A stretch of DNA of 64,000 nucleotides from Acidobacteriota bacterium (GTDB lineage: Bacteria > Acidobacteriota > Terriglobia > Terriglobales > Acidobacteriaceae), in contig JAJZDM010000001.1 in assembly GCA_021806005.1 (NCBI GenBank), forward strand, positions 62,001-126,000, written 5' to 3'. The notes under the pieces were generated by a model, which worked only from the letters and a program-made list of their open reading frames with translations, was not told the origin of the DNA and did no database searches. Each line of letters begins with the position of its first letter. Within the stretch, counting starts at the first letter, position 1. The position numbers and the translations under genes are program-made. Shown here piece after piece: positions 1 to 64,000 of this stretch.

Positions 1-63
1 GCATTCCACCCTTGCAGACTTGGCAACCGGGGTGGAGTGCGGTTTGGGTTGCACGCTCCTTCA

Positions 64-89
64 GCAACCTCCGGCAACCGGAGAGTTGC
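64..89 (-). terminator. Hairpin just downstream of the glucoamylase-like CDS, putative terminator without a clear U-tract
   Basis: gcaac-ctccgg-caa-ccggag-a-gttgc: two stacked inverted repeats with a 3-nt loop, immediately 3' of the minus-strand stop at 91. Confidence 0.4.
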
Positions 90-90
90 T

Positions 91-1455
91 TTAGACGGAG
101 CGGAAGCCAGCGCGCTGCATGGCGCGGGAGACCTCAGGGTTGCGCGAGAAGGTCTCCCAGACGAAGCCGGAGCGAAGGTTTTCGGCCATCAGGAGGCTGA
201 TTCCCAGGTCGATTCCCAGAACGTCCGGGTCATACCAGTTGGCCTGCGGATGAAAGGCGTCGCAGAAGCCGTACCGCCCCCATGCTTTGTCGCCGTAGCT
301 GGCTTTGAGTGCCTGCTGCACGCGCAGACAGGCCTCGGGCAGGAACGGCAGCGATCCAGCCGTGGCATTGGGCACCACGGAGCCGTCGATGCCGCCGAAG
401 CCCTGGCCCGAGGCGTTTGGACCTCCCCAGGCGGTGTAGCCGTGGGCTGAATCGGAGGCGCTGATACCCCAATAGTCGGGCGAGTACGGTTTGCCCAGCG
501 AGATACAGAACGCCTGATGTGCCCGGGTAGCGGTGACGGAGTTGCTGAAGTAGTTCGCGTAGCGATCGCGCTGGTGACGGAAGTCAAACCACGCCTGGCT
601 GTACTGCTCGGTAAAGATGGGATCATTACCGCTGATGTAGGAGAGTCTGTCGTAGTGAATCACCGGCCGGGACCAGGCGTACCAGCAGCCGGCAGGGATG
701 GGGTGCGTCGGTGAGCCGATGGCCAGCAGATAGATCATCATCAACTCGCAGTATGCCTTCCAGCGGGCAGAGAGAAAGCCGGACTCCGGCTTCCAGCCCA
801 TGGAGAAGGTGGCGCTGCCGTTCACGGGCCCGTTGAGCATCCATGGCCAGTCAACACGGTTGTAGATCCGGGTGGCGAACTGTTGGATCTCAGCGTCCTG
901 GTGAAAGTGTGCGCGGGCAGTGAGTACGCCACAGAGCAGAAGTGCTGTGTCGATGGAGGAGAGTTCGACGTCTTTGTAGCGGTCGCCGGTGTGCACGTCG
1001 TTGAAGTGGTAGTAGAAACCGTGAACGTTGGGCAGGTGTTCAGCGTGGAAGCGCAGGGTGCGTCGGACCTGCTCCAGAATCTGTGCCGGGGGATGGTAAC
1101 CGCGGTGGTCGGCGATGCACAGTGCGGTGAGGCCAAAGCCGGTGGCGGCGATGGAGGCCATAGGACGTGGATCGAGCTGGCCGGTGGAGTTGTTCGTGGC
1201 ACGGTCAAGAACCTGGCCCGTGGAGGGGCCGGCCTGCTCGATGAAGTAGAGGCAGGCGCGGCGTTCCATATCGTCCAGAAAGGCATCGTCGGCGGGGGTG
1301 AGTGTATAGGAGGCCTGCTCCTCCGGGGTGAGATGGAGGTCTGGTGGAGTGAGAGCAGGCTTCGAGGTTTGCGCCGCTGCATTCGTGGCCAGCGTCCTGA
1401 GGCCGGGCAGGAGGGTAGCGCCGGCCAGAAGCTTGAGGCAGTCACGCCGTTGCAT
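91..1455 (-). CDS. Glucoamylase-like secreted protein (Tat-type leader)
   Basis: 454-aa ORF; N-term MQRRDCLKLLAGATLLPGLRTLA; glycoamylase-like motifs (ASIAATGFGLTAL, MGWKPE, WGISASDSAHGYTAWG). Confidence 0.75.
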   Translation of the reverse strand: MQRRDCLKLLAGATLLPGLRTLATNAAAQTSKPALTPPDLHLTPEEQASYTLTPADDAFLDDMERRACLYFIEQAGPSTGQVLDRATNNSTGQLDPRPMASIAATGFGLTALCIADHRGYHPPAQILEQVRRTLRFHAEHLPNVHGFYYHFNDVHTGDRYKDVELSSIDTALLLCGVLTARAHFHQDAEIQQFATRIYNRVDWPWMLNGPVNGSATFSMGWKPESGFLSARWKAYCELMMIYLLAIGSPTHPIPAGCWYAWSRPVIHYDRLSYISGNDPIFTEQYSQAWFDFRHQRDRYANYFSNSVTATRAHQAFCISLGKPYSPDYWGISASDSAHGYTAWGGPNASGQGFGGIDGSVVPNATAGSLPFLPEACLRVQQALKASYGDKAWGRYGFCDAFHPQANWYDPDVLGIDLGISLLMAENLRSGFVWETFSRNPEVSRAMQRAGFRSV

Positions 1456-1549
1456 TCTGAGATCTCCTCGTATCTATTTGGGTCGCATCTGCCGGTTTTG
1501 GTTGCATCTTTCCAGAGATACGATGCTGTTCTGTTGAAGCGTACGATCT

Positions 1550-3208
1550 TCAGGGTTGAACGAGTATGACCGCCAGACCATGCGCGGGAACGGTGAGCGC
1601 AAGTTTGCCGTCGTGCAGGTGATAGTGCTCGGTGGGGGCCATGGCTCCGGCGGCGCGGAGTTGAGCGACCTGCACGGGCGTGAGATCGCCGGGCGGACGG
1701 CCCATAGCGTCGAAGGCTTTGAGCACGTTGCCGTGATCCGGGTCGACGCGGAGAACGTCCACGGCGGCGTTCGGCGCCACATTGCGGAGGCTGAGTTGGA
1801 AGGTTTTGACCGGGCCTGCCGGCTCCTTGGGCCAGGTGTATGTAGAGCCTGAGCCAGTGGGTGGAGCGTAGTTCCAAAGGGCCAGCACCAGCTTGCCGTC
1901 CTCCGTCCGGGTCGCCAGAGCGGAGTCGGAGTCGACGGCCAGGCGGCGGTCGCCGAGCTGGTGAAGGATGCGGAAGTCGTTGAGTGCTGGCTTGGGGATA
2001 TGCTCGGCGGCGACCAGTCCAAAGCCGCCGTAAAAGGGTGTATGCACCACGCCCTGTTCTTCAAAGACGTCAGAGAAGTCCCAGTAATCCATGCTCTGGG
2101 TGAGGCCGTCGCAGAGGCGGATGGTATTGGCCAGCCACGGGCCCATGTAGACGGAGTCGGTGACGTTCGGTTCGTTGGAGTAGCTGGCGCTGTATTCGGA
2201 GAAGATGAGCGGAAGATGGGGGTAGGGGGAGTCGAGGATCTGCTGGTGCACCATCTTGACGGCGAGATAGACCATCCGGCTGCGGGGGATGGCTTCGTGA
2301 GTGTGAAAGACGTTTTCCGATGTGTCGTTGCCGTAGACGTGGGTGGAGACGAAGTCGATGGGCGTATGGTGGGCGTTGACCCAGGCCAGGAAGGGCGTGA
2401 CCCATGCAGCCTGCGCCGTTGCGGGCCCTCCGACTTGAAGGCGCGGAGAGACGGATTTGAGCGCACGAGCGGTGTGGTCGTAGAGCTCAAAGTAGGTCTG
2501 CTGACGGGGACGGCCACCCCAGAAGTCCAGATTGGGCTCGTTCCAGACTTCGAACTTCCAGGTGGAGACCTCATCGATGCCATAACGCTCGATCAGGTGA
2601 CTGGCCAGGGCCTTGATCATGTTGTCCCAAAGGGCATAGTCCTTGGGCGGGGAGACGATGGGGCGATACCAGAAGGCCTGAACCAAGGATGGATCCTGGG
2701 CCATCTTCCTGGGCATGAAGCTGAGTTCAACGTATGGTTTGACGTGCTCGGCCAGAAGCCCGTCGTAGATCTCATCGACGTAAAAGAAGTTGTAGATCGA
2801 GGCGTCATGTGCGGCTTGCGCGGCCAGACCTGGGTTTTCGGTCTGGCGGCCGGGATCATAGAGGCCTACTTCGTCGTCCAGGATGCCGTGGAAGCGGATG
2901 GATTGGAAGTCCGTAGCCTGCTTGACGGTGTGAAGATCCTCCCGGTAGGAGGCGCGTAGCGCCAGGATGGCGTGACCCGAGCCAAAGGTCTGTTCCCAGA
3001 AGTGAGGAAAGGGAGTTGTGGGAGCCTTTGCGTCGATGACCAGCCGGACGGGGGCTTCAACCGGTGGTGAAGCAGGAGGCTTGGCCTGCGCATGCGCTGA
3101 GAGAGGCAGCGAACTGGCCGTGAGCAAGACGATCAACTCCGCGGCAAGAGCAGAGGCGGCGTGCAGTGCGACATTCAGGCGGAGGGAGGTCGAAGAGGTC
3201 TTTGTCAT
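1550..3208 (-). CDS. GH39-family glycoside hydrolase (beta-xylosidase-like), copy 2
   Basis: 552-aa ORF with signal peptide; FEVWNEPNLDFWGG acid/base motif; closely similar to the adjacent 3205-4707 ORF. Confidence 0.82.
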   Translation of the reverse strand: MTKTSSTSLRLNVALHAASALAAELIVLLTASSLPLSAHAQAKPPASPPVEAPVRLVIDAKAPTTPFPHFWEQTFGSGHAILALRASYREDLHTVKQATDFQSIRFHGILDDEVGLYDPGRQTENPGLAAQAAHDASIYNFFYVDEIYDGLLAEHVKPYVELSFMPRKMAQDPSLVQAFWYRPIVSPPKDYALWDNMIKALASHLIERYGIDEVSTWKFEVWNEPNLDFWGGRPRQQTYFELYDHTARALKSVSPRLQVGGPATAQAAWVTPFLAWVNAHHTPIDFVSTHVYGNDTSENVFHTHEAIPRSRMVYLAVKMVHQQILDSPYPHLPLIFSEYSASYSNEPNVTDSVYMGPWLANTIRLCDGLTQSMDYWDFSDVFEEQGVVHTPFYGGFGLVAAEHIPKPALNDFRILHQLGDRRLAVDSDSALATRTEDGKLVLALWNYAPPTGSGSTYTWPKEPAGPVKTFQLSLRNVAPNAAVDVLRVDPDHGNVLKAFDAMGRPPGDLTPVQVAQLRAAGAMAPTEHYHLHDGKLALTVPAHGLAVILVQP

Positions 3209-4707
3209 GGCTGAACCTTGATGAGCAAGAGGGTGTTGGGACTCAAGTCGACCGTGAGTCCGCCGTTGTGCAGGTGCGTCTGCTCCGGTGCTCCCAGGGC
3301 AGTCTGGTGGTTGAGTTCGACGACTTGAGACGGCGTTGGATCGACGGGGCTGCCCATGGCGGCATACCTGGGCAGGACGTTTCCGTGGTTGTTGTCTACA
3401 CGCTGGATGGCGATGGCGGCGTCTGCAGGAACTCCGCGGAGGGTGAGGTCGAGTGTCTGCGTCGTGCCGCGATCGCCGGGGTCGACGAGGTTCCAGACGG
3501 CGATGGCCAGACCTCCGTCAGCCGTTTCGGTTGCGATCAGATCTTTCGCGTTGCTGGCGATACGACGGTCTCCTAGCTGGTGAAGCAGGCCAAAGGCATA
3601 GTAGCTGGGCTTGTAGATGCCACCCTTGGCGATGAGGCCGAAGTGGCCGTCAAACGGCCTCTGTATAGGACCATCTTCTTCGAAGACATCATCGAAGGTC
3701 CAGAAGGACATCTCGGTGACGCTGCCGTCACACTCGCGAACGGTGTTGGCCAGCGCCGGGCCCACGTAGGTAGTGTCCCGTGCGTCTTCGGCTCCGATGA
3801 CGTTCCACTCCGTCCAGAGCAGTGGAAGGTGGGGCAGGGAGGAAGCATCGATCTCCTGACGAACCTTGGCAACAGCGCGGCAGACGCGATCATCTCTGGG
3901 TATCTTCTGATCCGTGTGGAAGAGATTCTGCACGGTGTCATCGGCGTAGCCGTGGGTGGAGACGAAGTCTATGGGAACGTGCATGGCGGCCGCATGGGCC
4001 AGGAAGGCAGGGATCCAGGAGGCAGCGGCGGTCGCCGGCCCTCCAACGCGCAGAAGTGGGCTGACGCGTTTGATGTCGCGGGCCGTGTGGTCATAGAGAT
4101 CGAAGTAGCTCTGCTGGCGAGGAATTCCACCCCAGAAGTCGATGTTGGGCTCATTCCAGACCTCGAAGTACCACTGCGAAACCTCCTGGATACCATAGCG
4201 GTCTACAAGGTGCTGAGCCAGGTGCGTGATCATGTCATCCCATAACTCCCAGCTTTTGGGAGGAGAGACGTCCGGGTGATACCAGAAGACGTGCAGATCG
4301 CGGGGGTTGAAAGCGAGCTTTCGGGGCATGAAGCTGAGCTCCACAACGGGGCGGACGCCGTTCTGGAGCAGGCCATCGTAGATCTGATCGACGTAGGAGA
4401 AGTTGTAGACCGGGTTGCCGTGCGGGTCTTCGTTGTAGAGACCGACCTCATCGTCGAGGATGCCGTGAAACCGAACATAGCGAAAGTCAGCGACGTTGTG
4501 CACGGAGCGAATGTCACTGCGGTAGGAGTCGCGGAGGCTGAGGATGGCGTGGCCGGAACCGAAGATCTGCTCCCAGAAGTGTGGGAAGGGGGTGGTGGAT
4601 GCCTGTGCGTCGATGGTGACGTGTTGGAGAGACTGGGCGCAAAGGGTTGAGCCAGGAGGCAACGCCAGAAGCAGGGTGAAGAGAGAGCAGCGGAGCCAGT
4701 GGTTCAT
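3205..4707 (-). CDS. GH39-family glycoside hydrolase (beta-xylosidase-like), copy 1
   Basis: 500-aa ORF with signal peptide; FEVWNEPNIDFWGG; its stop overlaps the downstream start (ATGA). Confidence 0.82.
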   Translation of the reverse strand: MNHWLRCSLFTLLLALPPGSTLCAQSLQHVTIDAQASTTPFPHFWEQIFGSGHAILSLRDSYRSDIRSVHNVADFRYVRFHGILDDEVGLYNEDPHGNPVYNFSYVDQIYDGLLQNGVRPVVELSFMPRKLAFNPRDLHVFWYHPDVSPPKSWELWDDMITHLAQHLVDRYGIQEVSQWYFEVWNEPNIDFWGGIPRQQSYFDLYDHTARDIKRVSPLLRVGGPATAAASWIPAFLAHAAAMHVPIDFVSTHGYADDTVQNLFHTDQKIPRDDRVCRAVAKVRQEIDASSLPHLPLLWTEWNVIGAEDARDTTYVGPALANTVRECDGSVTEMSFWTFDDVFEEDGPIQRPFDGHFGLIAKGGIYKPSYYAFGLLHQLGDRRIASNAKDLIATETADGGLAIAVWNLVDPGDRGTTQTLDLTLRGVPADAAIAIQRVDNNHGNVLPRYAAMGSPVDPTPSQVVELNHQTALGAPEQTHLHNGGLTVDLSPNTLLLIKVQP

Positions 4708-5414
4708 GGTGAAACTCCTGTGGTTTTATGGACGAGATCGGCGCGAACCTCTGGAGAACGGCCGGACAGTCTTCTGGAGCAGACTGTGCCTGTGATGCCT
4801 GGCGCGCCAGCCTGCGCAGCAACTCCCGCAAACGATTGTGCATTGCCTAATATCTGCTCCGAACAGGACGTCTGTCAACCACAAGACGAGATTGCGGCGC
4901 AGCGACTCTCTGGTTGCCGCCGGCGAGCGATGAAGCCAATCCCTGACGGCAATCGTCTCCAGCGACCAGAGGTGTGTAGAAACGCACGTTCTGCAAAAGC
5001 GCAGCCCCGCATTCCTGTAGGCCATTCCAGGCACCGAACGAACCGTCAAGCCGTCGGCACGCCGGATTCTTCACTCGTCGACGATCACCCATGCTGGACT
5101 CGGGGATGCGGTCCGTAGAATTGTGCCAACCTGTGGGGCTGGGAGATGTGTGGCGCAGATCGAGATTGCAACCCATTGCGGGGCAACCGGAGGCTCTGCC
5201 TGCTCTGCGGTGGCACGGCCAGGGAGGTAGGAGCGGTGGTTGGCGGTTGGGTCTGGAAATGGGGTGAAGGCGGCAGCGTGCAGAGAGGCTCTCACCGTTG
5301 AAGATGCTCCTGGATGTCGGAGTTTCGTACGCTGCTGGAGAGGACCTTCTGCCTGGATGGTGGAACGCCTGCCATTATGATGAAAAGGCGAATGGCTGCT
5401 TCAGGACGGCAATT

Positions 5415-6104
5415 ATGAGATCGAAGGTTGCTATCATCGCGGCATTGCCGCACGAGTTGGCTCGGCTGGTACGGGGAGTCAGACGGGATCCGGCTTGGGC
5501 GAAGCAGGGGGTGTGGCTCTACCGGCTGGAGAAGGCCGTGGTGGTGGCTGCCGGAATGGGAGCTGAGCGAGTCACGGTGGCTGTGGAGGCTGCACTGACC
5601 GCGGACGGTGTGGAGACGCTGCTTTCCACGGGGCTGGCGGGAGCATGTGCGCCCGGCCTGGCTGCAGGGACTGTTCTGGAGGCGAACTGGGTGGTGGATG
5701 CCGGAAGCGGGGAACGCTTTGCTGCCATCGGTACGCAGGCTGCTGAGGGAGGATCGGTTCTGGTGACCACGGCGCGGGTTGCCGGTGTTCAGCAGAAGAC
5801 CGAGCTGGCCAGCCGCTATGGAGCGGCGATGGTGGATATGGAGGCGGCATCGGTGGCCCGGATGGCGCAGGGGCTGGGGCTGGGCTTTCGGGCGATCAAA
5901 GGAATCTCAGACGAAAGCGATGTCGAGTTAAGTTCGCTGGAGGCCTTTGCTGGAGATCTGGGAACGTTCCGTACCGGCGCCTTTGCTCTGCACACAGCGT
6001 TGCGGCCGATGGAGTGGCGAAGGGCGGTGGCCCTGGGGCGCGCCAGCGCCCGGGCGCTGGCCGGGCTGGAGGCGAGGTTAAGAGAGGTAGTTGAGAGGCT
6101 CTGA
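5415..6104 (+). CDS. Nucleoside phosphorylase / nucleosidase superfamily protein (possibly hopanoid-associated HpnG type)
   Basis: In-frame ATG at 5415 within the 5298-6104 ORF; MRSKVAIIAALPHELARL, STGLAGACAPGL, VDMEAASVARMA motifs. Confidence 0.7.
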   Translation: MRSKVAIIAALPHELARLVRGVRRDPAWAKQGVWLYRLEKAVVVAAGMGAERVTVAVEAALTADGVETLLSTGLAGACAPGLAAGTVLEANWVVDAGSGERFAAIGTQAAEGGSVLVTTARVAGVQQKTELASRYGAAMVDMEAASVARMAQGLGLGFRAIKGISDESDVELSSLEAFAGDLGTFRTGAFALHTALRPMEWRRAVALGRASARALAGLEARLREVVERL

Positions 6105-6187
6105 TCGTCGCAGTAGCACCCGCTGGATCCGCTTGGACGGCTTCCGATGCAGGCCTGAGCCTGGGTGACCGCCGAAAGAGAGCAGTT

Positions 6188-6691
6188 CTAAGCCGTGGTT
6201 GGATGAAGATGAATGACCATGCGAGCGTAACTGCCGGTAGGCGGGGAGCTGCCCCACTCGGCCTCGTCGACGAGGGCCTGGATGAGAAACATTCCCATGC
6301 CGCGGGCGGTCTCCTGTTCCTGCATCTTTTTATCGATGTCCGGGGTATGGGGCGTGCTGGTTCCGGAGTGGGAGGGGCCATCACCTGTATCTGTGACTTT
6401 GATCTCGAGAGAGCCTGGACCGGCAGAGAGGATTACGCCGACGCTGAGGGAGTCGTCGAGTCTGTTGCCGTGCTCCATGGCGTTGATGCAGGCCTCTGCC
6501 ACGGCAGTTTTGAGGTCTTCGATGCGCTCTTCGCTGAAGCCCATCAGGCGGGCCAGATTGGCGGCCGTGTTCATCGCCACCTTCTCGTATCCGAGCCGGG
6601 AGGGGAGTTGAAGTTCGACCCTTTTACTTGCGGTTCTCTCGCCAGGCGCAGGGCTTGCGCTGCTGCTCGTCGCATTGTCGATCAATGCCAT
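6188..6691 (-). CDS. ATP-binding protein, anti-sigma-factor serine kinase-like (RsbW/SpoIIAB type)
   Basis: DLKTAVAEACINAMEHGN and GMGMFLIQALVDE motifs (HATPase_c). Confidence 0.82.
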   Translation of the reverse strand: MALIDNATSSSASPAPGERTASKRVELQLPSRLGYEKVAMNTAANLARLMGFSEERIEDLKTAVAEACINAMEHGNRLDDSLSVGVILSAGPGSLEIKVTDTGDGPSHSGTSTPHTPDIDKKMQEQETARGMGMFLIQALVDEAEWGSSPPTGSYARMVIHLHPTTA

Positions 6692-6905
6692 CCTCCCTCT
6701 CTCCCCTTGTGCGTGGGGGGTGAGAAGACACTGTAAGCCAAATGTAGCGTAGCAGTATCGGTTGCCTCTCAGAGGAAAATCTTGAGGGATGAGCCTGAAG
6801 TAAAACGGTTATGGGGTGGAGGTGCATGAGGTACACTTGCAGCAGTTACGCGCCGGAACCGAGCATCGACACCCGTTGATCGCAAGTGCAGAAGGAGGCA
6901 TAGCC

Positions 6906-7250
6906 ATGAGCCTGACGATGAAGACCCGGGAAGTAAGTGGGGTGACCGTTCTGGATCTGTCCGGGAAGATTACCCTGGGCGAAGGTGGAAAAACCCTGCG
7001 GGATGAGGTGCGGATGCTTCTGGCCAAGGGGGTCCGCAAGATGGTGCTGAACCTGGCCGAGGTAAGCTACATCGACAGTTCGGGGCTGGGTGAGCTGGTG
7101 AGCGCCTACACCGCAGCCAAAAATCAGGGTGGCGAGTTGAAGCTTGTGAACCTGACCCACAGGGTCCGTGATCTGCTGGTGATCACCAAGCTGGTCACAG
7201 TCTTTGACGTCAAGGACGATGAGGCTGCGGCTGTAGCCTCGTTCGCTTAG
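6906..7250 (+). CDS. STAS-domain anti-sigma factor antagonist (RsbV/SpoIIAA-like)
   Basis: MSLTMKTREVSGVTVLDLSGKITLGEG ... VSYIDSSGLGELVSAY conserved phosphoserine motif. Confidence 0.88.
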   Translation: MSLTMKTREVSGVTVLDLSGKITLGEGGKTLRDEVRMLLAKGVRKMVLNLAEVSYIDSSGLGELVSAYTAAKNQGGELKLVNLTHRVRDLLVITKLVTVFDVKDDEAAAVASFA

Positions 7251-7427
7251 CCTCCGCGACGGGGGCGGGCGGCGGCTGGTCTTTTGGAAGACCAGTAAGG
7301 GACAGTCCTGCGGTAGACAAGCAGGGTTCCAAGGACGCATCTCCGGCTAAGGGAGATGCATATTGTGTTGTCTGCTGAGGGCGGAGCGCACGCGGTGGCG
7401 CGCAGGCAAGCTTCGGGGGATACAAGT

Positions 7428-7456
7428 AAAAAGGCCAACCGCATGATGGGTTGACC
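7428..7456 (-). terminator. Rho-independent terminator for tRNA-Leu
   Basis: On the minus strand: GGTCAACC-loop-GGTTGGCC (8 bp with one G-U) followed by TTTTT. Confidence 0.75.
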
Positions 7457-7469
7457 CGAAGAGAAGACT

Positions 7470-7554
7470 TGGTGCGGAGGAGGGGACTTGAACCCCTATG
7501 CCTTGCGGCGCTAGCACCTCAAGCTAGTGCGTCTGCCAATTTCGCCACCTCCGC
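7470..7554 (-). tRNA. tRNA-Leu (anticodon GAG), CCA encoded
   Basis: Reverse complement GCGGAGG...CACTAGCTTGAGGTGCTAG...GGTTCAAGTCCCCTCCTCCGCACCA folds as a type II tRNA; loop TTGAGGT. Confidence 0.95.
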
Positions 7555-7658
7555 GTGGGCCCGGCACACGCGAGACGCATGACAGGGAAGACGCGCAACC
7601 ACCAGACCAGTATAGCATCCTGCACCCGGGCCAGATCGGAGGCTGAGATACGTCGGAT

Positions 7659-8843
7659 TCAGAGGCTCCGGTTGAGCATGGAACGGAGTTCTTCGGGGTG
7701 ATGGCAGTGTGCCATGGCGGTCTCTCGCAGGATGCGCCGAGTGCGTACGAGCTCAGCCAGTGACTGATCCATGGTCGTCATCCCATCGGCAACTCCGGTG
7801 GAGACCTGGGAGCGAATCTGATGATCCTGAGCGGTGCGTATCAGGTTGCGAATTCCGTTGGTGGCCACCATGATCTCCAGGGCAGGAAAGCGTCCTGCCT
7901 GACCGGCTGCCGGCACCAGTTGCTGGGCGATGATGGCCAGCAGCGCCAGCGAAAGTTGCTGGCGAATCTGAATCTGGTTGCTGGAAGGAAAGCTGTCCAG
8001 CAGCCGAGACATGGTCTGCGCGGTGTCGTTGGTATGCAGCGAAGAGAGAACCAGGTGTCCGGTCTCGGCAGCGGTCAGGGCTGCGGCCATGGTCTCGGTA
8101 TCCCGCATCTCTCCGATCAAAATCACATCCGGACTCTGGCGCAGGACAGCGCGAACCGCCTGAGAGAAGCCTGGGGTGTCGTATCCCACCTCGATCTGCT
8201 CGATGATGGAGTTGCGGTTGACGTGCTGATACTCGACAGGATCTTCGATGGTGATGATATGTTCGCGACGGCGAGCGTTGATGAGGTGAACGAGCGCCGC
8301 CATGGTGGAGGTCTTTCCGCTGCCGGTGGGGCCGGTGAAGAGAATGAGCCCCTGGCGGCGTTCAACCAGTCGGCCCAGGATGGGGGGCAGGTTCAGCGAC
8401 TCCAGCGTAGGGATCTGCGCAGGGAGCAGACGGATGCTGGCCGCCAGGGTTGCACGCTGGTAGTGAATGTTGGCCCGGAACCTTCCCAGCGATCCCCGAA
8501 CGAAACAGAAGTCGATGACCCGGCGGCTTTCCAGCTCTTTGGCCTGTTCCGCGGTCAGCAGGGGCAGAAGCAGTCTGCGCAGATCCTCGGCCGAGAGCGC
8601 TTTGCCCGTGGAAGGGATGAGAACTCCGCTCACCCGCAGAGTGAGTCCCGCGCCGGCGATGAGGAGAATGTCAGAGGCGTTGCGTTCGATCGCCTGGGCC
8701 AGAAATGTGTCCAGATAGGGATCGGGATCGACTCTCTTCTCGCCGTCTGCGACAGCCTTACTGGAAGAACCGGCCTTCGGGGCGGGTACCGATCGATTCA
8801 GTTCGTAGACGAGCTGTGAAAGATCGCTCTCATACTCAGCCAT
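7659..8843 (-). CDS. pilT: PilT/PilU-type twitching-motility (type IV pilus retraction) ATPase
   Basis: In-frame ATG at 8843 (MAEYESDLSQLVYELNR); Walker A GPTGSGKTSTM, VILIGEMRDTETM, HLVLSSLHTNDTAQT. The ORF extension to 9737 is not coding-like. Confidence 0.85.
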   Translation of the reverse strand: MAEYESDLSQLVYELNRSVPAPKAGSSSKAVADGEKRVDPDPYLDTFLAQAIERNASDILLIAGAGLTLRVSGVLIPSTGKALSAEDLRRLLLPLLTAEQAKELESRRVIDFCFVRGSLGRFRANIHYQRATLAASIRLLPAQIPTLESLNLPPILGRLVERRQGLILFTGPTGSGKTSTMAALVHLINARRREHIITIEDPVEYQHVNRNSIIEQIEVGYDTPGFSQAVRAVLRQSPDVILIGEMRDTETMAAALTAAETGHLVLSSLHTNDTAQTMSRLLDSFPSSNQIQIRQQLSLALLAIIAQQLVPAAGQAGRFPALEIMVATNGIRNLIRTAQDHQIRSQVSTGVADGMTTMDQSLAELVRTRRILRETAMAHCHHPEELRSMLNRSL

Positions 8844-9050
8844 CCAACCTCCTTGCCTCCTTGGTCCAGCAGATTCAGGTTCGGTTTCGCACGTCCATCC
8901 TTGGCTCAATCGTTGACTCGGGTCCGGAGACCTCCATCCCTTCGAGAGCGGATTGCGTGCTCTCTGCTTAGACGCAGAAAATGGGCCGAAGACTCCAGGC
9001 GGGTGCCCGAAGTCAGCCGCTGGGGTAGACTCATTCGCAATGAGGATCCC

Positions 9051-10160
9051 ATGCGGACCAACATTTTGCTTGCAATGTTTCTCTCTGGAGCGGTGGCCGG
9101 AGCCGTGCCGATGGCCAGGGCGCAAGGCTTGACGGCAGCGGCTGACCAGATATCTTCGAACTCTCAGGCGCCGGCGGGGCGATGGGCGATTGTGATGCAT
9201 GGCGGCGCGGGCGTGATTGAGCGCTCGACGATGACTCCTGAGCGTGAGGCGGCTTATCGCGCCGGGATGGATCGCGCGATCCATGCAGCGGCGAAGGTGC
9301 TGGAGGCCAACGGATCGGCGGTGGATGCGGTGGAGGCCGGGCTGCGGGTTCTGGAGGACGATCCACTCTTCAACGCAGGGAAGGGCGCGGTGTTTGCGGC
9401 CGATGGAAAGAACGAGCTTGACGCCGCCATCATGGACGGAAAGACGATGGAGGCTGGGGCGGTAGCCGGGGTGATGCGAACCAAAAACCCGATCTCCCTG
9501 GCCAAAGCGGTGATGGAGCGGTCGCAGTTTGTGCTGCTTAGCGGCAGCGGAGCGGATGACTTTGCGGCCAGTGTGGGCTTGCAGCAGGTGGATCCCTCCT
9601 ACTTCTTCACCGAGGAGCGGTGGGAGAGCCTGATTCGCTACCTGAAGGAGAATGGACTGCCGATCCCGGCGCGCCCCGCCGGAGCGCCGCCTGCGCCGGA
9701 GAAGCCCATTGCGCAGTTGGAGGGTCCCGATGTGCATGCCTGGGGAACAACGGGGATCGTGGTGCGAGATCGCGCGGGGAACATCGCCGCTGGAACCTCT
9801 ACGGGAGGGCTTACAGGCAAGCGCTTCGGGAGGATCGGTGATTCGCCGCTGATTGGTGCGGGGACGTATGCCTCCAACCAGTCCTGCGGCGTCTCTGCGA
9901 CCGGAACGGGAGAGTACTTCATCCGGCTGACCGTGGCGCGCACCGTCTGCGCGCTGGTCGAGTACAAGGGGATGCGCCTGCAGGAGGCTGTCAACGAGGT
10001 GATCGATGGTCAGCTTGCAGCCATGAAGGGGGATGGCGGAGCGATTGCCATGACGCCGGACGGACAGATCGCCTGGGCCTTCAACACCCCGGGGATGTTT
10101 CGCGCACGCCTGATCGAAGGGGGCAAGGTGCAGATTGGTATCTATCGCGATGAGCCTTAG
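9051..10160 (+). CDS. Secreted isoaspartyl peptidase / L-asparaginase (Ntn hydrolase)
   Basis: Signal peptide MRTNILLAMFLSGAVAGA; WAIVMHGGAGVI; HAWGTTGIVVRDRAGNIAAGTSTGGLTGKRFGRIGDSPLIGAGTYA (autocleavage region). Confidence 0.9.
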   Translation: MRTNILLAMFLSGAVAGAVPMARAQGLTAAADQISSNSQAPAGRWAIVMHGGAGVIERSTMTPEREAAYRAGMDRAIHAAAKVLEANGSAVDAVEAGLRVLEDDPLFNAGKGAVFAADGKNELDAAIMDGKTMEAGAVAGVMRTKNPISLAKAVMERSQFVLLSGSGADDFAASVGLQQVDPSYFFTEERWESLIRYLKENGLPIPARPAGAPPAPEKPIAQLEGPDVHAWGTTGIVVRDRAGNIAAGTSTGGLTGKRFGRIGDSPLIGAGTYASNQSCGVSATGTGEYFIRLTVARTVCALVEYKGMRLQEAVNEVIDGQLAAMKGDGGAIAMTPDGQIAWAFNTPGMFRARLIEGGKVQIGIYRDEP

Positions 10161-10262
10161 CGGTTGCGAGAGATCTGCGGTGGCCTCCGGACCGGATTGC
10201 CGGAGCCTTCCTCAAAAGCCGTTCGCGGTCGAAGCTTCCGTTACTCCTGCAGCAGCGATGGT

Positions 10263-10985
10263 TTAGAAGTAATCAAGCAATTCCGGAAAGCTGTTCAACT
10301 CCAATAAGCGCGTCACCCCGGACGGGGAGTCGACGCTCTCATGCTCCAGAATCCATGTGCAGGCGTGGGGGATGAAGACGGCATGCAGGCCTGCGGCCAG
10401 CGCCGGATTGATATCGGATCGGGGCGAGTTCCCGATCATCCAGGTAGTGGATGGATCGCAGCGATGACGTTGGATGACACTCCGATAAGCTTCGGCGCTC
10501 TTCTCGGCAGGAACCTCAACGGCGTTGAAGAGGGCCTGCAGGCCCGAACGCTGGAGTTTACCCGTCTGCTCCTCAAGGTTTCCTTTGGTGACCAGAATCA
10601 GGCGATGGCGCTGCCTCAGAGTCTCGAGCGTCTCCGCCACGCCGGTGAGGAGTTCGATCTCATTGGATGCGATCGCCTCAGTGAAGGCGAGAATTCTGGC
10701 TTGACGTTCGGGGGTGATCGCGGTCTCCGTGAGCTGTTCGAAGCAGTCCACGAGGGAACGTCGAAAGCTCTGGATTCCGTATCCATGGACCGCGATCGTG
10801 GCGCGTTCGCAGTGGTTGAGATGCTCCCGGACCTGGGCGGGTGTATGCGTCTGGTGATCCAGATCGGAGATGAAGGAGGCGATAGCCCGCTCGAAGTAGA
10901 TGTTGTTCTCCCACAACGTGTCATCGGCGTCGATCAGCAGGGTCTGGTTCGACAGGCGAGCGGGAGCGGAGGCATTGGAACTCAT
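10263..10985 (-). CDS. HAD-family hydrolase
   Basis: LLIDADDTLWENNIYFERA; LILVTKGNLEEQ; WMIGNSPRSDINPALAAG. Confidence 0.82.
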   Translation of the reverse strand: MSSNASAPARLSNQTLLIDADDTLWENNIYFERAIASFISDLDHQTHTPAQVREHLNHCERATIAVHGYGIQSFRRSLVDCFEQLTETAITPERQARILAFTEAIASNEIELLTGVAETLETLRQRHRLILVTKGNLEEQTGKLQRSGLQALFNAVEVPAEKSAEAYRSVIQRHRCDPSTTWMIGNSPRSDINPALAAGLHAVFIPHACTWILEHESVDSPSGVTRLLELNSFPELLDYF

Positions 10986-12133
10986 GGGACGATTGTAGCC
11001 GGATCGCCTCCTGCCGATTCACTCCGGGGACGCCTGCGAGGAGGCTCGCGGCGGGCTCCGGATCCGCTGTTTTGGCTGGAACTCATGGGGCGAGGCTGCC
11101 CGCTGCCCGCTGCCATCCGGCATCCGCAGGAGGCTCGAAGAATGAGGGTTCCGGGCAGCATCACATGGGTTGCCTTCTCCGCGGAGCCGCCCTCGGTCTG
11201 ATTGGCGGTGCGGCGCAGCAGTTGCTGCACGGCTCTTCGGGCCAGCTCTTCCGCAGGTTGGGCCAATGTGGTCAGTGGCGGGTGAATGAAACTGGAAAAT
11301 TCCATGTCGTCGATTCCGATCAGCCCGATGTCGTGCAGATCGAACGGGATCTCCTGCAGAGCGGAGAGGATCGCCAGCGTGACCGAGTAGCTTACAGAGA
11401 GAATGGCGCTTGAGGGGCCAGGTCTTTCTACGACGGCGCGCAGATCTTCCCGCAACTGCTCCGCATCCTGCCAGATGATGGTCTGCGGATGCTTGCCGGC
11501 GGATTCCATCGCATCCTTATACCCCCGAAGACGGTCCTGTAGGGACTGGAGGGGCTGGAGCTTATAGGCAACGTTAACCGCGATGATATGCGAGTACTCA
11601 TGGCTGAGGAGATGCTCGGTTGCCTTTCGTCCGGCCCTGTAGTTGTCCAGCACCACGGAGTCGATCGATTTGTCCAGGGTGCGGTCAAAGGCCACCAGCG
11701 GGGTATTGCCAAGCAGGGTGCGCACCTGGGAAACGTTGGTTCCGGCCGCGGGAAGCAGAATCACTCCATCTACCTGGGCCCGCTTGAGAGAAGCCAACTG
11801 CTCCTGTTGCAGCTTTGCGTCCTCCTGGTGGGTAAGTAGCATCACGGTGAAACCGCTGAGGCGGGCCTCGTCCTGAATCGTGCGCATGGCATGGCCATAG
11901 AACACGTTGTTGACGTGCGGAAACAGGAGGCCAAGCGTCTGGGTTCTGCCGATTCTGAGGCTGCGGGCCACAGCATTGGGCTGGTATCCCAATGCGGCGA
12001 TTGCCCGCTGGATACGTTCCGCTACCTTGGGGCTGACGGACTTGCTTCCTCGCACATGCCGGGACACGGTCGATGGACCTACGTCCGCTGCAAGCGCAAC
12101 ATCAATGATGGTGGGGCGTTTCCTCTCTGGCAT
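10982..12133 (-). CDS. LacI-family transcriptional regulator
   Basis: In-frame ATG at 12133: MPERKRPTIIDVALAADVGPSTVSRHVRGSKSVSPKVAERIQRAIAALGYQPN; periplasmic-binding-like C-terminal domain. Confidence 0.9.
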   Translation of the reverse strand: MPERKRPTIIDVALAADVGPSTVSRHVRGSKSVSPKVAERIQRAIAALGYQPNAVARSLRIGRTQTLGLLFPHVNNVFYGHAMRTIQDEARLSGFTVMLLTHQEDAKLQQEQLASLKRAQVDGVILLPAAGTNVSQVRTLLGNTPLVAFDRTLDKSIDSVVLDNYRAGRKATEHLLSHEYSHIIAVNVAYKLQPLQSLQDRLRGYKDAMESAGKHPQTIIWQDAEQLREDLRAVVERPGPSSAILSVSYSVTLAILSALQEIPFDLHDIGLIGIDDMEFSSFIHPPLTTLAQPAEELARRAVQQLLRRTANQTEGGSAEKATHVMLPGTLILRASCGCRMAAGSGQPRPMSSSQNSGSGARREPPRRRPRSESAGGDPATIVP

Positions 12134-12721
12134 GATAAGCGGCGAAGCAACTCTCCTTATTAAAGGTAAAGCAGGGGGGCACGGTTCAAGGCTTGTTGAA
12201 AACGCTCCGAAGCATCTACCGGGGCGCAGCACATTATGGAACAGCAGGCAGAGCTGCGCAATGGAGTGGGTGACGGGCTGCGGGAAGCTTGGCCTTGCAG
12301 CGAATCCTGACGACGGGCGTAAGAGGGATCGGCAGCGCCGATGTGGGGTGCGGCCTGACCGGATTGGGGGAAAGAGCCATTGCAGGGTGCGGAGGCGGAT
12401 TCCACTTGCTGGAATCTCGCCGAAGGGTGCGGATTTATCGTTTCTCTGATCCGAAGAGAGAGGGAAGATGAGCCGTTTGGCGACCTTCGAGTTGATTCGC
12501 TGTGGACAGGGGTTCCGGGGCTGTAAGACGAAGGCATGTTTGTTGAAGTAGACGTTGGCGGCGGGCCGGACGCCGCAGGATGCGAGGAAAGAAAAGAGCT
12601 GAACAGGTGACGAAGTGGGGAAGGGCAAGGACGTTCACGGTGAGCGACAACGGTTTGCTGACGTGGCGCCAGCAATCTTCTTGACGGAACTGTTTTCCAG
12701 TTGCTACCATCGGTCGAGTTG

Positions 12722-12735
12722 TGGCAACGTTGCCA
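12722..12735. promoter_or_regulatory. Putative LacI-family operator
   Basis: Perfect 14-bp palindrome TGGCAACGTTGCCA with central CG, between the divergent LacI and pectinesterase genes. Confidence 0.45.
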
Positions 12736-12881
12736 GAATGCAACCGGGAACTGCTCCGAGGCTGTCTCCAAGCCCTCGGCCGCTTTGCCGGGAAAGATGA
12801 CATCAGTCGAAGAGGCAGGGCGAAGCGGAGAAGTCGGCCGAGGCGCCCGGGAGCTTTTTTGCAGGAAGCCGAGGACCCTGG

Positions 12882-13874
12882 ATGAGATGCGTTGCAGCTT
12901 CAATGATGGCCGCTATCCTGCTGGCAGGCGCTGCCGCCGAGGCCCAGAATGTGGTGGTCCGCGTTTCACCGAACGCTCCCAGAACTCCGGCAAACGACAC
13001 CTTGTTTCCAACGGTTCAGATGGCGATGGATCACGCTCCACAGCCCGGACCGGGGGGCCGTCTGACCATCCAGATCGCGCCCGGCGTCTATCACGAGCGC
13101 GTCATCATCACGCAGAACCGGGCGCGGACGACGTTGCAGGGCATGGGGGCAGGACCTGAGGATGTAGTGATCAGCGCTGCCCAGAACGCGAAGAGCGCCG
13201 GCGGCACCTTCTTTTCCTCCACCGTAGAGGCGTACGGTGCCGAGTTTGAGGCTGACAATCTGACGTTCGAGAATGCCGCCGGTCCTACTGGACAAGCGGT
13301 TGCGCTGACAGTTCGATCGGATCGTGCGGTGCTGAAGCACTGCCGGTTCCTGGGCGATCAGGACACGCTGTTTGCCGACTACGGCCGGCAGTATTATGTG
13401 GACGACTACATTCAGGGCGGCGTTGACTTCATCTTTGGAGACGCCGCGGCAGTATTTGCCGAAAGCGAGATTCATATCATTCGCCCAGGTTACCTGACGG
13501 CCCAGTCCCGTACCGGACCGGATCAGGCTACCGGTTATGTCTTTTTGCATGACCGGATCACAGCGGCGGATATGGGAGACAGGCCGTTCTTCCTGGGGCG
13601 TCCCTGGCGTTCCTACTCGCGGGTGGTCTTTCTGGATACGGAGATGCCGGCAAGCCTGAGCCCGCAGGGATGGACCGCCTGGAGGAAGGGTGGGTCTATT
13701 GAAGATACGTTTTATGCTGAGCGGGGCAGCACCGGCCAGGGAGCGCGCATCCCCTCCCGGCTGGCTGGCTCGCATCAGTTGAGCGCTGCTCAGGCAGCGG
13801 AGTTTCTACCCCAGATGTTTCTAGCCGGGCCTGACCACTGGGACCCCATTGCGGAGGCGGCGCGCCTGCCCTAG
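12882..13874 (+). CDS. Pectinesterase
   Basis: 330-aa secreted protein; CRFLGDQDTLFAD, GGVDFIFGDAAAVFAESEIHI, LGRPWRSYSRVVFLDTEM pectinesterase signatures. Confidence 0.92.
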   Translation: MRCVAASMMAAILLAGAAAEAQNVVVRVSPNAPRTPANDTLFPTVQMAMDHAPQPGPGGRLTIQIAPGVYHERVIITQNRARTTLQGMGAGPEDVVISAAQNAKSAGGTFFSSTVEAYGAEFEADNLTFENAAGPTGQAVALTVRSDRAVLKHCRFLGDQDTLFADYGRQYYVDDYIQGGVDFIFGDAAAVFAESEIHIIRPGYLTAQSRTGPDQATGYVFLHDRITAADMGDRPFFLGRPWRSYSRVVFLDTEMPASLSPQGWTAWRKGGSIEDTFYAERGSTGQGARIPSRLAGSHQLSAAQAAEFLPQMFLAGPDHWDPIAEAARLP

Positions 13875-14053
13875 ATGAGGATGCGTGGTGCAGATTCGGT
13901 TGTAAGTTCTGTTCGGGATCCCTTCCTGGGCGAGCCGTTCGCGGACTGGTTCAGACGGGAATCCAATTATCAACCCATCGCTGCGCGGTGGAGCGCAGAC
14001 GGTCGATGAACGGCAACGTCACCCGTTCAAGCCAGGAACGAAGAGGAGATAGC

Positions 14054-15316
14054 ATGTCGAAGCAGAAGGTATTACCGAGATTCTCTGTAGGGGTGGGCGA
14101 TCGTTTTGCTCACCAGGCCAAGGCACAGCTTTTGGCCTGCATTCAGGCCGCAGAGGCTGGTGTGGAAGTGGTTCCGGTGTGGAACAAGAGCAACCGCGAG
14201 CACACAATCATCGGTACCGAACCAAGCCAGACGCGCGCCGCAGCCGATGCTGCGGTGAAGGCGCTGGGCTGGGAAAAGCCCTACTTCGTCGATGCAGATC
14301 ACATCTCCCTGAAGACGGTGGAGCGGTTTCTGGAGCCGAGTGATTTCTTCACGCTTGATGTTGCCGAGGAGATTGGCAAGCCGGCTCTGCCGGAGGACGT
14401 GGAGGCATTCCTCGCGGCCCATCCCGAGTTGCTGGGCTCGGTGAGCATTCCGCGGATCGCTGAACCTTTCAAGACAGATGCGGCCTTTGTCCGCGGGGTG
14501 GCGAACAAGTTTCTGGCCGCGGTGAAGGATGCGGGCAGGATCTATCGTCTTCTGGTGGAGCGCAAAGGCGAAGGTAACTTTATCCCGGAGATCTCGATGG
14601 ACGAGACGGATCTGCCGCAGACTCCTGTGGAGTTGCTGATCATCCTCGCCGCGATCGCGGACGAGAGGATTCCGATCCAGACCATTGCGCCGAAGTTTAC
14701 CGGTCGCTTCAACAAAGGGGTGGACTATGTTGGCGATGTGGCGCAGTTTGCCAAGGAGTTCGAGGAAGATCTGGCGACCATCGAGTTCGCGATTAAACGC
14801 TACGGCCTGCCGGAGAACCTGAAGCTGAGCGTACACTCGGGCTCCGACAAGTTCTCGATCTACAAGTCCATTCACCAGGCGGTGACCAAGTTCAACGCAG
14901 GAGTCCACGTCAAGACGGCGGGCACCACGTGGCTGGAGGAGTTGATTGGTCTGGCCGAGGCCGGCGGAGGTGGGTTGGAGATTGCCAAAGAGGTCTATTG
15001 CGAGGCGTATGCGCACGCCGAGGAGTTGTGCAAGCCCTACGCCACGGTGATCGACATCGATGATGCCCGTCTGCCCCAGCCGGAGGCAGTGCAGGGTTGG
15101 ACGAGCGAGCAGTTTACCTCTGCCCTGCGGCATGACCAGAGCAACCCGGCATATAATCCTAGCTTTCGGCAACTTTTGCATGTTGGCTTCAAGGTGGCGG
15201 CCAAGATGGGCGATCGCTATCTCCTGGCTCTGGAAGAGAACCATGAGATCGTCGCGCGCAATGTTACGGTCAACCTGTATGAACGTCATATACGGCCTAT
15301 CTTTTTAGGACAGTAG
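14054..15316 (+). CDS. uxaE: Tagaturonate epimerase family protein
   Basis: MSKQKVLPRFSVGVGDRFAHQAKAQLLACIQAAEAGVEVVPVWNKSNREHTIIG ... YFVDADHISLKTV matches the UxaE family as I know it. Confidence 0.82.
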   Translation: MSKQKVLPRFSVGVGDRFAHQAKAQLLACIQAAEAGVEVVPVWNKSNREHTIIGTEPSQTRAAADAAVKALGWEKPYFVDADHISLKTVERFLEPSDFFTLDVAEEIGKPALPEDVEAFLAAHPELLGSVSIPRIAEPFKTDAAFVRGVANKFLAAVKDAGRIYRLLVERKGEGNFIPEISMDETDLPQTPVELLIILAAIADERIPIQTIAPKFTGRFNKGVDYVGDVAQFAKEFEEDLATIEFAIKRYGLPENLKLSVHSGSDKFSIYKSIHQAVTKFNAGVHVKTAGTTWLEELIGLAEAGGGGLEIAKEVYCEAYAHAEELCKPYATVIDIDDARLPQPEAVQGWTSEQFTSALRHDQSNPAYNPSFRQLLHVGFKVAAKMGDRYLLALEENHEIVARNVTVNLYERHIRPIFLGQ

Positions 15317-15346
15317 TCTGGAGCCAGGAGGTACAGGATAGCGACG

Positions 15347-15847
15347 ATGATTGTTGTGCTCATGGGTGTCAGCGGATCAGGAAAGACGACCATAGGCGAG
15401 CTTCTGGCCAGCCGGATGCATGCGGTCTTCGCCGATGCGGATAGCTATCACTCCGCAGCGAACAAGGCCAAGATGGCGTCCGGCCAGCCGCTCACCGATC
15501 AGGATCGCATCCCCTGGCTGGAGCGTCTCAACCTGCTGATGGCAGAGTGGATCCATCGCGGCGAGAGCGGCGTGCTAGCCTGTTCGGCACTGAAGGATAG
15601 CTATCGCAGGACGCTGGTGCGTTATCTGCCGCAGGGGGCGGTGCTCTTTGTATGGCTGGATGGTTCGAAGGATCTGATCGCCGGGCGACTGGCCGAGCGC
15701 AAGAACCACTATATGAATCCGAACCTCCTGGATAGCCAGTTTGCTACCCTGGAGCCGCCCTCTGATGCGCTGCGGATCGTCAATGATCGGGCGCCGGAAG
15801 AGGTGGTCCATGAGATCATGCAACACGTGAAAGGTGAAGAGGAATAG
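15347..15847 (+). CDS. gntK: Gluconokinase
   Basis: MIVVLMGVSGSGKTTIGELLASRM, FADADSYHSAANKAKMASGQPLTDQDRIPWL. Confidence 0.9.
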   Translation: MIVVLMGVSGSGKTTIGELLASRMHAVFADADSYHSAANKAKMASGQPLTDQDRIPWLERLNLLMAEWIHRGESGVLACSALKDSYRRTLVRYLPQGAVLFVWLDGSKDLIAGRLAERKNHYMNPNLLDSQFATLEPPSDALRIVNDRAPEEVVHEIMQHVKGEEE

Positions 15848-15851
15848 ATCG

Positions 15852-16628
15852 ATGGCATCCAAGTTGTTTGACCTGGCAGGGAAGAGCGCAGTTGTGGTTG
15901 GAGGCACCTCGGGGATCGGGTTGGCGATGGCCGTAGGTCTGGCAGAGGCCGGCGCGGATGTGGTGGCGACCAGCCGCCGCAAGGAGCAGGTGGAGGAGGC
16001 GGCAAAGGCCATCGAAGCCGCGGGCGCGCGGACACTTCGTCTTACCTCGGACGTAGCCGATCGCGCCAGCCTGGAGGCGCTCTGTGCGGCGACGGTGGAG
16101 GCCTTTGGAAAGGTCGACATCCTGATCAACTGCGCCGGCAAGATCAAGCGCGCTCCCACGCTGGACTTTCCCGAGGAGGAGTGGCAGTCGATCATGGACA
16201 CCAACGTTACCGGGACGCTGCGCGCCTGCCAGATCTTCGGACGGCCGATGCTGGACCGAGGTTACGGCCGGATTATCAACATCGCCTCTCTGAACAGCTT
16301 TGTCAGCCTGAAGGAGGTGACGGCCTACGCTTGTTCGAAGGCCGCGGTTGCGGCGCTTACCCGGTCGCTGGCCGTGGAGTGGAGCGCGCAGGGCGTGACG
16401 GTGAACGCGATTGCGCCGGGCGTATTTCGCACCGCGCTGAACCAGAAGTTGCTGGACGAGAGTCCGCGCGGCAAGGAGTTGCAGATGCGCACTCCGATGA
16501 ATCGCTTTGGCAAGACCGAGGAGTTGATCGGCGCCGCGATCTATCTGGCCTCCGATGCGGCTTCATTTGTGACCGGTGAGATTCTGGTGGTGGACGGCGG
16601 TTTTCTGGCCAGCGGGGTGAACCAGTAG
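15852..16628 (+). CDS. SDR-family oxidoreductase (KduD / gluconate 5-dehydrogenase-like)
   Basis: GGTSGIGLAMAVGLAEAG Rossmann motif, NCAGK, YACSKAA catalytic motif; start 5 bp after the gntK stop. Confidence 0.82.
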   Translation: MASKLFDLAGKSAVVVGGTSGIGLAMAVGLAEAGADVVATSRRKEQVEEAAKAIEAAGARTLRLTSDVADRASLEALCAATVEAFGKVDILINCAGKIKRAPTLDFPEEEWQSIMDTNVTGTLRACQIFGRPMLDRGYGRIINIASLNSFVSLKEVTAYACSKAAVAALTRSLAVEWSAQGVTVNAIAPGVFRTALNQKLLDESPRGKELQMRTPMNRFGKTEELIGAAIYLASDAASFVTGEILVVDGGFLASGVNQ

Positions 16629-16651
16629 GCCACTGCCTGATCGCAGGCTTG

Positions 16652-16707
16652 TCCGCAGCATCCTGAATCCATCCGGGATCGAGGATGGGTTCAGGATGGA
16701 TTGCGGA
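16652..16707. terminator. Large intergenic hairpin
   Basis: atcctgaatccatcc-gggatcga-ggatgggttcaggat (14/15 bp) with outer tccgca/tgcgga arms; no U-tract. Confidence 0.4.
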
Positions 16708-16761
16708 ACGTGTCCGGGCGCAGGGATGCGCCTTCGTCCGGTTTGATGACGGGACGCGCCT

Positions 16762-18714
16762 TTGAAGAGACTCTTCGCGATGAAAAAGCCGGGTGGGTTC
16801 CTCGTCGTCCTGTTTTGTTCATTGTTGCTTGCCGCCGCGAGCGTAGGAGCAACGGCGCAGGAGCAGCACTCGTTTACGATTCAGGGCGGGCAGTTTGAGC
16901 TTGACGGCAAGCCGTTCCAGATTCTCTCCGGCGAGATGCACTATGCGCGCATCCCGCGCGCCTATTGGCGCCAGCGGATGAAGATGGCCAAGGCGATGGG
17001 GCTCAACACGATCGCCACCTACGTCTTCTGGAACGTCCATGAACCGGAGCCGGGCAAGTGGAACTTCAGCGGCAACGCCGATCTCGCCGAGTTCCTGAGA
17101 GAGGCTCAGCAGGAGGGACTCTACGTGATTCTGCGCGCCGGCCCCTACTCCTGCGCTGAGTGGGAGTTTGGCGGTTTTCCAGCGTGGTTGCTGGCGGACA
17201 GCAGGATGGATACGGCGCTGCGTTCGGATGATCCTGCCTTCATGGCCCCTGCCGAGCGCTGGCTGATGAAGCTGGGTGAGGTGGCGGCGCCGTTCCAGAT
17301 CGGCCGCGGTGGTCCCATCATCGCCGTGCAGATGGAAAATGAGTACGGCGATTTCGGCTCCGACAAGAACTATCTTCGCCATGTGCGCGACGTCTTCCAG
17401 CGCGCCGGATTTGCCGATGCGTTGTTGTTTACGACCAATCCCACAAGAGGGGAGGAGAATGGTTCGATCGAAGGCACCTATGCGGCGGTCAACTTCGGCG
17501 TGGGACGCGCCGGCCAGGCCCTCGATATGCTGGCAAACTTCCGACCGGGCCAGCCGCTCTTCGCCGCCGAGTACTGGCCAGGGTGGTTCGATCACTGGGG
17601 CCAGGCTCACCAGACACGGCCTGTGGGGCAGCAGATTGCTGACTTGAAGACGATTCTGAGCCGCGGCGCCTCACTGAACCTTTATATGTTCCACGGCGGC
17701 ACCAGCTTCGGATTCATGAGCGGCGCCAGTTGGACCGCCAACACGTATATGCCCGATGTTACGAGCTACGACTATGATGCGCCGCTGGATGAGGCCGGTC
17801 ACCCGACGCCGAAGTACTATGCCTACCGCAAGGTCTTCGCGAAGTACGCTGGTCATCCTTTGCCCGATGTGCCTGCGCCGCCTCCGGTGATCGCCGTACC
17901 CGGGTTCGCACTGACCCGCACGGCTTCCCTGTGGCAGAACCTGCCCGCGCCGGTGCACGCTGAGACGCCCCAGTCCATGGAGAGGTACGGCCAGAGCTAC
18001 GGCTTTATTCTGTACCGCACCCACTTACCGGCAGGCGCTGGCGGTGCGCTTGCCATCCCGGATCTCAACGACTATGCCATCGTCTACCTGAACGGCAAGG
18101 CGGTGGGAACCCTTGACCGGCGCTTGAAGCAGGACTCGCTGGAACTGTCCGGCGGTGTGAGGGGTGGCACCCTCGACATCCTGGTCGAGAACAGCGGCCG
18201 AATCAACTCGACACGCATGATGCGAAGTGAGCAAAAGGGAGCGCCGCACGGTGTCACGCTCGCCGGCAAGCCACTGACCGGCTGGCAGGTCTTTCCACTG
18301 CCCATGACCGACCTGAGCCAGGTGAAGTTCCATGCCATGGCCGCGGCAGAACCGGGTGCTGCGGCGAGGGAGGTTTCGCAGACAGTGCTTGATGCTGCCT
18401 CAGGCGCAGGCGCCGCTGGTCCGCATTTTTATGCCGGCAGGTTCCGTATTCAGAAGGTGGGAGATACCTTTCTGGATGTGCGCGGCTTGAAGAAGGGCGT
18501 GGTCTGGATCAATGGACACGCCATTGGACGCTACTGGCAAATCGGGCCGCAGGAGACGCTGTATGTTCCGGGTCCTTGGCTGACGAGGGGATGGAATCAG
18601 GTGGTGGTCTTCGATCTGGAAGGCGTGGTCGCTCCTTATCTTGCCGGTCTGACGGCTCCCATCCTCAACGGCCCGGTGCAGGAGACCGATGCAGCGAAGT
18701 TGGCTGGAAAATAG
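16762..18714 (+). CDS. GH35 beta-galactosidase (secreted)
   Basis: 650-aa ORF (TTG at 16762 or ATG at 16780); FQILSGEMHYARIPRAYWRQRMKMAKAMGLNTIATYVFWNVHEPEPG; GGPIIAVQMENEYG. Confidence 0.92.
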   Translation: MKRLFAMKKPGGFLVVLFCSLLLAAASVGATAQEQHSFTIQGGQFELDGKPFQILSGEMHYARIPRAYWRQRMKMAKAMGLNTIATYVFWNVHEPEPGKWNFSGNADLAEFLREAQQEGLYVILRAGPYSCAEWEFGGFPAWLLADSRMDTALRSDDPAFMAPAERWLMKLGEVAAPFQIGRGGPIIAVQMENEYGDFGSDKNYLRHVRDVFQRAGFADALLFTTNPTRGEENGSIEGTYAAVNFGVGRAGQALDMLANFRPGQPLFAAEYWPGWFDHWGQAHQTRPVGQQIADLKTILSRGASLNLYMFHGGTSFGFMSGASWTANTYMPDVTSYDYDAPLDEAGHPTPKYYAYRKVFAKYAGHPLPDVPAPPPVIAVPGFALTRTASLWQNLPAPVHAETPQSMERYGQSYGFILYRTHLPAGAGGALAIPDLNDYAIVYLNGKAVGTLDRRLKQDSLELSGGVRGGTLDILVENSGRINSTRMMRSEQKGAPHGVTLAGKPLTGWQVFPLPMTDLSQVKFHAMAAAEPGAAAREVSQTVLDAASGAGAAGPHFYAGRFRIQKVGDTFLDVRGLKKGVVWINGHAIGRYWQIGPQETLYVPGPWLTRGWNQVVVFDLEGVVAPYLAGLTAPILNGPVQETDAAKLAGK

Positions 18715-19137
18715 AGCGGAAGCAGAGTTGCTGTGCTCCGGGCGGTGGTGACGGCGTAGAGGATCTTCCCGGAGAGAAAGCCACTCGATCGGTGAGCCGT
18801 ACTGTGCCACCTGGCCGGTAAGCGAACTTTTTGCAAGTTGCACGCTGAAATCCTGCCGTGCTTTGCCGATAGATAAAGCTAAAGTACCGACTACAATGGT
18901 AACCTAGGTAACAAATTCTGACATCCGTAGTTACAATCTTTAGTAACCAACGTAAGTTCGCTCCAGCGTAGCAGAAGTCTGCATTACCTGTTGTACGCAC
19001 TTGGTAGATCGCTCAGTTGGTGAGGATTGTGCCCATAATTACTGATTCTGCAACATGCTGAGCCTGTCCTGTTCAAGCTATTAGCCTTCCGGTCAATGGG
19101 GGGGTACTCAGCAGGATTTCGCTATACGCTCTCATAC

Positions 19138-19470
19138 ATGTCCAAGACCATCTATCTCTCGATCGTCGTGCTGGTGCTGGTTCTCTCTGGTCTATGGCAT
19201 CTGTCGGTGCCGGGATGGACAGAACGGTGGGTTAGCAGGGTAACCGGCATCCGTCTGGTGGGGGCGCTGTTGCTGGAACTTACCATACCTTGCGTCTGGT
19301 GGGGTGGACGGTATTACTGGACTCTCTTTGCGGTGTTGACGGTCTCCGGGGTGATGCGGCTGTGCTTTCCTCAAAGGGCGATGCGAAAGATACGTCCTCC
19401 CTCGCTGGGGTGGGTCCAGACCTGCCTGTTGCTGGAGGGTGCGGCTCTTATGTGGGTTCTGCACGCCTGA
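19138..19470 (+). CDS. Small hypothetical membrane protein
   Basis: 110 aa from ATG at 19138, three hydrophobic segments; no family recognised. Confidence 0.4.
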   Translation: MSKTIYLSIVVLVLVLSGLWHLSVPGWTERWVSRVTGIRLVGALLLELTIPCVWWGGRYYWTLFAVLTVSGVMRLCFPQRAMRKIRPPSLGWVQTCLLLEGAALMWVLHA

Positions 19471-19562
19471 AGCAGATCCTTACCGAGTGCTTGATGAGGT
19501 CGAGAGGTCCGAGGCGATGCGCCGGGGAGCGGACGGAGCGGGGAACGGGCGAGTTCGACCAC

Positions 19563-20510
19563 TTACGCTGCAGTTGCCGGGTGCAGGGTGGCATCTCGCT
19601 GTCCGGTTTCTTTCCTGGGATGTGGCGCAGGGGATAGCACGGCCTGCAGGGCAAGCTGCAGAGCTTGCCGCCGCGCAGCCTTGACGGTATTGGCGAGCAC
19701 CGAGCCCGACCCCAGCGCGGCCTTTACAGCTATCGAGAGCAGGGCCAGGTCGTGCCATCGCCCGATGGCGTCCAGCCTCATCTTGATATCGGTGGCGAGC
19801 TCCCTGGCCAGCACAGAGCCGGTCTCCATCTCAGCCAGGTAGCGGACAGCTTTGGTTTGTTTGCGATAGGCATGCAGGCCCTTGCTGCCCAGCCCCTGTT
19901 TGCCAGCGGCACGGCGCCGAAGCAGGACGCGGCGCAACTCCTCTGCGCCGCATTGGGACTGCTCTTTGGCGATGGCCAGCAGCGGGATGGGGTGGAGGTG
20001 AGTGATGCGTCGGGCCAGCGGCTGCAGGGAGAGATCGAGAGCGGGCGTCAGGGCAGCAACGGTCTCTGACAGTGTTGTTGCCACCCGGCGGCGCCGGTGT
20101 GCCAGGCTGTTATCCATTTTGCGGCTCTCGGTTTGAAGACGCCCGCCTCCGGCGCCCGGACTCCGGGCAGAGGCTGCAAGGTCAGCCAGCAGGTGGCGTT
20201 GGACGTCCAGATCGCGAACCACTGCCGCAGCCTGGCGAACTGTCTTGAGCTCATGCATGGCCAGTCGGGTTTGGCGGCGAAGCGAGGAATCGCGTGGATG
20301 TTGCTGTTGCAGGGCGAGCAGGAAGGCTCCCAGCTTGCGGGTGGCGATGCGCAGCGAGTGTACTGTGCGGGGTGTGGCGTGGAGTTGGCAGGCGTGGAGC
20401 GCGGCGATCAACTCGTCGTGGAGTGGATCGAAGATGCCGCTCGCGCTGACCATCCGGATCAACCTTGGGCTCCACGCGGCGCTGAGGGAGGGGGTTGCGG
20501 TGGCGCTCAA
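19563..20510 (-). CDS. CHAD domain-containing protein
   Basis: HDELIAALHACQLHATPRTVHSLRIATRKLGAFL; repeated His/Arg helices (LHAYRKQTKAVRYLAEM). Confidence 0.78.
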   Translation of the reverse strand: MSATATPSLSAAWSPRLIRMVSASGIFDPLHDELIAALHACQLHATPRTVHSLRIATRKLGAFLLALQQQHPRDSSLRRQTRLAMHELKTVRQAAAVVRDLDVQRHLLADLAASARSPGAGGGRLQTESRKMDNSLAHRRRRVATTLSETVAALTPALDLSLQPLARRITHLHPIPLLAIAKEQSQCGAEELRRVLLRRRAAGKQGLGSKGLHAYRKQTKAVRYLAEMETGSVLARELATDIKMRLDAIGRWHDLALLSIAVKAALGSGSVLANTVKAARRQALQLALQAVLSPAPHPRKETGQRDATLHPATAA

Positions 20511-20846
20511 CCGGCATCTCCGCAGCGTGGAGGAGGCACTCCCTGGAGAGAGATGCTACACCCATCGTGGAGACGGGGACGGCGTGAGGTGGTGAGATGG
20601 TTGGCGGGGATCGCCCAGGTCCGGGGTCTTGGAGGAGGATGGGGGGATGGATTGGAGCCGGCCATGGCCGTGATACGTCCACAGTGCGGCGGTTCGTGCG
20701 ATACTCTTCGGTGCTTGAAGGTTTTGCCTTTGCAGGAGCCCTATCGTCCGAAGATCGCGCCAGGGCATGCTGCGCATGTCAGGATCCGCACATCCAGCCG
20801 CGGCTGAACGAAGATCGATGAGCCGCACCCACGAAGGAGTGATTGC

Positions 20847-22157
<1,311 letters not shown>

Positions 22158-22193
22158 GACCGATTCTGTACCCGATGACCTACACTCGGAGGG

Positions 22194-23540
22194 ATGAGTT
22201 TGCCGCTGGACAGCATCGCGACCAGTTGGGTTGGCACGGCCAATGATCCGGAGCGCGGCTTCCCGCTGCAGTGGCTGCCGTACTGCGCCTTCACGCCGGC
22301 CGCTGCCTCCGGGGCTGACGGTTTGGCTCATCCGGCTGCACATCTTGGCGTTGGCATCGGGGCCTTCATCCTGGACCTGCATGGGCTCCGTGCCAGCGGC
22401 TTGCTGCGGGATCTCCCCGAGGAGGTGCAATCAGCCTGCAGTGCGGCCCAGCTCAACGCGCTGATGAGCTGCGGTCCTGCCGCATGGTCTGCACTGCGAG
22501 GGCGGCTCTTCGATCTGCTGAAGACCGCCGAACCCCGTTCCAGCCGTGATACAGACCGGCAGCGACTGGTGGCCTCGCTGATGACACCCATGGCGCAGGC
22601 GGTCTTTCACAAGGCGGTATGTACGGAGAACTACACGGACTTTTATGCATCGCTCCACCATGCGACGAATGTCGGCCGGCTGTTCCGTCCGGAGAGGCCA
22701 CTGCTGCCCAACTATGCGTGGCTGCCGATTGGCTATCATGGCCGGGCCTCCTCGCTGGTGCTGAGCGGGACGGCGGTGCGAAGACCCTATGGGCAGTACA
22801 AGATCGCTGCGGAGTCCGCTCCGGTCTTCCAGGCCAGCGCTCGACTGGACTACGAGATGGAGGTGGCGGCCTATGTCGGGGTGGAGAATAGTTTGGGCGA
22901 GCGGGTGCGCATCGAAGAAGCTACGAAGCATCTGTTTGGCTTATCCCTGCTCAACGACTGGTCGGCGCGCGATATCCAATCCTGGGAGTATCAGCCGCTC
23001 GGCCCGTTTCTGGGCAAGAGTTTCGCCACCAGCATCTCGCCGTGGGTGGTTCCCATGGAGGCTCTGGCTCCGTACCGGACGAAGCTCGCCCCACGCGCTG
23101 CCGCAGACCCTGCGCCGATGGCCTACCTGGCCGAACCGGAAGAGGCTCTCTCCGGCTTCAACATAACGCTGGAGGCGTATCTCTCCACGGCGCGGATGCG
23201 CGAACAGGCTATGGCTCCGGTGCGGCTGGGCCGGGCGAATCTGCGAGATCTTTACTGGTCGTTTGCACAGATGCTGACGCACCACACCAGCAACGGCTGC
23301 AACCTGAGAGTGGGCGATATTCTGGCCAGCGGGACCGTCTCTGGAGAGCAGCCAGGCTCTCAGGGAAGTTTGTTGGAGATGACGCGCGGAGGGGACGATC
23401 CTTTGTGCCTGCCGACGGGCGAGAGGCGCGCGTTTCTGGAGGATGGCGATGAGGTGAGCCTGCGCGGCTACGGGGATTGCACGGGCCTTCCACGGGTTTC
23501 GCTGGGCGAGTGCACAGGCAGGATTCTCGCTGCTGGCTAG
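22194..23540 (+). CDS. fahA: Fumarylacetoacetase
   Basis: DFYASLHHATNVGRLFRPE, LPIGYHGRASSLVLSGT, LLNDWSARDIQSWEYQPLGPFLGKSF. Confidence 0.96.
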   Translation: MSLPLDSIATSWVGTANDPERGFPLQWLPYCAFTPAAASGADGLAHPAAHLGVGIGAFILDLHGLRASGLLRDLPEEVQSACSAAQLNALMSCGPAAWSALRGRLFDLLKTAEPRSSRDTDRQRLVASLMTPMAQAVFHKAVCTENYTDFYASLHHATNVGRLFRPERPLLPNYAWLPIGYHGRASSLVLSGTAVRRPYGQYKIAAESAPVFQASARLDYEMEVAAYVGVENSLGERVRIEEATKHLFGLSLLNDWSARDIQSWEYQPLGPFLGKSFATSISPWVVPMEALAPYRTKLAPRAAADPAPMAYLAEPEEALSGFNITLEAYLSTARMREQAMAPVRLGRANLRDLYWSFAQMLTHHTSNGCNLRVGDILASGTVSGEQPGSQGSLLEMTRGGDDPLCLPTGERRAFLEDGDEVSLRGYGDCTGLPRVSLGECTGRILAAG

Positions 23541-23776
23541 CAGGGCCCCTGGAGCTGGAGACGAGAGCGTGCGTCCCGGGTGGAGTCTGCGAGATTCGGG
23601 TGGCCGATCTGAGGGGAGACTGAAAGAACTACCAGGAAATGGATTTGGCCGAAGTTCCCGGCTGAGGGTTCGCTGCGGTTGACATCCTCTCTATCGGGGA
23701 TCATTCTTCATGAGGGGCGAGCCGGGCGCACCGCGAACTGCTCTGTATCGGCGCCAGTCCGAGGAGGAACCGAAGC

Positions 23777-24901
23777 ATGGCCACTTTCGTTCGGCAAGCC
23801 GCCGAGACCGTAACTGACTTTCTTCCTCTTCTGGGCACGGACCACGTGGAGTTTTACGTGGGGAATGCGCGCCAGTCAGCCTACTTCTACCGCGCCGCCC
23901 TGGGAATGAAACTGGTTGCCTACGCAGGTCCGGAGACCGGCTGCCGTGATCGTGCCTCCTATGTTCTGCAGCAGGGAAAGATCCGCTTTGTACTGACCAC
24001 AGCGCTGTACTCCGATACGGAGATCGCCCGGCATGTTGCCCGGCATGGCGATGGTGTCCGCGTCATTGCTCTGTGGGTGGACGACGCCGCCGGCGCCTGG
24101 CGCGAGACCACGGCTCGAGGGGCGACCTCTGCGCAGGAGCCCACGGCCGTCTCCGATGAGCACGGCTCGGTGGTCATCTCCAGCATCCGGGCGTACGGCG
24201 ACACGATCCATACGTTTGTAGAACGCCGCAACTACAACGGAGTCTTCTTCCCCGGCTATCGCGCGCTGGAAGAAGACACGGTTGCCCGGCCGGTGGGTCT
24301 GTTGCACATCGACCACATCGTTGGGAACGTCGGTTGGAACGCCATGAACGAGTGGGTGGACTTCTACTCCCGGGTGATGGGCTTCTCTCTCTATCAGCAC
24401 TTTGACGACAGGGATATCTCTACTGAGTACTCCGCCCTGATGTCCAAGGTGATGGCGAACGCCAACGGCTATGTGAAGTTTCCCATCAACGAACCGGCGG
24501 TGGGCCGCAGGAAGTCACAGATCGAGGAGTATCTGGAGTTTTACGATGGTCCCGGTGTTCAACATCTGGCGCTGGCGACCCACGATATTCTCGCCACTGT
24601 CTCCAGCCTGGAGCGCCAGGGGGTGCAGTTCCTCACCGTTCCGCACACGTACTACACCGAGTTGCAGCAGCGCGTGGGCCGGATCGACGAGCCGCTGGAG
24701 GAGCTGGAGCGTCTGGGAATTCTGGTGGATCGCGACGACGAGGGTTATATGCTCCAGATCTTCACCAAGCCGGTGGAGGACCGTCCAACGCTGTTCTTTG
24801 AGATCATCCAGCGCAAGGGCAGCCGCAGCTTCGGCAAGGGAAACTTCAAAGCCCTGTTCGAGGCCATCGAACGTGAGCAGGAAGCCCGTGGAAATCTTTA
24901 G
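23777..24901 (+). CDS. hppD: 4-hydroxyphenylpyruvate dioxygenase
   Basis: DHVEFYVGNARQSAYFYRAALGMK; GLLHIDHIVGNV; GPGVQHLALATHDI; ILVDRDDEGYMLQIFTKPVEDRPTLFFEIIQRKG. Confidence 0.96.
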   Translation: MATFVRQAAETVTDFLPLLGTDHVEFYVGNARQSAYFYRAALGMKLVAYAGPETGCRDRASYVLQQGKIRFVLTTALYSDTEIARHVARHGDGVRVIALWVDDAAGAWRETTARGATSAQEPTAVSDEHGSVVISSIRAYGDTIHTFVERRNYNGVFFPGYRALEEDTVARPVGLLHIDHIVGNVGWNAMNEWVDFYSRVMGFSLYQHFDDRDISTEYSALMSKVMANANGYVKFPINEPAVGRRKSQIEEYLEFYDGPGVQHLALATHDILATVSSLERQGVQFLTVPHTYYTELQQRVGRIDEPLEELERLGILVDRDDEGYMLQIFTKPVEDRPTLFFEIIQRKGSRSFGKGNFKALFEAIEREQEARGNL

Positions 24902-25628
24902 TCCAGACCGAGTTCATAAGTTGTATCCGGATGCGCGCTCCGCGCTGGCCGGCATTGTGCGCGACGGCATGCTGCTGGCCGTGGGTGGCTTTGGCCTGTG
25001 CGGCATTCCGGAGGCCCTGCTGGCTGCGGTGCAGGAGAGCGGCGTGCGCGACCTGACTATCGCCAGCAACAACGCCGGAGTGGACGACTGGGGAATAGGC
25101 CTGCTGCTGGCCGCGCGCCAGGTGAAGAAGATGATCTCCAGCTACGTCGGGGAGAACGGGGAGTTCGAGCGCCAGTTTCTCTCCGGGGAGTTGGAGGTGG
25201 AGTTCTGTCCGCAGGGCACGCTGGCTGAGAGGATGCGCGCCGGGGGTGCAGGTATCCCCGGCTTCTACACTCCCACCGGCGTTGGTACGGTAGTGGCGGA
25301 GGGCAAGGAACACAAGGAGTTTGACGGTCACACCTACATCCTGGAGCGCGGCCTGGTCGCCGATCTCTCCCTGGTGAAGGCGTGGAAGGCCGATACCGCC
25401 GGGAATCTGGTGTACCGCCGAACGGCGCGGAACTTCAACCCTCCTGCGGCGACCTGCGGCAGGATGACGGTGGCAGAGGCGGAGATCATCGTCCAGCCAG
25501 GCGAGTTGGATCCCGACCAGATCCACACTCCGGGCATATTTGTTCATCGTCTGGTACACAACCCGCACCCGGAGAAGCGGATCGAAAAGATTACGACCCG
25601 GGAGAACAATTCCAGAGAGGTCTTCTGA
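24873..25628 (+). CDS. scoA: 3-oxoacid CoA-transferase subunit A
   Basis: [69 protein letters not shown] start at 24873 or 24888 overlaps the hppD 3' end. Confidence 0.92.
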
Positions 25629-25631
25629 GCT

Positions 25632-26258
25632 ATGCCGTGGAACCGCAATCAGATGGCTGCCCGCGCCGCCCTTGAGCTCCGCGACGGGTTTTATGTCAAC
25701 CTGGGGATTGGCATGCCCACGCTGGTGGCCAACTTTGTTCCAGCCGACATTACCGTAACCCTGCAGTCAGAGAACGGTCTGCTGGGCATGGGACCGTTTC
25801 CTGAGACCTCCGAGGTGGATGCCGACCTGATCAACGCCGGCAAGCAGACGGTCACCTTTCTTCCTGGCGCTTCAACCTTCTCCAGCGATGAGTCCTTTGC
25901 CATGATCCGCGGAGGTCACATCGATCTGGCCATTCTGGGGGCGATGCAGGTCTCCGAACACGGCGATCTGGCCAACTGGATGATCCCGGGAAAGCGGGTA
26001 AAGGGAATGGGCGGGGCGATGGACCTGGTCTCAGGCGTCCGCCGCGTGGTGGTCCTGATGGAGCATACCTCACAGGGCGCACCCAAGCTGCTGCGGGCCT
26101 GCACCCTGCCGCTTACCGGCGCCGGTGTCGTGGATAGGGTGATCACCGACCTGGGCGTGTTCGACGTTACCGGCGAGGGTTTTGTCGCCGCCGAACTGGC
26201 CCCGGAGGTTACGGTTGGGCAGGTTCAACAGGCCAGCGGCGTGCTGGTGAGATTCTAG
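25632..26258 (+). CDS. scoB: 3-oxoacid CoA-transferase subunit B
   Basis: [53 protein letters not shown]. Confidence 0.94.
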
Positions 26259-26279
26259 GGGCGGTCGGGAGAGATCAGC

Positions 26280-27629
26280 ATGCGTGTAGGGTTTCTCCTG
26301 ATGACGACGATCCTTGCCGCCTCGACCGCCTTATGTCAGGAGAAGGCCGTTATGAGCGCACAAAGCATGGTCGAAGAGGCCCGCCAGGCCTCGACGTTGA
26401 GCGGTGCTCTGGCAGTTGCGGGTACCGAACCGGTTCGCATCCTGTACATTCACGGCATCGGCGCAACAGGCTCTGGCGGCTCACTGGATCTGCAGCGGAG
26501 CATCTGCCGCTATGCCCGTAAGATGATGCACCAGGAGTGCGTGGGCGGGCCGACCCGGGTGGGCGACCGCGAGTACGCCGATGATGGTATCTTCGCCCCT
26601 TACGAGGAGGCCGGGAGCAACGGACTGGATCCGAAGGTTGCGGCGGTGCGCTACATGGGCTCTCCTATCTGGACGACGTGGGACCAGTGGCACGCTTCCG
26701 CACCTTTCGTCGACCACTACCGCATTCTCTTTCGCAGTGGCAAATCTGTTCTGGTGGATGAGATCAACTGGTGGCCGCTGGTGATTCCGATCAAATGCCA
26801 GTTCATGATGCCGGATGAGACCCAGTTGGCCGGCAGATGGAAGGGCAGGGGCGACAACTACCTGAGCATCTGCTCGCGTCAGGAAGCGGGTGTGACGGAT
26901 GTGCAGGCGCGATCGTTCAACTGGCTGCAGGCGGCCGGCTACACACTGGACGAGCTCAACGAGCGTCCGAACCGCGCTGTGCTGATCAATCGCTGGGCCA
27001 AGGTTGGGGTGATGGATTGGCGGTTCTCGGATGCCTTTCTCGGGGTTGGTCCTCTCCGCCGCTTCATCAGCGACGGAATAGCCGACCTGCTGGTGAAGTG
27101 CATTCCGGCGTCGGCGGATCGAACTACTCACTTCATCGCTGTCACGCACAGCATGGGCAGCTACCTGCTGACCTCCACGCTGGCCATGCAGAAGTGGGAG
27201 GATCTGGGCGTGGCGAACACGATGATGCAGGACCGCTTTGATCGGCTGCTGCAGCATCTGGACGCTGCGTTCTTCTTCGCTAATCAGATTCCTCTGCTGG
27301 TGATGGCTGATCTGGACAGGTCGAGTACTGAGTTCTTTGCCTTTGGCGAATGGAGCCGACAGAGGAAGGCCTACCTGAAGGCGAGCGACGGCGAGACGGT
27401 GGGCAGGGTGGTTGCATGGAGCGACCCTGATGACGTTCTTACCTGGCGCCTGGACAAGGATTTCCAGCGCTGGCAGACTCCGCCGGGTAACGGGATCAAG
27501 GTGGAGAATCGGCTGGTCAGGAACGGCGTGCGCTGGTTCGGGCTGGTCGAGAATCCGGAGTCTGCCCACGATAACTACGCTCGGAATTCCAAGGTGCTGC
27601 GCGCCTTGCTGGAAAGTCCGCTGCCGTAA
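26280..27629 (+). CDS. Hypothetical secreted alpha/beta-hydrolase-like protein
   Basis: Signal peptide; EPVRILYIHGIGATGSGGS (HG oxyanion-like) and HFIAVTHSMGSYLL (G/HxSxG nucleophile-like elbow). Confidence 0.6.
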   Translation: MRVGFLLMTTILAASTALCQEKAVMSAQSMVEEARQASTLSGALAVAGTEPVRILYIHGIGATGSGGSLDLQRSICRYARKMMHQECVGGPTRVGDREYADDGIFAPYEEAGSNGLDPKVAAVRYMGSPIWTTWDQWHASAPFVDHYRILFRSGKSVLVDEINWWPLVIPIKCQFMMPDETQLAGRWKGRGDNYLSICSRQEAGVTDVQARSFNWLQAAGYTLDELNERPNRAVLINRWAKVGVMDWRFSDAFLGVGPLRRFISDGIADLLVKCIPASADRTTHFIAVTHSMGSYLLTSTLAMQKWEDLGVANTMMQDRFDRLLQHLDAAFFFANQIPLLVMADLDRSSTEFFAFGEWSRQRKAYLKASDGETVGRVVAWSDPDDVLTWRLDKDFQRWQTPPGNGIKVENRLVRNGVRWFGLVENPESAHDNYARNSKVLRALLESPLP

Positions 27630-27690
27630 GATCATCTTCCGACGGTTGGCCTGCGGAACGTCTCGCATCGGGCCAGCAAGACCGGCTCGC

Positions 27691-27723
27691 GGGAAGGTTG
27701 GGGACGGTTCAAGAAACCTTCCC
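27691..27723. terminator. Hairpin between convergent genes
   Basis: GGGAAGGTT-15 nt-AACCTTCCC, perfect 9-bp inverted repeat between the 27629 (+) and 27792 (-) stops. Confidence 0.4.
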
Positions 27724-27791
27724 CAGTGAAGGTTTGGGTGGAACGTAGCAGTGTGTCCAGAGAGATCGTCTCTGGGTCCGGGTTCGCGGGC

Positions 27792-28568
27792 TCAGGACCA
27801 GGTGGGTTTTCGCTTCTCCAGAAAGGACGCCACGCCCTCATGAAAGTCGGCTGTCTCCCGGGCTGCCGCATTGGCCTCCAGGGAGGAGGCGATGGCCGCA
27901 TCCAGCCAGGCCCGGCTCTGCGCTGCCAGCAACTTTTTCGTGGCCCGCACACTTGCTGGGCTGTTCGCGCAGAGGGTCTGGGCAAGTGCCTGCACGCGGG
28001 CGGAGAGTTCCTGAGGAGCTGCGAGTTCGGTGATGAGCCCCAGGCGATATCCCTCGACGGCGTCAAAGAGCCTGCCGGTGAGCAGCAGATCCCGAGCCCG
28101 CTTCTCCCCGATCTGCAGCACCAGGTATGCCGACACCAGCGCCGGCACGAATCCGATGCGGACCTCGGTGTAACCGAACTTTGCCTCAGGTACGGCCAGG
28201 GTGAAGTCGCAGATGGTGGCCAGCCCGGTTCCGCCTGCGATGGCCGCTCCATGGACCGCGGCGATGGTCGCCTTGGGCAGCTCATACAAGGTGCGGAACA
28301 AGCGGGATATGCGATCGGCATCTTCACGGTGCTCGATGGCGCTCTTGTCTTTGGCTGCCTGCAAGGCAGAGAGATCGAGGCCGGAGCAGAATGCGTCGCC
28401 GGCTCCCTCCAGTATCACCACGCGGCAGGAGCCGGCTCCGGCGTCTTCAAGTGCCGTGGTCAACTCGCTCTGCATCAGCGGCGTCATGGCGTTGCGCCGC
28501 TCCGGGCGGTTCAGCCGAATCTTCCGCACCCAGCCCTGCTCCTCAACGATGATGGTCGTGTAGCTCAC
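27792..28568 (-). CDS. Enoyl-CoA hydratase/isomerase family (probable methylglutaconyl-CoA hydratase)
   Basis: NRPERRNAMTPLM, GAGDAFCSGLDLSAL, VHGAAIAGGTGLATICDFTLA; stop-start overlap with the HMG-CoA lyase gene; context of leucine catabolism. Confidence 0.88.
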   Translation of the reverse strand: MSYTTIIVEEQGWVRKIRLNRPERRNAMTPLMQSELTTALEDAGAGSCRVVILEGAGDAFCSGLDLSALQAAKDKSAIEHREDADRISRLFRTLYELPKATIAAVHGAAIAGGTGLATICDFTLAVPEAKFGYTEVRIGFVPALVSAYLVLQIGEKRARDLLLTGRLFDAVEGYRLGLITELAAPQELSARVQALAQTLCANSPASVRATKKLLAAQSRAWLDAAIASSLEANAAARETADFHEGVASFLEKRKPTWS

Positions 28569-29476
28569 AACACCTCTCCTTTTGCCGCGGGGCGTTCGTC
28601 CGGCGGCAGTCGATGGCCGTAGTCCTGCGCGATCCGCTCTGTCTCGACGAGGAGTTCACCCAGGGGCTGGATGTGAGGCAGGTTGGCGTCCAGATCGCGC
28701 AGCACCGCCAGCAGGATCTCCGTGGGGATGTTCCCGACCAGCGCGTCCTGGGCGAAGGGACAGCCGCCAAGCCCGCCAAGGGCGGCATCGAAGCGTCTGC
28801 AGCCGCCGGCAAACGCCGCCTTGATGTGGTCGGCAGCCTGATCGCGGCGGGCATGCAGATGCACCCCGATCTCCAGTTCAGGATGCTCCGCCACGACCTC
28901 ACCGACGACCTGCAGCAATTGGAAGGAGGTGGCCACTCCCACGGTATCGGCCAGGGAGATCTGGCCGATGCCATAGCTCTTCAGCGTGTCGCAGGCATCG
29001 AGCACTAGAGGCAGGCCCCAGGGATCTCCGTAGGGATTGCCGAAGGCCATGGAGACGTAGGCCACCAGACCCAGGTCTGCGCTTTGGGCGAGGTTGCGGA
29101 TCTCGGCCAGAGCGTGCAGTGCCTCCATCTGGGTCTGCCGCTGGTTGCGCAAGAGAAAACCGGGTGAGATGGAGTAAGGAAACCCCAGCGTGTTCACCTT
29201 GCCGGTGGCGATGGCGCGCTGGGCTCCCTGGGGATTGACCACGATCCCGATCACCTCTACCGAAGCAGGCAATGGGTCCAAGAGTTGCAGGACCTGTTCG
29301 GAATCTGCCATCTGCGGCACCGCAGCGGGAGAGACGAAGCTGGCTGCATCGATGTGCAGAAAACCTGCAGCGACCAGTTTCTGCAGAAAGGCCGCCTTGC
29401 GTTCGGACGGAATCTGACCGCTCAGCCCCTGCCATGCGTCGCGAGGGCACTCGACGATCTTGACTGCTTGCTTCAT
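28565..29476 (-). CDS. Hydroxymethylglutaryl-CoA lyase
   Basis: In-frame ATG at 29476 (MKQAVKIVECPRDAWQGL); VAYVSMAFGNPYGDPW, GISLADTVGVAT-like, GGCPFAQDALVGNIPTE. Confidence 0.88.
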   Translation of the reverse strand: MKQAVKIVECPRDAWQGLSGQIPSERKAAFLQKLVAAGFLHIDAASFVSPAAVPQMADSEQVLQLLDPLPASVEVIGIVVNPQGAQRAIATGKVNTLGFPYSISPGFLLRNQRQTQMEALHALAEIRNLAQSADLGLVAYVSMAFGNPYGDPWGLPLVLDACDTLKSYGIGQISLADTVGVATSFQLLQVVGEVVAEHPELEIGVHLHARRDQAADHIKAAFAGGCRRFDAALGGLGGCPFAQDALVGNIPTEILLAVLRDLDANLPHIQPLGELLVETERIAQDYGHRLPPDERPAAKGEVL

Positions 29477-29607
29477 GGAATCCTTCACTGAATCCTTCCC
29501 TGGCCCTGCCCAGCCTGATAACGATGGGCCTGCTGTGGTTGGTGATGCCAGGCCGGCAGTCGGCTGTACGCTCCGGTCGGTCTGTCCCAACCTTCAGGGA
29601 GATGGCT

Positions 29608-30798
29608 CTATCCGCGAGAGGGTTGTACCTTGAGGATCTCCCGCGCGATGACCATGCGCTGGATCTCACTGGTTCCCTCACCGATGGTGCACAGCTTGAC
29701 ATCGCGATAGAACTTCTCCGCGGGATAGTCTTTGATGAACCCGTAGCCGCCGAACAACTGCACGGCCTCATTGCAGATCTTCACGGCAACCTCGCTGGCA
29801 AAGAGCTTGGCCATGGCCGACTCGCGGGTGATTCTTCTTCCGGCATCCTTCAACACTGCGGAGCGTTGGGTCAGCAGGCGCGCGGCGTCCAGCTCGGTGG
29901 CCATATCGGCGAGCTTCCACTGGATTCCCTGGAACTCTGCGATGGCCTTTCCAAACTGGCGGCGCTCCTTGACGTAGCGCAGCGCCGCATCCAGGGCTCC
30001 GCGCGCAATTCCCAGGGAGAGCGCCGCAATCGAGATTCGTCCGCCGTCCAGGATCCGCATGGCATCGACGAACCCCTCGCCCTCGACGCCCAGAAGGTTT
30101 TCGGCTGGAATCTCGCAATCCTCAAAGATCAATTCGGAGGTATCGCTGGCGCGCAGGCCGAGCTTGTTCTCCTTCTTTCCTGCCCGAAAGCCTCGGGTGT
30201 TCTTTTCGACCACAAAGGCGGAGAGGCCGTGGGTGCCTTTGGACTTGTCGGTTACGGCGATCACGACCAGCACATCCGCATAGTGTCCGTTGGTGATGAA
30301 GGTCTTGGTTCCGTTGAGCACCCATCGGTCGCCCTTGCGGACGGCGGTGGTCCGAGCCCCGCCTGCGTCGGAGCCGGATCCCGGTTCCGTAAGCCCCCAG
30401 GCGGCCAGCCACTCGCCGGTTGCCAGTCTCGGAATATATCTCCGCCGCTGCTCCTCATTGCCGGCCACGAAGATATGATTCGAGCCCAGCGAGTTATGCG
30501 CGGCGACGGTGAGGCCTATGGAGCCGTCGACGGCTGAGAGTTCTTCGATGGCCAGTACGTAGTCCACATAGCCCATTCCCGCGCCGCCGTACTCGGCGGG
30601 AAAGATCACCCCCAGCAGCCCCATCTCTCCCAGCTTCTTCACGGTGGAAACAGGGAACTCGCCCTTCTCATCCCACTCCATCATGAAAGGCGCGATCTCG
30701 CGCGCGGCAAACTGTCGAATCTCTTTGCGCAGGGCCTCCTGGTCTTCGGTCAGTACAAACGGGTACAACAGATCCTTGTTCTCAACTGCAACGCCCAT
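29608..30798 (-). CDS. Acyl-CoA dehydrogenase (probable isovaleryl-CoA dehydrogenase)
   Basis: In-frame ATG at 30798 ([23 protein letters not shown]); [59 protein letters not shown]. Confidence 0.9.
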
Positions 30799-30980
30799 CG
30801 TTTCGGCTCCTTTGCCGGTTTCCGTGCTCCGCACCCCAGTGCGGAACTCCGCAGATGTTCTGGATGATGCCGGTTCTTCCCAAAGTGCTGCCCGGCCGCC
30901 AGGTTCCGGCTCCGGGTTGAGCCAGCGAATCATACAACCCGGCGAAGACCGCTGCCCAGTCCTCTGGGCGACTATCGCAC

Positions 30981-32726
30981 TCAGGTCTGAAGCACTCCGG
31001 GATTGAACGCGGGTACCTCCGGATTCAGCGCACAGGCCTCGAGGGCCATCAGCAGCGTCTGACGGGTTTTGGCTGGATCGATGATGGCATCGATCCACAG
31101 CCGCGCTGCGCCATATCGCGGGTCAGCCTGCGCATCGTAGGTTCCTTTGATCTCGTCGTAGAGAGCCTTTCTTTCCTCCTGGCTCAGCCGCTTGCCTCCG
31201 CGTTCGAGTTGCCGGGCGCGTACCTCGGCCAGCGTACCTGCTGCCGATGCTCCGCTCATGACGGCGTAGCGCGCGGTGGGCCAGGCGAAGAGAAATCGCG
31301 GGTCGTAGGCTTTGCCGCACATGGCGTAATGACCCGCGCCAAAGCTTCCGCCGATGATGACAGTAATCTTGGGCACCACGCTGTTGCTTACGGCGGAGAC
31401 CATCTTTGCTCCTGCCCGGATGATCCCAGACCACTCCGCATCTTTGCCCACCATGAAGCCGTTCACATCATGCAGGAAGATCAGGGGCACCAGGTTCTGG
31501 TTGCAGTCCATGATGAAGCGTGCGGCCTTCTGCGCGGCTTCCGTGTAGATCACTCCGCCGACCTCGATGCGTTTGCTTCCCGCCATCGGCCCCACGGCAA
31601 CGGTCTGAATCTGATTGGTCTTTTGATTGGCGACGATGCCCACCGCGCGTCCGCCGATTCGGGCGTATCCGCACAGCACGGTTCGGCCAAACTCCGCCTT
31701 GTACTCCTCAAACTCGCTGCGGTCCACAAGGCGCGCGATGACCTCGCGCATCTCATAGACGTTGCTGGAGCCGGGAGCCGGATTGAGCAGCGTGTAGAGA
31801 TCTTCAGCGGTAAATCGGGGTGCATCCTTCTCGGCATCGAAGGCGGCGGCAGCGAAGGGTCCGGCAGCAAAGGGGCCGGAGGCCCGCTGCCCCATCATGC
31901 CGACCAGAGTGCGTATCCGGGCGAGGCACGTGGCGTCGTCGGGCTCCCGGAAGTCCACAGTTCCGGAGATCTCGGCGTGCATGGCGGCTCCGCCCAACTC
32001 CTCGGCTTCGGTCTTCTGCCCGATGGCTGCCTGCACCAGGGATGGACCGGCAAGAAAGAGGCCGGATCCTTCGGTCATCAGGACGGTGTCTGTCATTACG
32101 GGCAGATACGCTCCACCGGCCACGCACATACCCATGATGGCGGTGATCTGGGGGATTCCGAGGGAACTCATCACAGCGTTGTTGCGGAAGACGCGCCCGA
32201 AGTCATCCGTATCGGGAAACACATCCTCCTGCAGGGGCAGAAACACTCCGGCCGAATCGACCAGGTACAAGGTCGGAATCCGGTTTTCCAGGGCGATGGT
32301 CTGGGCTCGCAGCACCTTCTTGGCGGTCATGGGAAAGAAGGCTCCCGCCTTGACGGTGGCATCGTTGGCGATGACCATGCAGATCCGCCCGCAGACTCTG
32401 CCCAGTCCGGTGACCACGCCGGCTCCGGGAGCTCCGCCGTACTCCGCATACATTCCATGGGCGGCCCACAGACCGAGCTCGAGAAGATCTGTTCCCTCAT
32501 CCAGCAGGAGAGCCAGGCGTTCGCGCACCGTCATCCGACCTTTGGCCCGCTGCGCCTCGGCGGCTTTGCTCCCGCCCCCCTGGCGAATTTCATCCTCTTG
32601 AAGGCGGAGCGCCGAAAGCAGCGCCAGCAGCGCCGCCTGATTCTCCTGCGCTCTGACCGAGCCAAGGTCCAGCCGCGTTTCCAGTTGCGACCGTGACCGA
32701 TTCCTGCCGTTGATAGGGTCCGTCAT
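30981..32726 (-). CDS. Acyl-CoA carboxylase carboxyltransferase subunit (probable methylcrotonyl-CoA carboxylase beta)
   Basis: 581 aa; [101 protein letters not shown]. Confidence 0.92.
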
Positions 32727-32924
32727 TCCACCGCCTCAGATCCGCGCCGAGGATAGCATGTCTGCCGGTTGCCGTGCATGCGCTGTGCTCCTCGATGGTG
32801 CGGGATGGGACGGGTGGTTGCGTGGTTGAGCATAGTGGCGGGAGATTTGTGAGTGGCGACAAGAAAGCTGCGCAGGAGATACGGTTCGGAAGGCCGGGGA
32901 GAAGCTCTATACTGGAGGTTGCGC

Positions 32925-34289
32925 ATGAAGACTTTTTACATTGAAACCTTCGGCTGCCAGATGAACGCTCACGACTCCGAGAAGGTCGTGGGAACGCTGC
33001 TGCAGCAGGGCTATACCCAGGCCGCCGAGGAGGCCGACGCCACCCTGATTCTCTATAACACCTGTTCGATCCGTGACAAAGCCGAACAGAAGGTCTTCCA
33101 TCGGCTGAATGAGTACAAGCGAATGCAGGGAGAGGGAAAGAAGTTCGCCGTTCTGGGCTGCGTGGCGCAGCAGGAGGGTGCAAAGATCTTTGAGCGCGCG
33201 CCTTACGTCTCGCTGGTGGCCGGCTCAGCCAGTTACAACCATCTACCGGCCATGCTGGAACGCCTGGAGGCGGGTGAGACTCGCATCACCGGGCTGGATG
33301 ACCGGCAGACCGACCTGACCTTCGACACCGAGTTCACGGCGCGCGCCAACCCTCATCGCGGCTACATTACGATCATCGAGGGCTGCGACAAGTTCTGTGC
33401 CTACTGCGTTGTGCCTTATACACGAGGAAAGGAGCGCAGCCGAACCTCAGCCTCTGTGCTGGCCGAGGCGCAACGGATCGCCCAGCTTGGCTTTACCGAG
33501 ATTCAGCTTCTGGGACAGAACGTCAACAGCTATCGGGATCCCAGCGGCAGGCGCAGCTTCGCTGAACTCCTGGCGGCGGTGGGCGAGGTTAATGGGATTC
33601 AGCGGGTGCGGTTTACCACCTCTCACCCGAGGGACTTTACCCGGGATATCGTCGAGGCGATCGACGCCGTGCCTGCGCTGTGCGACCACGTGCACCTTCC
33701 TGTGCAGTCAGGCTCCAGCGACATCCTGCGGGCCATGCAGCGAGAGTACAGCCGGGAGTGGTATCTGGAGCGAATCGCGTGGACCAAGGCGGCGCAGCGG
33801 GATATCTCCCTCACGACCGACATTATCGTCGGCTTCCCGGGAGAGACGGATCGTGATTTTGAGGAGACGATCAGCCTGCTGGAGGAGGTGGGCTATGACG
33901 GGGTCTATGGGTTCAAGTACTCGCCTCGACCGAATACTCCAGCGATTGAGATGACGGACTCCATAGCCGAAGAGATCAAGGTGGAGCGTCTTGCGACTCT
34001 GAACGCTCGCCAGCACGAGATCCAGCGGCGCAACTACGCGCGCCATCTGGGCCAGGTGATGCCGGTGATGGTGGAGCACGGCCCCAACCGGCGGGGCCAG
34101 ATAACTGGGCGCTCTACCCAGAACAAGACGGTGAACTTCACCTGCGAGACAATACCTCCGGTGGGCAGCTACGTAGACGTGCGGATTACGGAGGTCTTTC
34201 CCAGCTCTCTGCTGGGTATGGCTGTCTCGCTCCCGCTCTCTCCATCGCCAGCGTTGCTGGCGCAGCAGGCCCTGAACGCCCGGGTTTGA
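32925..34289 (+). CDS. miaB: tRNA-2-methylthio-N6-dimethylallyladenosine synthase
   Basis: MKTFYIETFGCQMNAHDSEKVVG; radical-SAM CDKFCAYCVVPYTRGKERSR; TRAM-like C-terminus. Confidence 0.96.
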   Translation: MKTFYIETFGCQMNAHDSEKVVGTLLQQGYTQAAEEADATLILYNTCSIRDKAEQKVFHRLNEYKRMQGEGKKFAVLGCVAQQEGAKIFERAPYVSLVAGSASYNHLPAMLERLEAGETRITGLDDRQTDLTFDTEFTARANPHRGYITIIEGCDKFCAYCVVPYTRGKERSRTSASVLAEAQRIAQLGFTEIQLLGQNVNSYRDPSGRRSFAELLAAVGEVNGIQRVRFTTSHPRDFTRDIVEAIDAVPALCDHVHLPVQSGSSDILRAMQREYSREWYLERIAWTKAAQRDISLTTDIIVGFPGETDRDFEETISLLEEVGYDGVYGFKYSPRPNTPAIEMTDSIAEEIKVERLATLNARQHEIQRRNYARHLGQVMPVMVEHGPNRRGQITGRSTQNKTVNFTCETIPPVGSYVDVRITEVFPSSLLGMAVSLPLSPSPALLAQQALNARV

Positions 34290-34392
34290 ACGCCGGAGGA
34301 ACGGGAAACCAGGGGAGTGACGCGATGCGAACTGGGCTACCGGGCCGCGCGAATCTCTCACTGATTCGGACGTCAGGGGTTACACTACCGTC

Positions 34393-34920
34393 ATGCAGTT
34401 GCCCGGTTTCAAGCCCGAGTCGGACGGCCCCGAACCAGAGATTGAGGTTCGTATCCGCGGTCTCATGATCGATTCTTCGACCAAGATGCCCATCGTGGTG
34501 TTGAACGATCTGGCCGGCGAGGTGGTGCTGCCGATATGGGTCGGCATCTTCGAGGCCAACGCCATCGCACTCGAGATGGAGAAGGCCACGACGTTTCGTC
34601 CGTGGACTCATGATCTTTTGCGCAATGCGATTGCCAGCCTCAACGGGAGGGTGATTCGGGTTGTGGTCGGAGATCTTCGCGAAGATACCTTCCATGCGAC
34701 CGTCTGGATGGATCAGGCGGGAGAGTTGATCGCTCTGGATGCCCGGCCCTCGGACGCGATCGCCCTGGCGTTGCGCTCGGACTGCCCGATCTTCGTCTCG
34801 CAGCAGGTCTACGAGCAGGCTCGCCGCTCCTCAACCGGGAGCCCCACGCTGAGCCCGGAGGACCTTCGCCGCTGGCTGGAGAACCTCAACGACGACGAGA
34901 TGGGCCGTTACAAGATGTAG
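34393..34920 (+). CDS. Bifunctional nuclease family protein (DUF151)
   Basis: VVLPIWVGIFEANAIALEMEK; ALDARPSDAIALALRSDCPIFVS. Confidence 0.9.
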   Translation: MQLPGFKPESDGPEPEIEVRIRGLMIDSSTKMPIVVLNDLAGEVVLPIWVGIFEANAIALEMEKATTFRPWTHDLLRNAIASLNGRVIRVVVGDLREDTFHATVWMDQAGELIALDARPSDAIALALRSDCPIFVSQQVYEQARRSSTGSPTLSPEDLRRWLENLNDDEMGRYKM

Positions 34921-35015
34921 GCGGCGACAGATGGCGCCCGATGGAGCCGATGGGCGGCTCCGGTGGCGCGTACAAGAACGCTGTGTTGGTTGCAGCAATC
35001 CGCGACTGGCGATGT

Positions 35016-35050
35016 AAAAACCGACCCTGCCCGGGGTGGGCAGGGTCGGT
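35016..35050 (-). terminator. Rho-independent terminator of the PEP-CTERM gene
   Basis: CCGACCCTGCCC-ggggt-GGGCAGGGTCGG perfect stem; on the minus strand followed by TTTTT. Confidence 0.88.
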
Positions 35051-35084
35051 CCTGGAGTGCACTGCGGAAGATGGATGGAGAGGC

Positions 35085-35669
35085 TCAGAATTCCAGTGGC
35101 GAGTTCATGCGTTCCGAGAACAGGCGATGCCGGTAGAGGAAGCCTAGAAGGAGCAGAATGCCGCTGGAGAGCAGCCAGATGCTGGCTGGCTCGGGAGCTA
35201 CGGACATTGGCGGATCAAGGCTGGCGGTAATGCCGCTGGGAGTGACGCCGGTCTCCTCAATCAGGAAGGTGTTGTCGTCCTGGTCGCAATTGTTCAACGT
35301 AGACGCGGGGATGTCGCCACCGGTAAAGTCGAACTGGTATGTGGCGCCGTTGTTGATATCGCTGACCAGGCAACTGGTGAAGAGGGTGCTTGAGCAGGTC
35401 TCGGTGTTCTGGCCAGCGAGGTCACTCGCAGGGATATTCACGATCAGGCTGGTGAGCGTCGCACCCGTGTCGTTGGCGATCGTTGCGCAGCCTTCATCCG
35501 CCGGTGCGCCAAAGCCGCAAGCGCTGGACGTGAACGAAATGTTCAGAGGCGAGCCGGTGTAATCATACGTGCTGCTGGAGGGATCCAGAATGCCAAGATT
35601 GAAGGCATAGGATGCACGGGGTAGTCCGCAGACCAACAAGAGCAAACTTAGATATCGGAAGAGCTTCAT
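35085..35669 (-). CDS. PEP-CTERM sorting domain-containing secreted protein
   Basis: In-frame ATG at 35669 with AGGAG upstream; MKLFRYLSLLLLVCGLPRASYA signal; C-term VAPEPASIWLLSSGILLLLGFLYRHRLFSER. Confidence 0.85.
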   Translation of the reverse strand: MKLFRYLSLLLLVCGLPRASYAFNLGILDPSSSTYDYTGSPLNISFTSSACGFGAPADEGCATIANDTGATLTSLIVNIPASDLAGQNTETCSSTLFTSCLVSDINNGATYQFDFTGGDIPASTLNNCDQDDNTFLIEETGVTPSGITASLDPPMSVAPEPASIWLLSSGILLLLGFLYRHRLFSERMNSPLEF

Positions 35670-36411
35670 CACTGACATCTCCTTGCAGGATGCCTTGAAT
35701 ATTGCATCCATCTTTAGACTGGGAAGCGATGCGGGGCCTTCCAGCAGCACTTCACGTTGATGGTTTGCAACTGCATTTCGGCACAGAGGCCGGTGGGGAT
35801 AAGCAGCCACGGGGAGAAAGCAAGGGTGAGGCGTGACTGAGACGATGAACTGAGGTTTTGCTGAGCCGGGGTTCTGCTTCCTCGAGGCAGATCCCGTGTC
35901 CAGTCCTGAAAGAAGAGGCAGCTTGCTGCCCGGGCCTTCAAGGCTTTGAGATTCGCAACCGTGTTCCTCCTGCGCGGATGCTGGGCGCTCGCAGAACTGC
36001 GAATGCACCCTGGCTTTCGCCATTGCGTTATCTGTGGATCTGCGTCTCACGAGTTGCAATTAAGCTGCCAAACGCAAAGAGAGGAAACAGCCCACATTTG
36101 ATGGGGTGATGTCTCACTCCATCAAATGCTGTGCACTTTGTTGCATATTTCGAGGGAAAAGATGGTGCAGCCTGGAGGCTCCCGAAGTTTGGGGGATGCC
36201 CAGGAGCTGACTGCGCCGGACGGAAATGCAGAACCGGAGTTGCTTTGCCCACGATCCGTTCTGGTTCTGCGCGATGGCGCTGGCTTTACGGCGGAACTCC
36301 CCGGTGCAGCCATGCCGCGACCTCTGGCTCTCCGCCGGCGGGTTTCCTGTCGGGGTGAAGCCAGAGGCCTGGGAAGGTTCCGAGAAATCCGGATAATGCG
36401 TGACGGAGACT

Positions 36412-36525
36412 TATAGCTATCTCCGTCTTGATGGGCCCTCGAAGCGGGCTTATTGTGGTGTTTTCGTTGGGCAGGATGCCCATGAAGGTCGAGGCATTGG
36501 GTGTACCTGCGCAGGAGACGCTTTA
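36412..36525. repeat. Structured intergenic repeat, copy A (about 114 nt)
   Basis: Aligns along its full length to 46693-46808; shares CGAAG..GGCTT, GG(T/C)GTTTTC, AGGTCGA(G/A)GCATT and CTTTAG blocks; terminal inverted-repeat arms. Confidence 0.7.
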
Positions 36526-37293
36526 GCGGAGATTGAAGAAACCGCCATCGATCGGGTAATCGACGCCGGTGATGAAGCCGGCTGCGTTGGAGCAGAGATA
36601 GAGCGCCAGCCATGCGATCTCTTCAGGGCGGCCCATGCGGCCGATGGGCTGAGCTCTCTCCAGCTTGTGCATCATCTCCGCCTCCTGGCCGGGGTAGGTG
36701 CGGGCGAGAAAGCCATCGACGAAGGGGGTGTGGACGCGGGCCGGGGAGATGCAGTTGCAGCGTATTCCGTCGGCCAGGTAGTCGCGCGCCACCGAGAGCG
36801 TCATGGCCAGGACGGCGCCCTTGGTCATGGAGTAGGCGAATCGGTCGGGAATGCCGGCCGTGGCGGCGATGGACGCCAGATTGACGATGGCGCCGCCGCT
36901 CTGCCGCATGCGGCTGACAGCGGCCTGCATGGTCAGGAAGGTGCCCCGCACGTTGACGCGGTACAGGCGGTCCAGGTCATCCAGGGTGGTGGTGAGCAGC
37001 GTTCCGATGTGGGCGATGCCGGCGCTGTTGACCAGCAGATCGACGCGGCCTGCTGCTGTGAAGGCCTGTTCGACGCTGGCGGGGTCGGTGACGTCGCAGG
37101 CGATGCCGCGCCCGGGAAGAGAGAGCGATGCGGCAGCTTCAGAGGCCTGATCTGCAGCCAGGTCGAGAATGGTGACCAGGGCTCCGGCATCGGCGAAGGC
37201 GCGGGCGGTGGCGAGGCCGATGCCGCTGGCGGCTCCGGTAATGACGGCATGCTTTCCGGCGAGGGTGAAGGGGTGAGAGCTTTCAATGTTCAT
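36523..37293 (-). CDS. SDR-family oxidoreductase
   Basis: AVITGAASGIGLATARAFADAG; YSMTKGAVLAMTLS; IDGGFFNLR C-terminus. Confidence 0.85.
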   Translation of the reverse strand: MNIESSHPFTLAGKHAVITGAASGIGLATARAFADAGALVTILDLAADQASEAAASLSLPGRGIACDVTDPASVEQAFTAAGRVDLLVNSAGIAHIGTLLTTTLDDLDRLYRVNVRGTFLTMQAAVSRMRQSGGAIVNLASIAATAGIPDRFAYSMTKGAVLAMTLSVARDYLADGIRCNCISPARVHTPFVDGFLARTYPGQEAEMMHKLERAQPIGRMGRPEEIAWLALYLCSNAAGFITGVDYPIDGGFFNLR

Positions 37294-37571
37294 TTGTAAT
37301 CGTTTTCTACCTTTGGGACAGGGTGTGTCAAATCAACGCGGACGGGAGCTTCCTTGTGCGAGGGAGGGTGGTGGCGCGAGCGATGAGGGGGATTTCGGAT
37401 GGGCAACGAGGATCTGCTGCCGGAGCGGGAGATACTTTTCTATGATGAAGCTGGTTCTATTCCGTACGGGCTGCTGGTGGTTGCAGCGGAGGCGCCGGTT
37501 GGGATCCGGAAACTTTATCGTTGCTGAACGACTGTCGTCGCGTTGCTGAAGATTGTTCAAGGAGAGGATCG

Positions 37572-38228
37572 ATGCAGAGCTATCTGGAGGTGTTGAAGGC
37601 TGCAGGTACGGCGGTGGTCGCCGATGTGTTTGACTCGCTGGGCAGGACGCCGCCGATCATCGACACCGCGCTGCAGCCGATTGGACGGGCAACGGTCTTT
37701 GCCGGTCCGGCGTACACGATTACCGGCGAGACCGTGCGCTTCCAGGGTGGTGATCGCGCCAAACTCGCGGCGATCGACGGGATGCCGGCCGGCGTGGTAG
37801 CGATATGGGCGAGTCAGGACGCCAGGGGAGTTTGCTGCTTTGGCGATCTGCTGGCCAGCGCCATGCGCGCGCGGGGGTGCGCGGCGGCAGTGGTGGATGG
37901 AGGGGTGCGCGACACCGCGTTTCTGGAGGAGTTTGGTATGCCGGTGGTGGCCCGGTACCGGACACCAGCGCAGGGAGTTGGGCGTTGGCGCGTGACCGAT
38001 GCCCAGGTGCCGGTGCGGGTGCGGGGAGGGCTGGAGGAGTGGATTACGGTGCATCCGGGCGAGGTTGTGGTGGGCGATGGCGATGGACAGATCGTGATTC
38101 CTCAGCCGTTGCTGGAGGAGGTGACGGCCAAGGTGATGGAGTGGTCGCGGGTGGAGACGGGAGCGCGAGCGGAGATCATCGCCGGATTGCCGCTGCTCAA
38201 GGCCCTGGAGAAGTACGGGCACCTTTAG
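37572..38228 (+). CDS. RraA-family protein (aldolase / dimethylmenaquinone methyltransferase-like)
   Basis: VADVFDSLGRTPPIIDTALQPI; GDLLASAMRARGCAAAVVDGGVRDTAFLEEFGMPVVAR. Confidence 0.86.
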   Translation: MQSYLEVLKAAGTAVVADVFDSLGRTPPIIDTALQPIGRATVFAGPAYTITGETVRFQGGDRAKLAAIDGMPAGVVAIWASQDARGVCCFGDLLASAMRARGCAAAVVDGGVRDTAFLEEFGMPVVARYRTPAQGVGRWRVTDAQVPVRVRGGLEEWITVHPGEVVVGDGDGQIVIPQPLLEEVTAKVMEWSRVETGARAEIIAGLPLLKALEKYGHL

Positions 38229-38233
38229 GGAAC

Positions 38234-39679
38234 CTATTCGGAGAGCAGGATCCGCAGGTCGCGAAGGTTGTTGCCGGTGGGGCCGGTGGTCAATGTGGCT
38301 CCCAGGGTGTCCAGAAAGGGTGCGGAGTGAAAGGTCTCGAGTGCCTGCAGGGCTGCGGCGTGCAGGCCGGGAGGCTGCAGGCTGAGTTGGTTGACGACCG
38401 CGCCTGCATGAGAGCTGTTGCCGTCGATACCGTCGGAGCCGGCGGAGAGGATGGTCAGGGGCGGGCCGGAGGGATCCAGACGCGTGGCGGCGTAGAGAGC
38501 GAAGTGCTGGTTGCGGCCGCCCGCACCCTCGCTGAGCATGCGGCGGTTGGTGGAGGTTACCGTAACCTCTCCAACCGAGATGAGACAGGTCCGCGGATGG
38601 CTGCGGCGCAGTTCCGCCAGGCGGGAGACAAGATAATCGGCGGCGTCACGGACCTCCCAGTCGTCGCAGGTGTCGTCGATGACCGCATGAAAGCCCATCT
38701 GGACGGCGTGATGGAGCGCTGCCTGGCCCAGGTCGCTGGAGTCCAGCAGCGTCAAGGCGTGGCCGTTCATTGCTCCCGGTTTGGGCGTCTCGACGAGGGC
38801 GTTGGAGAGGAAGAACTGTCGCACAGAGTCAGGGAAGTGGTCGAGCAGGTGATAACGGCTGAGGATCAGGCGGCACTGCTCGACCGTTGTGCTGTCCGGC
38901 AGGGTGGGTCCGGAGCCGAGGGCGTCGAGATGGCCGGGGGGCACGTCGGAGACGAAGAGGGAGATGGATGCGGAGCGGCGGGAGAGGAGGCCAAGCCGGC
39001 CTCCTTTGACGGCGGAGAAGTGCTTGCGGAGGCAGTTGATCTCCGCGATGGACGCTCCGCTGTGCACCAGCGCGCGATGAAACGCGAGCGTGTCTTCAAG
39101 GGGGATCGCCGGGTCAAGTGGCAACTCCATCATCGCTGAGGCTCCGCCGCTGAGGAGGAAGAGGCAGAGCGTGTCCGGAAAGCTCGAGATGGGGCCGGGA
39201 ATGGCCTGCAGCATCGCCAGCACCGAGCGCGCTGCAGCGAAGGATGCCGCATTGGGTAGCGGGTGGCCGCCGGGGAAGAACTGAAATCCGGCGGGCAGGG
39301 CGCCGGGTAGCCCGGTCGGCGTCGTGGGAGCGATGAGCACTCCCTGCACATCCACCGCGGCAGGGAGGCGGAGTCGAGCCAGGACAGACTCCAGCATGGA
39401 ACTGGCCGCCTTGCCGGCGGCAACCAGACGGACATGCCGGATCATCCCGAGCCCGAGACGCAGGCTCTGGGGGCCGGGGTGGCCGAGCACCAGCGTGCGC
39501 TCGCCGCTGGGGGAGGGCAGAACCTGCACCGAGCGCTCGACCGCCTGCGGGACGCTGCAGTCGGCCAGCGCTGCGGCAAAGAGGTTGCGTGCGATGGAGT
39601 CAAGTCTCACGCTGGTGGGGAGATCGCCAGCGTGAGGGTGTTCACCGGCGAGATGGGGCGGCTTCAACGGCTCATTCAT
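38234..39679 (-). CDS. Glycerate 2-kinase (GckA/MOFRL family)
   Basis: GKAASSMLESVL; FLLSGGASAMMELPL; SVGEVTVTSTNRRMLSEGAGGRNQHFAL; AGSDGIDGNSSHAGAVV. Confidence 0.9.
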   Translation of the reverse strand: MNEPLKPPHLAGEHPHAGDLPTSVRLDSIARNLFAAALADCSVPQAVERSVQVLPSPSGERTLVLGHPGPQSLRLGLGMIRHVRLVAAGKAASSMLESVLARLRLPAAVDVQGVLIAPTTPTGLPGALPAGFQFFPGGHPLPNAASFAAARSVLAMLQAIPGPISSFPDTLCLFLLSGGASAMMELPLDPAIPLEDTLAFHRALVHSGASIAEINCLRKHFSAVKGGRLGLLSRRSASISLFVSDVPPGHLDALGSGPTLPDSTTVEQCRLILSRYHLLDHFPDSVRQFFLSNALVETPKPGAMNGHALTLLDSSDLGQAALHHAVQMGFHAVIDDTCDDWEVRDAADYLVSRLAELRRSHPRTCLISVGEVTVTSTNRRMLSEGAGGRNQHFALYAATRLDPSGPPLTILSAGSDGIDGNSSHAGAVVNQLSLQPPGLHAAALQALETFHSAPFLDTLGATLTTGPTGNNLRDLRILLSE

Positions 39680-39743
39680 GGTGGGACCTGCAGCGTCGCG
39701 GGACGCCCCTTGTCGGTGCGCGGCTTGCGGAGAGGGGGAAAGA

Positions 39744-40079
39744 TCACGAGTGCTGCAGCTTGCGGATGTACGCTACGGCAGCCTTGATCTGGGCTTCAGT
39801 GAGCCTGCCCGAGTAGGAAGGCATTCTCCCCTTTCCGTTTCTGACCGCAGCGATCAGTGTAGCGTCGGAGGCCTGCATCAGAGCCGGACTTTTGAAGGAA
39901 GAGGCTTTGATTGCTCTTCCTGCCGGGGTATCTCCGGCGCCGTTCTCACCATGGCACATCTGACACTTGGATTGGTAGACATCCATTCCATTGTTTTGCC
40001 CGTTGGTTTGCGCGATTGCCGGTATAGAGGCGATCGCTGCCAGGCAGATTGTGGTTGCAACCTTCCAGGACATCTTCAT
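39744..40079 (-). CDS. Class I cytochrome c, periplasmic
   Basis: Signal peptide; YQSKCQMCHGENGAGDTPAGRA (CxxCH); distal Met in MPSYSGRLTEAQI. Confidence 0.88.
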   Translation of the reverse strand: MKMSWKVATTICLAAIASIPAIAQTNGQNNGMDVYQSKCQMCHGENGAGDTPAGRAIKASSFKSPALMQASDATLIAAVRNGKGRMPSYSGRLTEAQIKAAVAYIRKLQHS

Positions 40080-40240
40080 GGCCGTCTCCTTTGATTTTTT
40101 ATGATGCTCCCGGATCCCCGCGGGTGTGGTCTTGTATGGCAGAGTTATACAGCGCAGGGAGATCCGCCGCAGTGACGGAAGGTATCATCGGAGAGAACGG
40201 TACTGGGCAGACAAGCACAGAGGGAAGGAGGTAACGATCG

Positions 40241-41254
40241 ATGGCAAGGCCGATCATTGTGACTGGAGGCGCTGGATTCATCGGCCGTAATACGGTGGCG
40301 GAGTTGAACGCGCGTGGGGAGGAAGAGCTCATCCTTGTGGATGAGCTGGGCACGGATGAGAAGTGGAAGAATCTGGTGGGCCTGCGCTACGAGGATATCG
40401 TCTCGCCGGAGGAGTTTCTCGGGCTGATCGAAGAGGGTGCCTACAGCAATGCACGATCGGTAATCCATCTGGGAGCGTGCAGCTCGACCACTGAGCGGGA
40501 CGCCGGGTTCCTGCTGCGGAACAACTACCAGTACACGCGGGTGCTGTGCAACTGGGCGCTGTCCAATGAGATCCGCTTGGTGTATGCATCCAGCGCCGCC
40601 ACGTACGGCGACGGGAGCCACGGCTACGACGACTCCGATGCGACAACCGGGCTGCTGCAGCCGCTGAACATGTACGGCTACTCCAAGCATATGTTTGACC
40701 TGTGGGCGCTGAAGCATGGTCTCTACATGGCCGGGCCGGGCCGGACCCATGACAACGGAACAGGCAACATCGTCGGACTGAAGTACTTCAACGTCTATGG
40801 TCCACATGAAGATCACAAGGGTGACATGCGCTCGGTGATCTCCAAGAGCTACCGGCAGATTCGCGAGGATGGCGTGGTGAGGCTCTTCAAGAGCTACCGC
40901 CCGGAGTACAAGGACGGCGAGCAGATGCGCGACTTCATCTATGTGAAGGATGCGGTGGATGTGACGCTGTACTTTGCGCTGCAGCCAGCGGACGCTCCGG
41001 GAGGCCTGTTCAATTGTGGAAGCGGAAGGGCGCGGACCTGGGTCGATCTGGCACGAGCGGTGTTTGACGCCATGGGGACATCGCCCCGGATCGAGTTCAT
41101 CGAGATGGCGCAAGCATTGCAGGGCAAGTACCAGTACTTTACCCAGGCCGACGACCGAAGACTGCGCGCCGCCGGATATACCCGGCCCTTTACCAGCCTG
41201 GAGGATGGCGTGCGTGAATACATCTCCGGATACTATCTGCCGCAGGAGCCGTAG
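40241..41254 (+). CDS. hldD: ADP-L-glycero-D-manno-heptose 6-epimerase
   Basis: PIIVTGGAGFIGRNTVAELNARGEEELILVDELG; GLKYFNVYGPHEDHKGDMRSVISK; DFIYVKDAVDVTL. Confidence 0.94.
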   Translation: MARPIIVTGGAGFIGRNTVAELNARGEEELILVDELGTDEKWKNLVGLRYEDIVSPEEFLGLIEEGAYSNARSVIHLGACSSTTERDAGFLLRNNYQYTRVLCNWALSNEIRLVYASSAATYGDGSHGYDDSDATTGLLQPLNMYGYSKHMFDLWALKHGLYMAGPGRTHDNGTGNIVGLKYFNVYGPHEDHKGDMRSVISKSYRQIREDGVVRLFKSYRPEYKDGEQMRDFIYVKDAVDVTLYFALQPADAPGGLFNCGSGRARTWVDLARAVFDAMGTSPRIEFIEMAQALQGKYQYFTQADDRRLRAAGYTRPFTSLEDGVREYISGYYLPQEP

Positions 41255-41307
41255 ATCTTTCCCGAAGCTTTTCTCATCGAGCACCGGGAAGGGGTATTCT
41301 GGCGTGT

Positions 41308-41829
41308 GTGATACAGAGAAGCAAGAAGACCAAGGTCATTTATCCGGGGACGTTTGATCCACTGACCAACGGGCACCTGGATCTGATTGCGCGTGCGGCC
41401 AAGATTGTGGACGAGTTGATCGTTGCGGTGCATCGCAACTCGGAGCGCGGCGGATCGGGCAAAGGGAAGCCTTTGTTTACGTTTCTCGAGCGGGAGCAGA
41501 TGTTGCGCGAGTCCACCACGGAGATTCCCAACGTATGGGTAACCACCTTCGACGGCCTGCTGGTGGACTTTGCCAAGGCGCTGGGGGCGAAGGCTGTTTT
41601 GCGCGGTATTCGCGCGGTATCGGACTATGAGTACGAGTTGCAGATGGCGATGATGAACCGCAAGCTTGATCCCGAGATCGAGACCCTGTTCATGATCCCG
41701 GGCGAGCGCTACACCTATGTCAGCTCCCGTCTGGTGAAGGGTGTCTTTGAGTTGGGCGGGGATGTGAGCAGCATGGTGCCACCCAACGTCATCCAGCGGC
41801 TGAAACGCAAGGCGCTTGGAAAGCCCTGA
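41308..41829 (+). CDS. coaD: Phosphopantetheine adenylyltransferase
   Basis: VIYPGTFDPLTNGHLDLIARAAKIVDELIVAV; YTYVSSRLVKGVFELGGDV; GTG start. Confidence 0.95.
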   Translation: MIQRSKKTKVIYPGTFDPLTNGHLDLIARAAKIVDELIVAVHRNSERGGSGKGKPLFTFLEREQMLRESTTEIPNVWVTTFDGLLVDFAKALGAKAVLRGIRAVSDYEYELQMAMMNRKLDPEIETLFMIPGERYTYVSSRLVKGVFELGGDVSSMVPPNVIQRLKRKALGKP

Positions 41830-42080
41830 GCCGCAGGAGGCCGGAAGCCGGCTCTGGAGTAGGGGCGCAAGGCAGGGAAGGACCGGTGACGGGTGAACGC
41901 GGAGGGGTGTTGCGGTGGGCAGTGGCGGAGCGGGGAGGCCTGGGGTGTCGGATTGCTTTGGTGGAGCGGGCGGTGTCCGGCGAGCCGGGAGGGGCATTCG
42001 ATCAGGATTCGGCCGGATTGGCCCTATTCTCCACCCAAAGTACTCTTTTCCTTCACAACAAAATCTGAAAGACTTGAAGT

Positions 42081-43286
42081 ATGACAACCGCAATCGCTAC
42101 AAAGGTTCTGACCGATCGCATCAATCGCATTGAAGTCTCCGCCACCATGGCCATCACCGCCGAGGCGCTCAAGCTCAAGGCGCAGGGGATCGATATGGCG
42201 GACTTTGGCGCTGGAGAGCCCCACTTTCCCACGCCGCAGCACATTAAAGCGGCAGCCATTCAGGCTATTGAGCAGAACTTTACCCGTTACACCGCGGTCG
42301 CCGGGACGCCCGAGGTGCGAAAGGCGATCATTGACCGCCATGCGGCGGACTTCGGCAGCAACTACTCGGTGGAGGAGTGTGTTTTTACGACGGGTGGAAA
42401 GCTGGCGTTGTTCAATGCGATCCAGGTGCTGGTGGATCATGGCGATGAGGTGATTCTGCCGGTTCCTTACTGGGTGAGCTTCAAGGACATCATCGAGTAC
42501 GCCGGGGGCAAGGTTGTTTATGTCCAGAGCGACGAGCAGCAGAACTTCCGCATCACGGCAAAGATGATTGAGCAGGCGATTACGCCCCGCACCAAAGCCA
42601 TCGTCCTGAATACGCCGTCGAATCCCTCGGGAGCGGTGGTGAGCCCGGAGGATCTGGAGGCGATCGTCCACCTCGCCCATCAGCGGGGCATCTATCTACT
42701 GCTGGACGAGTGCTATGTGTATCTGAACTACACTGGAAAGATCGTCAGCGGAGCCTCCTGGACCGAGTGCAAGGAGCATGTAGTGGTACTGGGATCGCTC
42801 TCCAAGACCTATGCGATGACGGGCTGGCGCGCCGGCTTTGCGCTGGGCCCCAAGCAGGTGATCGGAGCGATGAGCAAGCTGCAGTCTCAGAGTACCTCGA
42901 ATGCGGCCAGCATGGTGCAGCGGGCGTCCATTGCGGCGTTGACCGGCTCGCAGGAGTGCGTGGCCGAGATGCGTGCCGATTACATCAGGCTGCGCGACCG
43001 CATCCTGAAAGGCCTGCGAGCTATTCCGGGGGTGCAGTGCACGGAGCCCGAGGGAGCATTTTATGTCTACCCGAATGTGAGCGCGTTTCTGGGCAAGGGC
43101 GGCATCCAGTCTGCCTCTGACCTGGCGGCGAAGCTGCTGAAGGACGCGCATGTTGTGGTGGTGCCAGGTGAGGCATTTGGTACCACGGAGCATATTCGAC
43201 TCTGCTACGCGGTCTCTGGCGAGGTGATCGACAAGGGTGTCGAGCGGCTGCGGGAGTATCTCTCCAATCTTTCGAAGCAAGGCTAA
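42081..43286 (+). CDS. aspC: Aspartate aminotransferase (class I PLP aminotransferase)
   Basis: IDMADFGAGEPHFPTPQHIKAAA; SLSKTYAMTGWRAGFALG PLP-lysine motif. Confidence 0.93.
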   Translation: MTTAIATKVLTDRINRIEVSATMAITAEALKLKAQGIDMADFGAGEPHFPTPQHIKAAAIQAIEQNFTRYTAVAGTPEVRKAIIDRHAADFGSNYSVEECVFTTGGKLALFNAIQVLVDHGDEVILPVPYWVSFKDIIEYAGGKVVYVQSDEQQNFRITAKMIEQAITPRTKAIVLNTPSNPSGAVVSPEDLEAIVHLAHQRGIYLLLDECYVYLNYTGKIVSGASWTECKEHVVVLGSLSKTYAMTGWRAGFALGPKQVIGAMSKLQSQSTSNAASMVQRASIAALTGSQECVAEMRADYIRLRDRILKGLRAIPGVQCTEPEGAFYVYPNVSAFLGKGGIQSASDLAAKLLKDAHVVVVPGEAFGTTEHIRLCYAVSGEVIDKGVERLREYLSNLSKQG

Positions 43287-43300
43287 GGATCATTTGCGGA

Positions 43301-43332
43301 GGCCGTCCGGTTGGGTGTGAAGCCGGACGGCC
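43301..43332 (+). terminator. Hairpin downstream of aspC
   Basis: GGCCGTCCGG-12 nt-CCGGACGGCC, perfect 10-bp inverted repeat; weak U-tract (TTGG). Confidence 0.6.
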
Positions 43333-43355
43333 TTGGCCATTACTGATGGAGGCGC

Positions 43356-44504
43356 ATGTCTTCAGGAACAACGAAGAACCACCATCCCTTTGCCGCGGTG
43401 GTGCTGGCCGGCGGGAGTGGAACCAGGTTCTGGCCACGCAGCCGCAGGACCCGGGCCAAGCAGGTGCTACAACTGGATGGTGAGCGGAGCATGATCCAGC
43501 AGACGGTTGCTCGTCTGGAAGACGTCATGACGGACGATTCGGTGTGGGTGATCACCAACGATCTTCTCTGCGGCACCATCGAAGAACAGCTCCCGGAGAT
43601 TCCTCGCGAGCGCATCCTGTGTGAGCCGGAGGCGCGCAACACGGCTCCGGCGTGTGCGCTGGCAGCGTTTCTGCTGGAGCGGGAGGATCCGCAGACGGTC
43701 ATCGGGATCTTTCCGTCCGACCATACGATCGGAGATGTAGCCCGCTTTCACATGATTCTGCGAGCCGCCATCAAACTGGCGTCCTCCGGCGCGAAGATGG
43801 TGGTGCTGGGCGTTCCGCCCACCCGCGATGAGACCGGCTACGGGTATATCGAACTGGGCGCGGCGGTAACCCCCACGACGGTGGGTGGCGAGGCGATCCC
43901 GGTGCGGCGGGTACGGCGCTTCACAGAGAAGCCCGATCGGGCGCGAGCCAGGGCCTTTCTTCGCTCCGGCAACTACGCATGGAACAGCGGCATGTTTTTG
44001 TGGAGTGCGAAGACGCTGGCCGATGCCATCCGCGAACATGCCGCGGAGATGGCGCCTCTACTGGAGAAGATCGCCGCGGCGTGGAGGACTCCGGAGTTTG
44101 AGCAGGTATACCGGGAGTTGTATCCGCAGTGCGAGTCGATCTCAATTGATTATGCGGTGATGGAGCCGCGCTCGGCCAAGGGTGAGGTTGCCTCTGATCT
44201 GTACTGCCTGCCGGCGGACTTTGCCTGGAACGACCTGGGTAGCTGGGCGGCGCTGCACGAGTTTCTGGCCGAGAATCACGAGTGCCAGAACCAGAATGTG
44301 ATTGAATCCGGGAGCAAGGTGCAGATTGACTCCTCCGGTTGTTACGTCTTTGCGCCCGGAAAGACGGTGGCGCTGGTTGGGGTGAAGGACATTGTGGCTG
44401 TAGAGACTGACGATGCGCTGTTGATCACCACTCGCGAGGGCTCGCAGGACGTAGGCAAAGTGGTGAAGGAGCTCAAGAGCCTGGGCAGGACGGACCTGAT
44501 TTGA
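43356..44504 (+). CDS. manC: Mannose-1-phosphate guanylyltransferase
   Basis: AVVLAGGSGTRFWPRSRRTRAKQVLQL; EPEARNTAPACALAAF; RFTEKPDRARARAFL. Confidence 0.93.
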   Translation: MSSGTTKNHHPFAAVVLAGGSGTRFWPRSRRTRAKQVLQLDGERSMIQQTVARLEDVMTDDSVWVITNDLLCGTIEEQLPEIPRERILCEPEARNTAPACALAAFLLEREDPQTVIGIFPSDHTIGDVARFHMILRAAIKLASSGAKMVVLGVPPTRDETGYGYIELGAAVTPTTVGGEAIPVRRVRRFTEKPDRARARAFLRSGNYAWNSGMFLWSAKTLADAIREHAAEMAPLLEKIAAAWRTPEFEQVYRELYPQCESISIDYAVMEPRSAKGEVASDLYCLPADFAWNDLGSWAALHEFLAENHECQNQNVIESGSKVQIDSSGCYVFAPGKTVALVGVKDIVAVETDDALLITTREGSQDVGKVVKELKSLGRTDLI

Positions 44505-45934
44505 ACACTGTGGTGAAGTTTGGAACCGACGGATGGCGAGGCATCATCGCCGACGATTTTACCTATGAGAATGTGCGGGTGGCCGCGCGCGCGATAGCGC
44601 TGTATGTACTGAAGCACGAGCGGGCGGAGGCGGGGGTCTGCGTCGGTTATGACACGCGATTTGGCTCGCGTTCTTTTGCGCGCGTGGTGGCCGAGGTGCT
44701 TGCCGGGGCGGGGATTCCGGTGGCGCTCTCCAGCAAGGTGACGCCAACGCCGGAGCTGTCCTTCGCGGTGCGCGGTCGCAGGGCGGCGGGAGGGGTGATG
44801 ATCACCTCCAGCCACAATCCGGCAGAGTGGAACGGGGTGAAGTACAAGGCCAGCTACGGAGGCTCGGGGAGTCCGGCGATCATCGCCTCGATTGAGAGTT
44901 GTCTGCTGCAGGAGTTGCCGGCGGCGGCCACGCCGGCGCCGATCGAGGAGGTTGACTTTTCTCCGCCGTATATTGCGGCCCTGGAGACCTTTGTGGATCT
45001 GGCTGCGATCAAGCGATCCGGCTACCGCTTTCTGATCGATACGATGTATGGCGCGGGCCAGGGATATGTTGCCGGAATCTTTGCGCGGGTGGGCATACCG
45101 TGCGTGGAGTTTCGCAGCGAGCTGAACCCGGCGTTTCCGGGGATCAATCCGGAGCCCATCCTGCCCCACATCGCCGCGACCCAGAGGGCCGTGGTGGCCG
45201 AGCACTGCGATGCCGGCCTGATCACTGACGGCGACGCCGATCGGATTGGAGCGGTGGATGAGCACGGCAACGTGGTGGATGCGCACAAGATCTATGCGGT
45301 GATCCTGGAGTGGTTGCTGCGGCGCAAGCAGTGGCCGGGTGATGTGACCCGGGCCTTCAATACCACCCGGATGCTGGACCGTATCGCAGCCCGCTATGGG
45401 CGCAAGCTGCTGGAGCATGGCATCGGATTCAAGTATGTGGTGGATCTGATGCTGGAGCGTGAGATCCTGATCGGCGGCGAGGAGTCGGGTGGGGTTGGCA
45501 TCAGCCGTCACCTGCCGGAGCGCGATGGCCTGTTGAACAGCCTGCTGATCGCCAACGTGATGGCCGATGAGCAGAAGACGCTGGGGGAGCTGGTGGCAGC
45601 GCTGCAGGCGGAGTACGGCGAGCACCAGTATGGACGAATCGATATGCATATCCCGGAGGCGGTGAAGCAATCCGCGATCGCCCGCGCGGGTTCCGGGTTG
45701 AGCGAGATCGCCGGGCTGAAGGTGCTGCGCACGGAGAGGCTGGACGGCATCAAGTTCTTTCTGGAGGTTCCAGACTGCGCTGGTAAACCCAACGCCGCCG
45801 AGACCTGGCTGCTGTTGCGGGCCAGCGGTACCGAACCGCTGCTGCGCGTCTACTGCGAGAGTTGCAGTACGGAAAGCGTCGAACGGATCCTGGCGGCGGC
45901 CAGAGAGTTTGTGCTGGCGGGGGATGGTGCGTGA
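44501..45934 (+). CDS. Phosphoglucomutase/phosphomannomutase family protein
   Basis: KFGTDGWRGIIADDFTYENVR; VMITSSHNPAEWNG; DGDADRIGAVDEHG; TTG start overlapping the manC stop. Confidence 0.93.
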   Translation: MNTVVKFGTDGWRGIIADDFTYENVRVAARAIALYVLKHERAEAGVCVGYDTRFGSRSFARVVAEVLAGAGIPVALSSKVTPTPELSFAVRGRRAAGGVMITSSHNPAEWNGVKYKASYGGSGSPAIIASIESCLLQELPAAATPAPIEEVDFSPPYIAALETFVDLAAIKRSGYRFLIDTMYGAGQGYVAGIFARVGIPCVEFRSELNPAFPGINPEPILPHIAATQRAVVAEHCDAGLITDGDADRIGAVDEHGNVVDAHKIYAVILEWLLRRKQWPGDVTRAFNTTRMLDRIAARYGRKLLEHGIGFKYVVDLMLEREILIGGEESGGVGISRHLPERDGLLNSLLIANVMADEQKTLGELVAALQAEYGEHQYGRIDMHIPEAVKQSAIARAGSGLSEIAGLKVLRTERLDGIKFFLEVPDCAGKPNAAETWLLLRASGTEPLLRVYCESCSTESVERILAAAREFVLAGDGA

Positions 45935-46602
45935 GCGAGTTGCTGAGGCTGGAAGCGGCCGGAGTTCTCTTTGATATGGATGGGGTGCTGATCAGCTCCA
46001 TCGGCAGCGTGAATCGCTCCTGGAGGCTCTGGGCGGAGTACTATGGGCTCCCCGATGCTTCCACGCTGGAGGTGCCGCACGGCACCAGAGCCATTGAGAT
46101 TGTGGCCAGGCTGAAGCCCGATCTGGATCCGGCGGAGGGACTGCGCCGGATTGAGGAGATGGAGATCGAGGACGTGGCAGACATCGCGGCTCTGCCGGGC
46201 GCACGCGCCCTGCTGCAGCATCTGCCTGCCCGGCGCTGGACGATTGTCACCTCGGCGACCTTCCGCCTGATGTTGACCAGGCTGAAGGCGGCAGACATCC
46301 CGATTCCGGAGCGCATCATCAGTGCGGAGTCGGTGGAGCGGGGGAAGCCGGACCCGGAGCCGTATCGCCGTGGAGCGGAGCTGATCCAGGCATCTCCAGG
46401 CGACTGCATCGTGGTAGAAGACGCTCCCAGCGGCGTGGCTGCGGGTGTAGCCGCCGGCTGCCGCGTGCTGGGGGTGCTGGGCACCCACGACGAGGCGGAG
46501 TTGCGGGCGATGGGCGCGAGCTGGGTCGTGCGGTCGCTGGAGGATGTTCGCTCGGTTGCCAGCGCGAAGGGCGTGGCCCTGGATATCCTTTTGCAGAGCT
46601 GA
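45931..46602 (+). CDS. HAD-family sugar phosphatase
   Basis: GTG start overlapping the upstream TGA; GVLFDMDGVLISS; GKPDPEPYRRGAELI; VVEDAPSGVAAGVAAG. Confidence 0.9.
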   Translation: MSELLRLEAAGVLFDMDGVLISSIGSVNRSWRLWAEYYGLPDASTLEVPHGTRAIEIVARLKPDLDPAEGLRRIEEMEIEDVADIAALPGARALLQHLPARRWTIVTSATFRLMLTRLKAADIPIPERIISAESVERGKPDPEPYRRGAELIQASPGDCIVVEDAPSGVAAGVAAGCRVLGVLGTHDEAELRAMGASWVVRSLEDVRSVASAKGVALDILLQS

Positions 46603-46692
46603 CGGCCGGCCAAACAGGATGCACGGCTGTTAGCGATCCCCGGCGGTGCTCAAGGCGCACGTGTCAAGGGGGGAGACCGCGGACAGGCGGGT

Positions 46693-46808
46693 TAAAGCAT
46701 TTTCAGTGTTGACGGGTATCCCGAAGATGGCTTGCGGTGGCGTTTTCATTTTTGGGAAAACGCCCAAAAGGTCGAAGCATTCGGCGCACCTACACTGAAA
46801 ATTCTTTA
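46693..46808. repeat. Structured intergenic repeat, copy B (116 nt)
   Basis: TAAAGCATTTTCAGTGT ... ACACTGAAAATTCTTTA closing inverted repeat (16/17); internal CGGG-tat-CCCG, GGCGTTTTC/GAAAACGCC or TTTTGGG/CCCAAAA, and CGAA-gca-TTCG hairpins; homologous to 36412-36525. Confidence 0.75.
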
Positions 46809-46854
46809 GGCAAACCAAGGCAGACAACTCAGTCGCTTCACCGGCGGCCTGGCG

Positions 46855-47607
46855 TCAGAATCTGCCGGTGTTGCGTTCGAGGAGAATCTTCTCGACACGC
46901 CGGAGGTCATCTTCCGTATCCACGCCGATCGTGTTGTGCTCGGTTTCGGCGACGTAGATGTCGATGCCGTTCTCGAGGAGACGCAGTTGCTCGAGCCGCT
47001 CGGAGATCTCCAGTTGGCTGGGGTGGAGAGAGGCAAAGCGCTCCAGCGCCGCCTTGCGATAGGCGTAGAGTCCCAGGTGCTTCCAGTAGGTCGCGCTGCC
47101 GGATCCGTCGCGATCGAAGGGGATGGAGGCGCGCGAGAAGTAGAGCGCCCGCCCGTCCAGCGCGGTGACCACCTTGACCGTATTGGGATTGGCGACCTCG
47201 CCGGCAGGGCAGCGTACCTTCGGGGTGGTCACCTGCACGTGCGGGGCAGAAAACGGCGCCAGAATCGCCTGGATGTGGCTGGGTAGCAGCAGCGGCTCGT
47301 CCCCCTGGATGTTGACGTAGATATCGGCATCCACCAGACGGGAGACCGCATGCAGGCGGTCGGTGCCGCTGGGGAGGTCCGGCGAGGTCATCAGACAGCT
47401 CCAGCCTCGCTGCGAGCACTCCTGGTGCACCTCCAGGGAGTCCGTTGCGACGATAACCTGATCCAGCGCGGCGCATTGCTGCGCGGCGCGATAGACCCAG
47501 GCGAGCATGGGTTCGCCAGCCATGAGGCGCAGAACCTTGCCGGGAAGACGTGTGGAGGCCAGGCGTGCCGGAATGACGCCTACGATGCGGGGATAGCTGG
47601 AGCTCAT
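46855..47607 (-). CDS. kdsB: 3-deoxy-manno-octulosonate cytidylyltransferase
   Basis: VGVIPARLASTRLPGKVLRLMAGEPMLAWVY; VNIQGDEPLL; LGLYAYRKAALERFA. Confidence 0.95.
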   Translation of the reverse strand: MSSSYPRIVGVIPARLASTRLPGKVLRLMAGEPMLAWVYRAAQQCAALDQVIVATDSLEVHQECSQRGWSCLMTSPDLPSGTDRLHAVSRLVDADIYVNIQGDEPLLLPSHIQAILAPFSAPHVQVTTPKVRCPAGEVANPNTVKVVTALDGRALYFSRASIPFDRDGSGSATYWKHLGLYAYRKAALERFASLHPSQLEISERLEQLRLLENGIDIYVAETEHNTIGVDTEDDLRRVEKILLERNTGRF

Positions 47608-47957
47608 GGACCAACTTTCAGATCGGCTTTCTTTTTAAGATAGCTCCGGATCGCCATGGCGACCACCACCACCAGCACCAGGCTCAGAAGGAAGGCGAGA
47701 GCGTAGAGGATGTACAGGATCCAGGGAAGGTAGCACTGCCAGTTGGCGCCATCGGCGCTGCAGGGCGGAATGGTGAAGAGGGCGAGTCCGAGAGTGGAGC
47801 TCTGCAGATAACGTGCGCCTGGCGCGACCCGCCTTGTAGTGCCATCCGTGACCTGGTCGGCAGCTCGAGCCGGGTGTAGCGGAGAGAGCGGTCGTTGGCC
47901 GATCTCGGTAATTGTCTGATTGCGGGCGGTGATGGAAAAGAAGATGTTCTGGATCAC
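47604..47957 (-). CDS. Small hypothetical membrane protein upstream of kdsB
   Basis: 117-aa ORF overlapping the kdsB start; one strong C-terminal TM helix (WILYILYALAFLLSLVLVVVVAMAIRSYLKKK). Confidence 0.45.
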   Translation of the reverse strand: MIQNIFFSITARNQTITEIGQRPLSPLHPARAADQVTDGTTRRVAPGARYLQSSTLGLALFTIPPCSADGANWQCYLPWILYILYALAFLLSLVLVVVVAMAIRSYLKKKADLKVGP

Positions 47958-48047
47958 GTTTGACCTGTGCAGTGCGGAAACTTATGATGAAAGAGCGACT
48001 GGCGTCGCGGCTGGGTATCACCCTCCGCTGGATGCAGTCTTCCTGGC

Positions 48048-48124
48048 GGCGGTGTAGCTCAGATGGTTAGAGCGACGGACTCATAACCCGTAGGTCAGTG
48101 GTTCGATTCCACTCACCGCCACCA
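48048..48124 (+). tRNA. tRNA-Met (anticodon CAU), elongator-like, CCA encoded
   Basis: GGCGGTGTAGCTCAGATGGTTAGAGCGACGGACTCATAACCCGTAGGTCAGTGGTTCGATTCCACTCACCGCCACCA folds as a complete cloverleaf. Confidence 0.95.
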
Positions 48125-48309
48125 TTCTTCCTGCGGCGCCGGGCTGTGGGGCGGGGTTCGATGAAACCTGAGTTCGCATTGCAACATCAACGGCTCGCAA
48201 CTTCTTCAGTAGAGAGTATCATTCGGCTATCAGGTTGCGTCTAAACTGTAGCAAGTTCGTTTGTTGCTGCTCTTATCTTTCAAGCGATTCCGGAGTTCGT
48301 CACCGCATT

Positions 48310-49578
48310 ATGCCCAAGAGCCTCAAGATCTCCCTGCTGGCCGTCTCGGTAGCCCTCATCCTTTGCATCTTCGCCGGAGTCAACGCGCGCAGTGTCGCCG
48401 CGGCCGGCGATCCGGCGCCGCAGGACGCCTACCAGCAGATCAACGTCTATGGTGAGGTGCTGCAGCACATCCAGTCCGATTACGTGGAGGTGCCCAATAT
48501 CCCCAAAGTGACGAACGGCGCCCTGCGTGGCCTGCTGGAGAGTCTGGATGCGGACTCCAGTTATCTGACTCCGGCAGACTACAAGGCGTATCAGGCGGAT
48601 CAGGGCGGTAAGGCGCAGGTGGGGATCAACGTCTCCAAGCGTTACGGCTATGCAATTGTGGTCTCGGTTGTTCCGGGTTCGCCGGCAGACAAGGCTGGCC
48701 TGGGTGACGGTGACATCATCGAGGCGATCGGCAATGAAGATACCGGTAATCTCTCCCTGGCGATGATCCGCCTGATGCTGGAGGGCGCTCCCGGGAGCCA
48801 GTTGCAGTTGGCAGTAGTCGGTCATCGCAGTACCTCTTCCACGCCGCAGAAGTTGACGCTGACTCGTGTGCTGGTAGCGGAACCCCCTGTTGCAACATCG
48901 GCTTACGATGATAACTCGATCCTCTATCTGAAGCCGATCATCATCGACCACCAGCATGTGCAGGAGGTGGAGTCGCGTTTGAAGGCGATGAAGAAGAACG
49001 GCAACACCCGGATTCTTCTGGACCTGCGCGACGTCTCTGCAGGCGAGATGGCCGAGGCTGTGCGCATGGCCAACTTTTTTATCGGCACCGGGACCCTGGC
49101 CAGCCTGAAGGGCCAGAAGTATCCAGAGCAGATCTTCAGCGCGGAACCCTCGAAGGCGATCAACATCAGCGCGCCCATGGTGGTGCTGGTGAACCAGGGA
49201 ACCGCGGGTCCGGCGGAGTTGATCGCCGGCGCCTTGCAGGATGACGGACGCGCCCAGTTGGTGGGGGAGCGGACCTTTGGCGAGGGATCATTGCAGAAGA
49301 CCTTTGTTCTGCCGGATGGAGGCGCGGTGATTCTCTCCATCGCCAAGTATGCTTCTCCGTCCGGAAAGCAGTTCGAGGACGCGGCTGTGACGCCCGGGAC
49401 GGTGGTGGCTGCGAACAGCGACTTGCTGGATGAGATGGAGTTGGATCAGTCCGGCAGTGCCGCCCCGGCCAGCAACGCCGCACCGAGCGGGAGTGGCGGC
49501 GCCAGGCAGAAGACGCCACCGCCAACCGACGATCAACTGAAGAAGGCTCTGGAGTTGCTTAAGGCCAAGGCTGCCTGA
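48310..49578 (+). CDS. S41-family C-terminal processing peptidase with PDZ domain
   Basis: Signal anchor; IVVSVVPGSPADKAGLGDGDIIEAI (PDZ); VVLVNQGTAGPAELIAGALQDDGRAQLVGERTFGEGSLQ. Confidence 0.85.
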   Translation: MPKSLKISLLAVSVALILCIFAGVNARSVAAAGDPAPQDAYQQINVYGEVLQHIQSDYVEVPNIPKVTNGALRGLLESLDADSSYLTPADYKAYQADQGGKAQVGINVSKRYGYAIVVSVVPGSPADKAGLGDGDIIEAIGNEDTGNLSLAMIRLMLEGAPGSQLQLAVVGHRSTSSTPQKLTLTRVLVAEPPVATSAYDDNSILYLKPIIIDHQHVQEVESRLKAMKKNGNTRILLDLRDVSAGEMAEAVRMANFFIGTGTLASLKGQKYPEQIFSAEPSKAINISAPMVVLVNQGTAGPAELIAGALQDDGRAQLVGERTFGEGSLQKTFVLPDGGAVILSIAKYASPSGKQFEDAAVTPGTVVAANSDLLDEMELDQSGSAAPASNAAPSGSGGARQKTPPPTDDQLKKALELLKAKAA

Positions 49579-49637
49579 ACCAATTCCGGCTGCGATCCAT
49601 TGGAGGATCCCGGATGTTGTCCAGGGGATGGACGAGC

Positions 49638-49675
49638 GATGAAGCCAGCAGATGCCGGTGATCGCTGGCTTCATC
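49638..49675. terminator. Strong hairpin between the S41 peptidase and PBP genes
   Basis: GATGAAGCCAGC-14 nt-GCTGGCTTCATC, perfect 12-bp inverted repeat, nested within gcgatcca (49592) / tggatcgc (49684). Confidence 0.5.
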
Positions 49676-49728
49676 AGGCACCGTGGATCGCTTGGCTGGA
49701 GAGACCATAGGAAACTTCTCAAATTGGA

Positions 49729-52272
49729 TTGGACGTGCCTACGCCGCTGAGCGCCCACGACAGAAAGGCTCACAACAGACGGTCGATGCTGTGGCGCGCT
49801 GTGAGCCGGTTTCCCTTTCGGGATGCTGAGATTCGCAACCGCCGCCTGGCAGCCCGGGCTGGAGTACTGGCGTTGCTGGTAGCCTCCGCGGTCTTTGGCG
49901 TGATGCTGGGCCTGGTGCTGGTGTATTCGATCAACCTGCCGGAGATCTCCGAACTGGAGCGCTATCATCCCAGCGCGACGACGGAACTGTATGACATTCA
50001 CGGGCGCATCTTCGGCTCTTTTGCTGAACAGCGCCGCATCGTCGAGCCGTACTCGGCGTTCCCCACCGTCCTGCGCAATGCCATCCTCTCCATCGAGGAC
50101 AGGAACTTTGAACACAACACCGGCATCAATCTGGTGCGAGTGGTGGAGGCGGCCTACGAGGACGTTCACTCGCACGGCAAGACCCAGGGCGCTTCTACCT
50201 TGACCATGCAACTGGCGCGCAATCTGTTTCTCTCCTCCGAGAAGACGTACAGCCGCAAGCTGCAGGAGATTCTGCTCGCTCTGGAGATTGAGCGCCGCTT
50301 TACCAAAGCCCAGATCTTCACGCTTTATGCCAACCAGATCTATCTTGGCGCCGGCACCTACGGCTTCGAAGCCGGGTCAGAGTACTACTTCAGCAAGCAC
50401 GCCCGCGACCTGACGCTGCCCGAGGCGGCGCTGCTGGCCGCGCTGCCCAAGGGGCCGGAGTATTACTCGCCGCTGCGTTACCCGGAGCGGGCGTTGCGGC
50501 GCAGGAACCTGGTTCTTGAAGAGATGCTGAACAACCACAAGATCAGCCGACTGGAGGAGGCGGAGGCTGAGGCGGCTCCGCTGGGGTTGCATCTGGAGTC
50601 GCCGCCCAATAGCGTTGCCCCCTACTTTGTGGATGAGGTGCGGCGGCAACTGGAGAGCGAGTATGGCTCCGATGAGGTACAGGGCGCGGGGTTGCGGGTT
50701 TATACCACGCTCGATCTGGATCTGCAGCGGGCGGCCAACCAGGCGGTGCTGGACGGCGCAGCCGCTTACGAGCACCGGCGCGGCTGGCAGGGCGGGCTGA
50801 AGAACGTGCTGAAGGAGGGCGAGACGCTGGACGGGTACAGAAACCCGGACTGGTCGCAGGCTATCGCCGACCACGGCTATGTTCATGCGCTGGTGGTCGC
50901 GGTCTCTGCGTCGAGGATAACGGTGAAGGTGGGTAGGCGGGAGGCCACGATGCTCCCCGCCGACTGGGCGTGGACGGGAGCGACCGGCGGCGTGGATCTC
51001 GCCCAGGTAGGAGATATCGTCTACGTGAGGGTGGTGAGCGGTGCAACGGCAGCGGGGCCGGATGAGGCCCTGCATGTGACGCTGGAGCAGGACAGCGGCG
51101 CGCAGGCGGCGCTGATGGCGGTGGATAACGCTGACGGAGAAGTGCTGGCGATGGTTGGTGGGCGCGACTTCCAGATCTCGCAGTACAACCGCGCGACCCA
51201 GGCCGAGCGCCAGGTGGGTTCCTCCTTCAAGCCCTACGTGTACACCGCGGCGATGGAGGACGGCATGCAGCCGTACGATACGGTGCTGGACGAGCCAACG
51301 ACCTTCTTTACCGCCGGTGGGCCCTACTCGCCGCATGACTACGAGCACAACTACCTTGGCCCTATTTCGCTGGTGGATGCCTTCGCCGAGTCGCGGAACA
51401 TCCCCGCACTGCGGCTGGCGGACAAGGTTGGTATCCGGCGGGTCATCGCTGTGGCGCATCGCTTTGGCGTCAGCAGTGATATTCCGCCGTTTCTGCCGGT
51501 CGCAATCGGGGCAGCCGATATCACCCTGGCGGAACAGGTGGGAGCCTACAGCGTCTTTCCCAACGATGGCATCCTGATCACTCCGCACTATATCCGCCGC
51601 GTACTGCAGTCTGATGGCGAACCGCTGCAGCAGCCGCGAGCCACGGTCCGAGAGGTGATCTCCTCCCACATTGCGCGCGAGATGCTGGTACTGCTGGAAG
51701 CCGTGGTGCAGCACGGAACCGGAGCGGCTGCCGGGCAACTGAACCATGCTCTGGGCGGCAAGACGGGAACTACCAACAACTACACCGACGCTTGGTTTGT
51801 GGGGTTTTCGCCCTCGGTTACCTGTGGCGTCTGGGTTGGGTTTGATAACCGGCAGCCCCTCGGAAAAGGGGAGACTGGAGCCCGCGCTGCCTTGCCGATC
51901 TGGATGCAGTTCATGAAGGTTGCCCTGGATGGCAGGACGCATGAGAGCCTGCCGGCGCTGAACGCTCCGCAACCCCGGATTCCGGCGCAGGGGCGCACCG
52001 GCGTGACGCCGACTGCGGCAGCGTCGGCTGCCTCGCCTGCAGCGGCCAAAGCGGCTTCGCCACGACACCCCGGGGCGCCGGTGACCAAGCCCAATCCGAT
52101 GCCGAACCATAAGCCGCAACTGGTACGTTTGCAGCCCGGTGAGCAGCGTTACCCGACTCGCACCCTTCCGTCCTCTGGGAGCCCAGGGAGACCGGCGCCG
52201 CAGGCAGGCGCCGGCGCAAAGAGATCCGGGCCAGCGGGGCTACCGTCCGGGATCCGGCGTCCGCTGGAGTGA
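49729..52272 (+). CDS. Class A penicillin-binding protein (PBP1A-type transglycosylase/transpeptidase)
   Basis: AILSIEDRNFEHNTGINLVRVVEA, GASTLTMQLARNLFLSSEKTYSRKLQEILLALEIERRFTKAQI; transpeptidase RQVGSSFKPYVY, SRNIP, GKTGTTNNYTDAWFVG. Confidence 0.95.
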   Translation: MDVPTPLSAHDRKAHNRRSMLWRAVSRFPFRDAEIRNRRLAARAGVLALLVASAVFGVMLGLVLVYSINLPEISELERYHPSATTELYDIHGRIFGSFAEQRRIVEPYSAFPTVLRNAILSIEDRNFEHNTGINLVRVVEAAYEDVHSHGKTQGASTLTMQLARNLFLSSEKTYSRKLQEILLALEIERRFTKAQIFTLYANQIYLGAGTYGFEAGSEYYFSKHARDLTLPEAALLAALPKGPEYYSPLRYPERALRRRNLVLEEMLNNHKISRLEEAEAEAAPLGLHLESPPNSVAPYFVDEVRRQLESEYGSDEVQGAGLRVYTTLDLDLQRAANQAVLDGAAAYEHRRGWQGGLKNVLKEGETLDGYRNPDWSQAIADHGYVHALVVAVSASRITVKVGRREATMLPADWAWTGATGGVDLAQVGDIVYVRVVSGATAAGPDEALHVTLEQDSGAQAALMAVDNADGEVLAMVGGRDFQISQYNRATQAERQVGSSFKPYVYTAAMEDGMQPYDTVLDEPTTFFTAGGPYSPHDYEHNYLGPISLVDAFAESRNIPALRLADKVGIRRVIAVAHRFGVSSDIPPFLPVAIGAADITLAEQVGAYSVFPNDGILITPHYIRRVLQSDGEPLQQPRATVREVISSHIAREMLVLLEAVVQHGTGAAAGQLNHALGGKTGTTNNYTDAWFVGFSPSVTCGVWVGFDNRQPLGKGETGARAALPIWMQFMKVALDGRTHESLPALNAPQPRIPAQGRTGVTPTAAASAASPAAAKAASPRHPGAPVTKPNPMPNHKPQLVRLQPGEQRYPTRTLPSSGSPGRPAPQAGAGAKRSGPAGLPSGIRRPLE

Positions 52273-52381
52273 TCTCACTGCCCGCTTCCATGGGTTGCTG
52301 CGAACCACCTCCGGGAGGGGTTACCCACAGGGGATCGTCCCGGGAGCCGGCGGCGTGGGGCGCCCGGGGCCGGGAATAGGG

Positions 52382-53362
52382 CTATCTGGGCTGTTTGGGC
52401 TGACGTAGTGCTTCGGTCAGGGCGAAGTAGCGGAGCGCTCTCTGCACGTCCACCCGGATCTGCTCGCGCAGGGCCTCCGGGGAGGCAAAACGCCGCTCCG
52501 CCCGCAGCCTGCGGAGGAAGGTCAACTGCAGCGGGGTAGTTTCGTTCAGATCCATCGGCTCGTAGTTCAGCAGATGCGACTCGACGGCGAAGGAGTCCGC
52601 GCCGAAGGTTGGGCGGTTGCCGACGTTGGTCACGCCCTGGAAGACCCGCTCTGCCCCGATGCGCAGGGTGGTGACGTAGACCCCGTTGGCCGGGAGCAGA
52701 TGGTCATAGGGCGCGAGGTTGATGGTCGGCACAGCGTAACGGGTGCCGTAGCCGCGGCCCGGAGCCGGGGTACTGACCACCGAGAAGGGGCGGCCCAGCA
52801 GGGCGCGCGCCTCCTGCAATCTGCCGTCGGTGATGGCGGCGCGGATGCGGCTGGAGGAGATGGGCGCGCCACGAGCGATGCGGGGAACGTAAGCCTGCAC
52901 GGCGAAGCCGAGCCTGCGCCCCATCTCCGCCAGGCCGGCAACGTCGCTCTCTGCCTGGTAGCCGAAGCGGAAGGTCTCACCCTCGTGAACCTCGACGGCG
53001 TGCAAGCCTTGATGCAGGACGCGCTGGGCGAAATGGAGCGCCGTCCAATGGCGAAGCTCAGAGGTGAAGGGAAGCACAAGAACGCTGTCCAGCCCGGTCT
53101 CGGCGAGCAGCTTCAGCTTCTCCTCCAACGGCGTGATGAGTTGCAGGGGAGCGTCAGGGTGGAGCACCTGCGCCGGATGAGGATGGAAGGTAATGGCGCA
53201 GGTGCGCGACTGAAGGGCACGCGCCCGTTCCATCAGCGAGGCGATCACCATCTGGTGGCCACAGTGCACCCCGTCGAAGTTGCCCACGGTGACCACTGAG
53301 GTTGAAGTTGAGGAGCCGAGTTCAGCGAGCGAGCGGTAGACCAGCATCAGTGAGGGGCGCAA
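52382..53362 (-). CDS. ribF: Bifunctional riboflavin kinase / FAD synthetase
   Basis: VVTVGNFDGVHCGHQMVI; ISSSRIRAAITDGRLQEARALLGRPF; GVTNVGNRPTFG. Confidence 0.94.
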   Translation of the reverse strand: MRPSLMLVYRSLAELGSSTSTSVVTVGNFDGVHCGHQMVIASLMERARALQSRTCAITFHPHPAQVLHPDAPLQLITPLEEKLKLLAETGLDSVLVLPFTSELRHWTALHFAQRVLHQGLHAVEVHEGETFRFGYQAESDVAGLAEMGRRLGFAVQAYVPRIARGAPISSSRIRAAITDGRLQEARALLGRPFSVVSTPAPGRGYGTRYAVPTINLAPYDHLLPANGVYVTTLRIGAERVFQGVTNVGNRPTFGADSFAVESHLLNYEPMDLNETTPLQLTFLRRLRAERRFASPEALREQIRVDVQRALRYFALTEALRQPKQPR

Positions 53363-53418
53363 CCTGAGTAGAGTAAGCCCTGTCGAAGGGGATGAACCCT
53401 GGGATAGGGGGAAGTTCC

Positions 53419-54216
53419 TTAATCAGCGATCCGAAATGTCAGTTTAAGGCCATCGTGGGCCAGCCGTATGTGATCGGGCAACGCCGCATTGGTACTCTCG
53501 TGGTCCATTCCATGGCTGATGTGGGTGAAGAATGCCCGGCGAGGCCGGATCTTCCCCACCAGTTCGACGGATTTGGCGAGATGGGAGTGGCTGGGGTGGG
53601 GTTCGGTGCGCAGAGCGTCCAGCACCAGAATGTCCAGATCCTCGAGCAGAGGGAAGCTTTCCTCCGGAATGTCGCTCATATCGGTGAGGTAGGCGGCGTC
53701 TCCGAAGCGGTATCCAGAGATGGTGTTTGGCCCGTGGATGACGGGGATTCGGGTGAACCTGGCGCCGAAGAGGGGAAGTTCAAAGCCGGTGACCGCTGGT
53801 ATGCGATGCAGCGTGACGCGAGCACGGGTGGGGTACTGGTCGGTCTCGCCGAAGGTGTAGGCGAAGATGCGTTCGATAACACTGGCCGTAGCATCGTCGG
53901 CGTAGAGAGGAAGCCCTTCCGGAAGATGGAAGCTGAGCGGCCGAAGGTCGTCCAATCCCAGGACGTGATCGGCGTGACCGTGGGTGTAGAGGACAGCATC
54001 CACGGAGGCAAGGCGCTCCCGCACGGCCTGGACCTGAAAGTCCTGGCCGGTGTCAATGATCACCTTATGGCCCCCGTAAGCGAGCAGCACCGATGGCCGG
54101 GTGCGCCGATTGAGAGATCCGGGCTGGTAGGCCGATGCGCAGACCGCGCAGGGGCAGCCGAGGGTGGGAACCGCCATCGAGGTTCCGCTGCCGAGAAAGG
54201 TGAGTGTAGCGTCCAT
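53419..54216 (-). CDS. MBL-fold metallo-hydrolase (PhnP-like)
   Basis: FLGSGTSMAVPTLGCPCAVC; LYTHGHADHVLGLDDLRP; FTHISHGMDHE. Confidence 0.88.
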   Translation of the reverse strand: MDATLTFLGSGTSMAVPTLGCPCAVCASAYQPGSLNRRTRPSVLLAYGGHKVIIDTGQDFQVQAVRERLASVDAVLYTHGHADHVLGLDDLRPLSFHLPEGLPLYADDATASVIERIFAYTFGETDQYPTRARVTLHRIPAVTGFELPLFGARFTRIPVIHGPNTISGYRFGDAAYLTDMSDIPEESFPLLEDLDILVLDALRTEPHPSHSHLAKSVELVGKIRPRRAFFTHISHGMDHESTNAALPDHIRLAHDGLKLTFRIAD

Positions 54217-54333
54217 GCGTTTATCCGTATCTCATGAGCCGGCCCGAAGCGGCGGGGAGGCCACGCTGTTATCCCCCGTGCGGCGGGCGGCCGGTCGTCT
54301 GGTCTCTGGCCTGAGTCCGGCGTCGTGATCCGA

Positions 54334-54374
54334 GTCTCTCCAGGTACCGGGGAGATGCGGAGATCTGGAGAGAC
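54334..54374 (-). terminator. Inverted repeat downstream of the DUF1844 gene
   Basis: GTCTCTCCAG-21 nt-CTGGAGAGAC, perfect 10-bp arms. Confidence 0.35.
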
Positions 54375-54477
54375 CTGTTGCCTGTGTTGGAGCCCACCGG
54401 AACAGGGCGCTGGAGCATCTTCCAGGGAAGGACGTCCGCCAAGGACGAAACTCCGCGTTTCAGCGCAGAAAAGCGCT

Positions 54478-55188
54478 CTAACGGACGATGCGAGGCCCCA
54501 TTCCAGGCATGGGCGGACCCGTTGGAGGGCCTGGGTTCTGCGGCTGCCGGGCCGCTGCGGAGCGGGAGAGCGCCTGGGTGACCTCCAGGAATTCGATGCG
54601 CAGCTCAAAGAGCGCTGTCTCCAGCAGGGTGGTCTCGGCCTGAGTGCAGTTTCCCCTGGTCTTTTCGGAGAGAACGCCGAGCATGTCAATGGTCTGGCGC
54701 GCACCGAGAAGATCCACCTGCGGTTGCTGGCCCGGAGCGGCAGCACCACCCAGTTGCATAAGGGCCTGCATGTAGAGCGATTGGATGACGCGCTGCAGAT
54801 TGATCTCCGGGGGGCGCTCCATGCCCGGATTGGTGGCCCGGATAGCTGTATCGAGGCGATCGACGGTGGCATCAAAGGCGCGCTTGGCCTGCTCGGACTG
54901 CTCGGCGGTCGGAGCGGTTGGAAGCTGAGTGTCCGGTTCGAGGCCGTCGTCGGCGTCTTCGGTGACGGAGGCGGCGGGGTCGGGGGTGGGGCTCAGTTCC
55001 GGGCTGGCTGGTGGCTGAGGTCCGGTTGCTGGCGCAGAGCTGCTCTTCGATTCGGGGCTGTGCTGCTGCTCAGGGCTGCTTTTCGGCTCAGGGCTGTGCT
55101 GCTGGGCGGTTTGGGCTTCGGGGCGCAACTCGCCCTCGGCGGTGAACTTGCGACGGTCGTTGATGACGAATTCTTTGATCTCAGCCAT
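54478..55188 (-). CDS. DUF1844 domain-containing protein
   Basis: MAEIKEFVINDRRKFT; INLQRVIQSLYMQALMQLG ... LGARQTIDMLGVLSEKTRGN typical DUF1844 arrangement. Confidence 0.85.
   Translation of the reverse strand: MAEIKEFVINDRRKFTAEGELRPEAQTAQQHSPEPKSSPEQQHSPESKSSSAPATGPQPPASPELSPTPDPAASVTEDADDGLEPDTQLPTAPTAEQSEQAKRAFDATVDRLDTAIRATNPGMERPPEINLQRVIQSLYMQALMQLGGAAAPGQQPQVDLLGARQTIDMLGVLSEKTRGNCTQAETTLLETALFELRIEFLEVTQALSRSAAARQPQNPGPPTGPPMPGMGPRIVR
55037..55108. repeat. Two-copy 36-bp in-frame tandem repeat inside the DUF1844 ORF
   Basis: Encodes (A/E)QQHSPE(P/S)KSS(P/S) twice. Confidence 0.7.
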
Positions 55189-55236
55189 ACCTTCAACTCT
55201 CTTATCTCATCTGATGCTAACTCGCGTGCGGATCGA

Positions 55237-56244
55237 TCAGGGACGTGGAATGGCCACACCGCCGGGGTAGGTAAGCTCCTGCGCGGTGTCTGGCGATTGC
55301 TCACGAAGCGCGGCGTTTCGCGCCTCCTGACGAAGATAGCCCAGTCCCAGCAATGTGGGGCCTTCGGGCAGGGGCACCAGCGCGGCGCTGGTCAACTCGC
55401 CGGCCGGTTTACCGGCCATCGTGATGGGAGCGGGAAGCTCAGCCGGAACTTCGCCTTGCAGGCGAAACGCCGTGAAGCTGCGATGGACCTGTCCACGGGA
55501 GCGGATCCTCTCGACGATCTCCTGGCCCAGATAACAGCCTTTGGCGAAGTGCAAAGCGTGGGTCTGAGCCGTCTCCTGGGGAAGGTCATGGGCAGATTCA
55601 GCGTTGCGGATATCCTTCCCAAACAGCGGCCGCGCCTCCAGCAGGCGGAGCGACTCGAGGGCGGCGGCGGAGACCTGGGGAATCTGCAGCCGTTGCAGGT
55701 TGTTGCGCAGGTCGGCGATGGTGGCCGCAGTCGAGCGCAGCTCATAGACGGGCGTCTCTCCACGAGCCGGGCTGAGGAGAAGCAGTTGGCCGTGCGGGGT
55801 GTCGGCAAGGACGAGTCGCAAGGGGTCGATGACCGGCAGTCCAAGGCTTTCGAGCACCGCAGGCGCCTGGCGACCGACGATCAGCACACCGTCAGAGTAG
55901 TTCTCGGCGGGCTGAAGCTCGACGTCATCCATGATGATGAAGCGTTCCAGATGGTTACGGATGGTCTCGATCTGCGCACCCGAGGTAGCCAGAAGAAACG
56001 AGGCTGGCTCAGGGTCGGGTTCACGATAGACGGTTGCGTCCCCCTGGATGTGTCCCTGGGCGTTAAGCAGAAAGTTGTAGTTGCCCTCGCCCGGCTGGAG
56101 CGACTGGATGGAGTTGGTCACCATGCCGTTGAGCCAGCGCGTGGCATCCGCGCCAGTAATGCGCAGTAAGGCGCTGTCCTGCGCCGGCGCACACCCGACG
56201 GCTTGCTGCAACTGGGCGAGTTCCTGGTGATCAGGGGTGGACAT
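55237..56244 (-). CDS. ygfZ: Folate-binding protein YgfZ / GcvT-like
   Basis: DATRWLNGMVTNSIQSL; HFAKGCYLGQEIVERIRSRGQVHR (YgfZ signature KGCY.GQE). Confidence 0.9.
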   Translation of the reverse strand: MSTPDHQELAQLQQAVGCAPAQDSALLRITGADATRWLNGMVTNSIQSLQPGEGNYNFLLNAQGHIQGDATVYREPDPEPASFLLATSGAQIETIRNHLERFIIMDDVELQPAENYSDGVLIVGRQAPAVLESLGLPVIDPLRLVLADTPHGQLLLLSPARGETPVYELRSTAATIADLRNNLQRLQIPQVSAAALESLRLLEARPLFGKDIRNAESAHDLPQETAQTHALHFAKGCYLGQEIVERIRSRGQVHRSFTAFRLQGEVPAELPAPITMAGKPAGELTSAALVPLPEGPTLLGLGYLRQEARNAALREQSPDTAQELTYPGGVAIPRP

Positions 56245-56559
56245 GAGTTTGTTCAGGGCTCCTTGCTGGTCTTTTGTTGCTGGTCTCTCTTTGCCAGGCT
56301 CATTATGCCTGGTTCCGGCTGCACGTCTTCTCCGATCGAGCCGGGCGGGAGCGGCCTTCGTCCCTCTTCGAATTCACGCCTTCCCTCACTCCTCCAAGGA
56401 TAGCCTCAGTTCCAAGGATATTCCTGTTCCAGTCGGCCATCCTTGTAGCGACTGCACGGCCCCGGCGGTTCCGGGGTGCAAACCGCGCTCCTTGGCTTCC
56501 GCGGGTGTCATCCCCTGCGTACACTGGGTCATAGATGGAATTGCTTGTGTGGAGGCGGT

Positions 56560-58113
56560 TTGACCTGGCATAGAGTGTTGACGGCGTCGGCTTGGGTGGG
56601 TTTCAGCGTGGGGATCGCAGGTGCGCAGGCCAGTACCGGCGGGCAGACGACAGCGCCGGCCAGAGGGCCGGTCTCTTCGCCAGCCTCCAGCGTGGTGCTG
56701 ACGCCGCAGCAGGAGCAGACGCTGCTGGAGGATGAAGGGCAGCTCCTGCATTTTGTCAGCAAGGTGACGCAACTGCCCATCAAGGCCCCAGTGAAGTGCC
56801 GGTTTGTCTCCCGCCAGGAGGTCAGCGCCGAGTTGCGCAAGAAGTTTGACGAGGACAAGGACACCCGGAGGATGGAGCGCAGCGAACTGGTGCTGAAGAA
56901 GTTCGGTCTGCTGGACGAGGACTTCCAGATGCGGCCCTTTCTGCTCCGCCTGCTCACCGAGCAGATCGCAGGATTTTATGACGACAAGACCCGGCAGATG
57001 ACCCTGCTCGACTGGGTGCCCATAGACGAACAGAAGCCGGTGATGGCCCATGAGCTTACCCACGCGTTGCAGGACCAGAGGGTAGGCCTGAAGAGGTGGG
57101 AGAACCAGGAGATCGAGGGAACCGCGAAAAACGTCGCACAGGACAACCGGCACATCGCCAACGATGATACGGACACCGCCCGCGAGGCTGCTCTGGAGGG
57201 CCAGGCGATGGTGAGCTTTGCGGACTACATCCTGGCCGAGGCTGGGCATCCTGACCGGACGCTGAAGGATGCTCCGGGCCTCGCACAGAAGCTGGAGTCC
57301 AACGCGGGCGATATGTCCGGTTCTCCGGTGCTGGCCCGGGCCCCGCTGGTTCTGCAGGAGTCGCTGCTGTTTCCCTATACCTACGGACTGGCCTTCGAGG
57401 ACGCGATTCTGACGAAGCAGGGGACAGAACGGGCCTTTGCCGGGGTCCTCGAGGACCCGCCCAGCTCCAGCTTCCAGATCATGACTCCCGCTGCCTATCT
57501 GCGGAATCGGCCGGTTCCTCTGATGAAGCTGCCGGACATCCATCCCCTGCTGAAGAGCGCAGGCTACGTGCCGTACGACGTGGGCGTGATGGGCGAACTG
57601 GATGTGAGCATGACCGCGGAGCTGTTTGGGGGCCTGCCCCTGGCCCGGGCGCTGGCTCCCGAGTGGAACGGTGGCGTTTACTATGCGGCGCAACGCAAGG
57701 ACGCATCTGCGGCAGAGAAGAACACCACGGCGTCACTGGCTATTTTTTACAGTTCGGAGTGGAAGCAGAAGGACTCGGCGCGCAGCTTCTTTCACATCTT
57801 TGAGGAGGAACTGCCTCGACAGTACGACGGCCTGAAGCGCCGTCGCGATGAGGAGACGGATCCGGATGAGCGCGTCTACTCCACTGCGGAGGGAGATATT
57901 TTGTTGAGCCTGAGCGGCAAGAGCGTCTGGGTGAGCGAGGGCTTTGACCTGGCAATGGCCCGCAAGCTGAGAGAGTCCGTCGATCGCGTGAATGCACCGA
58001 CGGGCAGTGGTCCCATGCTGCAGGCCCACGCGGCGCCCGCGGATCATGATCTGCTGGGGGGGCTGGTGGAGAGTATCAGCCAGTTCGGAGTGATGAGAGC
58101 TGCCCTGCGGTAG
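56560..58113 (+). CDS. Hypothetical secreted protein with a HExxH zinc-protease-like motif
   Basis: TTG start at 56560 preceded by GGAGG; KPVMAHELTHALQDQRVGLKRWE; AALEGQAMVSFADYILAE downstream glutamate candidates. Confidence 0.65.
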   Translation: MTWHRVLTASAWVGFSVGIAGAQASTGGQTTAPARGPVSSPASSVVLTPQQEQTLLEDEGQLLHFVSKVTQLPIKAPVKCRFVSRQEVSAELRKKFDEDKDTRRMERSELVLKKFGLLDEDFQMRPFLLRLLTEQIAGFYDDKTRQMTLLDWVPIDEQKPVMAHELTHALQDQRVGLKRWENQEIEGTAKNVAQDNRHIANDDTDTAREAALEGQAMVSFADYILAEAGHPDRTLKDAPGLAQKLESNAGDMSGSPVLARAPLVLQESLLFPYTYGLAFEDAILTKQGTERAFAGVLEDPPSSSFQIMTPAAYLRNRPVPLMKLPDIHPLLKSAGYVPYDVGVMGELDVSMTAELFGGLPLARALAPEWNGGVYYAAQRKDASAAEKNTTASLAIFYSSEWKQKDSARSFFHIFEEELPRQYDGLKRRRDEETDPDERVYSTAEGDILLSLSGKSVWVSEGFDLAMARKLRESVDRVNAPTGSGPMLQAHAAPADHDLLGGLVESISQFGVMRAALR

Positions 58114-58142
58114 GATGCCGGTTCCCTGGCCCGACGGCATCC
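58113..58142. terminator. Hairpin between convergent genes
   Basis: GGATGCCG-14 nt-CGGCATCC, perfect 8-bp arms. Confidence 0.4.
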
Positions 58143-58168
58143 GGGCCGGGTGAACTCGGTTCGGTGGT

Positions 58169-58780
58169 CTACTTCTGGGGCTCCAGCGACATCACTGAGA
58201 GACCCATAAGTCCGTGCACCCAGCGTGCGGGTCTGGCGCCATCGGTATTGATCAACTCAATATTGCCGCCTTCGGAGTCCGGCAGTCCGTTCTTCATCAC
58301 CGCCACGATCACCTTGCTGAGAGAGTAGTTCGGCTCAACCTCAGCCGCAGAGTAAAGCACATAGTAGTGGTCCGTTCCAGTGGCGATGATCGCGCTGTGC
58401 AGGATCATCGGCTGCGTCTGGTGGGCGGCCTTGAAGCCGATTCTGGACAGGACGTCGGAGAGCAGCGGGCCGCTGTAGGTCTCGGGGATCCCTCCCCGGT
58501 GGGCGTTGTGCACCTGCACGGTCACCTGCGGAAGGTTGATCAGATCGGTGACGGACAGGCTCATGCTGTTGCCCTGGAACTCGAGCACGACGGCAGAAGA
58601 GGGAGGCGCGGGCGATTTGTGGGCTGCGGCCATCGGCTGGGCGCCCGTCTGGACGCCGGTTTGAGCGTATGCGCCCAGGGCTAAGGGTGAAACGAGGAGC
58701 AGCAGGGCCAGAGCCAGACTGGGCAGGCCGCGGGGCTGGGGAAGGGGCGATTGACCAGATACAGGATGCTTCATATTCAA
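58169..58780 (-). CDS. Molybdopterin-dependent oxidoreductase-like domain protein, secreted
   Basis: Signal peptide; SVTDLINLPQVTVQVHNAHRGGIPETYSGPLLSDVLSRIGF ... ALLSAAEVEPN-like; resembles the sulfite-oxidase-type Moco-binding fold. Confidence 0.55.
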   Translation of the reverse strand: MNMKHPVSGQSPLPQPRGLPSLALALLLLVSPLALGAYAQTGVQTGAQPMAAAHKSPAPPSSAVVLEFQGNSMSLSVTDLINLPQVTVQVHNAHRGGIPETYSGPLLSDVLSRIGFKAAHQTQPMILHSAIIATGTDHYYVLYSAAEVEPNYSLSKVIVAVMKNGLPDSEGGNIELINTDGARPARWVHGLMGLSVMSLEPQK

Positions 58781-58842
58781 AAGGTTAACTCTCCTGGCCG
58801 GAGGAGGATATAGCTTTCTTGAAACCGACGTATACTGTGAGC

Positions 58843-59346
58843 ATGTCGATTGTTCGCAATGTTGCCGCTATCGCCAAAGGAATGAGCATCACCCTGCGGG
58901 AAGGCTTCCAGCCGACCCAGGTGGAGAACTACCCGGATGGCAAGGGACCGATGCGCGGCGCGCAGTTCCAGGAGCGCTTCCGCGGGAAGCACCAGTTGCA
59001 GCGCGATGAAGACGGGCTGGAGAAGTGTGTTGCCTGTTTCCTCTGCGCCGCCGCCTGTCCGTCCAACTGCATTTACATTGAGGCTGCTGAGAATACCAGC
59101 GAAAACCGGATCTCTTCGGCCGATCGCTACGCCAAGGTGTACAACATCGACTACAACCGCTGTATCTTCTGCGGATACTGCGTGGAGGCCTGCCCCACCG
59201 ACGCGATTACGCATGGCCACGGCTTCGAACTGGCCAGCCTGAACGCCACCTCCATGGTGATGCGCAAGGAAGACCTGCTGGTTCCGATGGCGGGCGGCAG
59301 CGGAACACTCTCCGCTGCTCAAGAAGAGGTTGAAGCGCTCGCGTAG
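58843..59346 (+). CDS. nuoI: NADH-quinone oxidoreductase subunit I
   Basis: Two 4Fe-4S motifs: CVACFLCAAACPSNCI and CIFCGYCVEACPTDAI. Confidence 0.93.
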   Translation: MSIVRNVAAIAKGMSITLREGFQPTQVENYPDGKGPMRGAQFQERFRGKHQLQRDEDGLEKCVACFLCAAACPSNCIYIEAAENTSENRISSADRYAKVYNIDYNRCIFCGYCVEACPTDAITHGHGFELASLNATSMVMRKEDLLVPMAGGSGTLSAAQEEVEALA

Positions 59347-59372
59347 CACTTAAAGCATTACATTCAGCAAAC

Positions 59373-59398
59373 GCGGCGAGCCTATCTGGCTCGCCTTC
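59373..59398 (+). terminator. Rho-independent terminator-like hairpin downstream of nuoI
   Basis: GGCGAGCC-tatct-GGCTCGCC followed by TTCTT. Confidence 0.65.
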
Positions 59399-59482
59399 TT
59401 GCGAGCGGAGAAGGCAACCCCGGGAGACCCGGGCACAGGTTCGGGCCAGGCCCGGACAGGCCCGGAGAAAGTCAGGACAACG

Positions 59483-60613
59483 GTGCACAACCATCCGCTG
59501 GAAAAGGTGCTCGAAGACCGGATCGCCATCATCGACGGCGCGATGGGTACGACGATCCGAACCTATGGGATGACAGAGTCCGATATTCGAGCGGATCGGT
59601 TTCAGCATGCCACCAAGGATCTGCTGAACAACGGCGATCTGTTCTCACTGACCCAGCCGAAGATGATCGGGGACATTCACCGGCGCTTCCTGGAGGCCGG
59701 GGCGGACATCATCGAGACCAACACCTTCGGGGCGACCAGCATTGCGCAGAGCGAGTTCTTCGTCGAGGATCCGCGTGAGCGTGGCGGACGGAAGGACCCG
59801 GAGTTCTACCAGAAGATCATCGAGGATAAGGAACTCCGGCAACTGGCGTGGGAGATCAATGAAACCTCTGCACGTCAGTGCCGGGAGTGGGCCGATCGCG
59901 TCGCCGGGGAGACCGGGCGGGCGCGATTTGTGGCCGGGGCGATCGGCCCCCTGACGGTCTCTCTCTCAAACTCTCCGGACGCCGATGATCCCGGTTTTCG
60001 CGTGGTGACCTTCGATCAGGTGAAGACGGCTTATGCCGAGCAGGTCCGTGCCTTGATCGCCGGGGGATCAGACCTGCTGCTGGTGGAGACGATCTTCGAT
60101 TCGCTGAACGCCAAGGCGGCGCTGGTGGCCATTCGCGAGGTCTTCGACGAGGATGGACTTTCGGCTTCAGGCCGGGAGTTGCCCGTGATGATCTCGGCGG
60201 CCGTAGGGCGGGGCGGAGAGACGCTGATCTCCGCCCAGACCACGGAGGCGTTCTGGACCGCGGTCCGGCACGTCAAGCCGCTCTCGGTGGGGCTGAACTG
60301 CTCGCTGGGGCCGGAGCTGATGTACCCGTTTCTGAGTGAACTCTCGGCCAAGGCGGATGTTGCCATCTCCTGCTACCCGAACGCCGGCCTGCCGAATCCG
60401 CTCTCACCCACCGGATTCGATCTTGGCCCGGAGGATATGGCTCGCTGGCTCAAAAGCTTTGCAGGGGAGGGAATGATCAACATTGCCGGCGGATGCTGCG
60501 GTAATACGCCAGAGCACATCGCGGCCATCGCCCGGGCGCTGGAGGGCGTACATCCCCGGGAGCTTCGTGAGCGGACCAGGCGCACGGGCGGAGAGCACGA
60601 GGTGAGTGCTTGA
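59483..60613 (+). CDS. metH: Methionine synthase, homocysteine S-methyltransferase module (split MetH, part 1)
   Basis: ILEDRI-like start then [58 protein letters not shown] (Zn cysteines). GTG at 59483 or TTG at 59399. Confidence 0.9.
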
Positions 60614-60615
60614 GT

Positions 60616-63396
<2,781 letters not shown>

Positions 63397-63457
63397 TCTC
63401 CGCCGTTGCCGTTGCTCAAGCGATCGAGGGCTGCGCAGCAACCCCTTGCAGGTTGTT

Positions 63458-63910
63458 TCAGGACTTGGGAACGATGGCAGCAACATCGCCCGTGGGAGCT
63501 GCGCCGGGCTTGGCCGGGGCATATTTGCTGGCGCACTTGGCCTGCAGTTGGGTTGCATGGAAGGTTCCATCCCGTCCATAAGTGCCAACCGCCAGGGTCT
63601 GCGCCCCATCCTTGAACTCGTCCGGGGGAGGCTCCGCACCGTCGTAGCTAACGCGCAACTGTTTGCCCTGCTCCGCCAGGACGAAGTTGGCCGCAGGTCC
63701 ATTACGAGTGATGCTGCCCGGCAGGACGTTGCCGGCTACGCGCAGGTTGACCCGGTAGGCCTTGTTTCCCATCCCCTGCAGCTCTGAGACGGTCACGTAG
63801 TAGCTCTTTGTGTTTCCAGCAGCCGAGACAGAGAGCCACGCAACCGTACCCAGGACGATGGCCCCCGCAACAATGAACTTCAGGATCGAGTTGGGCTTTT
63901 GCTTTGCCAT
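63458..63910 (-). CDS. ccmE: Cytochrome c maturation protein CcmE, CxxxY variant
   Basis: Membrane anchor LKFIVAGAIVLGTVAWL; YYVTVSELQGMGNKAYRVNLRVAGNVLPGSI; C-term FHATQLQAKCASKYAPAKPG with Cys at the usual heme-His position. Confidence 0.8.
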   Translation of the reverse strand: MAKQKPNSILKFIVAGAIVLGTVAWLSVSAAGNTKSYYVTVSELQGMGNKAYRVNLRVAGNVLPGSITRNGPAANFVLAEQGKQLRVSYDGAEPPPDEFKDGAQTLAVGTYGRDGTFHATQLQAKCASKYAPAKPGAAPTGDVAAIVPKS

Positions 63911-63922
63911 ACCTCCTCCAGT

Positions 63923-64000
63923 TTACGCCGTAAAGTCCACCGCAAGGGTGTGATTCTGATCACTGGCCTCCAGCGCCAGCTCCAACAGGCGAATGGTCCT
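63923..64000 (-). CDS. C-terminal end of a CDS running off the window edge (product unknown)
   Basis: Open frame RTIRLLELALEASDQNHTLAVDFTA* from 64000 to a stop at 63923-63925, 13 nt upstream of the ccmE start. Confidence 0.35.
   Translation of the reverse strand, partial: RTIRLLELALEASDQNHTLAVDFTA

Follow-up and report, generated by a model that had tools for sequence, protein, structure and literature searches.

A probable TA-tipped miniature transposable element at gene 3' ends and stop codons in an acidobacterial genus

Results

The window, the whole 64,000-nt stretch of acidobacterial DNA that we analyzed, contains two related palindromic sequences, copy A and copy B (Table 1). Copy A runs into the 3' end of a short-chain dehydrogenase (SDR) gene whose nearest relatives are acidobacterial, and copy B lies between convergent genes for a HAD hydrolase and a cytidylyltransferase. 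A first-pass annotation made from the letters alone had described the two as copies of one element that share several motifs and sit 3' of minus-strand genes, with copy A overlapping the SDR stop codon. All of this held: the coordinates were exact, the shared motifs are present, both copies follow minus-strand genes, and the SDR stop lies inside copy A. Their alignment spans 119 columns, of which 81 are identical, and scores 39.5, compared to a mean of -7.0 (standard deviation, 4.2) and a maximum of 7.5 among 2,000 shuffles. The gap beside copy A holds two more palindromes, at window positions 36096-36136 (CATTTGATGG...CCATCAAATG) and 36320-36370 (CCTCTGGCT...AGCCAGAGG). In two relatives (loci L221 and L222; genomes G003 and G010), the position corresponding to copy A, just 3' of the SDR stop, carries GCATCTTCC...TCGCCT...GGGCATCTCCCC, which looks like a degraded remnant of the element.

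Table 1. Coordinates of copies A and B, their parts, and neighboring genes in the window
Feature	Position	Strand	Basis and remarks
Copy A, probable MITE, complete but old and diverged	36412..36525	+	114 nt from TA to TA; genome-wide hits by BLAST and covariance model; boundaries from 91-copy alignment
Copy A, left terminal inverted repeat, decayed	36412..36428	+	Family alignment
Copy A, right terminal inverted repeat	36509..36525	-	Family alignment; minus-strand reading starts TAA
Copy A, inner hairpin, decayed to wobbles	36457..36481	+	Family form GGCGTTTTC...GAAAACGCC
SDR gene stop codon TAA, from right end of copy A	36523..36525	-	Gene call; orthologues stop at same residue with TGA or TAG
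SDR gene, 3' end in copy A	36523..37293	-	PF13561, 4e-59; full-length orthologues in genus
Copy B, probable MITE	46693..46808	+	116 nt; convergent genes on either side; model score 119 bits
Cytidylyltransferase gene (KdsB-like by our reading)	46855..47607	-	PF02348, 1e-55; end 46 bp from copy B
HAD hydrolase gene	45976..46602	+	PF13419, 1.7e-15; end 90 bp from copy B

To size the family, we searched the genome of origin (212 contigs, 4.16 Mb). Copy A as a query returned 40 matches, and a covariance model built from 20 copies returned 123 at an E value of ≤0.1, a few of which arise from palindromic copies read in the opposite direction; this search puts the element at about 110 to 120 copies. 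The genome-wide family that had been predicted from two copies is thus real. Of 98 loci retrieved, the 91 strongest copies served for counting. Most copies are 114 to 118 bp long, with no coding capacity for a transposase. This genome has copies that are 96 to 97% identical to each other, a near-identity that shows recent spread. Of 28 genomes of the genus, 15 contain relatives of the element; 33 genomes from outside the genus contain none. Against Rfam covariance models, copy A had no match up to an E value of 1, and six other loci had none at the gathering score. At one locus (L163; G000:C140:37074-37302) two abutting copies have one TA in common, as would result from insertion of one copy at the very end of the other, and in another genome (G022, L279, at about 1480 to 1640) a hairpin resembling an intrinsic terminator (AAAAGACCTCGG...CCGAGGTCTTTT) has a recent copy in its loop.

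The element is bounded by terminal inverted repeats of about 17 bp, with TA at each end, and these repeats match one another within each subfamily. They read TATGGCATTTTCGGTGT and TAAGGCAGTTTCGGTGT in this genome; the family in G002 and G022, which are close relatives, has the ends TAGAGCATTTTCCCTGT, TAGAGCAAATCTCCTGT, and TAGAGCAAATTTCCTGT, each with a near-perfect complement opposite. Among the 65 copies scoring above 100 bits, the TA is strongly conserved at the start (60 T, 58 A) and at the end (60 T, 55 A), and the flanking bases are constrained as well, with C or T on the left in 63 of 65 and G on the right in 48 of 65.

Copy locations differ between sister genomes. In a comparison of G002 with G022, the common copies have flanks that are 96 to 98% identical, and the majority of the copies examined are unshared. 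We joined the flanks of 16 unshared copies at one TA and queried both genomes with the result. Three full-length, gap-free empty sites were recovered (177/182, 174/182, and 167/182 identical positions), each with a single TA where the filled site has two. The element therefore inserts at one TA and ends up flanked by two, an outcome in which duplication of the TA and a TA carried by the element look alike. A rougher empty case lies 3' of the copy-B gene, where G023 has a copy and G003 has none. No exact empty site was found for copy A or copy B themselves, as the relatives that lack the element there are too diverged. The first-pass annotation, which viewed the element as a structured RNA at gene 3' ends with a fold maintained by selection, had itself set transposition footprints against that view; such footprints are what we found, in the TA at both ends and in the precise empty sites. 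We conclude that copy A is very probably one insertion of a MITE of about 116 bp, a nonautonomous transposable element restricted to the genus.

Placement relative to genes was assessed with a simple gene caller trained on the same loci. None of the 91 copies lies inside a called gene, and 44 of the 86 copies with two neighbors lie between convergent genes. When insertions at stop codons (described below) are excluded (n = 56), convergent gaps hold 24 copies, compared to 10.5 expected by length, and divergent gaps hold 6, compared to 15.6 expected. The bias toward gene 3' ends that the first-pass annotation had proposed to check is therefore present, and the deficit in divergent gaps looks as if promoter insertions had been removed.

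Many insertions fall on the stop codon itself. In 29 of the 91 scored copies the right end supplies the stop codon of a gene, always with an overlap of exactly three bases; the remaining right ends in the neighborhood of gene ends vary in position. The left end, which reads TAT (no stop) in 68 of 91 copies, supplies a stop only once among the 91, in a copy that starts TAA, so that all 30 stop overlaps involve ends that themselves read a stop. In G002 and G022, where both ends can usually be read as stops (the left as TAG), left ends supply stops too. At the three empty sites a native TAA, TAA, or TAG is present, and the protein ends at the same residue. Likewise, SDR orthologues in G003, G010, G013, and G004 have the same final residue and stop with TGA or TAG. 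One stop thus replaced another. Some of the 29 stop-supplied genes, for most of which there is no orthologue length comparison, may be truncations.

Part of this pattern follows from the preferred insertion target, YTA-G. Read on the opposite strand, the target is CTAR, which includes any TAA or TAG preceded by C, and CTAA or CTAG stands at 47 of 422 free gene ends. Measured as occupied to free CTAR sites, stop codons (29:47) are filled as often as convergent gaps (24:43; P = 0.86), so that stop codons seem to be safe places to insert and not places of special attraction. The same comparison bears on the idea that the element acts as a terminator of transcription in both directions and was recruited to the ends of genes. 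The convergent gene pairs noted above fit such a role, as does one terminator-like pattern on the plus strand within copy A. In the consensus, however, neither strand shows a strong hairpin followed by a U tract, and equal occupancy is what would be expected if both kinds of site were merely harmless. We consider this explanation highly improbable.

The target is also oriented. Outside stop codons, the base before the TA is C or T in a ratio of 14:24 on the left, compared to 21:2 for the matching base on the right (P = 4e-5), and a T two bases out from the element is specific to the left (P = 0.008). The orientation of the element thus follows the target sequence (YTA left, G right), which is odd for a symmetric enzyme that duplicates TA. 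This polarity is our reason for weighing a tyrosine transposase or another directed mechanism. In IS200/IS605 elements the left and right cleavage sites match. By analogy, the element could be of the REP/TIR type, moved by a Y1 (IS200-like) tyrosine transposase that cuts after YYTA, in which case the second TA would be the element's own and nothing would be duplicated. Besides the oriented target, the left YTA does match the right end of the element (TTA/CTA), in the manner of those cleavage sites. TIRs move with TIRYT tyrosine transposases, which are present, with inverted repeats, in Granulicella mallensis, and the ends of GTAG REPs (RAYT) often provide a TAG stop (PMC3733652). Against this, inverted repeats that match right up to their outermost bases are a typical trait of DDE elements, and 36 copies in G002 show no replication-strand bias (20 versus 16, by a hand count with the origin assumed at coordinate 1). 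The sole Y1 gene found in G002 (G002:C1:915251-915923; 220 kb scanned) has unrelated 35-bp repeats and was rejected as a partner. Together these points make movement by a Y1 enzyme unlikely.

We also looked for an enzyme that could move the element as a MITE. Neither this genome nor the closed genome G002 yielded a transposase with the element's ends. Three DDE_3 (IS630-type) fragments at or near contig ends (L119, L120, and L121) have termini ATTGATCCGGC..GGAAGGA, which differ from those of the element, and were rejected as partners that would make it an IS630/Tc1-mariner MITE; relatives gave IS630-type hits as well. Solitary ends in G002 were likewise rejected as termini of a full-length element, as no transposase adjoins them by gene call or from the start of the translations. 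The Y1 transposase gene of G002 (PF01797; L387 15026-15817, G002:C1 about 915026-915817) is flanked by its 35-bp inverted repeats, and an extra repeat pair beside it forms a long palindrome.

The view of the element as a structured RNA draws support from the strong 3' bias of the copies and from their folding. On both strands, copy B and the consensus give better folds than shuffled sequences (z = -2.5 to -4.6), and in some copies both stems carry compensatory changes. The arms pair on either strand, as in a palindrome, and the plus strand of copy A folds only weakly better than its shuffles (z = -1.6). In copy A, the first-pass annotation had read TCTCC/GGAGA as a compensated replacement of the closing stem. 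This pairing exists, but only with a one-base slip relative to copy B and the family; the homologous columns of copy A contain the mismatches C10/A109 and C13/A106 and two wobbles.

Across 133 distinct copies from seven genomes, several terminal pairs, among them 13/104, 4/113, 14/103, 11/106, and 12/105, occur in two or three Watson-Crick states, and complementary arms do change together across subfamilies, as had been claimed. To separate such changes from shared ancestry, we used a tree-aware shuffle of our own, in which substitutions are redistributed randomly on the tree; the tree, built from 116 columns, is weak, and the values that follow are to be read with this in mind. Among all column pairs only 13/104 stands out, with an E value of about 0.06 and five joint changes. 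Scaling to the 26 proposed pairs makes 13/104 significant and leaves 14/103 borderline, and none of the pairs in the inner hairpin is significant. Under this shuffle, compensation that stands out from shared ancestry was seen only at 13/104 and perhaps 14/103, both of which belong to the terminal inverted repeats. There, any transposon should have matching ends, as recognition of both by one transposase predicts.

An asymmetry of wobbles that might have marked the transcribed strand was suggestive at 20 copies and was gone at 133. G-U versus A-C pairs in the inner stem number 50 to 38, indicating no clear preferred RNA strand. The claim that covariation favors selection on structure is unsupported, and because copies are also polymorphic between sister genomes rather than held at orthologous sites, we judge a selected RNA structure to be very unlikely.

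Discussion

As a mobile element, the family resembles several known systems. ERIC (also IRU or RU-1) is an enterobacterial MITE of 127 bp, an imperfect palindrome with TA tips and a target duplication, which is intergenic and transcribed, encodes no proteins of its own, and is listed with terminal repeats of 7 bp (PMC2229807). Our element is similar in size, palindromic form, TA tips, apparent target duplication, location, and absence of its own proteins; it differs in phylum, in terminal repeats of about 17 bp rather than 7 bp, and in its frequent insertion at stop codons, and the comparison is one of form. RUP of Streptococcus pneumoniae and NEMIS/Correia of Neisseria, which are nonautonomous and about 100 to 155 bp long with inverted repeats, TA tips, and duplication (PMC2229807), share with it the nonautonomous state, similar size, inverted repeats, TA tips, and apparent duplication. 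RUP has a likely partner in IS630-Spn1, whereas the IS630-type fragments here have ends unlike those of the element; an autonomous partner is known for only some families of this class and is thus not a required feature. GTAG REPs lie between convergent and codirectional genes (PMC3733652), and our element similarly occurs between convergent genes and supplies stop codons, but REPs are 20 to 40 bp long with a GTAG tag, compared to about 116 bp with TA tips. We regard the element as a new member of the ERIC/RUP/NEMIS-type class of TA-tipped MITEs; no description of it was found in the literature searched.

These observations suggest how the family may have come to its present distribution. A transposase acting in trans would mobilize the element. 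The preferred target is YTA-G, so that a TAA or TAG preceded by C presents a target on the other strand. Where an end reading TAA or TAG abuts the gene, the stop codon is rebuilt and the length of the protein kept. Selection would presumably clear the element from coding sequence and promoters; the copies that persist downstream of genes are probably transcribed as 3' hairpins. The two ends of a subfamily would match through binding by the same transposase, not through conservation of an RNA fold. We also entertain, as a rather doubtful idea, a directed insertion in which the machinery reads YTA-G one way and the element's ends evolved to rebuild a C-preceded stop. Were this true, the element would be one adapted to stop codons as safe sites, with an enzyme unlike known TA-duplicating transposases in its oriented choice of target.

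For RNA searches the family is a caution, since subfamilies of a palindromic transposon mimic compensatory base changes. With it, acidobacterial genomes, for which the literature searched holds no such MITE, gain a mobile element with defined boundaries. The family also explains why the same palindrome stands at the 3' end of many genes in the genus. Its insertions at stop codons, where empty sister genomes still show the native stop, offer a clear natural example of harmless entry by a transposon into a dense bacterial genome.
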